Below, piece by piece: positions 1 to 64,000 of a stretch of DNA of 64,000 nt (its first letter is position 1; the number at the start of each line of letters is the position of its first letter). The notes beneath the pieces are model-generated. The model was not told the DNA's origin. It did no database searches and saw only the letters and a program-made list of their open reading frames with translations. Made by a program: the position numbers and the translations under genes. Origin of the DNA: Bdellovibrionia bacterium (GTDB lineage Bacteria; Bdellovibrionota; Bdellovibrionia; Bdellovibrionales; JAGQZY01); NCBI GenBank assembly GCA_030424715.1, contig JAUHWH010000001.1:806001-870000 (forward strand), given 5' to 3'.

Positions 1-2
1 TC

Positions 3-362
3 TCATTTTTGACCCCCAGTGAAATACTTCACGGGGTGCTCTCGCGGCCCGACTTATCCCATATCACTCAGTTGGTATTTGTTGGGTCTTTAATCGCAGA
101 TTCTCAGGCTGATCCGGGGGCGGCTAGCTATGCTGCCGCCAAGCACGGCTTGAAAGGCCTGATAGAGACCGTGCAGAGTGAGAACCCCGACAGAGACATT
201 CGTTTTTTTCGCCCCGGATATATGAACACCGATCTTCTCCCTAAAAAGGCTCGTCCTCGAGCCGAGGGGCGCCCCTTGCTGGAGCCGGCTGCGGCGGCCG
301 AGGGGTTTGTGAAGTGGGTCATGACTCCCCAGGCCCCTAAAATTTTAGATATGGGCCTCTGA
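3..362 (+). CDS. SDR-family oxidoreductase, C-terminal part (cut by left edge)
   Basis: This is the C-terminal part of a short-chain dehydrogenase/reductase. The frame is open to the left edge, so the start and the NAD(P)-binding glycine motif lie outside the window. What remains has a strand ending in a likely catalytic Ser (FVGSLIADS) and, about 15 residues later, the YxxxK pair in SYAAAKHGLKG. A segment RFFRPGYMNTDLL follows and matches the usual post-catalytic PG.v.T loop. These are the Ser-Tyr-Lys features of classical SDRs, so it is probably an NAD(P)H-dependent carbonyl or alcohol oxidoreductase. The substrate cannot be told. The gene ends 83 bp before trxB on the same strand. Confidence 0.8.
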   Translation, partial: SFLTPSEILHGVLSRPDLSHITQLVFVGSLIADSQADPGAASYAAAKHGLKGLIETVQSENPDRDIRFFRPGYMNTDLLPKKARPRAEGRPLLEPAAAAEGFVKWVMTPQAPKILDMGL

Positions 363-445
363 CACGACATATCCCAGCTTTCCAGCGAGGTGAACCCTCC
401 GCGGGATTATGGTAGACCGAATTCTTTCCATCAAAGGAGAGTTCT

Positions 446-1375
446 ATGAGCCAAGTTGAAAATGTGATTATTGTGGGATCAGGCCCCGCGGGATTAACGG
501 CCGCCATTTATGCATCTCGAGCCCTTTTAAAGCCATTGATGATTGAGGGCGAAGAAGTGGGCGGGCAGCTTATGACCACCACTGACGTTGAGAACTTTCC
601 CGGCTTTCCCGAGGGAATCATGGGCCCCGAGCTGATGACCATTACCAAAAAGCAAGCCGAGCGATTCGGAACTCGCTTTATCTCGAAAAACGTTACGAAG
701 GTCGATCTCGATCAAAAACCCTTTAAGGTTTGGATCGGCGATGAAGAATTTCAAACCAAGGCGATTATTGTTTCGACTGGGGCCAGTGCTAAATATCTTG
801 GTTTAGAGTCTGAACGTCGATTACTTGGTCGAGGGGTTTCTGCCTGCGCCACTTGTGATGGTGCTTTTTTTAAAGATCAAACCGTGATGGTTATTGGTGG
901 CGGAGACACCGCCATGGAAGAAGCCACTTTTCTCACGCGCTTTGCTTCGAAGGTGATCATTGTGCACCGGCGTGATGAGTTTAGAGCTAGTAAGATTATG
1001 GCGGATAAAGCTTTGAGCCATCCTAAAATTGAAGTCATGTGGAATTCCGCACTTGAAGAGGTTGTCGGCGATAAATTGGTCGAAGCTGCCAAGATCAAGA
1101 ATCTTAAATCTGGCGAGGTCCAGGAAATCCCGGTCGAAGGGGTTTTTATAGCCATTGGTCATAAGCCGAACACAGATTTGTTTACGGGCAAGGTCAAAAC
1201 CAACGAAGTGGGTTATATCATCACAGAAGGGCATAGCACCCGGACTTCGGTCGAAGGTCTGTTTGCTGCTGGGGACGTTGCTGATGACAAATACCGTCAG
1301 GCGATTACGGCCGCAGGTACAGGTTGTATGGCAGCTATTGATTGTGAGCGCTGGTTGGAGGAAAATAACCACTGA
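446..1375 (+). CDS. trxB: Thioredoxin reductase
   Basis: NADPH-dependent FAD enzyme that reduces thioredoxin in the cytoplasm. The 309-residue length is normal for bacterial low-molecular-weight TrxB. An FAD-binding GSGPAGLTAA motif lies at about residues 11-20, the redox-active CATC at residues 134-137, an NADPH-binding GGGDTAMEEA after it, and the C-terminal FAD motif GLFAAGDV near residue 270. The ATG is preceded by AAAGGAGA at a good distance. The response regulator gene begins 25 bp after its stop on the same strand, so the two are probably co-transcribed. A thioredoxin partner (CGPC) is encoded far away at 59.0-59.4 kb. Confidence 0.97.
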   Translation: MSQVENVIIVGSGPAGLTAAIYASRALLKPLMIEGEEVGGQLMTTTDVENFPGFPEGIMGPELMTITKKQAERFGTRFISKNVTKVDLDQKPFKVWIGDEEFQTKAIIVSTGASAKYLGLESERRLLGRGVSACATCDGAFFKDQTVMVIGGGDTAMEEATFLTRFASKVIIVHRRDEFRASKIMADKALSHPKIEVMWNSALEEVVGDKLVEAAKIKNLKSGEVQEIPVEGVFIAIGHKPNTDLFTGKVKTNEVGYIITEGHSTRTSVEGLFAAGDVADDKYRQAITAAGTGCMAAIDCERWLEENNH

Positions 1376-1400
1376 GCCTTTAAAGGGGCTGGAGGAAGCA

Positions 1401-1898
1401 GTGGCTAAGAAGATCAATACGGAAGATCTCGTTAAAAAAATTGAAAAAATCACCCGCGACCGCATCGTAAAAGAGAATGTGGTCGACCTTGGGCAGTACC
1501 GAGACCTTAAGCACACCAAGAACCCAAAAACGATTTTAGTTATCGAAGACGACGAGACGATGCGACGAGCACTGTCCCGTATTTTTGAGGCCGACGGTCA
1601 CACCGTGCGCGCCGCCGCCGACGGCACCCAACTTTCAACCGTTCTCGACGACCAGCCCATAGATTTGATTATTCTCGACATTGGGTTGCCGTGGATCAAT
1701 GGCTTTGAACTGGCGAAACTTCTGAAAGAACACAATGACTTAAAAGAGATTCCGTTGGTGTTCGTCAGTGCCAAAACCTCGGAACTTGATGTGAAACGTG
1801 GTTTTGAAGTTGGTGCTGACGACTACATTAAAAAGCCATTCAATATCGATCAGATGAAAAAATCGATTGATACCCTGTTGAAAATCAATCACTCCTAA
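1401..1898 (+). CDS. Stand-alone response regulator receiver protein
   Basis: A 165-residue single-domain response regulator. I place the start at GTG 1401 because GGAGG lies 5 bases upstream; a longer frame would run back inside trxB. Residues 1-42 form a charged, probably helical N-terminal extension. The receiver domain follows: acidic pair D50/D51 in LVIEDDE, phospho-acceptor D93 in ILDIGLP, the switch Ser123 and the conserved Lys145 in IKKPF. There is no output domain, so it should act by protein contact, as CheY or Spo0F do, or as a phosphorelay element. No histidine kinase gene is nearby. Its position behind trxB hints at a redox link, but that is inference. Confidence 0.9.
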   Translation: MAKKINTEDLVKKIEKITRDRIVKENVVDLGQYRDLKHTKNPKTILVIEDDETMRRALSRIFEADGHTVRAAADGTQLSTVLDDQPIDLIILDIGLPWINGFELAKLLKEHNDLKEIPLVFVSAKTSELDVKRGFEVGADDYIKKPFNIDQMKKSIDTLLKINHS

Positions 1899-1915
1899 TA
1901 GAATGTTCCTGTAAA

Positions 1916-1951
1916 GTCGTTGCAGTCGTTGCGGTCGTTGCGGTCGTTGCG
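1916..1951. repeat. 9-bp tandem repeat, four copies
   Basis: Four head-to-tail copies of GTCGTTGCG (the first ends in A) lie in the short gap between the convergent response regulator and DUF255 lipoprotein genes. No coding frame is needed to explain it. It may be a slippage-prone tract and lies where transcription from both sides ends. Confidence 0.85.
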
Positions 1952-2006
1952 GTGGAAGCCCTTCCGATTGGTGAGCTCTATCGGCGCTTCGTGACACCAA
2001 GCCCTT

Positions 2007-4070
2007 TTAGTTTTCCAAAGTCGAATCGTTACGTTCTTTCAGTAGTGAGAGGGCGTCATTCCAATCAGCCGATGGGGCTTCGCATGTCTTGGCACTGCAC
2101 ACATAGAACGTGGTTTTCCCCGGCAACGAAGGTTTATCTACATGAAGAGGGACTTGGCTTTTCGAATGAATGCAGCTCCATAGCACATAGGGCGATAGCC
2201 CTTTAAAGGCTTGAGTCGCTTGTTCCCTGCAGTCGTTCTTGTCACCGACCACGATGATGTGTTTGCCCCCTGCAATGGTGAAGTCCAAACCTAAGAGGAG
2301 GCTGGGGTAGGAGAGGGGATCTGTTTTCAGCAAATCCGGGTAAGAATCTAAAAGTTGCTGGGCCTTTTGTTGGTAGTCTCGGTTCGCGAAGTAGCCAGTC
2401 AACCGAATCAAGTTCCAGTATGACATGGCTTGTCCGCTGACTCTTGTCTGATCATTGAAAGAAAATTGTTCTGCGATAAATGGGTCTGTCACTAAATTGA
2501 ACGCAAAGAGCTTTTTCTTAGGGTTCCAAAAGTTTTGAATCTGTCTTTTTTGAAGTTCATTGGCCAGGACAAGATACTTTTCATCGAAGTGGGATTGATA
2601 CAGCTCAATAAGAGCATCAATCAAAAAAGCGTAGTCGTCGAGAATACCTTGATGTTTCACTTCACCACCGATGCTCCGCCGGTAAAGATCGCCATCGAAG
2701 GATCGGTGTTGCCGGACGAGTTTATCCATGTTGCTTTGAATGACCTTGTAAAAAGAGTCGGAGGGCCACAGCCTTTGGAGGCGAGCCAAAGCCGACAGAG
2801 CCGCGGCACTATCGGCTGTGACCACTTTTGTATCGATCGTTGGGAAACCCCTCTCTAACCGTTTGCGATGAAGCACCTCTTCGACATTTTCAATGTCGTC
2901 TCGCTGGAAAGAAGTCTTTTTGCGAAGTCCCCGCCGGTTTTGAAAACGCCTCATGGGTGTTGAGAAGCTATAAAACTCGTTAAACACCTGCCATTCGTTT
3001 GGCTTAAGGGCCGCCTGCACCTCATGGGGTTGCCACGTGTAAAACAGCCCCTCTTGTTTTCCAATATTAGAGCTTTGCGAATTATAGAAACCACCCTTGT
3101 CAGCCTGCAAGGTGCTCAAAAGAAAGGCGACGGTTTTTTCCATCGTCTTTCTATAAAGGTCATTGGGTTTAGCAGAGTAAAGATCGATATAGGCATTTAA
3201 AAAGCTGGCTTGATCGATCAAGGTCTTTTCGTAGTTGGGGGTGTTCCAATCTCTAGAACTGGAATAGCGGTGAAAGCCCCCGGAGAGATGATCAAACATG
3301 GCGCTTTTTGCGACCGTGCTCATGGTCTTCTCCACCATTTTTAAAGCCTGAGGTTCTTTGGTTTGACGGTAGTAACGCAGCAGCAGTCGCATGTCGTCGT
3401 TCACAGGGAACTTTGTTTGAAAGCGGCCACCGACCGCCTTTCCGCCATAGAGGGTGTCGAACTGATGGGTGTAGCGGGCATAAAAGTCTTTGATAAGGGA
3501 TTGATCTTTCTCAAAGGGTGGGTGGTTGCTCTCTTGCACAGCGGAATGCTGTTGGTACTTTTTGACGCCGGTGAGAATCTCTTGTCGCTCGTTGTTCCAG
3601 GCGTTCTTGCTTTTTAGCAATATTTGCAAGAGCTCCGCTTTTTTTGTACGAGTTGTTGCAAACACGGGTTGCAAGTCCGGAGTCAAAATCATGTTTATGG
3701 GCCAAGCACCAAAACCCATGATCAGTGACTGCATGTTCAAAAACTGCAAGTCCACATCGGGGCGTTCATCACGATCCACTTTTATGGAGACAAAAGAGGC
3801 GTTCAATAGATCGGCAATATCGCTTTGTGAATACACCTCCGTTTGCATTTCTTCGCAGGCAAAACAAGAGGCATAGCCTATGGATAAAAAGATCAGGCGG
3901 TCTTTTTTACGAGCCTCCGCTATGACCTCGGGGGCCCAGGGCCTCCATAAAATGGCATCCTCTTGGCTCGCCTGTAAGAAGAGGCTGCGCTCTCCCTCAA
4001 GTCCTGACCTGTAAGAGGGCCAGTCGCAAGCCGCCATAGAAGCCAAAAATACTAGTAAAATCCATTGCAT
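2007..4070 (-). CDS. DUF255 thioredoxin-like / YyaL-family protein, predicted lipoprotein
   Basis: A 687-residue protein of the YyaL/SSP411 (SPATA20) family: an N-terminal thioredoxin-like DUF255 domain (about residues 30-190) followed by an alpha-helical barrel resembling six-hairpin glycosidases. The thioredoxin part shows LSIGYASCFACEEM with Cys69 and Cys72, then KVDRDERPDVD. Two things are odd. The N-terminus MQWILLVFLASMAAC reads as a lipoprotein signal with the lipobox Cys at residue 15, whereas most family members look cytosolic. Also, the usual CHWCH-type active site is CFACE, with both histidines gone. The function of the family is not well established; a redox or chaperone role on an envelope face is inference. 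It is monocistronic and diverges from the outer-membrane gene at 4231. Confidence 0.85.
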   Translation of the reverse strand: MQWILLVFLASMAACDWPSYRSGLEGERSLFLQASQEDAILWRPWAPEVIAEARKKDRLIFLSIGYASCFACEEMQTEVYSQSDIADLLNASFVSIKVDRDERPDVDLQFLNMQSLIMGFGAWPINMILTPDLQPVFATTRTKKAELLQILLKSKNAWNNERQEILTGVKKYQQHSAVQESNHPPFEKDQSLIKDFYARYTHQFDTLYGGKAVGGRFQTKFPVNDDMRLLLRYYRQTKEPQALKMVEKTMSTVAKSAMFDHLSGGFHRYSSSRDWNTPNYEKTLIDQASFLNAYIDLYSAKPNDLYRKTMEKTVAFLLSTLQADKGGFYNSQSSNIGKQEGLFYTWQPHEVQAALKPNEWQVFNEFYSFSTPMRRFQNRRGLRKKTSFQRDDIENVEEVLHRKRLERGFPTIDTKVVTADSAAALSALARLQRLWPSDSFYKVIQSNMDKLVRQHRSFDGDLYRRSIGGEVKHQGILDDYAFLIDALIELYQSHFDEKYLVLANELQKRQIQNFWNPKKKLFAFNLVTDPFIAEQFSFNDQTRVSGQAMSYWNLIRLTGYFANRDYQQKAQQLLDSYPDLLKTDPLSYPSLLLGLDFTIAGGKHIIVVGDKNDCREQATQAFKGLSPYVLWSCIHSKSQVPLHVDKPSLPGKTTFYVCSAKTCEAPSADWNDALSLLKERNDSTLEN

Positions 4071-4230
4071 AGATCCATTTTAATGATTTTTTGCAGGGGG
4101 GCAAGGCCAGTCATTGCAGGAGTGGGCAGACCCGGACTGCTCAACTTTTGTGCCAGTCTGCATCAGCTTTTGCATTTACGGGAAATACGAATATCTTAGG
4201 CGACTTCAACAAATTCACCGGGAGACCCAA

Positions 4231-4881
4231 ATGAGATTTCTATTATCCATTGCTATGGTATTGGTTTTTACTCAGTCGGCATTGGCCGCCAAAAAGACCG
4301 CTTCAAAAATGAATTCCACAAAATCGAAAGTCACTATGGACATGGTGAAGAAACGATTAAAAGGCTTTAGCATCGTCGGATTTTGGAGCATGGCCGACCG
4401 TATCCCTGTGAAGACAGACAGTGGAACCTTCAAAGCCAAGTCGGACCAAGCTTTTGGTTTTGGTGCCGAGTACAAAGCGAGCATTCAGTCAAAAGCCAAC
4501 CCACTCCCGTTGTCGGTGGTTGCTGGGCTCAATTTTGAAACCGGACGTGAATTGCAAACGGCTGAGGTCAATGGCCAGACCCTTAACCTCGGTGATGGTA
4601 AGCCTGGCTTTAGCTTGATCACAACCTATGCGAACCTAAGCTATGCGACGAAGCAAAAGTTTTCAGTTTTCGGTGGATTGAATTATGTTCTGCCCCAAGC
4701 CACTAATTTTGATGAGGTGTCTCTGAGTCCATCGGTTGGCTTTCAGACGGGAGTGACGTTTGAGCTAGCGAAAAATTTTGCTGCTGATTTCAGTCACCGT
4801 TGGATTAACATTCGGGGTAGCAAGCAGGTGAGCCAGATAGATCTCAACGGATTTGTTTTACAAGGCAAGTATAACTTTTAA
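4231..4881 (+). CDS. Small outer-membrane beta-barrel protein
   Basis: A 216-residue exported protein. I start it at ATG 4231, after GGGAGA, because this gives a clean signal peptide (MRFLLSIAMVLVFTQSALA, cleaved near ALA-A); the frame is open further upstream but without sense. The mature part alternates polar and apolar residues, with aromatic girdle-like positions, and ends GFVLQGKYNF. A terminal Phe is the usual signal for beta-barrel insertion by BAM. A lysine-rich stretch at residues 20-45 precedes the barrel. I cannot name the family; an eight-stranded OmpW/OmpX-size barrel is plausible. It converges on oppC with only two bases between the stop codons. Confidence 0.7.
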   Translation: MRFLLSIAMVLVFTQSALAAKKTASKMNSTKSKVTMDMVKKRLKGFSIVGFWSMADRIPVKTDSGTFKAKSDQAFGFGAEYKASIQSKANPLPLSVVAGLNFETGRELQTAEVNGQTLNLGDGKPGFSLITTYANLSYATKQKFSVFGGLNYVLPQATNFDEVSLSPSVGFQTGVTFELAKNFAADFSHRWINIRGSKQVSQIDLNGFVLQGKYNF

Positions 4882-4883
4882 TT

Positions 4884-5744
4884 TTACACTTCAAAGTTTG
4901 AAGCTCTTGACTTCGGATCAAGGGCTTTCCCCATCCTATCTGTAAAAATATTGACGGCCAGAACAAGAACAAACATAAATAATGTCGCGGCTGCTAAGTT
5001 CCACCAAACACCCCGCGAGAGTTCTGATTTTGCGTCGTTAATCATGACACCCCATGAAGGCGTTCCAGGCTCTACCCCCAACCCGAGATAACTTAAGATC
5101 ACCTCCACCTTAATGGCGTGAATAAATGTGAGGCTGTATTGAATGTAGGCAATGTGCAAAACATTGGGCGTGATATGTTTAAAGATTCGAGTCCAGTGCG
5201 AGGCTCCCACGGCTTCTGCGGCGACCACGTAGTCGAGATTTTTATGTTTGAGAAATTCTCCACGGGTTAGCCGACACATCTTAACCCAGCCAGTAAGGCC
5301 CAATGCTAAATAGAGGTTGGAAAGTCCCTGCCCCAAGGAAAAAGCAAAAGCTGAGATCAGGAGAATATAGGGGATGGATTCGAGGGTGGCGTATAGCCAT
5401 GTAACTAGATCATCGACCCAGCCTCCAAAATAACCGGCGAGTGCACCGAGCATCAAGCCCAGCGTCGTTGAGATGCTTGCGGCAAAGAAGCCTACCAATA
5501 CAGCGACTTGGGTTCCGTGCAGAACGCGGGCGAAAACATCCCGCCCCAAAAAATCGGTTCCGAACCAATGGGAGGCGGAGGGAGCAGAGTATGAGAGCTG
5601 CAAACGGGTGGTCGCATAATCCACGCCAATAACGCCAAAGCTTGAGAGTAAGGCGAGAACAAGATAGACGCAGATCACGCCAAAACAAATCAGAGCCAGG
5701 GAATCTTTCGATATAAAAGTGGGGGCTCTTGATGAAACGATCAT
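4884..5744 (-). CDS. oppC: Oligopeptide/dipeptide ABC transporter permease (OppC/DppC type)
   Basis: A 286-residue inner-membrane permease of a peptide ABC importer. It has one N-terminal membrane helix, a periplasmic loop with the family motif HWFGTDFLGRDVFARVLHG, and then about five more helices. The EAA cytoplasmic loop that contacts the ATPase is EAVGASHWTRIFKHITPNV. The length and the extra N-terminal helix fit OppC/DppC. Its ATG overlaps the oppB stop by 4 bases (ATGA), so the two are translationally coupled. Order on the minus strand is oppA, oppB, oppC. The ATPases are not in this operon; a fused OppD-OppF gene lies about 2.6 kb beyond oppB on the plus strand. Confidence 0.93.
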   Translation of the reverse strand: MIVSSRAPTFISKDSLALICFGVICVYLVLALLSSFGVIGVDYATTRLQLSYSAPSASHWFGTDFLGRDVFARVLHGTQVAVLVGFFAASISTTLGLMLGALAGYFGGWVDDLVTWLYATLESIPYILLISAFAFSLGQGLSNLYLALGLTGWVKMCRLTRGEFLKHKNLDYVVAAEAVGASHWTRIFKHITPNVLHIAYIQYSLTFIHAIKVEVILSYLGLGVEPGTPSWGVMINDAKSELSRGVWWNLAAATLFMFVLVLAVNIFTDRMGKALDPKSRASNFEV

Positions 5745-6685
5745 TTCAGCTCAACCCTTGGATCAAAAAACGTGTAGAGAACGTCTGCCATGAGATTAAA
5801 AAAAAGATAGAGTAATGAGCCTAATACGGTAAGGGCCTTGATGACGGGGAAGTCTGAATTTTGAATTGATTGAATCAGTAGGCCCCCCACACCAGGAATG
5901 CCAAAAAAAGCTTCGAGCAAGAGGGACCCCGTGACAAGAAAGGGAATCTGCATAGTCACCACGGTCATGATGGGAATGACAGCGTTTTTTAAAATATGCT
6001 TGGTGTACAGCTGGAACCGATTGAGTCCTTTGGCCTCCGCAGTCCTGACATAGTCATTAGAGAGTTCATCGGTCAAAACCGACCGAAAGATCAGGACATT
6101 AGGACCAAGAGACACAATACTAGAGATGATCCAGGGCAGGACTAGAAAAGCCCAGCGTTCGGTCCAGCTAGTGTCCCAACCATTAATTGGAAACCATCCC
6201 CATTGAAAGCCTAGAAAATACTGAAAGCTGATAATGTAGACTAAAAAGCTTATACTCATCAGAGCTAAGCAAAAAATCGTAATTCCACGATCCCATGCTG
6301 CGTGGGAACTTTGAATCGAAGTGGAAATCAAAGCGACCAATAAAGAGAGAAAAAAAGAGATGAGAAAGGCTGGGAGGGTCAAACTGAGAGAGGGGCCAAT
6401 ACCACTGACAATCATAGCATTAATATTCTGTTGAGTGTGCCAGCTCTCGCCCCAATCTAAGAAGGCCACCTGTTTGATAAACTCTAGGTATTGCACCGGA
6501 AGGGATTGGTTGAGTCCTAACTCAAGACGCAAAGACTCGATCTGTTCGGCAGAGGCGTTCTTGCCTGCGAGCTGCAAGGCCGGGTCGCCTCCGACGACAT
6601 TGAAAATTAAAAACGTCGCGAGGGTCACACCAAAAAGCACGGGGATCGTCTGTAGGATTCGTCTGAATAAATATCGAACAGAAAT
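5741..6685 (-). CDS. oppB: Oligopeptide/dipeptide ABC transporter permease (OppB/DppB type), apparent ATT start
   Basis: A 314-residue permease, the partner of OppC. The usual OppB N-terminus (RYLFRRILQTIPVLFGVT) is encoded upstream of the first conventional start (GTG at 6640). Reading back, no ATG, GTG or TTG gives that sequence in frame. AAGGAG at 6697-6692 lies six bases before an in-frame ATT at 6685-6683, so I place the start there. The EAA loop is EAKGLNRFQLYTKHILKN, and the protein ends FFDPRVELK, like other OppB proteins. It starts 20 bp after the oppA stop and overlaps oppC by 4 bp. The product call is firm; the start codon is inference (see findings). Confidence 0.9.
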   Translation of the reverse strand: MSVRYLFRRILQTIPVLFGVTLATFLIFNVVGGDPALQLAGKNASAEQIESLRLELGLNQSLPVQYLEFIKQVAFLDWGESWHTQQNINAMIVSGIGPSLSLTLPAFLISFFLSLLVALISTSIQSSHAAWDRGITIFCLALMSISFLVYIISFQYFLGFQWGWFPINGWDTSWTERWAFLVLPWIISSIVSLGPNVLIFRSVLTDELSNDYVRTAEAKGLNRFQLYTKHILKNAVIPIMTVVTMQIPFLVTGSLLLEAFFGIPGVGGLLIQSIQNSDFPVIKALTVLGSLLYLFFNLMADVLYTFFDPRVELK

Positions 6686-6697
6686 AGCAGTCTCCTT
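6683..6697 (-). promoter_or_regulatory. Shine-Dalgarno plus probable ATT initiation codon of oppB
   Basis: On the minus strand AAGGAG is followed by six bases and then ATT, in frame with the conserved OppB N-terminus. This is the only well-spaced ribosome site between the oppA stop (6706) and the conserved residues. ATT starts are rare and known mainly from infC and pcnB in E. coli. Confidence 0.55.
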
Positions 6698-6705
6698 GAC
6701 TGATG

Positions 6706-8451
6706 CTATCGATGAGCGGCCTTTTTATCCTCATCAACACTCAGGTATTGGTAGTAGTCGTAAATAATCGGATAAGGTTTATAATTTTCAAGCCAGCTAT
6801 GGAACGGGTAGCGGTACAAGCGATGGATGATAAACACGCCGGGAACATCTTCGTTGATGATATCGATAAGCTTTTTGAAAAGCGCTTGCCGCTCGGCTCC
6901 CGGTGGAAGCACGACAGCCTGTTCGTAGATTTGATCGTATTTGCGGTTAATATAGTTAAAGTTGTTGGGCCCTGGAGAAATGTTTTTACTATAAAAAAGC
7001 TGTAAAAAGTTTTGACTGTCGGGGTAATCGGCCATCCAAGCCATGTCGAAGATGGTGGCTTTCTTGGTTTTGATTTTCTTATCAAACTGGGGCCAGGTGT
7101 TGACGTTGAGTTTTATTTTGACACCGAGTTGAGCCCACTGGTCTTTGAGAACCTCTCCGTATTGCCGGGCCCAAGTGCTATTATTGGCCATCTCATAATT
7201 GAAAACAGGTAAATCTTTGCCCCCCTCATAGCCGGCATCTGCGAGATACTGTTTGGCTAGCGTTTTGTCATGTTGAATGGGGTTTTTGTACTCAGGGTCA
7301 TAGCCGTAGATGGTCGGGGGAATGGGGCCTTCGGCGACGATCCCGCGGCTGTTGTAGAATTTCTCAAGAATAGTCTTTTTATCAATCGCTGCAGCCAGAG
7401 CCTTGCGGAGACTCTTGTTTTTACCAAGAATCGGATGCTCCATGTTGAAAGCAATGATCGTAACGTCAGGGCTTTTCTGACTATGAATACGAAGTCCTTT
7501 GTCTGCGAACTCTTTCGTCAGTTGATTGTTCTGAAAAACTTGCTCAAAGTTGTCTTTTGGAATGGTGCCGAAGTCGAGGTCTCCCTTTAAAAATGCGAGC
7601 CAGAGAGGTTGTTTTTCTGTGATGATGCGAACACGCACCTCATTCATCAAAGGGAGCCTCTGTCCGGCGTATTTTAGCAAGCCCTTGGATTTGTCTTGGT
7701 CTTCGCCAATGGTGGGGTACAGCACCTTATGGTATTTAGGGTTTTTCGAGAGAATGATTTCAGAGTTCCGCTGCCACTTTTTAAGTACATAGGGGCCCGT
7801 GCCAATAGGGTGATTGATGATTTCTTTCCCGTACTTCTGAACCACTTCTTTGGCAACGACCATGGTCGGAGGCATAGACAGGTAATGTAAAAACTGAAAA
7901 GACTGACGGGACAACTTAATTTGAAGTGTGTATTTATCGAGGGCGGTTAAACCAGCGACAGGTGTCTCGTAGTTGGCCTGTCCGGAGCGAACCTTATCTC
8001 GCCAATCATTGAGGCCCTCAATGAGGCCATCCAAGACCCACCAACCCAGGGCTTTTAGCTTCGGGTCGGCAAGGCGCTTCCAAGAGTAGATAAAGTCATA
8101 GGCGGTCAGTTCGCGACCGCGATTGTTTGGAAAAGCGGGATCGTCGTGAAAGTGAACATTCCTTTTTATTTTTACAATATAGGTTTTGCCATTATTTAAA
8201 ATCTGGGGGAGTCCGTCGGCTAATTTAGGTTGCACGGTGATGGGGCGCTTCAGATAATGATAATGATAGAGGCCTTCAAAAATATTTGCATTGATGACCG
8301 ATGAGTACTTACTGGTGGAATGAATGGGGTCGAGGTGCGGCACATTGGCCTCGAGGTATGCTGTAATCGTGTTGGTTTTTTTAGAAGCTTTAGGCGTGCA
8401 TGCCAGAAGAATAAACATCAGGCTAATAGCTTGAAAAATGACTGTCTTCAT
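6706..8451 (-). CDS. oppA: Peptide ABC transporter substrate-binding lipoprotein (OppA/DppA type)
   Basis: A 581-residue extracytoplasmic solute-binding protein family 5 member that captures peptides for OppBC. The lipoprotein signal ends in ILLAC, with Cys18 as the lipidation site. The body shows family-5 features: an early HLDPIHSTSKYSS segment, a central GTGPYVLKKW motif, and a late WMADYPDSQNF segment with FYSKN following. The length is normal to slightly long. It is the first gene of the minus-strand oppABC operon and is divergent from the O-methyltransferase gene, with a 151-bp gap that should hold its promoter. The peptide length preference cannot be judged from the sequence. Confidence 0.94.
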   Translation of the reverse strand: MKTVIFQAISLMFILLACTPKASKKTNTITAYLEANVPHLDPIHSTSKYSSVINANIFEGLYHYHYLKRPITVQPKLADGLPQILNNGKTYIVKIKRNVHFHDDPAFPNNRGRELTAYDFIYSWKRLADPKLKALGWWVLDGLIEGLNDWRDKVRSGQANYETPVAGLTALDKYTLQIKLSRQSFQFLHYLSMPPTMVVAKEVVQKYGKEIINHPIGTGPYVLKKWQRNSEIILSKNPKYHKVLYPTIGEDQDKSKGLLKYAGQRLPLMNEVRVRIITEKQPLWLAFLKGDLDFGTIPKDNFEQVFQNNQLTKEFADKGLRIHSQKSPDVTIIAFNMEHPILGKNKSLRKALAAAIDKKTILEKFYNSRGIVAEGPIPPTIYGYDPEYKNPIQHDKTLAKQYLADAGYEGGKDLPVFNYEMANNSTWARQYGEVLKDQWAQLGVKIKLNVNTWPQFDKKIKTKKATIFDMAWMADYPDSQNFLQLFYSKNISPGPNNFNYINRKYDQIYEQAVVLPPGAERQALFKKLIDIINEDVPGVFIIHRLYRYPFHSWLENYKPYPIIYDYYQYLSVDEDKKAAHR

Positions 8452-8602
8452 AAAACGGGTGTCCTCGTTTGAAACTCAGTTAAGTTAGTAGTGGACCCCC
8501 ATTTTTCTGTCAAAGGTCCGTCACAAGCCAAGGGATAAAGTTCATCAGTCTCGGTTCCAAAAAAAGAGTGCTTCTTTCCGATAGATCTGAATATAAAGAG
8601 GA

Positions 8603-9265
8603 ATGCGAGTCGAGAAGCCCCCCCAGGAGACCCTACTGGATCACTATGTAACCAAACCAACCCTTATATGCGACGTGGAGAGACGCCTCCAGAGAGATGG
8701 ACGACTGGGAATCAACATTGGCTTGCAAGAAGGTCTCATCCTCAAAGGGCTGTGCACGCAAAACTCTGTGCAAAAAGTGGTGGAGATCGGAACTCAGTAT
8801 GGATGCTCTGCATCATGGATGGCGATGGGACTGGGCCGGCGAGGTCAGATTCATACCTTGGAGAGGGACCCAGAGTGTATCGAAAATGCCCGTGAGACCT
8901 TTGCTCACCCGGACTACTTGGCCTTGGGATGTGACACTCAATTGGTCGAGGGGCCAGCCTTAGAGAGCCTGACCGGGCTTTCATCACAAGGTCCTTTCGA
9001 TCTCGTGTTTATCGATGCCAACAAGTTGGGTTATCTGGATTACTTGCATTGGGCCCAGGCTCATCTTGGTCCGCAGGGAATGATTGTCATCGATAACGTT
9101 TACCTCTTTGGGTCCGTCTTTAGTGAAATCTGTCCTAAGGAGACGCCCCCCAAGATGTGGAGTGTGATGAAGGCGGTCATTTCTGAGCAACTGCAACACC
9201 CTGACTACAACACCTTTATTATTCCCACAGCAGAGGGCCTGTTGGTTTCCTACAAAAAGTTTTAG
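8603..9265 (+). CDS. Class I SAM-dependent O-methyltransferase (family 3, catechol-OMT-like)
   Basis: A 220-residue methyltransferase. The SAM-binding motif I is VVEIGTQYGCSASWMA, motif II is HTLERDP, and the metal/catalytic region shows LVFIDANKLGYLDYL followed by IVIDNVYLFG. The D-x-N-K and D-N-V segments match divalent-metal-dependent family-3 O-methyltransferases (COMT/CCoAOMT/MdmC-like). The substrate is unknown. It lies between the divergent oppA and the co-directional fused opp ATPase gene, 77 bp upstream of the latter, so it may share a transcript with it. Confidence 0.88.
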   Translation: MRVEKPPQETLLDHYVTKPTLICDVERRLQRDGRLGINIGLQEGLILKGLCTQNSVQKVVEIGTQYGCSASWMAMGLGRRGQIHTLERDPECIENARETFAHPDYLALGCDTQLVEGPALESLTGLSSQGPFDLVFIDANKLGYLDYLHWAQAHLGPQGMIVIDNVYLFGSVFSEICPKETPPKMWSVMKAVISEQLQHPDYNTFIIPTAEGLLVSYKKF

Positions 9266-9342
9266 GCTTGTGCTGGACTCGGAATGGACTTTTCCCCCGC
9301 AGAGAGGGTGGCAGTCTTGGCAAACTATGCTAGCCTTAAACT

Positions 9343-11040
9343 ATGAATCCGCTTTTGGAAGTAAAAAATCTTTGCGTCGACTTTCACACCGAAGAATCAT
9401 CGGTTCGTGCAGTCAACGGCATTTCTTTTAATATTCCCAAAGGTAAAACCGTGGGCTTGGTTGGCGAATCGGGCTCTGGCAAAAGTGTAACCAGTCTTTG
9501 CACAATGGGCTTATTGGCCAGTCCACCAGGTAAAATATCCGCTGGTGAGATCTTATTTGAAGGCAAAGATTTGCTCAAACTCCCTGAGTCAGAGATGAGA
9601 AAAATTCGTGGCAATCGGATCTCCATGATTTTTCAAGAGCCCATGACCAGCTTGAATCCAGTGTTCACCGTTGGCTATCAAATTGTCGAAGCGCTACGGT
9701 TGCACCAGAAAATGAACAAAAGCCAGGCTTGGAAGCGGGCGGCCGAACTGCTTAACGAGGTGGGAATTCCCAACCCGACGGAGCGAGTGAAGTCTTACCC
9801 CCATGAGATGAGTGGTGGGCAAAGGCAGCGGGTGATGATCGCTATGGCCATTGCTTGCGAGCCGGACCTATTGATTGCCGATGAACCAACAACCGCCCTC
9901 GATGTTACAATTCAAAAACAGATTTTAGAGCTGTTGCAGAATTTGCAGAACCAATATCAGATGAGCATGCTTTTTATCACCCACGACTTGGGTGTCATCG
10001 GCGACATTGCCGATCAAGTCATAGTCATGTACCGGGGCAATTTGGTGGAGCAGGGGTCTGCGACGGAACTTTTTCAAAATCCTCAACACCCTTACACCAA
10101 AGGGCTCTTGGCCTGTCGCCCATCTTTAGACAAAAACTTTCATCGCTTGGCTACGATTAGTGACTTTATGAATACCGATGGTACTGAAAAGAAGTTCGAT
10201 GAATCCACATTGGGGCAAAAAGACGAGCGGACTCTCACCGATAAAGACCAGGTCTTGCTTGAAATCAAAGACATTAAAAAACATTATCCGGTCCGCTCTG
10301 GCTGGTTTGGACAGAACAAAGAGTGGGTGAAAGCCGTGGATGGCGTGAGTCTTAAGGTTCACAAAGGGCGCACCCTTGGTTTGGTCGGTGAGTCTGGTTG
10401 TGGCAAAACCACACTCGGACGCACGATTTTGCGCTTGATCGAACCCACCGCCGGGCAAGTGTTGTATGACGGCAAAGATGTCACAGCATTGGATCGCTCT
10501 GCCATGCGAGCCATGCGCCGTAAGATGCAAATTATTTTTCAAGATCCATACGCCAGTTTGAACCCGCGGATGTCGGTGGGTGCCGCCATCATGGAGCCCA
10601 TGGCCATCCATAACCTGGGAGCCAATAAAAAGGACCGCATCGATAAAGCGGCTCAGTTGATGGAGCGAGTGGGGCTTGAGACCAAGTTTCTTAACCGTTA
10701 CCCCCACGAGTTTTCTGGGGGCCAGCGGCAGCGCATTTGTATTGCGCGTGCCTTAGCCGTTGAGCCCGAGTTTATTATTTGTGACGAGTCTGTGTCTGCT
10801 TTGGACGTTTCCATTCAGGCGCAAATTCTCAATTTGCTGCTAGATCTGCAACAAGACATGGGGTTGACCTATATATTCATCTCTCACGACTTGGCTGTGG
10901 TTAAATTCATTTCAGATGAATTGGCCGTGATGAACCAAGGGCAAATCGTTGAAATGGCGAAGGCGTCTGAGATCTACCGCTCGCCCCAAAATGAATACAC
11001 CAAAAAATTATTAGATTCCATACCCAAGGGTATTGTTTAA
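9343..11040 (+). CDS. Fused dipeptide/oligopeptide ABC transporter ATPase (OppD-OppF)
   Basis: A 565-residue protein carrying two complete ABC ATPase domains in one chain. The first half has Walker A GESGSGKS at residues 41-48, signature MSGGQRQRV near 156 and Walker [13 protein letters not shown]. The second has Walker [10 protein letters not shown] near 348, signature FSGGQRQRI near 456 and [12 protein letters not shown]. Each half ends with the oligopeptide-transporter C-terminal extension ([24 protein letters not shown]). It should power OppBC as a covalent OppD-OppF pair, like GsiA or YejF. In Walker B of the second half the usual DEP is DES, though the catalytic Glu is kept. No good Shine-Dalgarno precedes the ATG. 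Confidence 0.95.
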
Positions 11041-11099
11041 GCTCTGCTTGGTCGGAGCGCCTATTCCTCTGGCGAGAAAGATTTGTTAGCTTCTCCCTC

Positions 11100-11645
11100 A
11101 TGATCGCAATAGCAATTTCATTGATTTCCTCGTTTCATCCACTCTTTGCCGACGAGAGCTATGTTGCCAAAAGTCCTTTGCAGATGATGCTCGAACAAGA
11201 TGCCAAAGTTCGCACGCGAGAAATACAAGTCGAGGTAGACGGCGTGAGGTATCATAAAATTGAAGCGGAAGGAAAAGCATACTACCTAACAACTTTGGTG
11301 CGAGATGGTGATGTCCCCATGCTTCTCTGTGAACTTGGAGAGGGTTTCCGGTCCCCTCGAATGGTAGAGGCCTCCTTAAAACTTCGAAAGCGAAAGCGAT
11401 TTTTTTTGCAGGCATTAACAGAGCGATGCTCCACCCGAGATCCAAAGACCGGGCAGCGAGTGGGCGGAAGGGCGATGTGGGTCGAAATTGCTCCCGTCAT
11501 TGGTATACATATACCCGATTCCGATGACTCACTTATAAAAAATGGTAAGCTCGGGTTGGGTTTGCATAAATTGATCAAGGAAGTTGCGCCCAGTGGGCAG
11601 GGGCTTCTCCTACCCGACGTCATCTTCAGCGGAGAATTCGAGTGA
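11100..11645 (+). CDS. Exported protein of unknown function
   Basis: A 181-residue protein I do not recognise. The N-terminus MIAIAISLISSFHPLFADES reads as a short signal peptide with cleavage near LFA-DE. The mature part is mixed alpha/beta with one basic cluster (LKLRKRKRFF, near residue 97) and two cysteines. It starts 59 bp after the fused opp ATPase on the same strand and could be a distal gene of that transcript. No Shine-Dalgarno is obvious. A periplasmic location is inferred only from the signal. Confidence 0.6.
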   Translation: MIAIAISLISSFHPLFADESYVAKSPLQMMLEQDAKVRTREIQVEVDGVRYHKIEAEGKAYYLTTLVRDGDVPMLLCELGEGFRSPRMVEASLKLRKRKRFFLQALTERCSTRDPKTGQRVGGRAMWVEIAPVIGIHIPDSDDSLIKNGKLGLGLHKLIKEVAPSGQGLLLPDVIFSGEFE

Positions 11646-11786
11646 ATGGGAGCCAGCAAACGACAACTTTTGTTTTGATAGTTGAGTTAAGCAGGCCCTC
11701 GCGCGAGATTCTTTGAAGAGTCTCAACAAATGGGCATGGTCAAACAGTGAAAAGTGGCTGTGGGGGGGTGTTTTAAGTGGTGAGGC

Positions 11787-12725
11787 TTAGTGGGCGACGG
11801 TGAGATATTCGGTGGAGAGTTCCAGTCCTGGTAGTAAAGTTTCAATCTCTCTGTGTACATTGTTTAGAATACTGGGGATTTCTGATGTCAGTGCAACAGC
11901 TTGTTCTTTGTCTTGGTTGTAGCGTTCTAGTTTTTTAAGAAGTTTGGCGCGATAGCTCACGAAGCGCTGCACATCCGTGGTTTGTAGAACATAGAGATTT
12001 TCGTTGAGGCGTTCTAATTCAGAAGTGAGTTTTTTGTAAATATTGATAGAGGCGCCGTTAGATTTTACAGGCTCGTCATTTTTAACTCCTTCAATCGCCG
12101 CCTGCATCATGCAGTCTTGATGTTCAGCCTTGATGGAGCTGATGTTTGTAAAAGGGACCACATATTGGTCGCGCACCTTGGGGGCAACCTTGTTGGCCTT
12201 CGGTAAGAGGCTGATCATTTTGTCTAAGTAGTCGATGGTGAGCTGTACAATGTGGTTCACCTCTTGAGAGTTGGAACTGTTCACTTCAAAGAGTTTTACC
12301 GAAAGGGAGTCGATGTCTTTGCGCACTCTCACAAGGTCGGTGCGCAGCTGTTTGGGCATACCCTCGGCATAATCGGCCTCAAGGGCTGACTGAACTTTTT
12401 TATAACGTTTTTCGATATCTTGACTCACCAATAGACTGTGACATTGATCAGTTATTTTTGACTGGGTTTCGTCTTTTTGTTCAGGTTTTTGGGGATAAGA
12501 AAAGTCGGAGTTCGTGCTTTCTGTGCTGGTTTTGGCTTCTCCGACTTCAACCGGGGGGAGTTTGGGCGCTTCAACAACCTCTTGCTGTTGAGATGCTGGA
12601 CTGGTTTGGGCAAAAAGCGGTCCCGATGCCACGATCGTGAATAGCGACAACGCCACCAAAGCCTGTTTGCGCCGGTGGGATAAATTAAAAGAATAAATAA
12701 AAAGTCCAAATAAAATCACGGTCAA
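11787..12725 (-). CDS. Exported helical protein of unknown function
   Basis: A 312-residue protein. The N-terminus has a hydrophobic stretch, then a basic SHRRKQALVALSLFTIVASG segment, and a likely signal cleavage after LFA (before QTSPASQQQ). A low-complexity P/E/S/T/Q linker runs to about residue 85. The rest is long amphipathic helices rich in K, D, E and L, probably coiled-coil. The given start is TTG; a GTG two codons later is equally possible, since GAGAGG lies 4 and 10 bases before them. Function is unknown; a periplasmic structural or scaffold role is only a guess. The gene stands alone downstream of the hydrolase on the same strand. Confidence 0.65.
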   Translation of the reverse strand: MTVILFGLFIYSFNLSHRRKQALVALSLFTIVASGPLFAQTSPASQQQEVVEAPKLPPVEVGEAKTSTESTNSDFSYPQKPEQKDETQSKITDQCHSLLVSQDIEKRYKKVQSALEADYAEGMPKQLRTDLVRVRKDIDSLSVKLFEVNSSNSQEVNHIVQLTIDYLDKMISLLPKANKVAPKVRDQYVVPFTNISSIKAEHQDCMMQAAIEGVKNDEPVKSNGASINIYKKLTSELERLNENLYVLQTTDVQRFVSYRAKLLKKLERYNQDKEQAVALTSEIPSILNNVHREIETLLPGLELSTEYLTVAH

Positions 12726-12888
12726 CGTACCTCTCGACCCTAATTATAATCAACATCCGTGCCACTCCAAAAAAAGTGGTCAGCTGCAAAAAAAAGCCAC
12801 AAGCGTCTAATTTGTGTGTGATGGGTACCAAAAATTGTCACTTCCTGTGCTCAATGAGGCTCATAATTGTCAATGAAACAATCTGAAA

Positions 12889-13635
12889 TCACAGAAAGGC
12901 TTTCAGTGCGGCTTTGTATTGTTCGGGGAAGTCCCTAAGTCCGTCTAAATGTTTTCCTTCAGCGAGTTCAAGAGTTTGAAGGTCAATGTGAGTGTGGGGG
13001 GCAAAAACTTTTCGTATGGAGTCTACCGCTACGATATTGTCTCGGAGCCCGCGAATCGACAGGATAGGGACTTGGAGGGGCCATGTCTTTAGCAGCTGAG
13101 AAAGTTTATCCAAGGGTCGATGCCCCCAGGCCATGGTTCCAAGCCATGCCGAAACTTTGACGAGGCTCCGGTTTTCAAAACCCATTTCGTATTCAAAAAA
13201 GTTCTGTGTGTTGGCATAGGTATCGGTGAAAGGGCCGCCATCGCAGATCACTTTCTTGATATCGCTTCGATTGTGGACCGCCGACAGAGCCGACAGACTG
13301 GGGCCCGAGAAAGCGTAAAGAATTTTATCTCCAGGGATTTCATCCAAGGCAGCCACTATCTGTTTTGTCCAGATAAAGAAGACCCCTTTTAGGGCATACT
13401 TCCAAAGAGGATGCCAATACAGGCCGCCCGGGTTGGATCCTAAAACGAGATTGAACGAGACACAGTTGTAACCCAGGCTATTCAAGTATTGGTAGTGCCG
13501 GCGGGTGGTCTTGTGATTGCCACCCATATGATGAACGAACACGACGGTGACAGAATGCCTTTTGAGAGAAGCTTGATGGTGATGGAGTCCAAAGTGGTCT
13601 TTGCTCAGGACTTCTGATCCCACCACTGTTTCCAA
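12889..13635 (-). CDS. Alpha/beta-hydrolase fold protein coupled to aceE
   Basis: A 248-residue alpha/beta hydrolase. Visible elements are the beta3 strand plus oxyanion region VTVVFVHHMGGNHKTTRR, a nucleophile-elbow-like AFSGPSLSAL, a late acid-bearing strand with IRGLRDNIVAVDS, and a final His in EGKHLDGL. A serine hydrolase (esterase, lipase or thioesterase) is likely, but the elbow departs from plain GxSxG, so the nucleophile assignment is uncertain. The TTG start lies 31 bp inside the aceE 3' end in another frame; GTG codons a few positions later are alternatives. The overlap implies translational coupling to PDH E1. There is no signal peptide, so it is cytoplasmic. Confidence 0.7.
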   Translation of the reverse strand: METVVGSEVLSKDHFGLHHHQASLKRHSVTVVFVHHMGGNHKTTRRHYQYLNSLGYNCVSFNLVLGSNPGGLYWHPLWKYALKGVFFIWTKQIVAALDEIPGDKILYAFSGPSLSALSAVHNRSDIKKVICDGGPFTDTYANTQNFFEYEMGFENRSLVKVSAWLGTMAWGHRPLDKLSQLLKTWPLQVPILSIRGLRDNIVAVDSIRKVFAPHTHIDLQTLELAEGKHLDGLRDFPEQYKAALKAFL

Positions 13636-16385
13636 TCACCACCCACTGGCGTCGCCTGTGCAGCGCCTTCAAGGGTTCGTTGGCTAATTCTGATGGTCTC
13701 CATTGCGGTTTCGGCTAAGACTTTACCTGAAGCTTCAACAACCGCATCGCCATCAATGCCATGATAGTTGTATATATCCACGGGGCGTCCACATTTAGAA
13801 TGTTTACGAACCGCAAGAGCCTCATGACGAACGCCAACGATGGAACCAATGTTATCGAGAAGTCCTGGCTCGCCATCATGCACACTCACACAAGGTACTC
13901 TTCGGCCAGACAGTGTTGCAATTTCGCTACTGGTGGCATTGCCGTTCACAGTGGGCTGCAAGTGAAGCTCGCCAGACACTTGCAAGTGATCTTTCAGGTA
14001 GGAATAGTTGTTGGCATGGGCAAGGTTACCAACCAGTAGATCAGTACAGGTCACGACGATCACATTGGCGTAGATGCCTTTCGCCAATAGTTTTTCAGAG
14101 GCATCCACGGCTTCGGTGACCATGGCGCCCAGAGAAAAAATATTAACCACATTGTCCCCCGGTTCATACCCGGCGTAATCGCGGTAATCGATAAGATAAT
14201 AGGCGCCTTGCAAGACCTCTTCACGAAGTGTGGTCATGATTTCGTCGTCACTGATGGCAGAAATTGTGCTTTCATCTGTGGCGCCGTCCATGGGGTAATC
14301 TTTACGGGCCAGCAGGGCGGATTGCTTTTTGAAGCGAGCTTGAGACTTTAAATACTTCATCAGCATTTTTTGATCGATCCCTCGGGTGACACCACGAATG
14401 ATCACGCCGGTGCGTCCTTCATTATCGTTAGTGAGGTGTCGTCGGATGGACTCTGCAAGAATCCAATCCATCTCTTGGCAAAAAGCGGGCTCCCAGGTGA
14501 TTTGATTGGGGATCTGAATGTCAGACTTCCAGCCATGCTGGGCACCTTCGGGTGACAACGTCACGCCTGAGGGAGTTCCCACTAGAATAAAACTGGACTT
14601 CCAGTAGAGGTTGTAAAAAAGCTGGTCGAGTGCACGTTTTAAAAAGAAGTCGTACACTGTCATCAAAGGTAAGATGGGTACCCCGGTGATATCGCGCATG
14701 CGTCCATAAGAGCCCATGCAAGACATGGTGTTACTTTCTGTGATTTCAAAACGGACAAAGCGATCCGAGTTTTCTTCGGCAGGAATCAGGTCGGGCAGTT
14801 TGCTGTCCTTCACTCCATATTCGCCTTCAAGATCTTCTACCACAGGGGCACCAAAAATCTTGCCATCCATCGCGGGGTTGAGATTGGTGCTGGTTCCCAC
14901 ATCGGGAGCCATCGTCGTCAGCAGTTCTCCTGCCGTTCGCCACTTCTTTTCGTCTTCAGTCAGCGGCTTTTTGTCTGTGCCGTCTTTGGTGTTGGCAATT
15001 CGAGTTAGCTTCGCAGCACATTGCCCTAGCATCCACTGGGTGTGAGGATAGCTGGCCATTTTAAGATTGATCTCCATACTGTCTGGAATACCACCGTCAT
15101 CAGCAATCTGTTTGGCAAAAAACTCTTGGTTTTTTTGTTTGAGATCAAACTGCTGCTGCATTTCCTTTTCGATCTCGGCGCCGCGGGCCTTTAAGAACTG
15201 GGCCTCTTTGCTTTTGCTGTCAAAATTTGCAAACAGAGTGTCGCCGGAAAGGCCTTGTTTTTCTTGCAGCTCCTTCATTTCGTCTTTGCTGGGTAACGAC
15301 GAATGGTTTCCTTGTTCTGCCTCCATTTGCAGACCCCAGCCTTTGAGAGTGTGGGCGATGATAATGGTTGGCTGCTGAGTGCTTTTTTTAGAATCTTCAA
15401 AGGCCTTTTGCAGAGCCTCGACATCGTGTCCTCCGAAATCTCGCAAGGCTTCGTAAAGCTCATCGGCTTTGGCGGCTGACAAGAAAGTTTTTATTGCGGG
15501 GTACTTTTTTGTCATTTGCTCTTTTAACTTTTTAGGATCGTGAATCAATAGCAGCGCTTGTAGTGCGTAGTCATTGAGATCGTCTTCAAGGAACTTTTGA
15601 AAAACGTCGCCACCCTTCTTTTTAAAGAGAGCTTTGCGTTTTTGGCCGTGGCGGAGTTGAATGACCTCCCAACCATTGGCACGCATGGTGTTTTCAATAC
15701 GTTCGTTGTCGGTACCACCCATGATCTCTTGGTTGGTGATGCGGTGGCCGTCTAAGCTTTGTCGATTGTAATCCAGGATCCAAGTGAGGTTTCCGATTTC
15801 CCGTTCAGCAAAGTCGGGCGTGGCTTCGAACAAAGAGCCTTCTCGAAACTCAGCGTCACCCATCACACACCAAAAGTGAGCGTCGGGAACCTCGTAACCA
15901 TGTTTTTTGGCAAAACGGTAAGCCAGCGCCAGATAACCTGCGTTGACGGGCGGGATGCCGACAGTACCAGACGGGAAAAAGTTATGTTGATCCGGATCAA
16001 ATACGGAGTGGTAACTCTGAAAGCCGTGAGGATATTCTTCGTTGGCAAAGGCCCGCAGGCGCATCATTGCTCTGTCTTTTTCATCAGAGGTTAGCTTTGA
16101 GCCATCGGGGTTGTAAAATTGATCCAGCAAGTAGTTGAAAGCGTGATCCGCTGGTGAGGCATGGGGCTTGTTACAAATGTGGTCGTAACCCTTTTTAACG
16201 AACAAATGCAAAGTTCCTAGAATATGGAGAGCTGAGCTACTGCCTGAAGCGTGGCCCCCCACCTTGGGGTCGCCTTTCGCCTTGTCTTTGCGGTTGTTGG
16301 CTTGATAAATCATTTGCGTCGCCAAGTAGTGGGCGCGTGAGAAGATGTTATTTAGCTCCGGTGCTGCAACTTTCGCTTTAGCCAT
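13605..16385 (-). CDS. aceE: Pyruvate dehydrogenase E1 component, homodimeric type
   Basis: A 926-residue thiamine-diphosphate enzyme that decarboxylates pyruvate and passes acetyl to lipoyl-E2. It has the single-chain AceE architecture (about 890 residues in E. coli). The N-terminal domain has GDPKVGGHASGSSSALHIL, and the TPP/Mg site motif is GDAEFREGSLFEATPDF with LDYNRQSLDG downstream. The middle transketolase-like pyrimidine domain carries RFEITESNTMSCMGSYG, followed by a C-terminal transketolase domain. The partners E2 (aceF) and E3 (lpdA) lie about 14 kb away on the plus strand with lipA and lipB, so the complex is split between two loci. The ATG is preceded by a Shine-Dalgarno-like AAAGAGG. 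The downstream hydrolase gene overlaps its 3' end. Confidence 0.95.
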   Translation of the reverse strand: MAKAKVAAPELNNIFSRAHYLATQMIYQANNRKDKAKGDPKVGGHASGSSSALHILGTLHLFVKKGYDHICNKPHASPADHAFNYLLDQFYNPDGSKLTSDEKDRAMMRLRAFANEEYPHGFQSYHSVFDPDQHNFFPSGTVGIPPVNAGYLALAYRFAKKHGYEVPDAHFWCVMGDAEFREGSLFEATPDFAEREIGNLTWILDYNRQSLDGHRITNQEIMGGTDNERIENTMRANGWEVIQLRHGQKRKALFKKKGGDVFQKFLEDDLNDYALQALLLIHDPKKLKEQMTKKYPAIKTFLSAAKADELYEALRDFGGHDVEALQKAFEDSKKSTQQPTIIIAHTLKGWGLQMEAEQGNHSSLPSKDEMKELQEKQGLSGDTLFANFDSKSKEAQFLKARGAEIEKEMQQQFDLKQKNQEFFAKQIADDGGIPDSMEINLKMASYPHTQWMLGQCAAKLTRIANTKDGTDKKPLTEDEKKWRTAGELLTTMAPDVGTSTNLNPAMDGKIFGAPVVEDLEGEYGVKDSKLPDLIPAEENSDRFVRFEITESNTMSCMGSYGRMRDITGVPILPLMTVYDFFLKRALDQLFYNLYWKSSFILVGTPSGVTLSPEGAQHGWKSDIQIPNQITWEPAFCQEMDWILAESIRRHLTNDNEGRTGVIIRGVTRGIDQKMLMKYLKSQARFKKQSALLARKDYPMDGATDESTISAISDDEIMTTLREEVLQGAYYLIDYRDYAGYEPGDNVVNIFSLGAMVTEAVDASEKLLAKGIYANVIVVTCTDLLVGNLAHANNYSYLKDHLQVSGELHLQPTVNGNATSSEIATLSGRRVPCVSVHDGEPGLLDNIGSIVGVRHEALAVRKHSKCGRPVDIYNYHGIDGDAVVEASGKVLAETAMETIRISQRTLEGAAQATPVGGDWKQWWDQKS

Positions 16386-16472
16386 AGAATACCTCTTTCG
16401 TAGGGCCGAATGTTAAGCAAAAAAGAGGCGATCTGTTAAGTCTTTTTTGCCCCTTTAACGTATTAAAATAAA

Positions 16473-17333
16473 TCAGGTTTCTAGGACAAAATCCCATGGA
16501 ATTTCCACCTCGCCAGCGCTGCTGACAATGCCGCTGGGGGGATTTGGGAAGGGGGCCGCTGCGCGAAAGGCCTCAATGGCCGCATCATCGAGATCATTAT
16601 ATCCCGAAGCATTTTTCACTTGGATTCGCTTGAGCCCCCCCGCACTGTCTAAGGTGATGACTAGGCGGGTGATTTTGTCGTTCACACTAGCGATTCGGCG
16701 ACCTTTTCGGAGGATCTTCACGATTTTCTTTTTGATTCGCGGTTCCCAGTGCTGTCGAAGCTTGCTCTTTATTCGGTTGTAATAAGAGTAGTACACAAAC
16801 TCTCGTGTTTTTAGCAGGGTTTCGGCTCCGGCGGCGACATCCTTCAGGTAGTCGTCATTTTGACTCACCTCGGCTCCGCTCAATGCGGGTTTGGGGGGAG
16901 GTGCGAGTTTTGAGACCGAATACTGCGAATCATAAAGCGAAGGTTTTAATTGATCGAGGATATTTTGCTTCGGAGTGGCTTTCGCTTGTGGCTTGGGTTG
17001 CTTTTGGGGAGATGCTACCTTGTTTTTGCGGTTTTGAAAGGCTCCATTCTTCTCTGACTTCGTTTCTTTTTTGACGTCCTGGTTGTTTTTACTGAGGCGG
17101 TAGTCTTTTTCGGGGATCGCTTCATTGATAGATTTGTCGTCTTGCTGGACGATTTGAACCTGTTCTGTCTTGGAGGGGAGGTTTTCGAGTTCGACCCACT
17201 CAATCTCAACGGCCTTTTCAGCCACGGTGGTCTTTTTCGTCTCGCTAACAACAAGAAAAATAAGAAGGGCCATGTGGAATAGGACAGAAAACAGAATGGC
17301 GATATTGGAGTTCTTATTGTCTTTGTTTCTCAT
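16473..17333 (-). CDS. TonB-like energy-transducer family protein
   Basis: A 286-residue protein with TonB architecture. A short basic cytoplasmic N-terminus precedes one membrane helix (IAILFSVLFHMALLIFLVV). A long charged K/E/P/Q spacer covers about residues 40-150, and the C-terminal domain has TRLVITLDSAGGLKRIQV, a DDAAIEAFRAAAPFPNPP helix and a last strand EIPWDFVLE. These match the TonB C-terminal fold. The spacer is lysine-rich rather than the classical Pro-Lys/Pro-Glu. There is no exbB/exbD beside it, so an energised transport role is not proven. It is upstream of aceE on the same strand and diverges from the PP2C gene. Confidence 0.8.
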   Translation of the reverse strand: MRNKDNKNSNIAILFSVLFHMALLIFLVVSETKKTTVAEKAVEIEWVELENLPSKTEQVQIVQQDDKSINEAIPEKDYRLSKNNQDVKKETKSEKNGAFQNRKNKVASPQKQPKPQAKATPKQNILDQLKPSLYDSQYSVSKLAPPPKPALSGAEVSQNDDYLKDVAAGAETLLKTREFVYYSYYNRIKSKLRQHWEPRIKKKIVKILRKGRRIASVNDKITRLVITLDSAGGLKRIQVKNASGYNDLDDAAIEAFRAAAPFPNPPSGIVSSAGEVEIPWDFVLET

Positions 17334-17422
17334 TGATTCTCTATCGGTCAGCAGGGAGGAGAAATTAAGGGCGGTTCACAAATTCTTTGTGTTGTTACCC
17401 GGACTTGCGTAAAATCGAGGAG

Positions 17423-18154
17423 ATGAAAATTTCTGCGTGTGGTCTTACAGACGTTGGTCTGAAGCGAAGTAAAAATGAGGACAACCTTTTGGTGGCCGAG
17501 GACATGGGGCTGTTTGTCGTGGCAGACGGCATGGGCGGGCATCGTGGTGGTGACCTGGCCTCTCAGTTGGCGGTCGAAGCTCTGATGGATGTTGTCCGAA
17601 CCCATCGTGAGGAGCACACATTTCTATCACCAAGGGCCATGTTGGAAGAGGCCTACACGGAAGCCAGCTCTCGTATCTACACAGAGAGCCAGCGCAACAA
17701 CAGGCAGTTGCAGGGCATGGGCACGACCTTAGTCGCGGCTTACATCCACGAAAATGAAATTTTCGTGGCCAATGTCGGTGACTCCCGCGCCTATTTTTAC
17801 AACCAGCAATACATGTGGCAAATTACCGAGGATCACTCTTTGGTGAATGAGCATATTCGAGCCGGTCTCTTAAAAGACAGTGAAGCCAAAGACTTTCAGG
17901 CCAAGAACATTATAACGCGAAGCGTGGGCTTCGAGCGCGATGTTCGTTGCGATATTATTCGAAAACCCATCGTCCCGGGAGATCATTTCGTGATGTGCTC
18001 GGATGGTCTCAGTGGCTTAGTTGAAGACCAAGAGATTCATGAAATCTGCCGTAAAAATCCAAAAGAACAGGCCGTTGAGATCTGTGTTCAAAAAGCCAAA
18101 GACGGCGGCGGAGATGACAATATCACCGTTATTATTATCGACGTTGAAGCTTAG
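17423..18154 (+). CDS. PP2C-family serine/threonine protein phosphatase
   Basis: A 243-residue Stp1/PrpC-type Mn/Mg-dependent phosphatase. I start it at ATG 17423, just after GAGGAG; this gives the canonical opening KISACGLTDVGLKRSKNEDN. The metal-binding motifs are all present: ADGMGGHRGG, NVGDSRAYFY, CSDGLSGLVEDQEI and GGGDDNITVI. It should reverse Ser/Thr phosphorylation by Hanks-type kinases, but no such kinase is in the window. It is cytoplasmic. It is divergent from the TonB-like gene, and its 3' end overlaps the convergent lipoprotein gene by 20 bp. Confidence 0.93.
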   Translation: MKISACGLTDVGLKRSKNEDNLLVAEDMGLFVVADGMGGHRGGDLASQLAVEALMDVVRTHREEHTFLSPRAMLEEAYTEASSRIYTESQRNNRQLQGMGTTLVAAYIHENEIFVANVGDSRAYFYNQQYMWQITEDHSLVNEHIRAGLLKDSEAKDFQAKNIITRSVGFERDVRCDIIRKPIVPGDHFVMCSDGLSGLVEDQEIHEICRKNPKEQAVEICVQKAKDGGGDDNITVIIIDVEA

Positions 18155-19241
18155 TCCCCAAAGGCACGCAAAACCATTGCTGTGCTCCAGCCTCGATAAA
18201 AAACCCATCCCGTTGCAAGTGGCCTCCCGGCAAAGTTAGTGTTTTTTTATCTCGACTGACTTGTGAGCCATCAAAGGTCATGACCCGAGATTTGCCTTTA
18301 AAATCGCAGGGTGTTCTTTCAGCCATGATGAGGGGTGCGCCTTTTTCAAAAAGTGCGCGGTCTTTTTGCAGAGACGACCAGGCATCAGCACTGTCCCATC
18401 CCAATTCAACACCTTGAAGGCCTCTAAAGTTGAAAAAGGAGCGGTAACGGAGCTGTGGGTTTTTGGTCGAGTCTCTTGACTCCTCCCTCTCGAACACAAC
18501 CCGCAGCTTGCCGGGGGTCGCAAGATCTTTGATCGCTCGATCCATTTTTCCTTGGGGGTCCATGACCCGCATTTTTGTGACGGACCCAAGCACCCATCGG
18601 TTTTGTTCGTTATGGTCAATTGGCTGATTTTTTGCTGGTTGAAGCCTTGCAAGCAAAGCCAGTGGAGAATCCATCGGTTGAGAACGATCGCTCAAAGGTG
18701 GAATTTTTCTTTCTTCTAAAATAATGACAGCAAGGGGCACTAACATTTGTGACTCATAAGCCAGGCTGAATGCTTCTTGGGGAGAGTAGTGGGGCATTTG
18801 CTGGTTTAGTATTCGTCGCCGCCCCTTTTTTTTGAGGATACGCCGCTGCTTTTTACCGTAGAGCAAAGAGGGGAGGAAATCGGCGACCAACTGGGGGGCA
18901 TGGTCTAAGGGACTCTTGGCCTCTGCTCGAAAGTTCTTACTCCAGCGATAGTACCAAAAACTGTAGGCTTGGAGATGGGCGAGGCGGGGCCGCTGCAACG
19001 ATCTCTTCAGTGCCTGGAACATCTCCCATCGATAGTAGCGTGAAAGCGCCGAAGGGGGATAGATGGGCTGGGGGGCGTTCTGAGTTTTCTTTAGAGGGTG
19101 AGCAGTTGATTCAGCGGTGGGTTTCGCCGGCGGGTTTGTCGTCGGCGGGTTTGTCGTCGGCCGGTTTGTCGTCGGTGTGGCACAGGCCCCAAGCATCATA
19201 AAAAAACTCAGCGCGATCGACTGTGCAGTAAAAGCATTCAT
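18135..19241 (-). CDS. Predicted lipoprotein with Pro/Thr-rich repeat, unknown function
   Basis: A 368-residue protein with a lipoprotein signal ending MMLGAC (Cys20). It is followed by a threonine-, asparagine- and proline-rich linker containing repeated PTTN units and by a basic globular part rich in W, R, K and Q. I do not recognise the family. The body has many Arg/Trp positions (HLQAYSFWYYRWSKNFR) and a C-terminal region with short beta-like runs. The N-terminal linker is encoded by a 15-bp tandem repeat, so its length may vary between strains. The gene lies downstream of rpsI across a terminator and converges on the PP2C gene with a 20-bp overlap. Confidence 0.65.
   Translation of the reverse strand: MNAFTAQSIALSFFMMLGACATPTTNRPTTNPPTTNPPAKPTAESTAHPLKKTQNAPQPIYPPSALSRYYRWEMFQALKRSLQRPRLAHLQAYSFWYYRWSKNFRAEAKSPLDHAPQLVADFLPSLLYGKKQRRILKKKGRRRILNQQMPHYSPQEAFSLAYESQMLVPLAVIILEERKIPPLSDRSQPMDSPLALLARLQPAKNQPIDHNEQNRWVLGSVTKMRVMDPQGKMDRAIKDLATPGKLRVVFEREESRDSTKNPQLRYRSFFNFRGLQGVELGWDSADAWSSLQKDRALFEKGAPLIMAERTPCDFKGKSRVMTFDGSQVSRDKKTLTLPGGHLQRDGFFIEAGAQQWFCVPLGTKLQRR
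19126..19170. repeat. 15-bp tandem repeat inside the lipoprotein linker
   Basis: Three near-identical copies of a 15-bp unit (GTCGGCGGGTTTGTC and variants), plus a partial fourth, encode the PTTNPPTTN-type linker just after the lipidation cysteine. Fifteen bases is five codons, so gain or loss of a unit keeps the frame. Confidence 0.85.
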
Positions 19242-19254
19242 TCTTTGAGTTTAC

Positions 19255-19292
19255 ATAAAAAAAAACCCTTTTACAGAGAAAAGGGTTTTTGT
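19255..19292 (-). terminator. Rho-independent terminator of rplM-rpsI
   Basis: On the minus strand, starting 24 bases past the rpsI stop, an inverted repeat (AAACCCTTTT, loop CTCTGT, AAAAGGGTTT) is followed by a run of T. It should end the ribosomal-protein transcript before the lipoprotein gene, whose start is only about 14 bases further on. Confidence 0.85.
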
Positions 19293-19315
19293 AATAGCGA
19301 AGATGTTTCGAAAGA

Positions 19316-19711
19316 TTAACGTTTCGAGAACTGAGACGCTCGACGAGCTCCTTTGAGACCGTACTTTTTACGCTCAACCATACGAGAGTCACGAGTCAAC
19401 AGACCGGCCTTCTTTAAAGTGTCGCGAAGGTTTTCGTCGTATTTAGTGAGTGCGCGAGAGATTCCGTGACGGATGGCTCCAGCCTGTCCCGATTCACCAC
19501 CACCTTTAACGGTGACTCGAATATCAAGGGCGCCCTTTTGCTCAGTGAGCTCAAGTGGAAAATTCATATGGGCTTTTGAAGAAGGTCTTTTTAAGTATTC
19601 GGCCATGTCTTTGCCGTTAATAGTGACCTTACCAGTCCCGTTGGTCATGAAAACACGAGCCGTGCTGGTTTTTCTTCTTCCGGTTGCATAATATACTGTT
19701 GCAGCAGCCAT
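19316..19711 (-). CDS. rpsI: 30S ribosomal protein S9
   Basis: A 131-residue uS9. It opens with [16 protein letters not shown], contains [16 protein letters not shown] and [15 protein letters not shown], and ends in the basic RRASQFSKR tail whose last Arg reaches the P-site tRNA. Its length is normal. It starts 19 bp after rplM, the near-universal gene pair, and is followed by a clear terminator. Confidence 0.98.
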
Positions 19712-19730
19712 TCAATATACTCCTTAAGTT

Positions 19731-20162
19731 CTACTGTAGGATTTGTGGGTTTTGCGATTGATGAGGATGTTCACTGCCCACATAAAGTTTAAGTTTAGAG
19801 GCCATTTTTCGTCCGAGCTTTGTTTTAGGAAGCATTCCTTGAACCGCGTCTTTCAAAATAAAAGTGGGGTTTTTCTCAAGCATCTCTTTGGCCGTTGTTT
19901 CTTTAAGAGAGCCAAAAAAACGGGAGCGACGGAAATATTTTTTGTCAGTCCATTTGTTTCCGGTCATGGTGATTTTGTCGGCGTTGATAACAACAACCAT
20001 GTCACCAGTGTCAACGTGAGGGGTGTAAGTGGGTTTTGCTTTTCCAGTTAAAACCTTTGCGATTTTACTGGCAAGACGACCAACACTTTGTCCTTCGGCG
20101 TCTACCAAGAACCACTCTCTGTTATCTACGTAATCTTCTTTTTTTGCGTTCCAAGTTTTCAT
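19731..20162 (-). CDS. rplM: 50S ribosomal protein L13
   Basis: A 143-residue uL13. I start it at ATG 20162 (MKTWNAKKEDYVDNREWFLV), which gives the normal family length; the longer frame to 20213 would overlap truA. Characteristic segments are VDAEGQSVGRLASKIAKVL, THVDTGDMVVVINADK-like text and MLPKTKLGRKMASKLKLY near the end. It is preceded on the same strand by truA with a 35-bp gap, so its promoter may lie inside or upstream of truA. Confidence 0.98.
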   Translation of the reverse strand: MKTWNAKKEDYVDNREWFLVDAEGQSVGRLASKIAKVLTGKAKPTYTPHVDTGDMVVVINADKITMTGNKWTDKKYFRRSRFFGSLKETTAKEMLEKNPTFILKDAVQGMLPKTKLGRKMASKLKLYVGSEHPHQSQNPQILQ

Positions 20163-20197
20163 TGTCTCAACCTTGATTAATTTAAGAATGAAAACAA

Positions 20198-20980
20198 TTA
20201 TAATTTTCGGCACTTATTGTCAAGCGCTTGGGGATACTGCACAGATGTTAAAAACAGTCCCTGGGCGGGCGCGGGGGCGGCTGCCAGAGTGCGATCGCGG
20301 GCCCCAAGGATATCCCGCAGCTCCTGCTTAGGGGCCTGTAATTGCTCAAGTTTTAGCATGGTTCCGACCATATTACGCACCATCTGTTTCAAAAAGCCGG
20401 TGCCTTTGACCTGATATTCTAAGATTCCTGATGTTTTGACCACCCAGCGGCTCACAAGCATTTTACGGACAGGTGAGGTCACAGGGGTCCCCTGAGACTG
20501 AAAACTGCTAAAATCGTGCTCCCCGAGCAGAGTTTCCGCCAATTCTTGTAAATATTCTACATTCAGGGGGCGTCCCGGCTGCCAAGTATAGCGCTCCAGA
20601 AAGGGGTTTTTCACCGGGGTTGTCAAAATACGGTACTTGTAGCATTTGCTCAGAGCTGAGATTTGGGCATGAAAGTCTTTCGGGGCCTCGTGAAGCTCTT
20701 TGATTACAATGCTCTCTGGGGTCATGCGGTTGAGTTTATATCGGAGGTCACTGGTCAAGGGCTCTGGTAAATCAAAGTGGGCCCACTGATTAAGGGCATG
20801 CACCCCGCGATCGGTTCGACCCGAGGCCACCAGCGCAATCGACTGATTGTAAATTTGGGCAAGACAATTTTCGAGAAGACCTTGGATAGTTTGTGTTTTG
20901 TTGGGTTGCCGTTGCCAACCAAAAAAGTCGGTGCCGTCATAAGAAATCAGGATTCGGTATCGATGGGTGTTAGAAGCCAA
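20198..20980 (-). CDS. truA: tRNA pseudouridine(38-40) synthase
   Basis: A 260-residue TruA that converts uridines 38-40 of the tRNA anticodon stem-loop to pseudouridine. It begins RYRILISYDGTDFFGWQRQ, and the catalytic Asp57 sits in the invariant GRTDRGVHA loop. A later GTGFLKQMVRNMVGTML motif is also typical. The start overlaps the 3' end of the upstream beta-barrel gene by 11 bp. It precedes rplM-rpsI, a truA-rplM-rpsI order that is common in bacteria. What is unusual is that outer-membrane protein genes are coupled directly ahead of it. Confidence 0.97.
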   Translation of the reverse strand: MASNTHRYRILISYDGTDFFGWQRQPNKTQTIQGLLENCLAQIYNQSIALVASGRTDRGVHALNQWAHFDLPEPLTSDLRYKLNRMTPESIVIKELHEAPKDFHAQISALSKCYKYRILTTPVKNPFLERYTWQPGRPLNVEYLQELAETLLGEHDFSSFQSQGTPVTSPVRKMLVSRWVVKTSGILEYQVKGTGFLKQMVRNMVGTMLKLEQLQAPKQELRDILGARDRTLAAAPAPAQGLFLTSVQYPQALDNKCRKL

Positions 20981-22013
20981 TGGCGAAACCGCCAGTGATC
21001 ATGTTCGAGGAAAAGTCTTTGCGAGAATCCAAGCCAAAAACTTGCTTGTATTGCAGGTCAAACCAAGACTGGGTGGCTCCATACTCGTTCTGCAGATTGG
21101 TGCCGCTGGTGAATTTTGATGTAGAAATCAATAACCCTAAGGTCGCTGTTGCTACTAAGGCGCCGCCAAACTTGGTGGTTTCTTTGTTGAGTGTGAAAAA
21201 GTCCCCGTCACTGCGCTTTTCCATAAATGTAAAGTATCCGGGGCCGCCCTCAACATAGGGTGTGAGGTACTGGATGTTCCAGATTTGAAACTTGTAAGCA
21301 AGAGAAAGGGTGTTTGGGAACACAAAAAACTGAAAAGTTTCTTTGGGTTCAAGACCGGCTATAGGAGTGCCGAAACGGCCCTTACCTTGAGTTGTGCTTA
21401 AGCCAGATCCGACCTTGATTGAAAGAGTCCGACTGAGCTGCCAGTCATATTCAAAGGCGAGCAAAAAACTAGAGGAGCTGCCGTACACATCATTAAAGTT
21501 TGTTGTGCTGGTGCCAGAGGCTTTGATATCGGGAGGGCCTGAAACACCGCCTCGAAAGTAAAAAACATTCTTGGTCTCATCAATGTCCATGTCATAGATA
21601 TAGGAGCCATCATGATTGATTTTCGAGGGCTGTGGGCCATGGGTGTTGGGGCGCGACTTTTTTTCTTTCTTACGAGAATAGTAATAGCCGCCCTCGGCAT
21701 CGTGATCCACGGGTTGTTCAACCCCGTCAATGTTCTTCATGGATTCATCAGACTTTTTCTCGTCACGGTAGTAGAAGCTACCATCACTGCCAATGTGATA
21801 GGGCTTTTCAACGCCCTGATAGATCTTCCTTTTTCGCTTGGGTTTCTTGGTGTCGTAAAAATAAACGCCTTTCCGATCTTTGCGAACATGCCTCTCTATC
21901 TCGTCGGTTTGATCAATGGTACGCGAGGGGTAGGGGTATTCTGCCGGCGGGGCTTCTTCGGCGAGACTTGGCATCGATAAGGTCAACAGACTGATCAAAA
22001 GAAGTCGGATCAT
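20970..22013 (-). CDS. Outer-membrane beta-barrel protein with N-terminal YxY repeats
   Basis: A 347-residue exported protein. ATG 22013 (MIRLLLISLLTLSMPSLAEE) follows AAAAGGAG at good spacing. After the signal, residues 25-155 carry four irregular repeats of about 30-35 residues, each with a (D/E)GxxYxY-type core: KGVYFYDTKK, DGSFYYRDEKK, EGGYYYSRKKEKK, DGSYIYDMD. They are separated by basic linkers and GVE(K/Q)P-like turns. The C-terminal 190 residues look like a beta-barrel and end in GGFAIGF, a terminal Phe. Surface or periplasmic display of the repeats is inference. Its ATG overlaps the stop of the CFI-box gene (ATGA), and its end overlaps truA. I know no named family for it. Confidence 0.75.
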   Translation of the reverse strand: MIRLLLISLLTLSMPSLAEEAPPAEYPYPSRTIDQTDEIERHVRKDRKGVYFYDTKKPKRKRKIYQGVEKPYHIGSDGSFYYRDEKKSDESMKNIDGVEQPVDHDAEGGYYYSRKKEKKSRPNTHGPQPSKINHDGSYIYDMDIDETKNVFYFRGGVSGPPDIKASGTSTTNFNDVYGSSSSFLLAFEYDWQLSRTLSIKVGSGLSTTQGKGRFGTPIAGLEPKETFQFFVFPNTLSLAYKFQIWNIQYLTPYVEGGPGYFTFMEKRSDGDFFTLNKETTKFGGALVATATLGLLISTSKFTSGTNLQNEYGATQSWFDLQYKQVFGLDSRKDFSSNMITGGFAIGF

Positions 22014-23437
22014 TTCCAAGCTCCTTTTAAAAAAGTCTTGCGGAGGATAATAGCTAAACCCAAACAAAGGCAGGCCAGCACCCAGTAGGGGTGGGTCAGA
22101 CAGGCCTTTGCAAAGGCCCACAGGGGCCACAACATGGCGCGGACCACCGGCTTACTGTTGGGGTGGTTGCGCATCCAGTAAGCCACTTGGGGGCTGTGCT
22201 CATAATAAAAGTCGATGACTTTTGATCCCACCCAGTTGGTTTCGAGATACTGGTTGCGGAATTGTCGAAAGACTTCGACCTTTGGGCGAAACGGCGTTCC
22301 GTAAGCCGCCGTGGTGATAAAGCAATCAAACTCTTTTTCGATCAGTCCCAAAACGTCGGATGGCGTGGCTGCATGACAATTCAAGGGCCATTCGTCTTCA
22401 GAGCCGGCAAAACAATCACTTTTGTCGTCTAGTGCTAAGTTGTTGTGTTGGGTGACGAAGCCAACGTTCTCCGCCTCGTCCACAACACCAATTGCGAATC
22501 TATAGCTGGTGTCATTCGTGAGGCCGTCGACTTCGTTTTCATCAAGGGTGATCAATTTCGTAGAGTTGGTACAGGTGCCTCCAGAGTTTGAAACCAAAAT
22601 ATCTTTTACGTCGGTAAAGGTGCCGGGCAGTTGAGACGGATGGTCCAGGTCGCCGTCGGCCAACTCTTTGTAGTAGACTCGAATGGAGCGAACGTCGGCT
22701 GCCGATCCACTTAAGTTTGGAAAACCACAGTCGGTCCGCACCTGCTCGAGGAATATTTTTTTATCCCCTGGGTAAGCGACAAAATTACAGGCTCCGGCGA
22801 ACGTCCCCGTGCCAGCACTTGTGCACAAGTCGGTTTCACCCGAATCGAGTTTACCAAGCGCAATAAACAAGTTAGGCAAATATTCACCAGAGCTCAGTTG
22901 TGAGCCGCTGGATGCAACCCCTATGCGTAGTTCTCTTTGTGCGGAGGCCGTATCCGAAAGAGGGGCATCGCAATTGGCCATTCCAAAAACCTTAATACAA
23001 ATCTCACTCCAGGGGATGAAAACAGTAAACTCTCCCCCGGCCTCGTCTAGAATGGGCGGGGCGTTGGTTGTAAAGTCTAAGGGAGTTTGGTTCAAGTCGG
23101 CGCTCACCCCGTTAGTAACGGCAATCTGTCCTCCGGTATCACTTCTGACCGTCACCTGAAGTTGAAGAGCGTCGTGAACCCGACGTCGGTTACAGCTTCC
23201 TATAGGATTAGCCGTGGTATCCAGGGTGGCACAGCTGTCACAAACACTTGTTGAGGCCCCGTCGCATGTTCCTGAGAGGCCACCATAAATAATATTCGAT
23301 TGCAGATTGATGGTATTGAAGAATGTTCCTTCGGCTCTGGAGTAGGTGTTTCTGTTAAAATCGATAAGGGTGATTTCGGCTACAGAACTGAGGGGAACGA
23401 GAAGGGTTAAAATAAGAGGTAAAAGTCTAAGAATCAT
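22010..23437 (-). CDS. Exported protein with CFI-box C-terminal domain
   Basis: A 475-residue surface-type protein. I start it at ATG 23437 (MILRLLPLILTLLVPLSSVAE, a signal peptide); another ATG nine codons upstream is possible. The central region is beta-rich with many Cys residues (GTCDGASTSVCDSCATL). Two fibronectin-III-like features are visible around residues 240-330 (IRVYYKEL, SYRFAIGVVDEAENVG). Near residue 371 comes CFITTAAYGTPFRP, followed by VFRQFRNQYL and YYEHSPQVAYW, then a membrane helix and a basic end (RKTFLKGAWK). This matches the CFI-box C-terminal domain found in many delta-proteobacterial and Bdellovibrio-like exported proteins. The helix plus basic tail suggests membrane retention or sorting. 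It is coupled to the barrel gene by a 4-bp overlap. Confidence 0.8.
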   Translation of the reverse strand: MILRLLPLILTLLVPLSSVAEITLIDFNRNTYSRAEGTFFNTINLQSNIIYGGLSGTCDGASTSVCDSCATLDTTANPIGSCNRRRVHDALQLQVTVRSDTGGQIAVTNGVSADLNQTPLDFTTNAPPILDEAGGEFTVFIPWSEICIKVFGMANCDAPLSDTASAQRELRIGVASSGSQLSSGEYLPNLFIALGKLDSGETDLCTSAGTGTFAGACNFVAYPGDKKIFLEQVRTDCGFPNLSGSAADVRSIRVYYKELADGDLDHPSQLPGTFTDVKDILVSNSGGTCTNSTKLITLDENEVDGLTNDTSYRFAIGVVDEAENVGFVTQHNNLALDDKSDCFAGSEDEWPLNCHAATPSDVLGLIEKEFDCFITTAAYGTPFRPKVEVFRQFRNQYLETNWVGSKVIDFYYEHSPQVAYWMRNHPNSKPVVRAMLWPLWAFAKACLTHPYWVLACLCLGLAIILRKTFLKGAWK

Positions 23438-23497
23438 ACCAAAAGTCTGGCATGGGTGAACCATCGATTCAACCCATAATTGGCTGATAGGGCGAGT

Positions 23498-24520
23498 TTA
23501 GGCGTTGAGCTCGTCGAAAATACGCTCGGCAATGAGTAAACCGTTGGAGGCCGCTCCTCGGTAGAGATTGTCGGCCACCACCCAGAACATCCAAGTGTTT
23601 TCAAACTCCGGGTCCTTGCGCAGGCGAGATACAAAAGCGTCCGACTGGCCAGTGACCTCTTTGTAAGAGTGAAAGGTCTTTTCGCCCCCGGCGGGGAGGT
23701 ACTGCACGTAAGAGCACTCGTTGAGTGTGGCTTCGATTTCGGCGGCAGTGGCTTCTTTATCAAAAGTGAGCCAAACGGCTTCGCCATGGCCATTTTGGGT
23801 CGGAACTCGCACGGTAAACGCCGACATCTTCAGGTTGGGTAGTGAGAGGATTTTTTTGGTCTCATTCATAATTTTGGTTTCTTCAGAGCAAAACCCGTCA
23901 TCTGAGTAAGATCCAATTTTTGGTTGGCATTCAAAAGCGATCGGAGGGTTGAAGTTTCGCCCTTCGCGGGGTTCTTTACCCTGCAGAACATCCTCTGTTT
24001 GATCGAGCAAGTCAGCAATGCCCTCTTTGCCGGCACCGCTGACCGACTGGTAGCTGGCCACACGGCAAGCCACGGGGGTGAACTTCTTAAGGGCATTGAG
24101 CACCATCACCAATTGAATGGTTGAGCAATTGGGATTGGCGATCACGCGAGGCTTGGTCGGTTCACCCATCTCGTCAAAGTTGATTTCAGGTACTACGAGG
24201 GGAGTGCTAGGATCCATACGGTAAGCCGCTGAATTGTCCACGGCAATGGCGCCTTGAGCAACGGCTTTTGGCGCCCACTCTTTGCTGATCGGGTCACCAG
24301 AGGAGAAGAAAACAACATCGAGGCCTTCGAAGCAGCCCTCATTAAGAGTCTGCACTTCATACTCGGCATCACGAAACGGAATTTTCTGGCCTTCTGAGCG
24401 CTCACTGGCGAACAGGCGCAATTCTTTGAACGAGTATTTTGAGTCTTTTAAAAGGTCGCGAAAGGTTTCTCCGACAAGGCCCGTAGCGCCTACAATTCCT
24501 ACCGATATCTCTTTGCTCAT
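23498..24520 (-). CDS. asd: Aspartate-semialdehyde dehydrogenase
   Basis: A 340-residue NADPH-dependent enzyme that reduces aspartyl phosphate to aspartate semialdehyde, the branch point to Lys/diaminopimelate, Thr and Met. The Rossmann motif GIVGATGLVGETF is at residues 8-20. The active-site Cys132 lies in ANPNCSTIQL, and the substrate/acid-base region shows RVPTQNGHGEAVWLTF. The length fits the shorter (Gram-positive/archaeal-like) Asd subgroup. Its start overlaps the stop of pssA by 4 bases (ATGA), so it is expressed with the phospholipid genes. Confidence 0.96.
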   Translation of the reverse strand: MSKEISVGIVGATGLVGETFRDLLKDSKYSFKELRLFASERSEGQKIPFRDAEYEVQTLNEGCFEGLDVVFFSSGDPISKEWAPKAVAQGAIAVDNSAAYRMDPSTPLVVPEINFDEMGEPTKPRVIANPNCSTIQLVMVLNALKKFTPVACRVASYQSVSGAGKEGIADLLDQTEDVLQGKEPREGRNFNPPIAFECQPKIGSYSDDGFCSEETKIMNETKKILSLPNLKMSAFTVRVPTQNGHGEAVWLTFDKEATAAEIEATLNECSYVQYLPAGGEKTFHSYKEVTGQSDAFVSRLRKDPEFENTWMFWVVADNLYRGAASNGLLIAERIFDELNA

Positions 24521-25269
24521 TGTTTTTTCCTCGATTTTCTTTTGGCAGTCGTTTTATGAAACACACCGAGTAGTGCTCCGATCAAGGCGTACATGAAAAA
24601 CAGTACAAACAACATCACCTCGGGTCGGATCGCTACAAGGATAATGACCAATACACCAATCACCAAATATGTAAAAGGTTGTTTGCGCTTTAAGTTTAGG
24701 TCTTTGAAACTTTTATAGCGAAACTGACTGACCATGGTGAGCCCAAGGAGGAACGTCATAAATAAAAGTAACCAATTGCGACTGGCATCGACCTGCAGGT
24801 CTTTAAAGCAGAGGACCGACGAGGCCACAATTCCGGCGGCCATAGGGATCGGTAAGCCCTGAAAATGGGTGCCTTCATCGGCCGACTGAACGTTGAAGCG
24901 CGCCAAGCGTAAAGCCCCGCAAGCCACAAACACAAAACTCGCGAGCCATCCGACACGGCCAAAAGGCTGCAAGGCCCACAAATACATGATCAAGGCCGGA
25001 GCCATGCCGAAACTGACGAGGTCACAAAGAGAATCGTATTCGGCACCAAACTGACTGGTGGTGTCGGTGAGGCGAGCCACTCGACCATCGAGCAAGTCAA
25101 AGACCGCAGCTGCCACGATGGCATAGGAGCCAAACGTGTATTCGCCGCGGATGGCGAATATTATAGACATAAAGCCAAAAAACATATTGGTCGTTGTTAA
25201 GAGGTTGGGCAGTACGTAAATCGTTACACCCGCTTTTTGACGCCGCCGTTGCGAGGGTTTTTCATCCAT
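24517..25269 (-). CDS. pssA: CDP-diacylglycerol--serine O-phosphatidyltransferase
   Basis: A 250-residue inner-membrane enzyme that makes phosphatidylserine, the precursor of phosphatidylethanolamine. The CDP-alcohol phosphatidyltransferase motif D-x2-D-G-x2-A-R-x8-G-x3-D-x3-D is complete: DLLDGRVARL, then FGAEYDSLCDLVSFG. About eight hydrophobic helices and a basic C-terminus (TAKRKSRKKQ) follow. It fits the membrane-bound PssA class found in Bacillus and most bacteria, not the soluble E. coli type. It overlaps the CTP-kinase-like gene upstream by 8 bp and asd downstream by 4 bp. No psd decarboxylase gene is in the window. Confidence 0.94.
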   Translation of the reverse strand: MDEKPSQRRRQKAGVTIYVLPNLLTTTNMFFGFMSIIFAIRGEYTFGSYAIVAAAVFDLLDGRVARLTDTTSQFGAEYDSLCDLVSFGMAPALIMYLWALQPFGRVGWLASFVFVACGALRLARFNVQSADEGTHFQGLPIPMAAGIVASSVLCFKDLQVDASRNWLLLFMTFLLGLTMVSQFRYKSFKDLNLKRKQPFTYLVIGVLVIILVAIRPEVMLFVLFFMYALIGALLGVFHKTTAKRKSRKKQ

Positions 25270-25930
25270 AATACAGGTCTCCAGAAAGTGAGAAGAGGAT
25301 AAGCAACAAAGCGCTACTGATCACCGGCTGAGAGAGGTTATCGTCAACCCTAAGATCAATCAGTTCACTGAGGGCGCCAATGAGTCCACACACCAGGCTC
25401 AATCCGACGGATTGGGTCATCGCCGGTATCTTGAAGACGGCTGTGAGTTGAAAAAAGCAAAGCGCACCTAGAAAACAAAAAAAGAAGGCGGCGACAAACC
25501 CTGCTAAGCTTTTTTCACCCACCAATTTGATTCTTCCGTAGAGAAGGCCGAACAAACTGGCCGCGGGGTCTCCGATCGCGAGAAACAGCACGGCTAAATA
25601 GGCAACAGGGTTTGGGAAGATCCAGTAAACCACGCCCACTCCGATAATTGCGTACGAAGCTCCCGTCAAACTCCTGACCTCGTGTTTACGGACGATGGGG
25701 CCGGTGAGCTTTAATAAAAAGCGATTCACTTTGGGGAATCGCGAGCGCGATAAGTCCAAAAATAGAAGGGGGGCGCCCACAGCTCCGTAGATGGTCCAGC
25801 ACAACCAAGTGGGGAGAAGCACCATGCACAGTAAGATTGAAATCAGGCTAGTCATATGAAAAATTTTTCGAGCGATATGGAGGTCGGCGCGAGACTTCAG
25901 GCTTTGTAACATGGCGACAAGTTCTAGCAC
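25262..25930 (-). CDS. DGK1/SEC59/VTE5-like CTP-dependent lipid kinase family protein
   Basis: A 222-residue polytopic membrane protein with about six helices. The motifs RKIFHM near the N-terminus, AIGDPAASLFGLLYGRIKL followed by EKSLAGFVAA in the middle, and ELIDLRVDDNLSQPVIS near the end are those of the dolichol kinase, phytol kinase and yeast Dgk1 group, which use CTP to phosphorylate lipid alcohols. These proteins are distantly related to CDP-DAG synthases, which is an alternative call. Overlap with pssA points to phospholipid metabolism, for example recycling diacylglycerol to phosphatidate. The start is uncertain: GTG 25930 or ATG 25912. Confidence 0.78.
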   Translation of the reverse strand: MLELVAMLQSLKSRADLHIARKIFHMTSLISILLCMVLLPTWLCWTIYGAVGAPLLFLDLSRSRFPKVNRFLLKLTGPIVRKHEVRSLTGASYAIIGVGVVYWIFPNPVAYLAVLFLAIGDPAASLFGLLYGRIKLVGEKSLAGFVAAFFFCFLGALCFFQLTAVFKIPAMTQSVGLSLVCGLIGALSELIDLRVDDNLSQPVISSALLLILFSLSGDLYYG

Positions 25931-25945
25931 CCTTTGATAGGTGAA

Positions 25946-26434
25946 TCAAAGAGCTTTGTTTGAAGGCGGGGGTTTCGGCTTTTCTCTAGTAATTTCGATA
26001 ACTTGTGATGTTTTACCGAGAGGGGCGATGATGCTGTTTTTACCGGGAGCCAAAGCGATAAAATCGGACGTCCATATTTTGTTTTTTAAGGGGAAGATGT
26101 CACCTTGGTTGTTGTTGGCCTTGTTCAGCAAGCGTCCAACGGATGGGCAATGCGAAAAAACAAATCGGGTATTGGTGGCCAGGGTTGTGAGATGAATTTT
26201 AGAGGGCCTTTCACGACAGTCGATTTTTACTGTCGGGGCAGGGACTGCCCGCCTGATTTGGGGTTGAGAAACTGAGACAGAGGCAATGTTACGCTGCAGG
26301 GGTTTGAAAATATTAGAGCCGACGCTATTCATTATAATGACCGCGTTGAGCGCCGTTAGGACGCCAATAAAAGAGAAGGTTCCAAGGACCAAGCGAAGAT
26401 AAGCTCTCGACTCACTGTTTTCGGGATTTGCCAT
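25946..26434 (-). CDS. Membrane-anchored protein of unknown function
   Basis: A 162-residue protein with one N-terminal membrane helix (LRLVLGTFSFIGVLTALNAVIIM) and a soluble remainder, probably periplasmic. The start ATG 26434 follows AAAGGTG; GTG 26440 is an alternative. The soluble part has two cysteines (KIDCRERP, FVFSHCPS) spaced about 24 residues apart, a short beta-rich region, and a proline/lysine-rich tail (REKPKPPPSNKAL). No family is recognised. It lies just upstream of the CTP-kinase gene on the same strand, 15 bp apart, so it may open the transcript carrying pssA and asd. Confidence 0.6.
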   Translation of the reverse strand: MANPENSESRAYLRLVLGTFSFIGVLTALNAVIIMNSVGSNIFKPLQRNIASVSVSQPQIRRAVPAPTVKIDCRERPSKIHLTTLATNTRFVFSHCPSVGRLLNKANNNQGDIFPLKNKIWTSDFIALAPGKNSIIAPLGKTSQVIEITREKPKPPPSNKAL

Positions 26435-26490
26435 AATCACCTTTTCGGCGACTACGGGTTAAACATAAACTCGACCTTAAGCTAGGAGCT

Positions 26491-27156
26491 CTAGCACCAC
26501 AGGAACTCCCACCATGCACAATCTTTTTTGCCAACAATTTCGGCAGCCACCTTTGAGGGGTTGGTGATATTGGACATACTGTTCAGGACCCGATAGGACT
26601 TCAGAGAATCGGAGAAATCAATATCCTCGTCACGGATCTTTTCGATCAGAGCTTTAAACTTCGCCCCATCCTTGGAGAGCGCGAGGGGTTTAATCTCCCC
26701 CATCATATTATTAAGGATGTAGACATAGGTGTTTTGGTCCCGCAGCAGAGCAGTGCTTTTACCTGATTCATCCAATGTCGCAAGAGCTTGATTGGTGATG
26801 GCTTCTAAAAACTGAAAAATCCCCCCGTAATCGAGTGCCACGCCTTCTACGTTATTGTAAATCACAGAGGTGGCGTGGGTTTGCTCGGGGCGAGCGAAAA
26901 TAAGTTCGAGAGATTCACGAACCAGCTTTGCCCCTTCTTCTCGGGAGTACTCATTGACCGGGCTTTCGTCGGCGTAGACCTCATCGTCGTCATCGATATC
27001 GACTCGTTTGGTAATGGCTCGTTGAGCGCCATTGAGGTTGGTGGCTACAATTCGTTGTAGCGTTTCGATATCCATCACCTTCAAACGGTCCGATGGGAAC
27101 TTTAATCCTGCCATTGAGAAGGAAGGAAGTACTAAAAGTAGGGCGAATAGTTTCAT
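26491..27156 (-). CDS. Exported protein of unknown function
   Basis: A 221-residue protein. ATG 27156 is preceded by AGGAG seven bases upstream and gives a signal peptide, MKLFALLLVLPSFSMAG. The mature protein is helical and acidic, with an aspartate run (VDIDDDDEVYADE) near residue 55 and an unusual Trp/Cys-rich end (KKDCAWWEFLWC). The two terminal-region cysteines could pair. I recognise no family. The next gene on the same strand begins 56 bp downstream. It diverges from the DsbA-like lipoprotein gene. Confidence 0.6.
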   Translation of the reverse strand: MKLFALLLVLPSFSMAGLKFPSDRLKVMDIETLQRIVATNLNGAQRAITKRVDIDDDDEVYADESPVNEYSREEGAKLVRESLELIFARPEQTHATSVIYNNVEGVALDYGGIFQFLEAITNQALATLDESGKSTALLRDQNTYVYILNNMMGEIKPLALSKDGAKFKALIEKIRDEDIDFSDSLKSYRVLNSMSNITNPSKVAAEIVGKKDCAWWEFLWC

Positions 27157-27298
27157 GACACAACTCCTCATGCTACGATTATTGAAAATGCTCGTGACCG
27201 CGTCATTTCGCTTAAGGCCATAAAAGGATGTTTCTTTTCAGGGTCTTAGGGGTGTAGAATACTGGCTTGTCGGTTACGAATTATCTAAGGAGGATATT

Positions 27299-28078
27299 TT
27301 GAACACTTTTGCACGCATTATCGCTCTGGCTTCTTGTGTGGGTCTATTGGCCTCTTGCTCCGAGCTTGTTAAAAAAACCATTCAAGACAACCCAGAAATC
27401 GTCTTTGAAGCGATCAAAAAGGACCCTGCCGGCTTTATGGAAGTCGTTCGTGGCGCGGCTCAGGAAGCTCAAAAGGCTGAGATGATGGCGGCCAAAGAGG
27501 CTGAAACCAAGGCTCGTGAAGATGAGTTTGCCAATCCTAAAAAACCCGAAGTGGGCAGTGATCGCGCCGTGCTCGGAAGTGACTCAGCTCCCGTGACTAT
27601 TGTTGAGTATTCGGACTTCCAGTGCCCGTTCTGTCAACGTGGTGCCAATACAGTGAGCAAAGTTCTTGATGAGTACGATGGAAAAGTGAAGCTTATCTAT
27701 AAGCATCTTCCTTTAGAGCAGAAGCACCCCAACGCTCGTCGTGGGTCTGAGTACTTCGAGGCCATAGCTATGCAAGACAATAATAAGGCTTACGCCTTTA
27801 AATCTCTTGTTTTTGAAAATCAAAACGACACCTACGGTGATGCGGAAAAGTTATACACCGAATTGGCCAAAAAAGTGGGCGCCGACATTTCAAAGTTGCA
27901 AGCAGACCTTAAAAATAAGTCCGACAAAATCTCTGCGATCATTGAAAAGGACATGCAAGAAGCCAACAAGTTTGGTTTTCAAGGAACCCCAGGTTACTTG
28001 ATCAATGGAGTTTCTTTAAAGGGCGCTTACCCCTATGAAGAGTTCAAAAAAGTGATCGATCGCCACCTAAAAAAATAA
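27299..28078 (+). CDS. DsbA-family thioredoxin-like lipoprotein
   Basis: A 259-residue extracytoplasmic thiol oxidoreductase. It starts at TTG 27299, five bases after a perfect AAGGAGG. The N-terminus is a lipoprotein signal with LLASC (Cys20). A helical, alanine/glutamate-rich spacer of about 65 residues leads to a DsbA/DsbG-like domain (residues 85-259): VEYSDFQCPFCQ with Cys109/Cys112, an inserted helical region, and the cis-Pro loop FGFQGTPGYLINGV. The CPFC site and helical insertion fit the DSBA-like (BdbD-type) family. It probably oxidises or isomerises disulfides in exported proteins. It is monocistronic, with a strong terminator just behind. Confidence 0.9.
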   Translation: MNTFARIIALASCVGLLASCSELVKKTIQDNPEIVFEAIKKDPAGFMEVVRGAAQEAQKAEMMAAKEAETKAREDEFANPKKPEVGSDRAVLGSDSAPVTIVEYSDFQCPFCQRGANTVSKVLDEYDGKVKLIYKHLPLEQKHPNARRGSEYFEAIAMQDNNKAYAFKSLVFENQNDTYGDAEKLYTELAKKVGADISKLQADLKNKSDKISAIIEKDMQEANKFGFQGTPGYLINGVSLKGAYPYEEFKKVIDRHLKK

Positions 28079-28107
28079 CAGAACGAAGATCTTCAAATAT
28101 TGAATAC

Positions 28108-28137
28108 AAAAAAGCCCGCCAATCCGCGGGCTTTTTT
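28108..28137 (+). terminator. Rho-independent terminator after the DsbA-like gene
   Basis: A near-perfect inverted repeat, AAAAAAGCCCGC - CAATCC - GCGGGCTTTTTT, lies 30 bases past the stop. The A and T flanks make it usable in both directions. The next 235 bases, up to the sfsA stop, show no convincing gene or RNA. Confidence 0.93.
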
Positions 28138-28372
28138 GCTGGGTTTTTAAAATCACCGAACAGATTTGATAGTCTTGCAATCTGCCGTAAATTGAACTTC
28201 CGTACCATGCTCGATGCGTTTGAACAGATTGTTTGGGTGACCAAGGTCTATTAGAGTTGGCCTTGATAAAATAACTATGGTGACTCAAGGGCCGACGATA
28301 AATGTCACTGCACAGGACCCAAATCAAAAAAGCTTGGATTGATTTTTGAGTGCGTGATGAGGCGATTTTTTA

Positions 28373-29110
28373 TTATTTGAGTGGGACTTTCTCTCCAAGT
28401 AGTACCACTTCTTTTTTCGTCATTTTGCATGGCAAAGGGGTAATTAGCACACCGGCTTTTTTGGCTTCATTTAGCTTGCTGGCGTATTCTGGGTCGATGT
28501 GATCGGCAGCCTTAAAGGTTTTGCAGTCGGAGCGTTGAATGACATAGACCATTTCGCAGGTGAAGCCTTTCTGGGTGAGTTCAATAAGTTCATCCAAGTG
28601 CTTTAGGCCGCGAGTGGTGACCGCATCGGGGAAGAGAGCCACGCCGTCTTCCGCAAGAGTGACATTCTTCACCTCAATAAGGTGTAGGGGCGCGGCGAGA
28701 TTTTTATGGCTCCACTTTTTGATGTCGGGGTGTTTTTTGGAGTTCCACAACACCAGGTCGATCCGAGATTTGTCATTGATTTTTACCTCAGCTTGAACAG
28801 AGTCAAACTTCTGCCAATGCTTCAGCGGGCTATTTTCAAAGAGCTCTTTTACCAACTTGTTGGGAAGACCTGTATTGACGCCAACCCAGCTTTTGGGGGC
28901 CTTGACCATTTGCAGGGTGTGCTTGAGTTTGCGTTTTGGATCATCGGTTGTTGAAAACAGACAGGCTTGCCCGGGCTCTTTCAGTCCCATCATGCTACCG
29001 GTGTTGGGGCAGTGGGCGGTGATGGTTTCACCATCAACTTCAATATCAGTAAAAAACCTCTTATATCGCTTCTGGAACAAGCCTTCGCTGAGTGGAGTCT
29101 CGAATTTCAT
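28373..29110 (-). CDS. sfsA: SfsA family protein (sugar fermentation stimulation homologue)
   Basis: A 245-residue SfsA homologue. ATG 29110 follows GAGG at proper spacing; the GTG two codons earlier is less likely. Family landmarks are KRYKRFFTDIEVDGETITAHCPNTGSM (shown only in part as KRYKRFFTDIEV and HCPNTGSM), SRIDLVLW, HLIEVKNVTL and FPDAVTTRG followed by LKHLDEL. The domain has a restriction-endonuclease-like core (D-x-E-V-K type: IEVKN). E. coli SfsA was linked to maltose metabolism and binds DNA; the real function is poorly defined. It is monocistronic. Confidence 0.92.
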   Translation of the reverse strand: MKFETPLSEGLFQKRYKRFFTDIEVDGETITAHCPNTGSMMGLKEPGQACLFSTTDDPKRKLKHTLQMVKAPKSWVGVNTGLPNKLVKELFENSPLKHWQKFDSVQAEVKINDKSRIDLVLWNSKKHPDIKKWSHKNLAAPLHLIEVKNVTLAEDGVALFPDAVTTRGLKHLDELIELTQKGFTCEMVYVIQRSDCKTFKAADHIDPEYASKLNEAKKAGVLITPLPCKMTKKEVVLLGEKVPLK

Positions 29111-29317
29111 GGTCACCTCGTGCCATGGTTATGACCGAGGACCGGCGTGATGACAACCGCTCTTGGTCGAAGCCGGGTTGTTAGGATAAGACTCTAATAT
29201 TATTGGATTTTTTTGTGACGGATGGAGCAAATTGACGATCGTCAAGAATTCGTCTGGTTCCTGGGAAATCATAGTGGCAAGCATAGACATTTTAGGTGCT
29301 GGGCGCTAAAAGGAGAC

Positions 29318-30241
29318 ATGTCAAATTTACCTCTGAAAAAAACGGCCAAGCCCGAGTGGCTCAAGGTGAAAGCGCCTGGCGGGCAAAACTATCACCGCAT
29401 CAAAGACATGCTGGGTAAACTCAACTTAGCCACGGTCTGCCAAGAAGCCCGTTGCCCGAACATGGGTGAGTGCTGGGCCGGCGGAACTGCCACTTTTATG
29501 CTGATGGGTGAGGTCTGTACCCGAGGGTGTCGGTTCTGCAATGTAAAAACCGGAAACCCAAAGGGTAAGATTGACAATCGCGAACCAGAAAAAGTGGGAT
29601 TTTCCATTGCGCAAATGGGGCTGACTTACGTTGTTCTGACCAGTGTGAATCGTGACGATATGGAAGACCAAGGAGCCGATCACTTTGGACGTACGGTCGA
29701 AGTCATCAAAAAGAATGACCCCAATCTTATTGTAGAAATTTTGACGCCTGATTTTCAAGGCGACATCAGCCTTATCAATCGTGTGGTGGATTCAAAGCCA
29801 GATGTCTTTGCCCATAACGTTGAGACCGTGGCGCGCTTAACGCCCTCGGTACGAGATCCCCGGGCGACCTATCAGCAGTCTTTGGATGTTTTAGCACAGG
29901 TTAAAAAACACGACCCCGAGATGTACACCAAGAGCTCATTGATGCTCGGACTTGGCGAAACAGACGAGGAGATCATGCAAGCCTTAAAAGATCTTAAGGC
30001 TGTGGGGTGTGATGTGGTGACCTTTGGGCAATACTTGCAGCCCAGCCCGCGCCATTTAAAGGTTGTAGAATACATCACCCCAGAGAAGTTTCAGTATTGG
30101 AAGCAAGTCAGCGACGATATGGATTTCTTGTATTGCGCCAGTGGCCCCTTGGTGCGCAGCTCTTACAAGGCGGGCGAGTTTTTTATGAAGGGCGTGATCG
30201 ATAAAAAGAGACAACGAGCAGAACAAGAATTAGAACTTTAA
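29318..30241 (+). CDS. lipA: Lipoyl synthase
   Basis: A 307-residue radical-SAM enzyme that inserts two sulfurs into protein-bound octanoate. I start it at ATG 29318 directly after AAAGGAG; an open frame runs 96 bases further upstream without a ribosome site. Both Fe-S clusters are visible: the auxiliary cluster cysteines C41, C46 and C52 (CQEARCPNMGEC) and the radical-SAM cluster C67, C71 and C74 (CTRGCRFC). The conserved RSSYKAGE segment at the C-terminus supplies the Ser ligand of the auxiliary cluster. It heads the lipA-aceF-lpdA-lipB operon, so the enzymes that lipoylate E2 are made with it. Confidence 0.97.
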   Translation: MSNLPLKKTAKPEWLKVKAPGGQNYHRIKDMLGKLNLATVCQEARCPNMGECWAGGTATFMLMGEVCTRGCRFCNVKTGNPKGKIDNREPEKVGFSIAQMGLTYVVLTSVNRDDMEDQGADHFGRTVEVIKKNDPNLIVEILTPDFQGDISLINRVVDSKPDVFAHNVETVARLTPSVRDPRATYQQSLDVLAQVKKHDPEMYTKSSLMLGLGETDEEIMQALKDLKAVGCDVVTFGQYLQPSPRHLKVVEYITPEKFQYWKQVSDDMDFLYCASGPLVRSSYKAGEFFMKGVIDKKRQRAEQELEL

Positions 30242-30291
30242 GTTATAAAAAGAATCTTGAGAAGAATCATCTTTGTTGAAAGGGAGAAGCA

Positions 30292-31620
30292 ATGGCTGAA
30301 AAAAATGTAGAATTACCCGAGATCGGTGAGGGAGTGAACGAAGGCGAGCTGGTGAGCTGGTTGGTTCAACCCGGAGACACCATTGAAGTCGATCAAGCCG
30401 TTGTTGAGTTGATGACGGACAAAGCGACCGTCGAAGTCCCTTCGACCGTGGCTGGTAAGGTTAAAGAGTTGAAGTTCTCGGAGGGCGACACCATTGAAGT
30501 GGGCCAAACCATTATTACAGTAGAAGAAGGCGCGGGGAGTGAAGCGGCTTCAGAGACCGAGTCTCAAAAAGCCGAGGCTCCCAGCCCCCAGAAACAGCAA
30601 CAGCCTCAACAACAACAGCAGCAAGCCTCTGCGCCAAGTGCTGCTCCAGCTGGTGGTGGTAACGGAGGTGGCATGGCGACGATCACGCCTCCACCCGCGG
30701 CAATCAATGTGTTGGCGACCCCAAGCACTCGTCGTTTAGCTCGTGAATCACAAGTCGACATTAACAATATCTCCGGCACAGGACTTGCGGGGCGAGTGAC
30801 TCGTGAAGACGTACTGAGTGCGAGCAACGGTGCGGGTGCGGTGGCCGCGGGCGCACCAACAACGGCGCCTCAATCGCCAACGCCCACCTGGACGCCACCT
30901 CAAAACTTCGCCACCGGTGAAGAAGAGCGTGTGCCGTTAAAAGGAATTCGTAAAAAAATTGCTGAGAACATGCAGATGGCAAAACGCATTGTTCCTCACT
31001 TCACCCTTATGGATGAGGCCAATGTGACCCAGTTGATCCAAATGCGAACCGAGCTTAAGCCCCAGGCCGAGAAAATGGGAGTCAAGATCACATATCTTCC
31101 GTTCGTAATGAAAGCCCTGATGGCCACTGTTCGTGAGTTCCCCAAATTTAACGGAATGATCGATGATGCCGCTCAAGAGATTGTCTACAAAAAATATTTT
31201 AACATTGGTTTTGCGGCAGACACGCCTAACGGCCTTCTTGTACCCGTGCTAAAGAATGCCGACCAGAAAACCATTTATCAACTGAGTCATGAGATTGTCG
31301 ATTTGGCCGCCCGTGCGCGAGCCGGTAAACTGGCTCTTGACGAAATGAAGGGTGCAACCTTCACCATCACCAACATTGGAAGCGTCGGCGGTACCTACGC
31401 AACTCCGATCATCAATCACCCAGAGGTGGCAATTTTTGGCATGTACAAAATCCAAGAGCGCCCGATCATAAAAGATGGAGAGTTGGATGTGGCAAGTTTC
31501 ATGAATTTTACTGTGACCTGTGATCACCGCTTGATCGATGGTGCAGAAGCGGCGAAGTTTCTCTCGGCTTTTATTGCCCGTATTGAAAGCCCCGGTCGTT
31601 TAATGATGGATATGATTTAA
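30292..31620 (+). CDS. aceF: Dihydrolipoamide acetyltransferase, E2 of pyruvate dehydrogenase
   Basis: A 442-residue 2-oxo acid dehydrogenase acyltransferase. One N-terminal lipoyl domain has Lys44 in ELMTDKATVEVP as the lipoylation site. A flexible linker full of Gln, Ala, Ser and Pro (QQPQQQQQQ) follows, then the E3/E1-binding domain near residues 140-180 (ATPSTRRLARE, GLAGRVTREDV), a second Ala/Pro linker, and the catalytic domain ending with DHRLIDGAEAAKF, which carries the catalytic His and Asp. A single lipoyl domain is shorter than the three in E. coli AceF. With the distant AceE, it is the likely PDH E2; a branched-chain E2 is the alternative. GGGAG precedes the ATG. Confidence 0.93.
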   Translation: MAEKNVELPEIGEGVNEGELVSWLVQPGDTIEVDQAVVELMTDKATVEVPSTVAGKVKELKFSEGDTIEVGQTIITVEEGAGSEAASETESQKAEAPSPQKQQQPQQQQQQASAPSAAPAGGGNGGGMATITPPPAAINVLATPSTRRLARESQVDINNISGTGLAGRVTREDVLSASNGAGAVAAGAPTTAPQSPTPTWTPPQNFATGEEERVPLKGIRKKIAENMQMAKRIVPHFTLMDEANVTQLIQMRTELKPQAEKMGVKITYLPFVMKALMATVREFPKFNGMIDDAAQEIVYKKYFNIGFAADTPNGLLVPVLKNADQKTIYQLSHEIVDLAARARAGKLALDEMKGATFTITNIGSVGGTYATPIINHPEVAIFGMYKIQERPIIKDGELDVASFMNFTVTCDHRLIDGAEAAKFLSAFIARIESPGRLMMDMI

Positions 31621-31642
31621 TTTTTCTTAAAGGATATGTGTT

Positions 31643-33058
31643 GTGAGTCAGTATGATGTTTGTGTGATTGGTTCAGGCCCCGGTGGATATGTTTCAGCGA
31701 TTCGCTGCGCTCAGTTGGGTTTGAAAACTGTTGTTGTTGAAAGAGAAAAGCTGGGTGGTGTTTGCCTTAACATTGGTTGTATTCCTTCGAAGGCCATGAT
31801 TGGTGCAGCTCACACTTTGCACCGCATTCAACATGATGCCGCCGAGATGGGGATTGAGATCAAGGGTGACGTTAAGGTCAACATGAAGAAGCTTAAAAAC
31901 TGGAAGCAATCTGTCTGTGATCGTATGTCCGGTGGGGTTGAAGGCCTTCTGAAAGGCAATGATGTTGAGGTTGTTTCTGGTGAAGCCGAGTTTGTGTCGC
32001 CGACAGAGCTAAAGGTTTCTGGATCCAGTAACACCAAATCAATAAAGGCCAAAAACTTTATCGTCGCGACGGGCTCCCGTCCCATTGAGATTCCAGGTTT
32101 TGAGTTTGATGAGAAAACGGTGATGTCTTCGACCGGAGCCTTAGCTCTCGAGAAGATCCCTAAAAGTATGTTGGTGATTGGTGGTGGCTATATTGGTCTT
32201 GAAATTGGCTCTTATATCGCGAAGCTTGGCACCGATGTTGAAATTCTGGAGGCTGCCGATGCTTTGCTGAAGGGTGTGGTCGAAAAAGATGTCGCTCAAG
32301 TGGTCGGACGAAAGCTCAAAAAAGACGGAGTGAAAGTTCATCTTAAATCGAAGGCCCAGAGTTATAAAAAATCGGGGCAAGCTCTTGAAGTGACAGCCGA
32401 AGTGGCTGGTTCCGAAAAGAAGTTTAAAGCAGAAAAAATTCTGGTAACAGTCGGACGTAGGCCGAATTCCGATCAGACGGGGATAAAAGAGATCGGCCTA
32501 GAGGTTGATGAACGTGGGTTTATTAAAACCGATTCTCAACGACGCACCAATCATTCTCACATTTTCGCCATTGGTGATATTGCCTGCCAACCCATGCTCG
32601 CCCACAAAGCCAGTCACGAAGGCATTCTTGTGGCCGAGGTTATTGCTGGTCATAACCGCGCTTACGATGCCAAGACGGTTCCTGCCGTTATGTTTACGGA
32701 CCCAGAAATCGCCAGCGCTGGAATGCTTGAGAGTGAAGCTCGAGAAAAGGGTTACAATGACCTAAAGATTTCAAAGTTTCCCTTTGCGGCGAACGGCAAA
32801 GCGGTCGCTATGATGGAAACTGATGGGTTTGTGAAAATGATTGCAGACGCCAAAACCAATGTGGTTTTGGGTGTTCACATCGTTGGCCCCGAGGCCAGCA
32901 ACCTAATATCCGAAGCCGCCCTTGCGATTGAGATGGGAGCGACTCTCGAGGACATCGCTCTGACGATTCACCCTCATCCTACTTTGGGAGAAACCATGAT
33001 GGAGGCGGCAGAGGCCACTTTGGGTCACGCGGTTCATATCATCCAAAAGAAAAAATAG
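31643..33058 (+). CDS. lpdA: Dihydrolipoamide dehydrogenase (E3)
   Basis: A 471-residue FAD enzyme that reoxidises dihydrolipoamide and reduces NAD+. The FAD motif GSGPGGYVSA is at residues 10-19, and the redox disulfide C41/C46 lies in GGVCLNIGCIPSK. An NAD-binding GGGYIGLEIG is mid-chain, and the C-terminal His-Glu pair is in HPHPTLGE. The start is GTG 31643, after AAAGGA. The lipB ATG follows its stop with no gap at all, so the two are coupled. It can serve PDH and other lipoyl complexes (oxoglutarate dehydrogenase, glycine cleavage). Confidence 0.97.
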   Translation: MSQYDVCVIGSGPGGYVSAIRCAQLGLKTVVVEREKLGGVCLNIGCIPSKAMIGAAHTLHRIQHDAAEMGIEIKGDVKVNMKKLKNWKQSVCDRMSGGVEGLLKGNDVEVVSGEAEFVSPTELKVSGSSNTKSIKAKNFIVATGSRPIEIPGFEFDEKTVMSSTGALALEKIPKSMLVIGGGYIGLEIGSYIAKLGTDVEILEAADALLKGVVEKDVAQVVGRKLKKDGVKVHLKSKAQSYKKSGQALEVTAEVAGSEKKFKAEKILVTVGRRPNSDQTGIKEIGLEVDERGFIKTDSQRRTNHSHIFAIGDIACQPMLAHKASHEGILVAEVIAGHNRAYDAKTVPAVMFTDPEIASAGMLESEAREKGYNDLKISKFPFAANGKAVAMMETDGFVKMIADAKTNVVLGVHIVGPEASNLISEAALAIEMGATLEDIALTIHPHPTLGETMMEAAEATLGHAVHIIQKKK

Positions 33059-33766
33059 ATGAATTTAATTAAAGACAATAAGCCTCGCTTTCAAACTAAG
33101 TTCCCAGAAGTCGAAGACTGGGGGCTGATCAGCTACACCGAAGCTTTTGAAAAACAAAAGCAGTATGTTGACGAGGTCATCCGCGGCGATCGCGGCGAAA
33201 CCCTTGTTTTTTGTCATCATCCAGCGGTGGTGACTTTAGGGCGAGGCACTCGCGAGGGTGACGTGTTTTCTTGGCAAGGTGAAACCGTTGAGGTCAATCG
33301 CGGCGGTCGTGCCACCTACCACGGCCCCAACCAAGTTGTGATGTACCCCATCGTTGATTTGGGCGGCAACACGCCGAACTACATTGTGAAAAAAGAAAAA
33401 AGTCTCCATGGTTTTATGCGCATTCTTGAAGACGCTGCCATTCAAACCCTACGGGAGTATGAAGTCGATGCCCAAGGGCACACTTTGCAGCAACAAGTCG
33501 GAGAAGAAGTGGCGACCGAGGCAACGGGTGTCTGGGTGGGCAATCACAAGTTAGCCTCCATAGGAATTGCGGTTCGCAAATGGGTCACCTACCATGGGAT
33601 CGCGATCAATTTGTTCAAGGATGAGTCGGCGTTTCAAGGCATTAACCCTTGTGGCTTTACGACCCAAACCATGGCGTGCTTGCAAGACCTGACGCCCAAA
33701 AGGGTCAAGCGAGAGCCTTTTCAAAAAGAATTGGCTTCCAATTTTATATTTTCCCTTTATTCTTAG
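33059..33766 (+). CDS. lipB: Octanoyl-[acyl-carrier protein]:protein N-octanoyltransferase
   Basis: A 235-residue transferase that moves octanoate from ACP to the lipoyl-domain lysine, the substrate for LipA. The family motifs are RGGRATYHGPNQVVMYPIV, Lys164 in VGNHKLASIGIAVR, and the catalytic Cys198 in INPCGF; the Cys/Lys dyad is intact. The ATG comes directly after the lpdA stop (0 bp). The extra region EVDAQGHTLQQQVGEEV before the Lys motif is slightly longer than in E. coli LipB. It completes the set of lipoylation genes next to E2 and E3. Confidence 0.96.
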   Translation: MNLIKDNKPRFQTKFPEVEDWGLISYTEAFEKQKQYVDEVIRGDRGETLVFCHHPAVVTLGRGTREGDVFSWQGETVEVNRGGRATYHGPNQVVMYPIVDLGGNTPNYIVKKEKSLHGFMRILEDAAIQTLREYEVDAQGHTLQQQVGEEVATEATGVWVGNHKLASIGIAVRKWVTYHGIAINLFKDESAFQGINPCGFTTQTMACLQDLTPKRVKREPFQKELASNFIFSLYS

Positions 33767-33769
33767 GTT

Positions 33770-34045
33770 ATGAGTGATATTCAGCACGACACAGAAAATT
33801 GTAAGTTCTTATTAACCCTAGGCGAGAAACAAGGGCACCTGTCGTATATCGATAAGGGCAGTGGTGTTTTGGACTTTGTCAGCACTTTTGTTCCTCCGGA
33901 GGGACGAGGCCAGGGGGTCGCCCGCCGGCTCACCGACGAGGCTGTTGAGTACGCTAAGACTAAAAAATTGAAAGTCATTCCCTCGTGCTCGTATGTGCAA
34001 AAGTACTTTGATGACCGTCCCGAGTTAAAAGACCTGTTGGCCTAG
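33770..34045 (+). CDS. Small GCN5-type N-acetyltransferase (YjdJ-like)
   Basis: A 91-residue single-domain GNAT of the short COG2388 type. The fold order is visible: two strands (CKFLLTLGEKQGHLSYIDK), strand beta4 (VLDFVSTFVPPE), the acetyl-CoA pyrophosphate loop RGQGVARRL, then helix and strand KLKVIPSCSYVQKYF. It starts three bases after the lipB stop and is the last gene of the operon. Its substrate is unknown; members of this short group are often annotated only as acetyltransferases. Its stop shares a CTAG tetranucleotide with the convergent methyltransferase gene. Confidence 0.88.
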   Translation: MSDIQHDTENCKFLLTLGEKQGHLSYIDKGSGVLDFVSTFVPPEGRGQGVARRLTDEAVEYAKTKKLKVIPSCSYVQKYFDDRPELKDLLA

Positions 34046-34863
34046 ACGGTAGCCACTGCTTGCATAAAGCTGTACAGAAAAACCGAGTTGGGGTTGGTCT
34101 TAGCCTCATTCATTTCTTTGACTGCAGCCTGAATGGTGTCTTCGTCCACGTAGCTCGACTCCTTCAATTGATCAGAGGCACTCATCATCAGCGTGAGCCA
34201 GAAATCGAACATCTCTTTGCGTTGCGAAGGGTGGCGGTTGTCGAGATGCCAGTTATGGATTTCGGTCTGAATTTGCGAGTACCCCAAGCTGGTCAGTAAG
34301 TTGCCCAGCTTGGCCCCGATAAACGGATCGCCGGCATTGTCGTACTGATAGTCGTTGAAGGCCATCCAGTACTTCCACATATTAGGCGAATAAGGGTCGA
34401 TGAAAAATGAGGAATTCATGACTTCTGTAATAAACACCTTGGCGCCGGGTTTTAGGACTCGACGGATTTCGCTGAGCACTCGAGAAGGGTCGGGCACATG
34501 TTCGAGCACCCAACAAAGAAAAGCGCCATCAAACGAAGTGGATTCAAAATCCATGTTCATGGCGTCTATTTCAGAAATCTTGTAGCGATCTTGGGCGTAA
34601 GGTACGGAATTTAAATAGGCCTGGGCTGAGGCGATCTGCTTGGGGTTAAAATCAATGCCTGTGACATGAATGTCCGGAAAGCGCCGGAGGAGAATTTCGG
34701 TTTGGGCTCCCACACCACAGCCGACTTCGAGGATATTTTTAGACTTTGCAAAATCGATATCTCGATAGACGGCTTGCTCAGCAAAACGGGCCTGTTGACG
34801 CAGCCGTTGTTGTTCCTCAGCTGAAAAGCCGTGCAGGTAAGGGAAAATCTCGTTTGAACTCAT
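34042..34863 (-). CDS. Class I SAM-dependent methyltransferase
   Basis: A 273-residue methyltransferase. ATG 34863 is preceded by GAGG. Motif I is NILEVGCGVGAQTEILL, motif II VTGIDFNPKQI, motif IV SFDGAFLCWVLEHVPD, then RVLKPGAKVFITEV. This is the UbiE/type-11 group that methylates small molecules. The extra C-terminal 110 residues contain an aromatic segment (NMWKYWMAFNDYQYDNAG) that probably shapes a substrate pocket. The substrate is unknown. It is convergent with the GNAT gene (4-bp overlap), and the cytochrome c peroxidase gene diverges from it. Confidence 0.87.
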   Translation of the reverse strand: MSSNEIFPYLHGFSAEEQQRLRQQARFAEQAVYRDIDFAKSKNILEVGCGVGAQTEILLRRFPDIHVTGIDFNPKQIASAQAYLNSVPYAQDRYKISEIDAMNMDFESTSFDGAFLCWVLEHVPDPSRVLSEIRRVLKPGAKVFITEVMNSSFFIDPYSPNMWKYWMAFNDYQYDNAGDPFIGAKLGNLLTSLGYSQIQTEIHNWHLDNRHPSQRKEMFDFWLTLMMSASDQLKESSYVDEDTIQAAVKEMNEAKTNPNSVFLYSFMQAVATV

Positions 34864-34974
34864 AAACACCTCGGACCGCTAAGTTTAGGGGTTTTATACC
34901 TTTCGACCAGCTTGCCAGCCAGAGGTTTTTTATCTAATCTTATTGAAAATAAATTGATAGTGAGGGAATTTCAA

Positions 34975-35988
34975 ATGGTTGTAGTCTTAGGTTTTTTGGT
35001 AGGATTTCTGTACGCTCAGCATGGTGCTCTGCCGGAGGCGCCACCGATACCGGCCAACAATCCTCAAACAGCCGAGAAAATCGAGCTGGGAAAGATGCTG
35101 TATTTTGATCCTCGGCTGTCGAGTGATGGAACCATTTCTTGCAACTCCTGTCACAACGTCATGAATGGTGGCTCCGACAACCGCGCCACTTCTGCGGGGG
35201 TCAATGCTCACCGAGGGGGACGAAACGCCCCAACAGTCTTCAACTCTGCTTTTTTGTCGGTGCAGTTTTGGGATGGGCGAGCAAAGTCACTGGAGGAGCA
35301 AGCCAAGGGTCCCATCACGAACCCCATTGAGATGGGCATAAAAACCCATGCCGTTGCGGTGGATCGGATCAAAAAAATCCCAGGCTATGTCAAAGCCTTT
35401 AAGAAAGTATTTAAAGGTAAGAACGCAGTGAACATCGACAACCTTGCCAAGGCTATTGCCTCTTACGAGCGAACACTGATTACCCCGAACAGCCCCTTCG
35501 ATAAGTTTATAAAGGGAGATAAATCGGCCATCAGCCCAGAAGCCCAAAAAGGTTACCAGACATTCAATAGTGTGGGTTGTGTGACTTGCCATAGCGGTTC
35601 GAACTTTGCTGGCCCTTCTTTGCCAGAAGGAACAGGCTTTTATATGAAGTTTCCTACGATTGCCGGCACGAAATACGATAAAAAGTATAAGTTCACGCAA
35701 GACAAGGGGCGCTTTGATGTCACAAAGAAGCAAGCGGACATGTATATGTTCCGGGTGCCGACTCTACGAAACATCGCCTTAACAGCTCCGTACTTTCACA
35801 ACGGCAGTGTCGAGACCTTGTCAGAGGCGGTGCGAGTGATGGGTAAAACTCAGCTCAACAAAGACCTCTCCGAAAACCAAGTCAGTGGCATAGTGAAGTT
35901 TTTGGGAACTTTGACAGGAGACATTCCAGCGCAAACTCTACCCACACTACCGCCAACCCCCAACAAAAGCGTCGTAGACTTAAAATAA
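34975..35988 (+). CDS. Di-heme cytochrome c peroxidase (MauG/CcpA family)
   Basis: A 337-residue periplasmic protein that reduces hydrogen peroxide using electrons from small cytochromes. ATG 34975 follows GAGGGA and gives a short N-terminal hydrophobic stretch (VVVLGFLVGFLYA) that is a signal or anchor. Two heme c sites are present, CNSCH at residues 56-60 and CVTCH at 202-206. In between are the family segment RNAPTVFNSAF followed by FWDGRAKSLEEQA, and later FRVPTLRNIALTAPYFHNGS. The C-terminus is proline-rich (TLPTLPPTPNKS). It is monocistronic. MauG-type maturation enzymes share the fold, but the motifs and length fit a peroxidase. Confidence 0.92.
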   Translation: MVVVLGFLVGFLYAQHGALPEAPPIPANNPQTAEKIELGKMLYFDPRLSSDGTISCNSCHNVMNGGSDNRATSAGVNAHRGGRNAPTVFNSAFLSVQFWDGRAKSLEEQAKGPITNPIEMGIKTHAVAVDRIKKIPGYVKAFKKVFKGKNAVNIDNLAKAIASYERTLITPNSPFDKFIKGDKSAISPEAQKGYQTFNSVGCVTCHSGSNFAGPSLPEGTGFYMKFPTIAGTKYDKKYKFTQDKGRFDVTKKQADMYMFRVPTLRNIALTAPYFHNGSVETLSEAVRVMGKTQLNKDLSENQVSGIVKFLGTLTGDIPAQTLPTLPPTPNKSVVDLK

Positions 35989-36180
35989 GAACCCTTCACG
36001 AGTCGTCCAGGGCCACTTCACAAGTCATAGAACCAATTCATGAGTTCGTCCAGAGCGTAGCGAAGGATCTATTTCCAACAGAAAATGAAGGTTCTGGCAA
36101 AACAAAACAGTCTATTCGAGTTTGAGAGATTTTTTAAACAAAGTCATAGGCTGCGAACCCAGCCTACGTATAAAAACCGA

Positions 36181-36552
36181 TTAATTTTCAAGGTCTACAG
36201 TTGCAGATCCATCAACCATAGAGCAGGAAGCGTCGTGATCAATCACTTCTAAAGTGACGTTGTATCGCGTGGCCACGGTGATATCAGATTTCGGAACAAC
36301 TGTGATCACCGAATCAAAAGTTTTAACGATATGACCATCGACAGTTTCTTCTTTTTCCAGGGAGGGTGTGTCTGGGAAGAAGTTGTGTTCATAAATAGCT
36401 CCACCGACTCCACCAACACCTTCGAGGATGATCGAAGTGGTCACAGTATTGATTGCAAAATGAGAAGCAAACTGTGCGCAAGGATCAATGTCAGATGCAG
36501 CAGCATATTGGCTATGACCAAATAAAACCAAAATCGCAAATAAAGTTTTCAT
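36181..36552 (-). CDS. Small exported protein of unknown function
   Basis: A 123-residue protein with a clear signal peptide (MKTLFAILVLFGHSQYAAAS). Two cysteines (DPCAQF near residue 25 and ASCSM near 110) could form a disulfide across a beta-rich body that ends with VDGSATVDLEN. It is acidic and strongly beta-predicted from its alternating pattern. No family is recognised. AGGAGAC precedes the ATG by a good distance. The gene is isolated: 192 bp from the peroxidase gene and about 540 bp of empty DNA on the other side. Confidence 0.65.
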   Translation of the reverse strand: MKTLFAILVLFGHSQYAAASDIDPCAQFASHFAINTVTTSIILEGVGGVGGAIYEHNFFPDTPSLEKEETVDGHIVKTFDSVITVVPKSDITVATRYNVTLEVIDHDASCSMVDGSATVDLEN

Positions 36553-37091
36553 CGAAGTCTCCTAATCAAGGTTGCTCCAGTTCTAGCATGATTTGAGGGG
36601 CACGCGGTGAAGGCGATATAAAGACTGTAAAATCTATAATAAAGAGGATGTTGAATTTAGTCAGTAGCACATAGGGAGTGGGTTCCGAGGGTGTGTATTT
36701 ACGCTTGATGAAGAACCGATTACCTCAGCACGATGCATTAGTAGACGCATCATCAGTTTCACTTCTACATGATTGTCTTCGCAACATGCCTTGCTTCCAG
36801 CTTATCTAGACCAAGGTCGTTGGGGCTTCAAGGATGCCTCGCCTATCCATTTCAAGCAGAGCAGCGCCTTCCGGAGCCACGGCAATGGGGACTTGTGTTG
36901 ACCATTCTTTGAAGAATTTCAGGGGTCTGTATCAATCGTAGACCCCTTTCAATTTAATGCATTTTTTAAATGCTGCTCTTTAAAAAGTGTTTCACTTTGG
37001 TAAACTTCTATTTTTTGGTCAAAGAAAAGTACGGATATGCCGATTAGTTGTTTTGAATTGCCCAAGATTCACTTACCATTGAGGTAAGCCG
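36553..37091. other. Intergenic stretch without a recognisable gene
   Basis: About 540 bases with no supported frame. An inverted repeat AGGGGTCT...AGACCCCT at 36921-36947, followed by a short T-rich run, could be a weak terminator or a small-RNA end. A shorter hairpin GATGC...GCATC lies near 36732-36751. Promoters for the two flanking divergent genes should be here. I could not identify them or any RNA gene with confidence. Confidence 0.4.
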
Positions 37092-37484
37092 ATGCAGGCA
37101 GTAGGACTTGAACACCCAGTGATAGAGGTTTCTATGGAATACAAGTTGTCTTCGTTCAAATTTTCACCCGAGGTTTCAAGACCAGACAAACACCACGTGA
37201 TCAAAATGGTGAACAGCATTCGCTCGAAATGCCCCAGTGACTCTAATTTCACAGGGCAGTTCGATTTGGTTAATGGCCTATACAGTGGCGAAGTGAAAGT
37301 TCTTTTTTCAAAGGGAACTTTTCTAGTGAGTGCAACAGGCTCAAATATCAGCGAGCTGATGAGAACTCTACTCAACACACTAGAAGATCAAATCGTTGCG
37401 TGGAAGTCCGTGCGTTTTGATCAGCCAGAGACGTTTATCAATTACTCTGACTTTTTAGCTCGTGAATCAGCCACAGGCTCTTGA
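37092..37484 (+). CDS. Small protein resembling HPF/RaiA ribosome-hibernation factors
   Basis: A 130-residue protein. ATG 37092 follows GAGG by seven bases; ATG 37134 is an alternative. The strand-helix-strands-helix order (SMEYKLSSFKFSPEV, HHVIKMVNSIRSKC, FTGQFDLVN, GEVKVLFSKGTFLVSATG, ELMRTLLNTLEDQIVAWKS) resembles the short HPF/YfiA fold, where helices flank a four-stranded sheet. The basic surface residues typical of true HPF are sparse, so this is a weak fold guess and not a family match. Its TGA and the TGA of the convergent thiolase gene meet in the palindrome TGATCA, with no bases between the genes. Confidence 0.5.
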   Translation: MQAVGLEHPVIEVSMEYKLSSFKFSPEVSRPDKHHVIKMVNSIRSKCPSDSNFTGQFDLVNGLYSGEVKVLFSKGTFLVSATGSNISELMRTLLNTLEDQIVAWKSVRFDQPETFINYSDFLARESATGS

Positions 37485-38753
37485 TCACTCAGATTCAAGA
37501 ATAGCGGCAACACCCATACCACCACCCGTGCAGATAGATATAAGGCCTCGGCCTTTTTGTTCTGTTAAAATATCACCGAGCGTAGTTGCAATACGAGCCC
37601 CTGTTGCGGCAAAAGGGTGGCCCAGTGCCAAACTACTACCCTTGGTGTTCATTTTACTGCGATCGATAGACCCGAGGGCGCCGTCAATTTTGATCACATT
37701 TTTACAGTATTTCTCATCTTCCCAGGCTTTTAAGGTACAAAGGACTTGGGCGGCGAAGGCCTCATGGATTTCGTAAAAGTCAAAATCCTGCAGAGCGAGA
37801 CTGTTTCGCTTTAGCATTTGACCAACGGCCACTGTCGGCGCCATCAGTAAGCCGGCTCCACCTACAAAATCAACAGCGGCAGCTTGCCCATCTTTAAAGT
37901 AGGCTAATATAGGTAGGCCGTTCTTTTTGGCGTAGTCTTCAGAGGCCAGCATGACACAAGAGGCTCCATCGGTCATAGCCGTGGAGTTACCTGCGGTAAG
38001 TGTTCCCTCACCCGATTTTTTATCAAAGGCGGGTTTTAAGCTTGCGAGTTTTTCTAAGGAAGTTTCGGGACGCAAGATGGTGTCTTTGTCGACGCCAGAA
38101 AAAGGCACCACGGAGTCTTTGTAGAAGCCTTCGGCGTAGGCCTTGGCGCCATTTTGGTGACTGTTGTAGGCCAGTTGATCTTGCTCTTCTCGAGAGACCT
38201 TCCATTCTTTGGCCATCAGTTCGCAATGCTGTCCCATACTCAAGCCAGTGCGTGGCTCGGTAATTCCGGGGACTTTTGGTTTGAAATCGCTAAATCGAAA
38301 ACGACTGAGGCCCGAAAGCGTTTGGCCAGCACTGCGAGCGCGGCTCAAGCCAATAAATTTATCAGAGGCCTTACGAGAGAACTCTAGAGACACCTTCGAA
38401 TTGGTATCAGACCCACCGGCGACACCACACTCGATTTGCCCGAGAGCAATTTTGTTAGCCACCATAATCAAGGCAGAAAGCCCAGTGCCACAGGCTCTTT
38501 GTAAATCAAAAGCGGGAGTGGAGTTATCCAGAGACGAGCCAAGCACAGCCTCGCGCGCTAAGTTCCAGTCGGTGCCCGCTTTAGTGATGGTACCCATGAC
38601 CACTTCATCGACTCGCTTGAGGTTAAATCTTTTCGCCAACTGGTTCAAAACCTCAGTTTGAAGTTCTTGATTGGTGGCTTTGTATTTTGAGAAAGATTTA
38701 ACAAAAGGAGTGCGAACTCCTCCGACAATGGCGACTCGACGAGGTTGATTCAT
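37485..38753 (-). CDS. Acetyl-CoA C-acyltransferase (thiolase, FadA/FadI type)
   Basis: A 422-residue thiolase that cleaves 3-ketoacyl-CoA or runs in reverse to condense acetyl-CoA. The nucleophile Cys88 is in LQRACGTGLSA, the active His in SLALGHPFAATGAR, and the second Cys in CTGGGMGVAAIL near the end. The length of about 420 fits the FadI-like group better than the 390-residue acetoacetyl-CoA thiolases. A partner enoyl-CoA hydratase/hydroxyacyl-CoA dehydrogenase gene is not adjacent. It follows a small unknown gene on the same strand with a 22-bp gap. Confidence 0.93.
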   Translation of the reverse strand: MNQPRRVAIVGGVRTPFVKSFSKYKATNQELQTEVLNQLAKRFNLKRVDEVVMGTITKAGTDWNLAREAVLGSSLDNSTPAFDLQRACGTGLSALIMVANKIALGQIECGVAGGSDTNSKVSLEFSRKASDKFIGLSRARSAGQTLSGLSRFRFSDFKPKVPGITEPRTGLSMGQHCELMAKEWKVSREEQDQLAYNSHQNGAKAYAEGFYKDSVVPFSGVDKDTILRPETSLEKLASLKPAFDKKSGEGTLTAGNSTAMTDGASCVMLASEDYAKKNGLPILAYFKDGQAAAVDFVGGAGLLMAPTVAVGQMLKRNSLALQDFDFYEIHEAFAAQVLCTLKAWEDEKYCKNVIKIDGALGSIDRSKMNTKGSSLALGHPFAATGARIATTLGDILTEQKGRGLISICTGGGMGVAAILESE

Positions 38754-38775
38754 GGGGTTCTCCTAGATGGTTCTA

Positions 38776-39012
38776 TTATTCAGCGGTGGCAGCGTCTTCG
38801 GTAGCGGCTTCAGCGGAAGCTTCAACAGGGGCTTCTTCTGCAGCGGGTTCTTCCACCTTTTTAGGAACACTGACTTTGATTAAACCTTCGGTGGTTAGAA
38901 TTTTTACTTTGTCTTCACCGTTGATCCATTTGCCTTTTTCATTTTTGACACCATAGCGGCCATTGCGTTTTTTGAAAATTTTGAATTCTTTTGTAGCTTT
39001 TACTGTTTCCAT
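38776..39012 (-). CDS. Small two-part protein, basic core and acidic Ala/Glu tail
   Basis: A 78-residue protein. Residues 1-52 are basic and beta-like (FKIFKKRNGRYGVKNEKGKW, then KVKILTTEGLIKVSVPKK). From residue 53 it turns into a low-complexity acidic tail of Glu and Ala (EEPAAEEAPVEASAEAA). A Shine-Dalgarno AAAGGAG precedes the ATG. It sits 22 bp upstream of the thiolase gene and probably shares its transcript. I recognise no family. The basic head plus acidic tail is reminiscent of small nucleic-acid-associated proteins, but this is only an impression. Confidence 0.65.
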   Translation of the reverse strand: METVKATKEFKIFKKRNGRYGVKNEKGKWINGEDKVKILTTEGLIKVSVPKKVEEPAAEEAPVEASAEAATEDAATAE

Positions 39013-39078
39013 TTTACTCTCCTTTGGATTTCATTGAATGGATTTTATAAACTGTCTGCGTGAACCTGTAAAGGGATC

Positions 39079-39600
39079 TTATGGTTGGGCTGTGCTCTCA
39101 AGGTATTGTTTCAAGTTGATTAGGCCCTGTTCAAAGTCAGCAGACACCATAGAGGGTATAAAAAGCCCGACGACCCTCTCGAGGGGATAAGAGAGCTCTC
39201 CGCGCATGCCCCAGGTCACCTCGGTCAGCTTGTCTTTAGGTGTCACCTTCATGTAACCAATGGCCTTTGAGGCTTTGGGCTCGAAAAACTCCAGTTGTGT
39301 TTCTAGGTAGGTTGGAGCTTCAAGGGCGATCAGAGTCTGCTTACCTTCGCCAATGTCTTTTCCCTTCCAGCTCGTATAGCTGCCGACCACCCCGGGAATT
39401 CCGTGAAATTGATGGTCGGCGCTAGGCTCTTTCGAGAGCCAAGGGCTCCAGTCTTTCCAAGAGTCCAGATTCACCAGAGAGTCGAAGACATCCTTTTGGG
39501 GGTGGTCAATGAGAATACTACGTTCCACTTGGTATGAGCTTGGCAGTAGCCCTGGAACAATAAGAACAGCGACAATGAGGCCGATAAAAAATTTGAGCAT
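39079..39600 (-). CDS. SRPBCC-fold (polyketide cyclase/START-like) protein
   Basis: A 173-residue protein with an N-terminal hydrophobic anchor (FFIGLIVAVLIVPGLLP) followed by an SRPBCC ligand-binding domain. It begins YQVERSILIDHPQKDVFDSL, has the loop LDSWKDWSPW, and ends with a long helix that lines the pocket (FEQGLINLKQYLES). Proteins of this group bind hydrophobic ligands; no catalytic residues are diagnostic. The helix suggests membrane attachment or export. It lies 29 bp downstream of the EEP-hydrolase gene on the same strand and may share its transcript. Confidence 0.85.
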   Translation of the reverse strand: MLKFFIGLIVAVLIVPGLLPSSYQVERSILIDHPQKDVFDSLVNLDSWKDWSPWLSKEPSADHQFHGIPGVVGSYTSWKGKDIGEGKQTLIALEAPTYLETQLEFFEPKASKAIGYMKVTPKDKLTEVTWGMRGELSYPLERVVGLFIPSMVSADFEQGLINLKQYLESTAQP

Positions 39601-39629
39601 GGCTCCCCCCTACAAAAAGTCAAAGGTCA

Positions 39630-41456
39630 TTATGAACCAGTATAACAGATCATGCCAATGGGTAAATGGTCGCTCATCACAAAAGGATAGGGGTCTCGTG
39701 AGACCAAATGTCCTAATTTAAAGCCACTGGAAAGAGTGGCCGTAAAGAAATTCAGAATGGTGAAAGAGCCTGTGTCGCACTCGTTGGTTTCACTGGGTGA
39801 AAAAATAAAGTGATCATAATTCTTAGACCCTTCTCGTTTAGAGTTGATACTCGTGAGGTCCTCAACGAAAAGTTCGGAGTCTCCCAGCAAGCTCAAAGAC
39901 TCTATCCAGGCCCAATACTTCCATAGTTTTGTGTTGTCGGTTTTTTCTAAGTTAAAGTCACCCGAGACAATAACATCTGAGGTTGTTTCGTGGGCAGCCA
40001 TATCTTGGGCCGCCGCCATTGTCGCTCGAAGCTGAAAGAAGCGCGCGAACTCTCGACTTTCAAGTTGCGAGATCTTGTAGTCGGCGCCAAAAGTGTTGAT
40101 CAAAGCCGCGACAACATCAGATCCAAAAAGGCGGGAATAGTAGTCTTCGTCCGATTCTGAGGACTTTTGAGCCTCTCGCGGGTAGTGCTGGAAAACCACC
40201 CTTTTGAAAATGTCTTTCATAAAGCGGTTGTAGACTTTACGCCTGAGTGACATGAAATCATTGCGACAAGTCCTGTATCTTTGAACATCCTCGAGGTGTT
40301 CCATTATATTAATGCATGTCGGAGGGAGATAACCATTTTTTTCAATGATACTCAGGGTGGTTTTCAGGCGAATCAGGCAGCGCTCAAAGCTGAGTTGTTC
40401 CTTCTCGGGATCTTTCAGCATCTTGTCGGGTTCAATTTGGCAACGGGACCGTGGTAGTGGCAGCTTTTGTTCTGTTCCCTCGCGCAGGCGAAGAGTGCCC
40501 GGTTCCGTCAGGAGCCTTTCAATTGCTTTCTGGAATCGGCTGTTTGGTTTGCCCGTCAGTGAGTTGACAAGTTGAAGATTTTTTAGTTGGCATTCGACCA
40601 TGCACTGGCTGGCGGATTCATGAAAGCCACGAAAACTCAAGTGAAGCGAAATGTAAGAGGATTCAAAATTATTAATCTTGAAGCGGGCCACAAGCGGCAA
40701 CTTTACAAAGTAGTCGGAGGTCGTATCACTCGCCGCTAAAGGGCAAGCATAGGCCTGACCAGTGGGCGGAAGCACATAGGTCCGATCGTTAATAGGGCGG
40801 TCATTGCTCGTGCTGGTTAACCCCTTGGGGGTAAAAGCTCGGTAGATAAAGTTCTTTTTATAGGGAGGATTGCCGACGAAGTGACGGTTGCAATACTCCG
40901 ATGGAACAGGCTTGGCGATACCACCACGATAAAGAAAGCCGAGCAGTTCAGAGTCGTGGCCTTGTGAGAAAGGAGAAACGATAAGGCCCCAACTCGGGTC
41001 CCGTTGCTGTAGCTTCTCGAGCAAAAGTAGGTGCCCGGGTAAAATGTATCGCGCCCCTTGTTTGAAATTAGCAACAATATCTTCTAGGCGTCCTGGTTGC
41101 AGCTCTTGAAGAGACACAAGGTCCCACTCCGAATCGATCATCTCGGCTGTGTAGTCCCAATTCTTGCGATTGCGTTGCTGGCTGGAGCGCAAAATATTAT
41201 AGCTACCGATGCGAGCTTTCTCGGTGGGGTGAGTTTTTTCTGTTTTCTGGGAGCGTGGTTTGTAGTGGTGATACAAATCGTTGCATTCCACGCGTTTCGT
41301 CCCCAAGGCCTGCTTTGCCTTTTGGCACAGAGCGAAGGTGCTGATATCTTTTAAGGGGCTACTAGGGTCTGTGCTGTAGCGAAAGGCCTCTGCTGCGGAC
41401 GGCAGCAACAGGAGAAAATGTAGTAAAAACAAGCACTTGATAAGATTTCGCTGCAT
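39630..41456 (-). CDS. Large exported endonuclease/exonuclease/phosphatase (EEP) family protein
   Basis: A 608-residue protein. I start it at ATG 41456, which gives the signal peptide MQRNLIKCLFLLHFLLLLPSAAEA. EEP (DNase I-like) motifs are present but widely spaced: ARIGSYNILRSS and LVSLQELQPG near residues 75-115, then VIVSGDFNLEKTDN near 510, NYDHFIFSP, and MSDHLPIGM near the C-terminus. These supply the metal-binding Asn, Glu, Asp-Asn and Asp-His residues. Between the first and second half sits an insertion of several hundred residues with many Cys and Arg, unlike compact nucleases of about 250-300 residues. It is probably a secreted nuclease or phosphodiesterase; the substrate is unknown. 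Confidence 0.82.
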   Translation of the reverse strand: MQRNLIKCLFLLHFLLLLPSAAEAFRYSTDPSSPLKDISTFALCQKAKQALGTKRVECNDLYHHYKPRSQKTEKTHPTEKARIGSYNILRSSQQRNRKNWDYTAEMIDSEWDLVSLQELQPGRLEDIVANFKQGARYILPGHLLLLEKLQQRDPSWGLIVSPFSQGHDSELLGFLYRGGIAKPVPSEYCNRHFVGNPPYKKNFIYRAFTPKGLTSTSNDRPINDRTYVLPPTGQAYACPLAASDTTSDYFVKLPLVARFKINNFESSYISLHLSFRGFHESASQCMVECQLKNLQLVNSLTGKPNSRFQKAIERLLTEPGTLRLREGTEQKLPLPRSRCQIEPDKMLKDPEKEQLSFERCLIRLKTTLSIIEKNGYLPPTCINIMEHLEDVQRYRTCRNDFMSLRRKVYNRFMKDIFKRVVFQHYPREAQKSSESDEDYYSRLFGSDVVAALINTFGADYKISQLESREFARFFQLRATMAAAQDMAAHETTSDVIVSGDFNLEKTDNTKLWKYWAWIESLSLLGDSELFVEDLTSINSKREGSKNYDHFIFSPSETNECDTGSFTILNFFTATLSSGFKLGHLVSRDPYPFVMSDHLPIGMICYTGS

Positions 41457-42028
41457 TTGTGGCACTGTAACTATGTCTAGAAAAAACAAGGAAATCCGCT
41501 GCAACGTCCGGTTTTCGTTTGGAGCAGCCTCGCCCTTGTCGATTTCCAGATATAGGTCACTTTGTAAGATTTACAAGGAAAAACTCTAGGCCACTGTTTC
41601 AGATCCACCAGAAGGTGAATTTTCTGACGCTTGCGCGGCGCAATGTTTGATCGGGTAGCCAACGACCTGGTCCACCTCCTGAATACGAATTCTTGAGTGC
41701 CCAAAAAAGACACACGTAAATGGGGGGCGGGTCGGTCGTCGGGCCGATTTTTTCAAAACATGGCTGGCGAGGTTTTTTTAATGAATTCAATTTCGCTGAC
41801 TACAAAAAAGGAGCCGTCAAACTTTTTACTTATGGTCGGAGCGGCTCAGGTGACCAACCCGATGAAAAGGGCGTCTGAGGCCGCGCTTTCTGGTTCGAGG
41901 TTTAAATACTTTTATGGTCCGTGGGGTGATGAGACTTTCGACACTTTTTGAATATATTATGCAAGCGTGAGCGATGAGCCCACAGTCGTGCTTTTTTTAG
42001 TAGAATAGGACCTCTCGAACAGGACAAT
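41457..42028. other. Intergenic stretch with one doubtful small ORF
   Basis: About 570 bases between the divergent EEP and unknown exported genes. The only candidate frame on the plus strand is a 56-codon ORF at 41781-41951 (described separately). A weak GC-rich hairpin followed by six T (about 41730-41756) is visible. Both flanking promoters must lie here. Nothing else was recognised. Confidence 0.4.
41781..41951 (+). CDS. Possible small protein, unsupported by homology
   Basis: A 56-codon frame beginning with ATG after GCGAGG at workable spacing. The peptide (NSISLTTKKEPSNFLLMVGA, then basic and aromatic residues to DETFDTF) resembles no family I know. A longer version of the frame starts at 41697, but it has no ribosome site. 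I list it because of the ribosome-site spacing and the otherwise long empty gap; chance is a fair explanation. Confidence 0.25.
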   Translation: MNSISLTTKKEPSNFLLMVGAAQVTNPMKRASEAALSGSRFKYFYGPWGDETFDTF

Positions 42029-43342
42029 ATGCCAAATCCACTGAAGACACTTTTTCTATTTTTATTTACCCTTGTGTATGTCTTGGCTCTTTCGGCAGCT
42101 CCGACGGCGGGGGCTCCGCTCTGTTCGCAGGTCTTCACCGCACGCAGCTTCGAGAGTCTAAAAAGTAGTAACCAGTCTCTCGATTTTAGTGACTTAGGTT
42201 CAAGAACCTTTCTTTATGATTTGCGAGAGGCCTTCTCGCGACTCGAAGAAGGCACGGCTCAACAAAAAGATCTTTTGGTCATCTTACAGTACGGTGACCC
42301 TGTCAGCATCGCCGCCACCCTTAAATGGAGCCAGCCTAAAACCGAGAGCGTGTTGTGGGACATTGTTCGCCTTCTCGAAAGCCCCAACATACAGCCCCAA
42401 GTTCTTGCAGGCGACATAGTGACCCAGCACTTCTTTCGAGAAAATCTGACGCCTTGGTTTGATCTTGTGCCGCAGAGTCTGTTGTCTCGCCTGGTGGTGG
42501 CTAGCCTTGGCGGACGCATCGCGGAGGCCTCCTCACTCAATGCCAGCGCGATTCTAGGTCGCTTGCCTGAGTTGCAGAAAGTTCTCGGAGTTGAGTCGCC
42601 AGTGATCCTTGAGCTCGCTCTTAGGGCTGTTCAAAAGCCTCGCTCGTTGTCTCTGGCGCCAGAGATCCACAGGTTTCCAGAACAGGTTCAGCAGCAATTC
42701 ACTGAGAACTGGCGGGTGAACAGTGAGCAGCCAGAGCTGGTGTTACCAGGGGTGAGTTTATTGAGTCACGCAGCCAAAAGCCAACTCGTGCAGCAAAAAG
42801 ATTGGGTCGATTGTGGCACTTGCCCCTATATGGCCCGAGGCCATTTCGAGCCGTTTTTTAAAAACAACGCGGGTCAGGGAACAACCCTGGTTCTTCAGCA
42901 GGGTGAGCTTCTCGGTTTGTTAAAGACTACGGGCGATCCGTCCTTTCTGGCTCTTCGAGACATTAAAAATGAGCGTGGGGACCGTGTTCTGTTAACCGGT
43001 GGCGTGTACGTGCCACCTCTTTGGATGCTCAATAAAATACAGGTGTCAGTGCATCCAATGGCACCGCATCCGCTACAAACCTTAGATCTCTCTTCGTTTA
43101 AAATAGATACGATGGGTAAAGATCCTTTGGCCTTCTACCCCATGGTCTTTAGCAAGGCGCCTCTCGAGTTGAACCAAATTCTTGGGGGAATGTTTGCCGA
43201 CATGCCATCAACTGAGGGATCGATTAGAGAAAGCTATGGCTTCTCGATGGGGCCAGTAGAGAACGTCAAAGGTCAAGAATTCAAGAATGGAATTTTGGAG
43301 CTTCGAGATAGGGCCCAGGCTGTCTTGGATAAGGGGTTGTGA
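42029..43342 (+). CDS. Exported protein of unknown function
   Basis: A 437-residue protein. ATG 42029 follows AGGA five bases upstream. The signal peptide (KTLFLFLFTLVYVLALSAAP) is clear, with cleavage near AGA-PL. The N-terminal 200 residues are helical, with repeats of short amphipathic helices (LVILQYGDPVSIAATL, VLWDIVRLLES). The C-terminal half is mixed, with a CGTCPYM pair of cysteines near residue 268, which could be a redox or metal motif but lacks a thioredoxin context. I recognise no family. It is likely periplasmic, monocistronic and convergent toward the cytochrome gene. Confidence 0.65.
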   Translation: MPNPLKTLFLFLFTLVYVLALSAAPTAGAPLCSQVFTARSFESLKSSNQSLDFSDLGSRTFLYDLREAFSRLEEGTAQQKDLLVILQYGDPVSIAATLKWSQPKTESVLWDIVRLLESPNIQPQVLAGDIVTQHFFRENLTPWFDLVPQSLLSRLVVASLGGRIAEASSLNASAILGRLPELQKVLGVESPVILELALRAVQKPRSLSLAPEIHRFPEQVQQQFTENWRVNSEQPELVLPGVSLLSHAAKSQLVQQKDWVDCGTCPYMARGHFEPFFKNNAGQGTTLVLQQGELLGLLKTTGDPSFLALRDIKNERGDRVLLTGGVYVPPLWMLNKIQVSVHPMAPHPLQTLDLSSFKIDTMGKDPLAFYPMVFSKAPLELNQILGGMFADMPSTEGSIRESYGFSMGPVENVKGQEFKNGILELRDRAQAVLDKGL

Positions 43343-43504
43343 TCGGTAAGAGCCTTGCCTTTGACCGAAGTCACTAAGACCAAAGCTCCGAGGAAAATAC
43401 CTTTTTCTAAGAACTCTATTCTTCGAGAATATAGTAGCCGAGGCGAGGGCTCGGTCTGTGTTTTCCAAACGTGGTGGGTGCTCTATAGAGTTCCAAAGAC
43501 TTTC

Positions 43505-44053
43505 TCAGTATTTATTTAAGCACAGCCCCATGCCCTTTCTTTTTAAAAGAGCGACAAGGGGAAGAGCGAGTAATAGTAGGTGGGGGCTCGAAGGGCCACT
43601 GTTAGATGTTGGCCCTATCATGCCGCACCCACCACCGCCGCTCGAACCAGGTGAGTTGCTAATGTCATTAGCCGGATCGTCGTTGCTGGCAAATTCAGAG
43701 GCATTACTTCGACCATCTCGATCAGAGTCCCTCGCGGCAAAGTCGGGGTCCGAAAAAATAGTTTCAAGGCTATTGAAGCCAGTGGGGGGCAGGTCGTTGC
43801 CCCCAGAAGTTCCAATGATATCCAAGGCCGTGTTTTTAAAATCTTGGCCAAAACTGCCGTTGATATTTCCGGGGCCACCGGCAGAAGAAACGTGGCACAA
43901 TGTGCACTGCCCATTTTTGCCACCCACTCCGGCGGTAACACCATGAATGGCCTCGAGAGCCAGCTGCACCCGCCGCTCTTCGATGTAAGAGCTTGAAGCT
44001 CGCAGAGTTCCAGTGGAGCCGATGATAAAAAGGCAGCACAAAAGTTGATTCAT
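43505..44053 (-). CDS. Exported monoheme cytochrome-like protein with C-terminal sorting-type anchor
   Basis: A 182-residue protein. After a signal peptide (MNQLLCCLFIIGSTGTLRAS) there is one heme c site, Cys50-Thr-Leu-Cys53-His54. A Gly/Asn-rich stretch follows, then an EF-hand-like loop DSDRDGRSNASEF (residues 110-121). The C-terminus is tripartite: a Gly-rich spacer ending GGGGC (Cys143) then GMIGP, a hydrophobic helix of Leu/Ala/Val (about residues 158-169), and basic KRKG. This resembles the Myxo-CTERM/GlyGly-CTERM style of protein-sorting signals. The heme suggests an electron carrier held at the envelope; the processing enzyme is unknown. Confidence 0.75.
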   Translation of the reverse strand: MNQLLCCLFIIGSTGTLRASSSYIEERRVQLALEAIHGVTAGVGGKNGQCTLCHVSSAGGPGNINGSFGQDFKNTALDIIGTSGGNDLPPTGFNSLETIFSDPDFAARDSDRDGRSNASEFASNDDPANDISNSPGSSGGGGCGMIGPTSNSGPSSPHLLLLALPLVALLKRKGMGLCLNKY

Positions 44054-44140
44054 CCTGTTACTTTATTTCAGGAGGCAGGGGATTGCTAGAATCGCGGGGT
44101 CTTTGCGAAGAGTCATGACAAAAGTCCCGCGATGATTTTC

Positions 44141-44671
44141 TTAAAACGAAGAGTTGGGCTGTTTGAGGAACTCTATTTCTTCTGGAGTGGACGTCCGTTG
44201 TAAAATCTCGTTGCGGTGGGGGTATCGCCCAAATTTTAAAATAATATCGCGGTGCTTTTTTTCATATTCGATGGACATGCCAGGCTGACTAAAAAGCCGA
44301 AAAGCCTCTTCATGAACCAAGGCAGACTCGCTGTGCATATAGGGCATGTAGAGAAAAAATCTTTTGTCAGCGAGTTCCGCGTCAGCACCGCGGGCGACCG
44401 CCTCTTGAGCCAGGGCGAGTGCTAACGGGTCTTGGGCAAAAGCTTGGGGCTGATCACGATACATATTGCGAGAGAATTGATCGAGGACAATGATTTCAGC
44501 CAACCGCCCTTCGGCGGTCTCGCGCCACGAGAACAACTCACAGTTTTTAGCCCGCTCGTGAATAGCGCTGAACTTATCTCGCACTAAGTTATCGAATGAT
44601 TTGTCTTTGGTCCACCATTGTGAGGTTTCGATGTCTTCGAACCAGAATTTGATAACATCACTGGCTTGCAT
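44141..44671 (-). CDS. DUF924 family protein
   Basis: A 176-residue soluble helical protein of the DUF924 family. Typical segments are DVIKFWFEDIETSQWWTKD at the N-terminus, IIVLDQFSRNMYRDQPQAF in the middle, and FFLYMPYMHSES with a run of helices after it. The fold is tetratricopeptide-like and the role of the family is unknown. Its start lies 14 bp inside the GT9 gene in another frame, so it is coupled to glycan-synthesis genes. That link may be accidental, because DUF924 is scattered through many contexts. Confidence 0.88.
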   Translation of the reverse strand: MQASDVIKFWFEDIETSQWWTKDKSFDNLVRDKFSAIHERAKNCELFSWRETAEGRLAEIIVLDQFSRNMYRDQPQAFAQDPLALALAQEAVARGADAELADKRFFLYMPYMHSESALVHEEAFRLFSQPGMSIEYEKKHRDIILKFGRYPHRNEILQRTSTPEEIEFLKQPNSSF

Positions 44672-45653
44672 TTCTCTCTCCCAATTTTTCTAGTGATTGC
44701 ACAACAGACTCAACGGCGATCGACACCATACACGCGTGGTCGCCACGATGGCAAATGTTGCCTCCATGGACGTGGCAGGGGCGACACTCGAGGGTGTTGT
44801 TTTCAAGGACCCGCACATTGTTAAATTCTGGGTAAAATCCAAACTCTTTAGTTGTGGGACCAAAGAGGGCTAGGGTGGGGGCGTTCACGGCAACACCCAT
44901 ATGCATGGGCCCAGAATCTGTCGATACAAAGGCTTTGGCTTGGGCGATAATGGCGGCCATCTCTCGTATTGTGGTTTTGTTTGTGAGGTCCACGAGGAGT
45001 GGACTGTCGGGCAGACCTATTTTTGTTGAGCTCGCTCCGACGACAACGACCGGAATTCTGCGGGCATTGAGTGTTTCGCACAACGCTTTGAAATGGGGCC
45101 ACTCTTTGTTGCCCTGACTGGCGTAAGGGTGAATGGCTACGGCGTTTTTAAAATCAAACTCGTTTTTTGCAAAGGTTAGCGATTGTGCCGGAAAGATCGG
45201 GCGAAGTGCCTCTACAGGAAGCGGCTTGCAGTCAAAAGCCTCTTGCAAAAGTGAATAGTATTTCTCAACCACATGTTGCTTGAGGTCTGACGCATAACTT
45301 CTGTCTCTCACAAAGGCTCGACGCTTACGAGACTGCTTATTGATGACATAGGATTGGCATCCTTGAAAAAGTCTTGCAATAGCGGATTTAAAGTTGCCCT
45401 GCCAATCAATAATGACGTCAAACTCCGGAAGTTGTCGAAGAATCTTCAACAGCGCAAAGAAATGCGAACCCTTTGGTACCACATGGGTTTGCACCACATC
45501 GGTGCTGTTGATGAAAAGTTCTTGGCCGATTTCTGAGGTCAGCATGTGCACTTCGAGATCCGGGCGTTGCTGCCGCAATTGCGCTAGGGGCCCCGTTGTA
45601 AGTAAAAGGTCGCCAAGAGCGCTAAATCGAATGACCAGAACTTTTTGACTCAT
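44658..45653 (-). CDS. Glycosyltransferase family 9 (heptosyltransferase-like)
   Basis: A 331-residue GT-B enzyme of the ADP-heptose:LPS heptosyltransferase family. The N-terminal strand and loop are KVLVIRFSALGDLLLTTGPL. In the C-terminal half are the conserved VAIHPYASQGNKEWPHF and STDSGPMHMGVAVNAPTLAL (nucleotide-sugar binding), followed by FGPTTKEFG. A C-x2-C pair with further cysteines near the end (CRPCHVHGGNICHRGDHAC) is also typical of the family. Acting on the LPS inner core is likely. It starts 5 bp after the GT2 gene and overlaps DUF924 by 14 bp. Confidence 0.93.
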   Translation of the reverse strand: MSQKVLVIRFSALGDLLLTTGPLAQLRQQRPDLEVHMLTSEIGQELFINSTDVVQTHVVPKGSHFFALLKILRQLPEFDVIIDWQGNFKSAIARLFQGCQSYVINKQSRKRRAFVRDRSYASDLKQHVVEKYYSLLQEAFDCKPLPVEALRPIFPAQSLTFAKNEFDFKNAVAIHPYASQGNKEWPHFKALCETLNARRIPVVVVGASSTKIGLPDSPLLVDLTNKTTIREMAAIIAQAKAFVSTDSGPMHMGVAVNAPTLALFGPTTKEFGFYPEFNNVRVLENNTLECRPCHVHGGNICHRGDHACMVSIAVESVVQSLEKLGERNASQ

Positions 45654-45658
45654 CGGCG

Positions 45659-46393
45659 TCAGTCTCTAAAGGATCGTAGTTTTATTTTACATAAGTCAAA
45701 AAGAGCCACCACAAAGGCTTTGGCTTTCACCTTCGATCCGCCCACATCGGTCCAAGACAACAAAGGTTCTTCAAAAAAGTCGGCCACTTTTAAGTTTCCA
45801 GTTTTGATCAGTCTTTGGATCAGCTCAACATCAAACAGCCAGCTGGAATCAAAAGGTTTTTCCACACATTTTTTGAGACCGGGAAAATTATTGATTAATT
45901 TCATCCCACACTGGGTGTCGTAAACTTTGAGGCGCAACATCTGTGATGCCACCAGAGCAAAGCAACGTCCGAGCCAATAGCGCCAGCGCTTGCGATCGAT
46001 ATGTCGACCGAGCAAGAACACGCGCGACCCTAACAGCACCTGACAGTCTTGTAGAGTAAAAATTTTGAGTAGGCGAAAGACCTCGCTCATGGGTGTCGCC
46101 AAATCGGCGTCAAAATAGCCGGTGAGGGTTGCCTGTTTGTCGATAGCTTCGATGAGTCCCTGTCGGACGGCTTCTCCTTTGCCGGAGTTTTTTTCCAGTT
46201 GGTGTAGAAAAAAACGGTCGGGGTGGGCTTGAATCATGGTCTGAATGATTTCGGCTGTTCTGTCTTTCGAACCGTCGTCAACAAACAGCCAGTGGAGATT
46301 GGCGTTCTCTTGCAAGCTATCAATGAAAACTTGGGGATGAAGGCGTTCCTCCTCATTAAAACAGGGGACCACCAGAACAATTTTTTCTGCCAT
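45659..46393 (-). CDS. Glycosyltransferase family 2 (dolichyl-phosphate glucosyltransferase-like)
   Basis: A 244-residue GT-A enzyme. The N-terminus VLVVPCFNEEERLH, the DDGSKDRTAEII loop and the DxD-like motif in GYFDADLATPMSE match ALG5/GtrB-type enzymes, which transfer a sugar from UDP-Glc to a polyprenyl phosphate. No extra membrane helices are obvious, unlike GtrB, which has two. As the first gene of the minus-strand trio GT2-GT9-DUF924, it may make the lipid-linked sugar donor that the multi-pass protein beside it could use. That pairing is inference. Confidence 0.9.
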   Translation of the reverse strand: MAEKIVLVVPCFNEEERLHPQVFIDSLQENANLHWLFVDDGSKDRTAEIIQTMIQAHPDRFFLHQLEKNSGKGEAVRQGLIEAIDKQATLTGYFDADLATPMSEVFRLLKIFTLQDCQVLLGSRVFLLGRHIDRKRWRYWLGRCFALVASQMLRLKVYDTQCGMKLINNFPGLKKCVEKPFDSSWLFDVELIQRLIKTGNLKVADFFEEPLLSWTDVGGSKVKAKAFVVALFDLCKIKLRSFRD

Positions 46394-46495
46394 TGCCTCT
46401 CCAGGGTTGAACTCTTCGTATAACAGGGGCCGCGAGATGTCACTGTCCGGAGCAAAGCTATGGACATCTTTGGGGACCAGGTCTAATATGGTCCA

Positions 46496-47824
46496 ATGCC
46501 TCTGAAGCCCTCGCCCAATCTCAATAGATTGTTGATTTTACTTGGTTTTTTGATGACCGCCGTCTACGGGTACTCCCATTTTATCGATGGCGATGTGATT
46601 CAAATTTTAGATAAAGCACACCTGATGGTGACCGAGGGAACCGTGACCCCCTTTGGTAACGTTTCAAGCAGCGGAGCTAGCGGAAACATCCCTGGCGCAT
46701 TTCTAACCCTGGCCTCTGGCGGCCCAATGAGTGTTTGGCCCTCGCCTTGGGCAGCCTTGGTTTTTTTGGCCCTATTGCACTTTTTGGGCCTGTTGATGTT
46801 TCAGAATGTTTTGAAGAACTTCGTCGGTTCGTTCGCTATGTTGGCCTTGATTGTGTTTTATTGGCTCAATCCGTGGCGCTTGAGTGAGGTGTTTCTCTGG
46901 AACCCGGGTTATATCTACTTTGCGACAATGCTGCATATGTGGTCGGCGTATCATTTATCAAAACGCCCCTCTTTTCAGTTTAGTGTGATTCATGGTCTGA
47001 GTCTTTTTTTAGGTCTGCAAATTCACCCATCCTTTATCATTCTGTTTTTTATCACAATGATGCTTTTGTGGATGAAGGCGCTGAAGCCCCATATTCTTGG
47101 GACGCTGTCAGGGATTGTTTTGGGTTTACTGACTTTGACCCCCTATTTTTTAGCGGGCCTTGAGGATCCCAGTATTTTCCCGCAGCCGGGGAGCGGTGAT
47201 GGTAAGGGGCATTTGTTTTTCGGGCTACTCTATGTCTACCCACTGTTGAAGGGATTTTGGTATTGGATATTATTTGGCTCGAATATCTTTCAAACCCATG
47301 TGTTTCATCAGTTGGATTTCAGTTGGATGCAGTTGCCCACATTGGAAGTCGTCTTTAAGGTCTTTTGGACTGTTGTCAAATATGGTGTTGGTTTATTCGG
47401 AGTGGGTGTTTCGTTTTACGTAAACTTTAAATTTTACAAGGCCAACCGTAAGAAATTCAATGTGCTCAAGTTCAAGATGAAAGACTCAGGGCAATGGTTG
47501 AGTCTTTACACGATCTCGGCTTTTGTTGCGGCCCTGATCGCCACGGCAATTTCTACGACACTGCCGATCTATTGGCACTTACTTTATGTGTGGCCGATGA
47601 CATTGATTCCGCTTCTTTTGAAGTTCGATGAATTTTCGGCGTCAGAAAAATGGAAAGTCCGAACATCTCGTTACCTATTGGTTATCATCGTGTATTTTTG
47701 TGCCACGAACTTATTGGCTGGGATAGGGTCGAAAAAGCATGATATCCGCAAGCCCTTTCACGATCTCTATTTAGAGGCTTGCTTAGAAACTTGTGCGGTC
47801 GAAAACCTATCGAGAGCGCAATAA
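46496..47824 (+). CDS. Multi-pass membrane protein, GT-C glycosyltransferase-like
   Basis: A 442-residue integral membrane protein with roughly ten hydrophobic helices. After the first helix, a periplasmic loop carries acidic residues (SHFIDGDVIQILDKAHLM), the position of the catalytic Asp in PMT/ArnT-type GT-C enzymes, which use polyprenyl-phosphate sugars. A second loop has WNPGYIYFATMLHMW. The family is not recognised outright; a flippase-like protein is an alternative. It diverges from the GT2 gene by a 102-bp gap and is followed 16 bp later by the TEK-motif genes, so the four plus/minus genes look like one glycan locus. The ATG lacks a good Shine-Dalgarno. Confidence 0.7.
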   Translation: MPLKPSPNLNRLLILLGFLMTAVYGYSHFIDGDVIQILDKAHLMVTEGTVTPFGNVSSSGASGNIPGAFLTLASGGPMSVWPSPWAALVFLALLHFLGLLMFQNVLKNFVGSFAMLALIVFYWLNPWRLSEVFLWNPGYIYFATMLHMWSAYHLSKRPSFQFSVIHGLSLFLGLQIHPSFIILFFITMMLLWMKALKPHILGTLSGIVLGLLTLTPYFLAGLEDPSIFPQPGSGDGKGHLFFGLLYVYPLLKGFWYWILFGSNIFQTHVFHQLDFSWMQLPTLEVVFKVFWTVVKYGVGLFGVGVSFYVNFKFYKANRKKFNVLKFKMKDSGQWLSLYTISAFVAALIATAISTTLPIYWHLLYVWPMTLIPLLLKFDEFSASEKWKVRTSRYLLVIIVYFCATNLLAGIGSKKHDIRKPFHDLYLEACLETCAVENLSRAQ

Positions 47825-47840
47825 CTGTGGAGCATTTGGC

Positions 47841-49202
47841 GTGAGTGAGCACTCTCTGGTCGATGTTTGTCTTTATTATGATCACTTTCAGGGTGGTGCC
47901 CCCCAGCCCAACGGTGGCCATGGCGCCAAGTTGGCACATCTTCAAAAAATGAGCTTTTTCGGAAAGAAGGTGAAAACTCATCCTGATGCTGTGTGGTCAC
48001 ATACACAGATCCAAGATGACCTGGCTGATCTTGACATCACCTTCCGTGAGACTCGGTTGAGCCAGCCCATTCAAGCCGGCACCTCTCGGCACCACTGGTA
48101 TGTGATCGAACCTTTTTTTATCACCCAGTGCTTTCGCGAAAATCAGAGTGTTCTCAAGGCCTTGTCTAGGCGGGCTTTGCAAATGCTTCGCTCAGGGCAG
48201 CTCTCTTTGGTTATTTGGTACCCGAAAGAGGCTCACGACCTTGAAATGGACGATTGGTTTGCCCTCTTAAATCAGGGTGTCAAAGATCTCGGTATAAAAA
48301 ATTGCATACTTTATTTTTCAGATATGAACGTGCAAGAAAACGCGCTGAGATGGAGCGCAAGACACTCAACACCTCTTCACCTCACACCTCGCGCTCTGGA
48401 CTACTGGTTTGATTCTCATCGTAGCTTGATGAATGCGTATTTGAGAGATGATGAGTTGGGGACCTTTTTGCGTCCTGAGCCGGTTTTACGAGAGAAACCA
48501 CGACCCAAACATTATCTGTGCTTGAACGCCGTCGCCAAAGCGCACCGAGTGTTTCTAGTCAATGATCTGGGGCAAAAGGGCTTGCTTCCTCAAAGTCATC
48601 ACAGTCTTCTTTTTCGCTACGGCCATACTGTTGATCGGCGTGATCTCGAGTCAGAGGTTGATAAGTACCTACAGCTCGATGACAGGGAGCGTGCCACCAA
48701 GATCAGAGAAATCGAAAGCTTTCTCGATCAAAATCACCCCGGTCAGCCCATTGTTTTAGACCGAGCCTTGAAGGATTACGGAGAAAACGATCGTGTGCAC
48801 CAACCCTGGATTTACCAAGAGACTTATTGTTCCGTAGTGACCGAGAGTGTGGTTGACGATGATATTTTCTTTTTGACTGAAAAGACTTATAAATGTTTTC
48901 ACTTTCTTCATCCTTTTTTACTTTTCGGAAGTGTTGGGGCCTTGACCCATCTCAGAAAAATGGGATTTGAGACTTTCCCCGATTGGTTTGATGAGAGCTA
49001 CGACAGTGAGCCGGATCTGCGCAAACGTTACCAACTCGTTCTGCAAAACATCCAATCTCTGTGTCAGAAAGATTTGAAAGACCTCCATAAGTTATACCAA
49101 AACAGTTGGGAGAAACTGGAGCACAACTGGCAACACTTCTTTTTGGCTAAACGAAAGCACGACTTTAAGGAGAGGGTTCTTGGAACTGAATATAATCTAT
49201 GA
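47841..49202 (+). CDS. TEK-motif protein 1, putative glycosyltransferase of an unassigned family
   Basis: A 453-residue soluble protein. GTG 47841 follows GGAG eight bases upstream; longer starts would overlap the previous gene. The first 200 residues are aromatic and mixed. Near 224 comes YLCLNAVAKAHRVFLV, near 343-363 FFLTEKTYKCFHFLHPFLLF, then GALTHLRKMGFETFPDW and FDESYDSE near 383. The downstream gene has the same motifs in the same order and spacing. TEK.(Y/F)K...HPF(L)..G resembles the nucleotide-sugar motif of GT10 fucosyltransferases ((Y/F)xTEK...NAL.AG..PVV.G), which is why I suggest a GT-B enzyme. This is inference. No signal peptide is present. Confidence 0.7.
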   Translation: MSEHSLVDVCLYYDHFQGGAPQPNGGHGAKLAHLQKMSFFGKKVKTHPDAVWSHTQIQDDLADLDITFRETRLSQPIQAGTSRHHWYVIEPFFITQCFRENQSVLKALSRRALQMLRSGQLSLVIWYPKEAHDLEMDDWFALLNQGVKDLGIKNCILYFSDMNVQENALRWSARHSTPLHLTPRALDYWFDSHRSLMNAYLRDDELGTFLRPEPVLREKPRPKHYLCLNAVAKAHRVFLVNDLGQKGLLPQSHHSLLFRYGHTVDRRDLESEVDKYLQLDDRERATKIREIESFLDQNHPGQPIVLDRALKDYGENDRVHQPWIYQETYCSVVTESVVDDDIFFLTEKTYKCFHFLHPFLLFGSVGALTHLRKMGFETFPDWFDESYDSEPDLRKRYQLVLQNIQSLCQKDLKDLHKLYQNSWEKLEHNWQHFFLAKRKHDFKERVLGTEYNL

Positions 49203-50652
49203 TTTTTTCGATGGCGACAAGCCTCTTCCTAATGGGCTTTGTCCAAAGTATCACGAAGGGTTTTGGGCAGATGACCATAACGCCTACAATGTTTTAACTC
49301 GCTTTATCCCAATGCAAGATACCCGGATGGGTTTTTTTCAGCTACTGCTGGAGAGAAGCGGACGACAATTTAGGATACTGTCCCCTGATAATCTGCCATT
49401 GCAGGGGCTTAATATTTTTCCTGTAGAGCTGAACTATTCTGATCGTTCGCTGGTTCTTGAGAATTGTTTTGCGCAGATTTCAGAATCTTCGCTTGCAGCC
49501 ATTCGACAAAGCAAGATGAAGCTATTGGTTTATTACGGTTTTGAAGCCTTCTCAATCGATCAGGCCCATTGGATACATTTGGTAGAGAGAAGCCTGGGGG
49601 TGCTGGGAATTCCCCCGGAGCACACGATTTTTGTTTTTGGCTGCGAGAACCTATTGCAAAATGTAAGAAGCTATTATGAAAACCAAACTCCGTACTGGAA
49701 TTGGAAGTGCCTGAACTGGCTTCATTTCTCCCATTTTGAGTTTGAGTTCAGCCACTATCTAAACTTTGTGAAAGAGCGCCCGGCTTTGGCGAAAAAAGAG
49801 TTGGTTGCTCATGTTGAATCTGAAAAGACGCCGACTAAAAAGTTTTTGTGCCTTAACGGGGGTGGACGAGAGCATCGGGTGTTTTTCTTAAAAGAGCTTT
49901 TCAGAAGAAAACTAAATACCCATGGGCATATTAGCTACCTGAAAAAGTTTTTGGGTGGTGACCAGACAAGAGAGTTTGTGGACTCTTTTGATCCCGAGCA
50001 ATCAAAGATTCTACGCTTTCACGAAAGCTTCACCTTAGACCCTCTCTATCTCGACACACCAAAGGCTTTTGATGAGTGGCACAATAGGGGCATGAGCGCT
50101 TGGACTTATGAGGACAGCTGGTTCACTGTTGTCACAGAAACTCTTTATCAGCCGGACAGTGTCTTTCTTACCGAAAAAAGCTTTAAACCGATTGCAAACC
50201 TTCATCCTTTTTTGCTTGTTGGCTTTACTGGGGCCTTAGAGACCTTGAGAGACTTGGGTTATAAAACCTTCTCTCCATGGTTCGATGAGAGTTATGACCA
50301 TGAGAAGTCTCACGCCCTTCGATTTCGAAAAGTGCTTAAAGAAGTAGAAAGATTGTGTAATCTCTCCGACGATGCGTGGGGGCAGATGCTCGACGAAATG
50401 ACTCCAACCCTGGAGCACAACAGAAACCTTTTGTTTTCCAAACAATTCGGTGAGCAAATCAACACTCTTTTTAATCAGATAGAGAGCATCAGTAGAGAGC
50501 CCAATCGGTCTTTGCAGGATCTCGAAAGGTTTTTAAAGGTGCGAGAGGGCTCGAAAAACGCTTTAGCAAAGACGTCTTATGATGGTCCTGGGGGGCTGTG
50601 GTCTGTAGCTAAGCGCAGGTTAGGCTCTTTTACAGAGGGGCTTTGGAACTGA
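49180..50652 (+). CDS. TEK-motif protein 2, paralogue of the preceding gene
   Basis: A 490-residue paralogue of the gene before it, in another frame and overlapping it by 23 bp. The start is TTG 49180 after AAGGAGAGG; the spacing is acceptable. Shared blocks are FLCLNGGGREHRVFFLKEL (near 222), SWFTVVTETL, VFLTEKSFKPIANLHPFLL (near 328), GALETLRDLGYKTFSPW and FDESYDHE (near 368). Outside these blocks the two differ strongly, which argues for an old duplication and different acceptors or donors. The last 70 residues are an extension absent from the first copy (LQDLERFLKVREGSKN). The 3' end overlaps the convergent UDP-sugar dehydrogenase gene by 76 bp. Confidence 0.7.
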   Translation: MELNIIYDFFDGDKPLPNGLCPKYHEGFWADDHNAYNVLTRFIPMQDTRMGFFQLLLERSGRQFRILSPDNLPLQGLNIFPVELNYSDRSLVLENCFAQISESSLAAIRQSKMKLLVYYGFEAFSIDQAHWIHLVERSLGVLGIPPEHTIFVFGCENLLQNVRSYYENQTPYWNWKCLNWLHFSHFEFEFSHYLNFVKERPALAKKELVAHVESEKTPTKKFLCLNGGGREHRVFFLKELFRRKLNTHGHISYLKKFLGGDQTREFVDSFDPEQSKILRFHESFTLDPLYLDTPKAFDEWHNRGMSAWTYEDSWFTVVTETLYQPDSVFLTEKSFKPIANLHPFLLVGFTGALETLRDLGYKTFSPWFDESYDHEKSHALRFRKVLKEVERLCNLSDDAWGQMLDEMTPTLEHNRNLLFSKQFGEQINTLFNQIESISREPNRSLQDLERFLKVREGSKNALAKTSYDGPGGLWSVAKRRLGSFTEGLWN

Positions 50653-51833
50653 CGGGTGTTCCCATAATGAACGACCTTGCAATGGATATCTTTAGGGTTG
50701 CTCCAGCGTCTCCAAGGATCAATCACTATACTGTTGTCATCAATAGGAATGTTTTGCGTCCAGGTATCCCAGTACCCGATGAGGTACACTCTCGATTTTG
50801 GAAAGTCTGTTGGTATTTTGTCATTGGTGTTTTCGTCGTAATAACAAACCTCGGCACCCAACTCTTTTAAATAGTGTCCAACCAAGAGGCTATAACTGCC
50901 GTCGGTGAGACTCACTTGAGGTTTGTAGGCCTTGCCGACAATGCAGATGTGTTTGCCGTGTTGAATCACTGATTTTGCCATATTTTGGGCTTGGATTTCG
51001 CGAGAGTGCATGATGGAGCCAAAAAGATCATAACCGAGGTCGAGCTTTTCAGATAAAAAACGTAAAGCAATATTATCACGAGGGTGACAAGGACCTCCGT
51101 CACCCATGCCCGCTTTCATGTAGGCCGCCGAGGTGATCCTGTAGGTACTGTCAGCAAGGGCCTTGCTGACAACGTCCACGTCCATGTTCCCTGATTTTTC
51201 AGCCACATCTTGGATCATATTGACCAAAGAAATCTTTGCAGAAATAAAAGTGTTATAGAAAATCTTAATGGCTTCACCTTCATCCCACGTGCCCACCACG
51301 TATCGTGGATCGTTGTTCATCATCGGTCGATAAAAGTCGATGAGCATCTGAGCTTCTTGGGACTGCTCGCCTTTTTCGGTTCCGATGATAACCATCTCAG
51401 GGTTAACAAAGTCTGACTTCACAGTGCCCATGGCAATTAAGTAAGGGTTGTAAATAAATTGTAGGTTACTGCATTTAGGAAGAAACTGTTCTCGAATGGT
51501 TCCGGGCAAAACTGTTGAGATTAGTACGAGAGGGACTTTTTTGGTAACCAGTGCGTTCACTTGCTCCAAAACTTCGATAACTGCAGTGTAATCAAAATCT
51601 TGGTTGGGCAAATGATTAATCGGTTTTTCACCACCGTAATCCGGTGAGTGAGGTGTGGGAACCGCAACAAAAATCATGTCTGCTTTTTTCGTCAATTCAC
51701 CGAGGTCAGAGACCACCTGAAACTTCGAGGTGGATCTTCGTTCCACATCATAACCAATCACTTGGTAGTGTTCTGCCATCACTTCGGCCACTGGGAGCCC
51801 CAACTTTCCTAAACCAACAAAACCTATAGTCAT
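50577..51833 (-). CDS. UDP-glucose/GDP-mannose dehydrogenase family protein
   Basis: A 418-residue NAD-dependent nucleotide-sugar dehydrogenase. I start it at ATG 51833 (MTIGFVGLGKLGLP) because this places the Rossmann glycines at the usual position; the longer frame adds a senseless serine-rich peptide. VLISTVLPGT and IVGKAYKPQVSLTDGS are conserved. The catalytic Cys249 is intact in DGGPCHPRDNIAL. The usual NPEFLREG segment reads NPYLIAMGTVKSDF instead, so the substrate pocket differs from textbook Ugd. Its product would feed uronic-type sugar donors to the neighbouring glycosyltransferases. The last 25 codons overlap the paralogue gene on the other strand. Confidence 0.88.
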   Translation of the reverse strand: MTIGFVGLGKLGLPVAEVMAEHYQVIGYDVERRSTSKFQVVSDLGELTKKADMIFVAVPTPHSPDYGGEKPINHLPNQDFDYTAVIEVLEQVNALVTKKVPLVLISTVLPGTIREQFLPKCSNLQFIYNPYLIAMGTVKSDFVNPEMVIIGTEKGEQSQEAQMLIDFYRPMMNNDPRYVVGTWDEGEAIKIFYNTFISAKISLVNMIQDVAEKSGNMDVDVVSKALADSTYRITSAAYMKAGMGDGGPCHPRDNIALRFLSEKLDLGYDLFGSIMHSREIQAQNMAKSVIQHGKHICIVGKAYKPQVSLTDGSYSLLVGHYLKELGAEVCYYDENTNDKIPTDFPKSRVYLIGYWDTWTQNIPIDDNSIVIDPWRRWSNPKDIHCKVVHYGNTRQFQSPSVKEPNLRLATDHSPPGPS

Positions 51834-51940
51834 AGAGTGGAAGCTAGATGAGGTCGGGGAAACTGACAATCTCGAACATCGCGTCAAAGGGGCCTCTGTT
51901 GCACATTCCAGGGCCCTGGGAGACCAATAAATGAGGGGGG

Positions 51941-53911
51941 CTAGGCTCGATTACTGAGTAGCCTTTCGACCACGGAGGAGTCCGCCAAGGTCGTGATATC
52001 GCCCAGTTGGTCTTCCTCATGGTTGGCTATCTTTCGTAAGATTCGGCGCATGATTTTACCACTGCGGGTTTTCGGGAGCTCCGGAGCCCAATGCACAAAT
52101 TCGCAAGAGCAAAATGCTCCGATTTCATCACGCACATGATTGTTCAGCACCTTTTTGAGGTCATCGTTGTACTCAAAGCCATTGTTGAGAGTGACGTAAG
52201 CGTAAATCCCTTGTCCTTTAATTTCATGGGGAACGCCAACCACCGCAGCCTCTGCCACAGCCTCGTGTCCAACCAGAGAACTTTCAACTTCGGCGGTACC
52301 AATACGATGTCCCGATACATTGATAACATCATCGACCCGGCCGGTAACCCAAAGGTAGCCGTCAGCATCTCGTTTACATCCGTCGCCGGTGAAGTAGTAA
52401 CCCTTGTACTGGTCAAAGTAGGTTTTTTCGAAACGATCATGGTCTCCGTAAACGGTTCGCATTTGACCCGGCCAAGGATATTTAAAAGCCAACACACCCG
52501 CCGTTTCACCATCGATTTCGTGCCCCTGTTGTGGATCGAGCACCACAGGTTGCCCGCCAAAAAACGGAAAAGTCGCCGAACCCGGTTTCATTGGGGTCGC
52601 TCCTGGCAGTGGAGTGAGTAAAATGCCACCGGTCTCAGTCTGCCACCAGGTGTCTACGATGGGGCAGCGTTTGTCGCCGACCACTTCATAGTACCAGCGC
52701 CAGGCTTCAGGATTGATCGGTTCGCCCACGGAACCTAACAGCCGCAACGAGCTTCGATCGTATTTTTCCACAAAGGAATTTCCTTTGGCCGCAATGGCGC
52801 GGATGGCAGTGGGGGCCGTATAAAACAAGCTGACTTTATGGCGATCAACCACATCCCAAAAGCGACCCGCATCGGGATAGGTGGGTATGCCTTCAAAAAT
52901 CACTTGAGTGGCGCAGTTCGCCAGCGGGCCGTAGGTAATGTAAGAATGACCAGTGATCCACCCGACATCAGCCGTGCACCAGTAGATATCTTCTGGGCGA
53001 TAATCAAAAACGTACTTAAAGGTGGTGGCGGCGTAGACCATATAACCGCCGGTGGTATGAAGAACGCCCTTGGGTTTGCCGGTAGAGCCGGATGTGTACA
53101 GTATAAAAAGTGGGTCTTCGGCATTCATCCACTCGGGTGGACAATCAGTCGAGGCCTGGGCCATAAGATCGTGCCATTTGAAATCGCGACCGTCTTTCAT
53201 ATGCAGATCTTGCGGGTAGTTGGCGCCGAGACGGTCGACACTAATACAGGTTGTGACCGAAAAACCTTTGGCAGCACAAATCTCCATGGCCTTGTCACTG
53301 ATATCTTTTGTAGGGATAAGTTTCTTACCACGAAAACATCCGTCGGCCGTGATCAAGACGGCACACTTCGAATCTAAAATACGATCAGCCAACGAGTCGG
53401 CAGAAAATCCACCAAACACCACCGAATGTACGGCTCCAATCCTAGCGCAAGCCAGGGTGGCGATAACCAGTTCATTGATCATTGGCATGTAAAGAGCCAC
53501 GCGATCACCCTTCTTCACACCCCTAGACTTCAGCACGTTAGCAAATTGACAGACTTGCTCATGCAGTTCTTTGTAAGTCATCTTGTAGGTGTCATTGGGC
53601 TCGTTGCCTTCGAAGATCAGAGCCACGCGGTCGGAGTGTTTATCGAGATGCCGATCCAAGCAGTTGTAAGTGATATTGGTCTTTCCGTCTTTGAACCATT
53701 CGATTTTAATGGGACCTTTATTGCGGTCGTAGTTGTAATCGAGAACTTGGGTGAAGTCTTTCTCCCAATAAAAGTTCTCTCGAGCTATTTTTGACCAGAA
53801 CTCTTGCGGGTTTTCTACAGAGGCTTTGTATATTTTTTTGTATTCATCCAATGAGCTCACGTGTGCTTTTTTTGAAAACTCAATGCCCGGGTCAATTGTT
53901 GCTGTGTCCAT
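51941..53911 (-). CDS. acs: Acetyl-CoA synthetase
   Basis: A 656-residue AMP-forming acetate:CoA ligase. Core motifs are [20 protein letters not shown] (P-loop), TWWQTETGG (acetate/AMP site), [20 protein letters not shown] and the C-terminal [12 protein letters not shown], whose Lys is the acetylation switch. The length is normal. It turns acetate into acetyl-CoA and so allows growth on acetate or recycling of overflow acetate. A sodium:solute symporter gene lies 66 bp upstream in the same direction, the arrangement seen for acs-actP, although here the symporter comes first. Confidence 0.97.
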
Positions 53912-53977
53912 TAGCCCCTCCTCTTTGATTGCCTCAATAAGCTATCAGTAGGGTCTCTCGGGGCACAAGGGGGCCTG

Positions 53978-55363
53978 CTATGCGTTAGTCACTCGGAGTG
54001 ACGAGATGGCGATTCCCAAGAGATAACATCCAAAGCTAGTGGCAAGGGTGATCATAAAGGGGGCGGGCCATCCAAAGCCGAACTCTGCGATGGGCAGCAC
54101 AATGATCCCTGCGATCAGAGCTAGCAGAGCCGAAACTGAGCCCCCCGTTTTAAAATGCAATCCACACAGGGTGGCAACAAGGATACCGGCCGTCCCAAAC
54201 GACGAGGCCACCTCCACCAATTGGTAGATCGAATCCGAAGAAAAGGCGATCACCACACAGACAAGGGCCGACAGCACGATCATAACCCGAGCTGAAATTA
54301 TTTTTTGTTTCTCGGTCTTGAATTTAAAGAGGGGGACTAAAATATTGTGTGATACCAACGCCGATGCACTTAGCAAAATACTGTCAATAGTGGCGAGAAT
54401 GGCAGAGATCAGGGCGCCGGCAAAGATCACGAAAGCAAAGCTGGGTAGGTATTTTTGAGCTAAGGTGATAATGAAGTCTTCATTATGGTTCAAGCTTCCC
54501 ATGAGTTCAGGTCCCATGAGTCCAAGAAGCACCGGGATGCTGCCGAACACTAGATATATCACGCCGGAGATATAGGCCGAGTTGCGGGCCACACTTTTTG
54601 ACTTGGCAGATAGCACTCGGGAGATCAGCTCTTGAGTCACTAAAGACCCTAAGATCGGAATGCACCAACGATCCATTCGTTGCCACAAGGACTCATCCGA
54701 TTTTTGAAAACTGAGTCTTTCCGCTGGGAGCTTTTCCCACCATGCAACAAAATCAATGTCGGCTTTCAAAACGAAATACATTAATGTCACTAGGCCTAAG
54801 GCAATCATGATTCCCTGAATGAGGTCGGTAATAATATCGCCGAGCAAGCCACCCAGAAGGGTGTAGAGAGTCACAAAAGCGAAAGCAATCCATAGTGTTT
54901 GGTTGAGATTCCAATCGGTCATGCTGGTGACCACTTGCCCAAAAGCCCGCATTTGGGCCGCTCCCCAAAGAAGGGTGGAGGGCACAATAATCAAAATAGC
55001 TAATTTTTCAATACGGTAATCAAAGCGTTCCCTAAAGAAGTCGGCAAGGGTGGTGTAACCACCTTCCCAAAGTTTTGTGGTGAGCAACAGGCCCAGTAAA
55101 AACAAACACAACGAGTAGCCAAAGGGATCGGCTCGACTGCCAGCAAGTCCTTCGCTAAAAACCGCACCCGAAGTGCCAATGGTGGTTTCGGCGCCAAACC
55201 AAGAGGCGAACAGAGAAAAGGATAGCAACCAGGTGGGCAGTTTTTTGCCGGCTAAGAAAAAGTCGCTCTCAGACTTTATGGTCCTCGAGACCGCAAGAGC
55301 GATAAAAAGCTGGATCAGTAAATAAAGACAAACGAAGATAAGGATCAACGATTCGTATCTCAA
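53978..55363 (-). CDS. Sodium:solute symporter (SSS) family protein
   Basis: A 461-residue transporter with about 12-13 membrane helices. The family signature region is visible: SESDFFLAGKKLPTWLLSFSL near the N-terminus, followed by ASWFGAETTIGTSGAVFSEGL, and later LVTQELISRVLSAKS. It has the general PutP/SGLT fold, shorter than ActP at about 550 residues. The substrate is unknown; placement before acs suggests acetate or another monocarboxylate, but this is context only. The start is TTG 55363, without a good Shine-Dalgarno and partly inside the typA terminator; a start a few codons later is possible. Confidence 0.85.
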   Translation of the reverse strand: MRYESLILIFVCLYLLIQLFIALAVSRTIKSESDFFLAGKKLPTWLLSFSLFASWFGAETTIGTSGAVFSEGLAGSRADPFGYSLCLFLLGLLLTTKLWEGGYTTLADFFRERFDYRIEKLAILIIVPSTLLWGAAQMRAFGQVVTSMTDWNLNQTLWIAFAFVTLYTLLGGLLGDIITDLIQGIMIALGLVTLMYFVLKADIDFVAWWEKLPAERLSFQKSDESLWQRMDRWCIPILGSLVTQELISRVLSAKSKSVARNSAYISGVIYLVFGSIPVLLGLMGPELMGSLNHNEDFIITLAQKYLPSFAFVIFAGALISAILATIDSILLSASALVSHNILVPLFKFKTEKQKIISARVMIVLSALVCVVIAFSSDSIYQLVEVASSFGTAGILVATLCGLHFKTGGSVSALLALIAGIIVLPIAEFGFGWPAPFMITLATSFGCYLLGIAISSLRVTNA

Positions 55364-55388
55364 AAAAGAGAGTGGTTGCGACCACCCT
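55362..55388 (-). terminator. Terminator of typA overlapping the symporter start
   Basis: On the minus strand the last typA base is followed by a stem AGGGTGGT - CGCA - ACCACTCT and then CTTTTTT. The structure ends at the first codon of the symporter frame. It could act as a true terminator or as an attenuator between the two genes. Confidence 0.65.
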
Positions 55389-57190
55389 TAGTCTTTTTTC
55401 ACCTTACGCTTGTTGGGGTCGAGAATTCGGCAACGCAGGCGAATGTTCTCTGGCGTGACCTCAATGAGTTCATTGTCTTTCACCCACTCAAGGGCCGACT
55501 CCAAAGTGATTTTGATGGGAGGAGTCAGCTTGATCCCCTCGTCCGTTCCTGAGGCACGCACGTTGGTGAGCTTTTTCTCTCTGACAATGTTGACGTTGAG
55601 ATCGGTGGACTTGTTGGCTTGTCCGATGATCATGCCTTCATAAACCTGAGTGCCGGGTTTGATGAACATGCTACCGCGGTCTTCTAAATTGTTAATAGAG
55701 TAGGCCGTGGCAGCGCCTTTTCGATCAGAGATGATGGCACCACTGCGACGTCCTTCGATTTCGCCACGGTAGTCGTCGTAGCCATCAAAGTAGGTGTTCA
55801 GTAGGCCTGTTCCACGAGTGTCTGTTAAAAATTCAGAACGGTAACCGATAAGCCCACGAGCCGGAATGCGAAACTCAACACGGGTGCGGTTCGAACCTTT
55901 GTTGTTGATATTCAGTAGTACGCCTTTGCGTTCTCCCATTTTTTGGGTGACCGCACCAACGTAGTCTTGCTCCACATCGATCACAGCCATTTCCATGGGC
56001 TCTTTGAGAACGCCGTCTTCTTTAATCATTAAAACTTGAGGTTTACTCACTAGGAGTTCAAAGCCCTCTCGTCGCATTTGCTCAAAGAGAACCGAAAGTT
56101 GTAGTTCACCTCGGCCCAAAACTTTGAAACTTTCAGGAGAGTCTGTGTCTTCGACCCGAATGGCGACGTTGTACAAAAGCTCTTTCGCCAGTCGCTCTTT
56201 GATCTTACGACTGGTCACTTGTTTGCCTTCGGTTCCCGCAAACGGACTGTCGTTGACAGATACCACAACGGCCACAGTGGGCTCGTCGACTTTAATGCGT
56301 TCCATGGGTTTTGGATTATTAACTTCTGTTAAAGTGTCGCCAATAAAAATCTCGTCAAACCCAGCAACGATGGCGATGTCACCGGCATGAAGTTCATCGG
56401 TTTTCATTTTTTGACTGTCGGTATATTTAAAAAGAGTGCTGACCTTGATTTTTTTGTCGCCTTTTTCTTGGCAAACCAGAATCTCTTGACCCACTTTGAT
56501 CGAGCCCGAACGGATGCGTCCAATCGCCAACCGACCAACGTAATCGTCGTAATCGATATTGGCGACAAGCAATTGTAAGGGGCCATCGGTGTCCACTACA
56601 GGTTCCGGTATTTTTTCGATAATCCAATCAAAAAGTACGGTCAGGTCCTTTGTCATTTCGTTCGGGTTGGTGGTGGCAATGCCGTCTTTACCAATAGCGT
56701 ATATGGTGTCAAAGTCGGCTTGTTCCTCAGTTGCATCAAGATCGATGAAGAGGTCGAAAATTTCGTTGTGAACTTCGTCAATGCGGGCGTCGGGGCGATC
56801 GATCTTGTTGATGCAGACAATGATTTTGATGTCTTTCTTCAAAGCCTTTTCTAAAACGAAGCGAGTTTGGGGTAGAGGACCTTCACTGGCATCCACCAAA
56901 AGAATAGCACCATCGACCATGTCGAGGATACGCTCCACTTCTCCACCGAAATCACTATGCCCAGGAGTATCAACAATATTCACCTTGATGTCTTTGTAGT
57001 TGAAAGACGCATTCTTGGCGGCAATTGTAATTCCACGTTCTTTTTCAAGATCCATGCTATCCATAAAGCGTTCGTCTACCTCAGCATTTTCACGAAAGGT
57101 TCCGCTTTGTTTAAGTAAGCCATCAACCAGGGTGGTTTTACCGTGATCAACGTGAGCGATAATAGCGATATTACGAATGGGTATGGACAT
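55388..57190 (-). CDS. typA: Ribosome-associated translational GTPase TypA/BipA
   Basis: A 600-residue GTPase. I start it at ATG 57190 ([20 protein letters not shown]) after AGGA at good spacing; an upstream ATG 13 codons earlier is less likely. The G-domain has [24 protein letters not shown] and [16 protein letters not shown]-Tu-like domain II, two EF-G-like domains and the BipA-specific C-terminal domain ending [17 protein letters not shown] follow. It acts in ribosome assembly and stress or cold adaptation. The family's length of about 605 is matched. It is monocistronic, with a terminator immediately after the stop. Confidence 0.97.
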
Positions 57191-57312
57191 TGTGAAATCC
57201 TGTTTTTCGGTGGGAATTTTAAAGTCCATAAAGTAGTCGGGTTAGGTACATTTGTCCACTTTTTGTTTGGGATTGGGCGCTTTCCTGGAGGGCTGCAGGA
57301 GCGCTCAGCGGA

Positions 57313-57714
57313 CTATTCTAAGAAATGGCTCTTTTCATCCTCTGTGGGGATCCGGCAGGTGTTTCGCTGTCCAAACAGGCGGTATCGGTTGTGGGCGACC
57401 AAATCATAGATCCAGTCGGTAAAAAAGCGGGGAAGGATCCAAAAAGGGAGGAGCAGGAGAAAGCGTCCTCGCAATATTCTAGCTATTCTGAAAACGGCAG
57501 CAGATTTGTAAGATAACTTTCCGGGGGGCTCAAAGAGCACCACAGAGCTCATTTTTTCACGGGTCTCCTGTGGCAGCTTTTGCCGGGCGGCTTCTCCTTG
57601 CAACGAAGCCACGAGAATCTGACGGTCTTTGTCTCGTCGGACCACAAGATCGATCACGCTATTGCAAAGGTTACAATGGCCATCGAAAAACAAAATGGCT
57701 TTGTTTTCTTTCAT
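57313..57714 (-). CDS. DCC-family thiol-disulfide oxidoreductase-like protein
   Basis: A 133-residue DUF393 protein. The family name motif is present as LFFDGHCNLCNSVIDLVVRR near residues 7-26 (D-G-x-C-x2-C). The later segment SVVLFEPPGKLSYKSAAVFRIAR and a hydrophobic helix (FLLLLPFWILPRFFTDWIY) that ends near YDLVAHNRYRLFG follow the DCC pattern. It is predicted to have a thioredoxin-like fold, but its redox partner is unknown. It diverges from the RlmI-type methyltransferase gene by only 20 bp, so the two promoters must overlap. Confidence 0.9.
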   Translation of the reverse strand: MKENKAILFFDGHCNLCNSVIDLVVRRDKDRQILVASLQGEAARQKLPQETREKMSSVVLFEPPGKLSYKSAAVFRIARILRGRFLLLLPFWILPRFFTDWIYDLVAHNRYRLFGQRNTCRIPTEDEKSHFLE

Positions 57715-57734
57715 AGGACCAGTATAAGTGCGGG

Positions 57735-58892
57735 GTGCTTAAAGTTCAATTGACGCGCGACTTGCGCAAAAATATTTTAAGAGGCCATCCTTGGGTGTAC
57801 CGCGAGGCCATAGCTGAGCCCGCTCACCAGACTGGCGCCAGCCTCTGTGAAATTGTTGATAAAAAACGACAAACGGTGGGTTGGGGCATCTATTCTCCGG
57901 AAGGCCCATTGGCTTTGCGGGTGATCTCCATTGATAAAAAGCCACCTGGGCGTGGTTATTTCGAAAAGATCATGGGGGCGGCTTGGCTTTTAAGGGCCTC
58001 TTTGCGCGGTAAAGACACCAGCGCTTACCGGCTTTTCAATGGAGAGGGCGATGGCTTGCCCGGCATGGTTTGCGATGTTTATGACTCGGTGGCGGTTCTG
58101 CAATTTGATGGTCCCCATTGCTTTGACTTTTGGGACCAGGAGTTCGTCGCCGGTTGGCTTCTCTCCAAAGAGTCCATAGAAACCGTGTACCAAAAGCCCC
58201 GTCGTTCAGAATCTCGGGAAGCTCGCACTTGGGGAGCTCCGTTGCAACAAGATGTGGTAACGATCAAAGAAAACGGCGCCGTTTTTCATGTGAATATCGT
58301 GGACGGTCAAAAAACGGGTTTCTTTTTGGATCAAAGAGACAATCGTCAATATTTAAAAACTATAGCTCGCGACCAAAAGGTGCTGAACCTATTTAGCTAC
58401 ACCGGTGGTTTTTCGATATACGCCGGACTGGGGGACGCTCGAGAAGTGACCAGTGTGGATCTTTCCGCGCCGGCTTTGGAGCTGGCTGATCAATCGTGGA
58501 TAGCCAACGGCTTGCCAAAGAGTCAACATCGCAGCCAGGCCGTGGATGTGTTCGATTTTGTGGAAAAAGCCCAGGAAAAGTGGGACATCGTGATGGTGGA
58601 TCCCCCCTCCATGTCCCATTCTGAAAAGACCAAGCCCCAGGCGGTCAAAAGTTACACGGACCTTTTTGCTCAATCGGCGCGATTGGTCGGTAAGGGGAAA
58701 CATTTGATTCTCTCGAGTTGTTCCAGCCATATTTCCTCCGAAGACTTTTTAAATATCGCTGACGAGGCCTTATCCCAAGCCCGTCGCACCGGAAAGATCT
58801 TGCGAATTTCGGGGCAGGGCATGGATCACCCCTTCCCCCACTTCTGTCGGGAGTTGCGATACCTTAAATTCGTCCATATCGTTTTGAATTAG
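57735..58892 (+). CDS. rlmI: 23S rRNA (cytosine-5)-methyltransferase RlmI-like
   Basis: A 385-residue SAM-dependent RNA methyltransferase of the YccW/RlmI group that methylates C1962 of 23S rRNA. An N-terminal PUA-type domain begins LTRDLRKNILRGHPWVYREA, and an EEHEE-like middle region follows. The methyltransferase domain has FLDQRDNRQYLK, LNLFSYTGGFSIYAGL (motif I), MVDPPSMSHSEKT (motif IV) and LILSSCSSHIS (motif VI with the nucleophile Cys). The GTG 57735 start begins the domain in the right place. RlmK/RlmL and other rRNA m5C enzymes are close relatives, so the exact site is inferred from the family. Confidence 0.9.
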   Translation: MLKVQLTRDLRKNILRGHPWVYREAIAEPAHQTGASLCEIVDKKRQTVGWGIYSPEGPLALRVISIDKKPPGRGYFEKIMGAAWLLRASLRGKDTSAYRLFNGEGDGLPGMVCDVYDSVAVLQFDGPHCFDFWDQEFVAGWLLSKESIETVYQKPRRSESREARTWGAPLQQDVVTIKENGAVFHVNIVDGQKTGFFLDQRDNRQYLKTIARDQKVLNLFSYTGGFSIYAGLGDAREVTSVDLSAPALELADQSWIANGLPKSQHRSQAVDVFDFVEKAQEKWDIVMVDPPSMSHSEKTKPQAVKSYTDLFAQSARLVGKGKHLILSSCSSHISSEDFLNIADEALSQARRTGKILRISGQGMDHPFPHFCRELRYLKFVHIVLN

Positions 58893-59010
58893 AGGTGCCC
58901 CTCAGCTTATTGCCGCTGCGAAGTTACAAACAACAACGGGCCAAATGCTGTCTTATCAATAGAGAACCTAGGGCCTCATTGTCTGGTTTTTTAAAGGAAC
59001 ATGGTCGCGG

Positions 59011-59385
59011 CTAGGAATCTTGCTGCTTATCTTCAGCGTCGAGCTTCTTTTTAACCTCGTCCATATCCAGCTCTTTGACCTTCGTGATCAGTTCACGCAA
59101 TTGGTCTTCGCCCAAAGCGCCGGGTTGAAAAAACAGCTCGTAGGTTTCACGAATCACCATCAAGGTGGGAATGCTGCGGATGGAGAAATGGGCGGCTAGT
59201 TCTTGTTCTAGCTCCGTGTCTACTTTTCCGAAGACGATGTCGGGGTAATCCTCCGACACTTTCTCGTAGGTGGGCATAAAGCTCATGCAGGGGCCGCACC
59301 AAGACGCCCAAAAATCCACGATCACAATGTCGTTGTTTTCATAAATTTCGCGAAAATTATCTTTTGTTAACTCTGTCGTGGCCAT
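59011..59385 (-). CDS. Thioredoxin
   Basis: A 124-residue thioredoxin. The active site is WCGPC (Cys30, Cys33) in VIVDFWASWCGPCMSF, the cis-Pro loop is IRSIPTLMVI, and the last helix is slightly extended with an acidic Lys/Glu/Asp tail (MDEVKKKLDAEDKQQDS). No signal peptide is present, so it is cytoplasmic. TrxB at 0.4-1.4 kb is the likely reductase. It is monocistronic and converges with the RlmI-like gene. A longer C-terminal tail than E. coli TrxA suggests it may be one of several thioredoxins. Confidence 0.94.
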   Translation of the reverse strand: MATTELTKDNFREIYENNDIVIVDFWASWCGPCMSFMPTYEKVSEDYPDIVFGKVDTELEQELAAHFSIRSIPTLMVIRETYELFFQPGALGEDQLRELITKVKELDMDEVKKKLDAEDKQQDS

Positions 59386-59556
59386 GGCCCGTTATTGAAG
59401 AAATCGCCCCCCAAGTCAACACCTCGAGTCGATCTTTTCATCTATGAAATAACCATAATTCTATGGGCTTACCTTAGGCTAGGGCACTTTGCCGATCTCA
59501 ACGACCCTGTGGTATTTTAGAAGGGAGGCTGGCAATAGTGATTTTTAGGAGAAGGA

Positions 59557-60078
59557 ATGAAATTGTTTGTTCTATTTTTAGTTGTTTTGGCGTCTCACAG
59601 CGCGACCGCCGAGCTCGTTTTAGAATCGGGAGATTGGGACACAAAGAGCGGAGTCATCACGGTACTTAACAAAAAGGGCTGTGTGGCAGAAACATTGGCG
59701 GAGGTTGCAACCGCAATGGGGAGCGAAGCTTGGAAGCTTCAGGTGATCAAGCTCGAAACGGTAGATGGTGATTTCACCAGTCCAATAGTTATTGCCTTTC
59801 CGGAACAGACCCCTGCACAGGCCCACTACGAGGCTCAAGGACTGGCCGATGACGAAGACGAATCAGTGTACAGCATGACTCTTCTACAAACAGAGACGGG
59901 TAATAAAAGTATCGTAGCCGCTCGTATGAGAGACTACCTAAAAGTCATTCGCAATCTACGGACGGGAGCTGTGTTTCAGGTCGACTTTTTGACGAAGCAA
60001 GGGGTGACCCGGTCCGTTCCATATTCTTTGGCGGGTTCTAGCAAAGCTATCGGAGCTCTCATAGAGACCTGCCGTTAA
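59557..60078 (+). CDS. Exported protein of unknown function
   Basis: A 173-residue protein with a signal peptide (KLFVLFLVVLASHSATA, cleavage before ELVLE). ATG 59557 has AGGAG directly before it. The mature part is beta-rich, with Cys residues at KKGCVAET and the C-terminal ETCR, so a disulfide tying the ends together is likely. Segments VFQVDFLTKQGVTRSVPYSL and AGSSKAIGALIETC are reminiscent of invasion-associated-locus-B-like proteins, but the match is too thin to claim. It is monocistronic, with 107 bp before the next gene. Confidence 0.6.
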   Translation: MKLFVLFLVVLASHSATAELVLESGDWDTKSGVITVLNKKGCVAETLAEVATAMGSEAWKLQVIKLETVDGDFTSPIVIAFPEQTPAQAHYEAQGLADDEDESVYSMTLLQTETGNKSIVAARMRDYLKVIRNLRTGAVFQVDFLTKQGVTRSVPYSLAGSSKAIGALIETCR

Positions 60079-60191
60079 GCGACAGCTCATTCTTTAGTAG
60101 AAGCTCCTGCTCGGGCGGTGCAAGCCGCAGTTTTGGGGTTGCGCCCGACCATGACTTTTGCAATATAAAGAGACTTTCAAGGAGATTGCTC

Positions 60192-60785
60192 GTGTTGCCG
60201 GAAAAACCCTACGCCCTGTCATGTGATAAAAACAGTGAACCTATTTTGCAGGTCTTAAAAGAATATCTACCGGGATGTCAGGCCCTCCTTGAAGTTGGTG
60301 CGGGCACTGGGCAACATGCCATTTACATGGCTCCTCACTTTATGCATCTCAAGTGGACGCTAGCCGACCTGACTGATCGTCACGAGGGCATTTCACTGTG
60401 GTTAAAAGACTTTCCGAGAGCCAATGTGACCGGCCCCGTAGAGTATGGCATGGGCAACGGTTTGCCGGACGGCCCTTTTGACGGTGTGTTCACATCCAAT
60501 ACTCTTCACATCGTCTCGTGGGATCTTTGTTTAAAGTTTTTTGATGATCTTAAAGCGCTATCACCGAAGGCGTTGGTGTTCATTTATGGCGCCTTCAACT
60601 ACAACGGCGACTTCACCACAGAGAGCAATAAAAAATTTAATGACTGGATTCTCGAGAGTTTTCCGGGCGGGGGCTTGCGTGACTTTGAGAAAGTTCAGTC
60701 CGAGCTAAAAGACCGGCAGATTTCGTTGGTGCAAGACCATGAAATGCCGGCCAATAACCGTTTACTAGTCTTTCAAAAGAATTAG
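60192..60785 (+). CDS. DUF938 SAM-dependent methyltransferase-like protein
   Basis: A 197-residue protein of the DUF938 family. I start it at GTG 60192, seven bases after AAGGAG; TTG 60186 is too close to the ribosome site. Motif I is LLEVGAGTGQHAIYMAPHF, and ADLTDRHEGI follows. Other landmarks are GVFTSNTLHIVSWDLCLKFF, the region of motif IV, and FIYGAFNYNGDFTTESNKKF, a signature of the family, with a C-terminal basic loop and MPANNRLLVFQK. Substrates of DUF938 proteins are not known. It converges on the OPT transporter gene; a hairpin lies between them. Confidence 0.88.
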   Translation: MLPEKPYALSCDKNSEPILQVLKEYLPGCQALLEVGAGTGQHAIYMAPHFMHLKWTLADLTDRHEGISLWLKDFPRANVTGPVEYGMGNGLPDGPFDGVFTSNTLHIVSWDLCLKFFDDLKALSPKALVFIYGAFNYNGDFTTESNKKFNDWILESFPGGGLRDFEKVQSELKDRQISLVQDHEMPANNRLLVFQKN

Positions 60786-60809
60786 CCGAAGCCTTTTTTT
60801 TCCGCTAAC

Positions 60810-60841
60810 AAAAAGTTAAGGCATCCTGGCTGGGATGCCTT
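60810..60841 (-). terminator. Terminator of the OPT transporter gene
   Basis: On the minus strand, 27 bases past the stop, AAGGCATCC (C) AGCC AGGATGCCTT forms a 9-10 bp stem and is followed by AACTTTTT. Only the minus strand has the T-run, so it serves the OPT transporter gene. The plus-strand gene ends just before it. Confidence 0.8.
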
Positions 60842-60868
60842 GAGCTGTCGAACGGATTGCATCTCAAA

Positions 60869-62746
60869 TCACATGGAGGTTTCGGCGATCAGAAGCGCGA
60901 TACCCACAATCGATCCACCGGCGATAATTCCTGCTCCAATGGTTTCTTTGTTTTCAAGAATTGTCGAAAAACGAGCCGAACGCTTTTCTTCAGGCTTGCG
61001 AGACATCAACCAAAAAATGGCAGATCCGATGAAGAACTCTAAAGAAGTGTTGAAGGGTAGGACAAAGGCGATACCAAATGCAATGGGCGAGAGAGGGAAG
61101 CGACCCTTCGTGCGCTTTGCTAGGACTTCAAACACGATACCCATGGCGCCACCAATCAAGACCGCCACCTGAGCGGTGGGGTGTAATGCTCCCAACCCTT
61201 TGGATAGCACCTCGGCGACGGCCTTCCAGACAGTGGCTCCCGGCATGGGGAACTGCTCTGTCGAAAATTTAGAGATGTCACCGTCAAACAACATGTAGAA
61301 CACTGGGATAGCCACAAGGCTTCCGCAAAAAATACCGATGGCATGGCCGATGGCCTGGTGTCGCGGCTTTCCGCCGAGCATATAAGCGGGTTTGATATCC
61401 ATCAGTAGGTTTGAAGCACTCAAACAGACTTCACTGGTGATGCCAGCCGTGATCAAATTGGTCCCCATATTTCCTGGGGCGAGAACCGCGTAGGTCACTT
61501 GAGTCATCTTACCCAGAGCACTCCCGGGTGTGATGGCGGTAACACCTGTGGACTTCACGGCCATGATACAGAAAACAAAAACCAAGGGGACAGCCAAAAG
61601 AGACAGTACGTAGTCGATATCGAAAAAGGCTTTACCCATAATCATAATCAAAATGGTGAGAATGGGGACCAAGATGTAGGAGTATTTTTTTGGTAATTCG
61701 ATATGCTCTAAGATGTCGCGTTTCTTTTCTTTTCTCACACGATTCTTTTTGAACAACTCCGTGATACTGGAAAAAGTATTGCCCGACGCTAAAAACGAAT
61801 AGATCGATGATGTGGTCATCATAGCAGCGCCCCCCCAGAGAGCCCACATAGTGATACTCTTAAAGCCCGTGCCGATGATGATCCCTTTGTTAATCATGAT
61901 GGGTGCTAAGACAAAGTAGTTGAGAACAGCGCCCAACAGCATTGATGACGTCGCGCTGATGGACATCAGCATACCAGTGCCCATCATTACGATGGAGCTG
62001 TCGATGCCAATAGTGAGATCCTTAAAAGCAATACCACCAATTTTCGGTGTATAGAATTTGTAAACCAATGAGTCCCAGTGCGAGGGCAATGCTAAGAACT
62101 TCAAACCCATTTTTGCTAGTACGGCTTCGGACCGCAAAAACTCGATAAAAGCTGCGGCAAAGGCGCCTCCGCCAAGAAGCTTGGCTTTTAAAAGACCGTC
62201 TTTGCCATCGGACTCATGCAAGTTGTCGAGCACGACACCGGCGGCATAGCCTTCTGGAAAGGGCAGTTGTTCATCATTGATGTAACGTTTTTTTAACGGG
62301 AACGCGAACAGCATACCCATCAGACCGAGAACCACGATCCAACAATAGGCTTGCCATTGCGGAATGACTCGGCCAGTGACCATCATATAGGCGGGCAGTG
62401 AGGCGATCAGGGGTGCTGTCATATAACCGGCACTTGTTGCCACTGATTGCATGGCATTGTTCTCAAGGACCGTCATTTCATCACCAATCTTGAAGTTCGA
62501 TAAAATTTTAAAAATGGCGAAGGACAAGATAACCGAAGTTATGCCGACTCCGAGGGTCCAGCCGGTTTTGATACCGATATAAAGGTTGGTCACACTCAAA
62601 ATACTTCCGAGAAAAGCACCGGTGACTGCGGAGCGAACCGTAAGCTGGCGCATATTGCCGCGATAGACATTATCCAACCACCACTGATCTTTTTGCTCCA
62701 GTGTCCACTCGCGAATTTGCTGTTCGGTCAGTTGTTTGATGGCCAT
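60869..62746 (-). CDS. OPT-family oligopeptide/metal-chelate transporter
   Basis: A 625-residue inner-membrane transporter with about 14-16 hydrophobic helices. The OPT signature sequences are LYIGIKTGWTLGVGITSVIL near the N-terminus, FPEGYAAGVVLDNLH, and later GMLMSISATSSMLLGAVLNY. I start it at ATG 62746, eight bases after GAGGGAG. Bacterial OPT proteins import oligopeptides or, in the YSL branch, metal chelates; nothing here decides between them. Together with the Opp system it supports a peptide-scavenging lifestyle. It is monocistronic, with a terminator behind. Confidence 0.93.
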   Translation of the reverse strand: MAIKQLTEQQIREWTLEQKDQWWLDNVYRGNMRQLTVRSAVTGAFLGSILSVTNLYIGIKTGWTLGVGITSVILSFAIFKILSNFKIGDEMTVLENNAMQSVATSAGYMTAPLIASLPAYMMVTGRVIPQWQAYCWIVVLGLMGMLFAFPLKKRYINDEQLPFPEGYAAGVVLDNLHESDGKDGLLKAKLLGGGAFAAAFIEFLRSEAVLAKMGLKFLALPSHWDSLVYKFYTPKIGGIAFKDLTIGIDSSIVMMGTGMLMSISATSSMLLGAVLNYFVLAPIMINKGIIIGTGFKSITMWALWGGAAMMTTSSIYSFLASGNTFSSITELFKKNRVRKEKKRDILEHIELPKKYSYILVPILTILIMIMGKAFFDIDYVLSLLAVPLVFVFCIMAVKSTGVTAITPGSALGKMTQVTYAVLAPGNMGTNLITAGITSEVCLSASNLLMDIKPAYMLGGKPRHQAIGHAIGIFCGSLVAIPVFYMLFDGDISKFSTEQFPMPGATVWKAVAEVLSKGLGALHPTAQVAVLIGGAMGIVFEVLAKRTKGRFPLSPIAFGIAFVLPFNTSLEFFIGSAIFWLMSRKPEEKRSARFSTILENKETIGAGIIAGGSIVGIALLIAETSM

Positions 62747-62964
62747 AGATCGCACTCCCTCTCATTTGGTGAAAGCGAATAAACTAGGCAAAATAAGGCG
62801 CCAAGGCAAGCGTGAAATAATTTTCTAAATATATGAAATCACAGTGACAAGCTCCAGTGGTGTCATTTACCAATGGCTTTTAAGATGAATCGTGACCGGT
62901 CTCCACTAACCAGGTGATCAGCCTGAGTGGTGTTGAAGGCTAGAGCGTTCGCAATGATAATTGT

Positions 62965-63657
62965 TTAGGAGCCACAGTCACTTGCCGAAGAAGAAGCCGT
63001 CGCACGTGCACCATCATAAACAAAGCAATCGTCTCCAATCCTCTCTACACAGCGAGCCCCGGTGCCATATTCCTGGGCCCAGTCAATACAGCCACCTATA
63101 AGGTGGTGGTTTGGCCCCCCGCCAAAAAAAGATTGAATGATACTGCCGGTGCAGGTTCTTGGGCTCGTTAAATTTGTACAGTTGTTAGCTCCGTAATCTT
63201 TCGTACTGGCGGTCCAGGAATATTGACTGCCACAAATATCCGCTTCAACCTCAACACTGGTGCCCCCGGCGACATTGGTAACACCAGCCAACTGGATAAC
63301 ATCACCGTTGGTTACTGTGACTTCGGCCACCCAGTTACTTCCGTTGTAAGTCCCTGATGTGTGACTGCCGTTGACTCTCACTCCGGTGTTGGCACCTGCT
63401 GGAACCTTGTAAACTCTCAAGGTTTGACTGCCTCCTGTGAGCCCCGTGATGGTCACAGAATTTGAGTAACGCCAACCCTGTCCGCGATTGTTTATGGAAT
63501 CAACGAAGGCTGCAGAAAATACCGAGCCCCCTGGGCAGTTGGCAAATTGGTCTTCTTGGTTCCAAAAAGCGATGTTACTACGAAAGCCAAACAGAAAAGA
63601 TGATAAAATAATCATTAGAAAAAGGAGCTTTCTAAAAGTCAGAAATCCATGAAACAT
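62965..63657 (-). CDS. Exported surface-type protein of unknown function
   Basis: A 230-residue protein. ATG 63657 follows GGGAG and gives a signal peptide (RKLLFLMIILSSFLFGF). The mature protein is beta-rich, Gly/Ser/Thr/Asn-rich, and has ten or so cysteines, most in the C-terminal half (NNCTNLTSPRTCTGS, GARCVERIGDDCFVYDG, ending SASDCGS). Pairs of these suggest a disulfide-stabilised domain. The composition is that of an adhesin or fibre subunit. Its start overlaps the 3' end of the upstream right-edge gene by 26 bp, so it is likely co-translated and may pair with it at the cell surface. No family is recognised. Confidence 0.65.
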   Translation of the reverse strand: MFHGFLTFRKLLFLMIILSSFLFGFRSNIAFWNQEDQFANCPGGSVFSAAFVDSINNRGQGWRYSNSVTITGLTGGSQTLRVYKVPAGANTGVRVNGSHTSGTYNGSNWVAEVTVTNGDVIQLAGVTNVAGGTSVEVEADICGSQYSWTASTKDYGANNCTNLTSPRTCTGSIIQSFFGGGPNHHLIGGCIDWAQEYGTGARCVERIGDDCFVYDGARATASSSASDCGS

Positions 63658-64000
63658 AAACTGTGCTCCCAACCCTTAGAAGTGAATAGACTGTGTGGCT
63701 GCTGGCAGTTCGAGTTCCATTGGCGGGCTTAAAGCGGTAGGAGACAGTCGCGGCGTCATTGCCTGTCACTGTTGTACTGAAATTACATTGACTGGTTCCT
63801 GTCCCGGTCACGACCAGTGTGTACGAGGCGCCATCCAACATATTGGCAAAAGTGATGTTCGAGCCACAGTTGAATGAGGTGGTGATAGCGTTACCGTTGT
63901 CCCAATCGATAGCGGCGGTACTTTGCGAGTGTGACTTCGATCGAATCTGACCTTGCACATCGAGCTTTGCCTCCGGAGCCGTCGATCCAATACCAACATT
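63632..64000 (-). CDS. Surface fibre/tail-fibre-like protein, C-terminal part (cut by right edge)
   Basis: This partial gene runs off the right edge; the frame is open to base 64000. The last 122 residues are visible. They begin NVGIGSTAPEAKLDVQGQIR, the variant of the NVGIGT..P...LDV.G motif that precedes C-terminal domains of many fibre-like surface and phage-tail-related proteins. A beta-rich domain (AIDWDNGNAITTSFNCGSNI, then YTLVVTGTGTSQCNFSTTVT) ends with LRVGSTVYVSWISDF. Two cysteines may pair. The upstream part, which would tell a tail fibre from a cell-surface adhesin, is outside the window. Confidence 0.75.
   Translation of the reverse strand, partial: NVGIGSTAPEAKLDVQGQIRSKSHSQSTAAIDWDNGNAITTSFNCGSNITFANMLDGASYTLVVTGTGTSQCNFSTTVTGNDAATVSYRFKPANGTRTASSHTVYSLLRVGSTVYVSWISDF

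Follow-up and report, generated by a model that had tools for sequence, protein, structure and literature searches.

A tandem pair of GT10-like proteins from a predicted GT-B family, found mainly in viruses, in a sugar-gene island of a Bdellovibrionota genome

What might two overlapping, mutually similar genes of no assigned family do in a bacterial locus surrounded by genes for sugar transfer and sugar-nucleotide oxidation? The first-pass annotation of the 64,000-nucleotide stretch analyzed here (the window) had read such a pair as related sugar transferases with GT10-like motifs, belonging to a group of which little is described. Our analysis supports this reading through a predicted fold, a profile-profile comparison (hhalign) and the conservation of the TEK and DESYD motifs, and places both proteins in a family that is carried mainly by viruses.

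A homologous gene pair in an island that the sister species lacks

Gene A (47841..49202, plus strand) encodes 453 residues from a GTG start and has an RBS-like GGAG about 9 nt 5' of the GTG at 47841, while gene B (49180..50652, plus strand) encodes 490 residues from a TTG start at 49180 that is preceded by a strong, RBS-like AAGGAG. The ORF list confirmed both reading frames, their lengths and the 23-bp overlap (49180-49202) that had been described. All four of the shared blocks named earlier, YLCLN/FLCLN...HRVF, TEK(T/S)(Y/F)K...HPFLL, GAL..LR..G(F/Y)..TF..W and FDESYD, were found in the order claimed, and the likeness reaches beyond them: BLASTP aligned 343 residues of A and B at 31% identity (E=3e-37), and the family profile matched both proteins (A, E=2.0e-85; B, E=6.4e-100). 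Judged by their sequences, A and B are true homologues, with a likeness far beyond chance.

Directly upstream of A lies a gene for a membrane protein (46496..47824, plus strand), preceded by a GT2 glycosyltransferase gene (45659..46393, minus strand; PF00535, E=1.7e-15) and a GT9 heptosyltransferase-like gene (44658..45653, minus strand; PF01075, E=2e-32). On the other side, a gene for a phage-type UDP-glucose/GDP-mannose dehydrogenase (UGDH; 50577..51887, minus strand; PF03721/PF00984), whose likely real start is MTIGFVG at 51833, lies tail to tail with B, overlapping its end. The GT2, GT9 and UDP-sugar dehydrogenase neighbors that had been proposed were borne out by Pfam; the membrane protein had no Pfam match, and its GT-C-like label was assigned by eye solely from its hydrophobic sequence. 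The UGDH shares 49-57% identity with UGDHs of marine phages; in 143 other genomes of the phylum, the only UGDH as close was that of G128 (51%), and the rest reached at most 33%.

The sister species G001 retains the GT9 gene (43% identity) and, as the other flank, a gene named from its sequence as AMP-forming acetyl-CoA synthetase-like (51941..53911, minus strand; 79% identity), with only a ParB-like ORF between them. The GC content is 44-46% over the intervening region of the window vs approximately 49% around it. The A-B-UGDH region forms an island that the sister species lacks. Three ORFs lying upstream of GT9, 39630-41504, 42029-43342 and 43458-43946, had no Pfam match, and the first and last of these have partial homologues in the sister species.

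Predicted fold and relationship to GT10

Single-sequence searches of Pfam, NCBIfam, PHROG and PDB sequences with A and B gave no credible match, returning only chance matches to ferritin/rubrerythrin, and a profile search of PDB sequences gave nothing other than sphingomyelinase-like chance matches in the N-domain. Neither protein matched the Pfam model of GT10 (PF00852). A search of Pfam with 119 diverse family members gave isolated matches, the best of which was to PF00852 in one member (E=3.7e-4); this was also the sole glycosyltransferase match, leaving 118 of the 119 without one. The same 119 members gave one weak match in PHROGs.

An AlphaFold2 model of B, built from an alignment of 128 relatives (pLDDT 80.9, pTM 0.84, most of the C-domain above 90), has the strand-helix order of two Rossmann domains, and the fold of the family is accordingly predicted to be GT-B-like. 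In a Foldseek search of the PDB with this model, mango FUT13, which belongs to GT10, was the top match (E=3.6e-3, probability 0.97-0.99), and further matches were to the GT-B proteins SenB, LmbT, glycogen synthase, H. pylori FucT and AtFUT11. When a model of a viral family member (pTM 0.79) was searched in the same way, FUT13 again came out on top (E=0.018), and H. pylori FucT took ranks 9-13. GT10 was therefore nearest for both models, as the motif reading had anticipated, through matches that were weak: no PDB match of either model reached E<0.001, and whole-chain TM-scores were low, mostly 0.25-0.37, which we count against the preferred explanation. Among predicted viral proteins (BFVD), the B model matched uncharacterized proteins of uncultured Caudovirales with E down to 9.6e-21 and TM-scores of 0.62/0.76, and a giant-virus fucosyltransferase lay just outside this set (E=1.2e-3). 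The Caudovirales proteins (A0A6J5LB74, A0A6J5TC09, A0A6J5TB28 and others) belong by fold to the same family as A and B, from which they differ in being viral, in having no assigned function and in a shorter N-terminal region; one match of 788 aa is named UGDH and is presumably a UGDH fusion.

Comparison of the family profile with a profile of 36 GT10 proteins by hhalign gave a probability of 79.8% (E=1.5e-5) and paired FTVVTET...TEK of the family with FSICYEN...TEK of GT10. Reversed GT10 scored 0.1%, and UGDH, two radical-SAM groups, amidinotransferase-like proteins and epimerases scored at most 0.4% each, so that GT10 was picked over five control families. A 17% match initially seen with the epimerase control was caused by a truncated fusion carrying the family domain and fell to 0.3% upon its removal. 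Column shuffling produced very high scores in 2 of 60 shuffles, the third highest being 16.1; the one of these two that was inspected was a 14-column artefact at the profile end. At E<0.01, the family HMM found 32 true GT10 ORFs and none of 247 non-GT10 ORFs of the same set. The GT2 and GT4 control sets held too few sequences to count as profiles, and other GT-B families were therefore compared by structure only.

Residue conservation was assessed in alignments of 128-232 homologues, with percentages calculated over 232. In B numbering, Arg233, Glu332, Lys333 and Asn414 are invariant or nearly so, Glu320, Gly360, Asp373 and Arg381 are conserved at 97%, 99%, 98% and 99%, respectively, and position 122 is Glu in 92% and Asp in 6%; A has every one of the 17 conserved B positions checked. 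The TEK motif and GF.TF...DESYD proved near-invariant, and in the B model the conserved residues gather in loops of the C-domain. TEK is encoded at 50170..50178 in B (Thr331-Glu332-Lys333, where helix 332-339 begins, following strand 315-319) and at 48876..48884 in A (Thr346-Glu347-Lys348), with Glu and Lys invariant in the 232 homologues. The family signature DESYD lies by family alignment at 50284..50298 in B (Asp369-Asp373) and at 48990..49004 in A (Asp384-Asp388). Invariant Arg233 of B (49876..49878), where helix 231-242 begins, following strand 222-226, aligns with Arg236 of A (48546..48548), and Glu122 of B (49543..49545), directly after predicted strand 114-119, aligns with Glu130 of A (48228..48230); all of these codons are on the plus strand.

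The GT10 alpha-1,3/4-fucosyltransferases (PF00852; H. pylori FucT, 2NZW/2NZX/2NZY; mango FUT13, 7YRO) have the GT-B fold predicted for the A/B family, are its best match by both fold and profile, and appear to share with it an order of elements, the first two judged from predicted secondary structure: a Glu (catalytic in GT10) following an N-domain strand, an Arg that begins the helix behind the first strand of the C-domain, an F.(V/I)..E(T/N) strand, TEK opening a helix, and P...G. The position of Glu320 of B also agrees with GT10. By its place in the secondary structure, Arg233 of B would correspond to the donor-binding Arg of GT10 (Arg195 in H. pylori FucT). By the hhalign alignment, Glu332-Lys333 of B falls on Glu249-Lys250 of the H. 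pylori enzyme, and Glu122, by its place directly after a predicted N-domain strand, would correspond to Glu95. Of these H. pylori residues, Glu95 probably serves as the catalytic base and Glu249 could stabilize the intermediate (PMC4202792), and GDP-fucose is contacted by Tyr246, Glu249 and Lys250 (PMC11468063).

In contrast to GT10, A and B have Phe in place of Tyr246, three residues before Glu249 (F 55%, Y 13% and H 12% in the family column), and HPFLLxG replaces the (I/V)P(I/V)YWG that follows TEK in GT10 and is absent from the family, which adds an invariant block of its own, GF.TF....DESYD...R...HN. With no PF00852 match, Phe for Tyr246 and no IPIYWG, the sequences of A and B place them formally outside GT10. 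A true GT10 gene is present in the same genome (G000:C3:7249-7485; L249:832-1848) and scores 48 bits against the PF00852 cut-off of 23.9.

Distribution and viral gene neighborhoods

Homologues of the family were found in 5 of 369 genomes of the phylum. At least 4 stretches were confirmed among 84,980 cellular species genomes, whereas two scans of IMG/VR confirmed at least 535 and at least 586 relatives, and a third, using a pattern for a second subgroup, gave 432 stretches, of which 289 were confirmed. Viral and cellular counts are both lower bounds, and the contrast is not an effect of the patterns, because those used in the searches were almost identical. In 50,697 annotated phage records, tblastn with five proteins and one consensus as queries found no family member; this search works, since a UGDH query returned 36 records. 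The family is overwhelmingly viral, occurring mostly in uncultured viruses of bacteria.

In a 236-member tree, A and B grouped with the viral proteins L032, L006, L056 and L008 (support 0.95-0.97). B pairs with viral L006 (0.87), and A and B both lie within this viral group; they are therefore old paralogues, and a recent local duplication as their origin was rejected on the basis of the tree. Support for the nearest partner of A was only 0.24. A third, shorter homologue lies 0.2 Mb away in the same genome (G000:C15, approximately 640510-641500; L361:6514-7497) and belongs to an EIFDYSFD subgroup. Six radical-SAM genes, two of them with a weak SPASM match, form the array in which it lies, and it clusters in the tree with the copies of G128 and G317, all of them in radical-SAM clusters. 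At the G128 locus (L369; G128:C34:181000-200000), among several radical-SAM-like genes, the family gene overlaps or runs directly into a phage-type UGDH gene, and GT2-like and membrane-like genes follow (labels taken from sequence), giving the gene set of the window plus radical-SAM genes; the membrane-looking protein of this cluster has 444 aa and may be compared with that encoded upstream of A.

Tandem copies are common in the viral loci, which span approximately 9 kb each: 120 of 239 carry at least two, 51 carry at least three, and L040 has five in a row. In one viral ORF, two family modules stand in tandem (L051:198-2285), and in L024 (2747-4972), L031, L035 and L064 an NAD-epimerase domain is fused to the family domain. 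The 148 non-redundant viral neighbors included 19 radical SAM proteins, 10 epimerases, 9 UGDHs, 5 SPASM proteins, 4 DegT aminotransferases and 2 carbamoyltransferases. Counted per locus (n=239), homologues of SPASM radical-SAM proteins occurred in 91, epimerases in 89, amidinotransferase-like proteins in 69 and UGDH in 63, vs 0, 26, 0 and 1, respectively, in 80 viral GT10 loci, which are shorter. The gene order in L024, for example, is amidinotransferase-like, epimerase fusion, UGDH, family, family.

Two further arrangements were observed in bacterial genomes. In G029, the family domain follows a methyltransferase-like N-terminus (L005:16-1935; E=5.9e-4), and SPMAYK replaces the usual TEK. In G033, an amidinotransferase-like gene, so named from sequence, near the host family gene (L371:1300-2406) encodes a protein with 58% identity to a neighbor of the viral family gene in L116.

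The UGDHs closest to that of the window (49-57%) are from Synechococcus phage Bellamy, Marine virus AG-345-E15 and Pelagibacter phage HTVC008M, in whose sugar islands UGDH occurs with epimerases, carbamoyltransferases and other glycosyltransferases; unlike in the window, no A/B family member lies near UGDH in these three phages. For phage sugar islands already known, a role in modifying the O-chain of the host has been proposed (PMC7029224).

Proposed function and competing readings

Altogether, we consider it probable (about 0.8) that A and B are enzymatically active as GT-B glycosyltransferases and represent an undescribed family, one that is distantly akin to GT10 and owes its spread mainly to bacteriophages. 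Most likely they depend on NDP-sugars and act on a surface glycan as part of a phage-borne glycan cassette with the phage-type UGDH. The NDP-activated sugar would bind between the two Rossmann domains, held in the C-domain by the Glu-Lys of TEK (Glu332-Lys333 in B, Glu347-Lys348 in A) and the invariant Arg, which would contact the donor phosphate. The N-domain Glu (Glu122 in B, Glu130 in A) would act as the base for the acceptor hydroxyl, metal-free as in GT10, in a presumably inverting reaction. A and B probably add successive or alternative sugars to one glycan of the envelope; the donor, a uronic acid or something similar, may come from the UGDH of the island, and supply or export of the acceptor may fall to the linked GT2 and membrane protein. 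Against this explanation stand, besides the weak structural matches, the missing PF00852 match of A and B, Phe for Tyr246 and the absent IPIYWG; in addition, the UGDH gene is on the strand opposite to A and B and need not be co-transcribed with them, and the commonest neighbors of the viral members are radical SAM proteins, whose part in a glycan pathway is putative.

The GT-B fold is also used by proteins that are not transferases, and an NDP-sugar epimerase or hydrolase (such as UDP-GlcNAc 2-epimerase or PseG), a C-N coupling enzyme (VldE) or a sugar-binding protein would suit the sugar-modifying clusters with radical SAM enzymes in which the family occurs. VldE, PseG and UDP-GlcNAc 2-epimerase do appear in the Foldseek lists. 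However, they ranked below GT10 in both searches, the profile match was to GT10 and covered its donor-site segment, TEK and the Glu at the GT10 position are conserved, and fusion to an epimerase suggests a step later than epimerization; we regard a non-transferase function as unlikely. Still less probable is that A and B are a canonical pair of GT10 alpha-1,3/4-fucosyltransferases using GDP-fucose, merely divergent in sequence. The best fold and profile matches and the conserved TEK, Arg and Glu would be expected of such enzymes, but the failure of A, B and 118 of 119 relatives to match PF00852, the replaced Tyr246, the missing IPIYWG and the GF.TF...DESYD...R...N signature foreign to GT10 argue otherwise, as do the separate GT10 gene above the Pfam cut-off in this genome and a pathway neighbor that is UGDH rather than a GDP-fucose synthase; neighbors of the family generally are UGDH and radical SAM genes and not genes of GDP-fucose synthesis.

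The clustering of A and B with viral proteins, the phage-type UGDH, the lower GC content and the absence of the island from the sister species would also fit a prophage or recent phage remnant, whose genes serve the phage, in the virion or in modifying the host surface during infection, and not the bacterium. Yet no phage structural or replication gene was recognized by Pfam among the adjoining window genes tested, the insert lies between the conserved GT9 and acetyl-CoA synthetase-like genes with only sugar genes recognized inside, and comparable cassettes are found elsewhere in the phylum, at different sites of other genomes, making this the least probable of the alternatives and a very improbable one.

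Returning to the phage-spread glycosyltransferase reading, we tentatively extend it to a broader proposal, for which we would give somewhat less than even odds: that the family, large, borne for the most part by uncultured phages and arrayed in tandem, builds an undescribed glycan together with UGDH, NAD-epimerases, amidinotransferases and several radical-SAM enzymes, and that cassettes of this kind passed from phages to Bdellovibrionota on two or more occasions, once as the A-B-UGDH island and once as the radical-SAM array with the third copy.

Viral metagenomes contain hundreds of family members, but no description of the family exists in any general library that was searched. Recognizing it as GT10-related GT-B would assign a function open to testing to a large part of viral dark matter, and it directs attention to a phage-borne sugar pathway with an abundance of radical-SAM enzymes. 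The bacterial copies, whose genomes are amenable to work without a phage, offer a practical route to the function of these enzymes.
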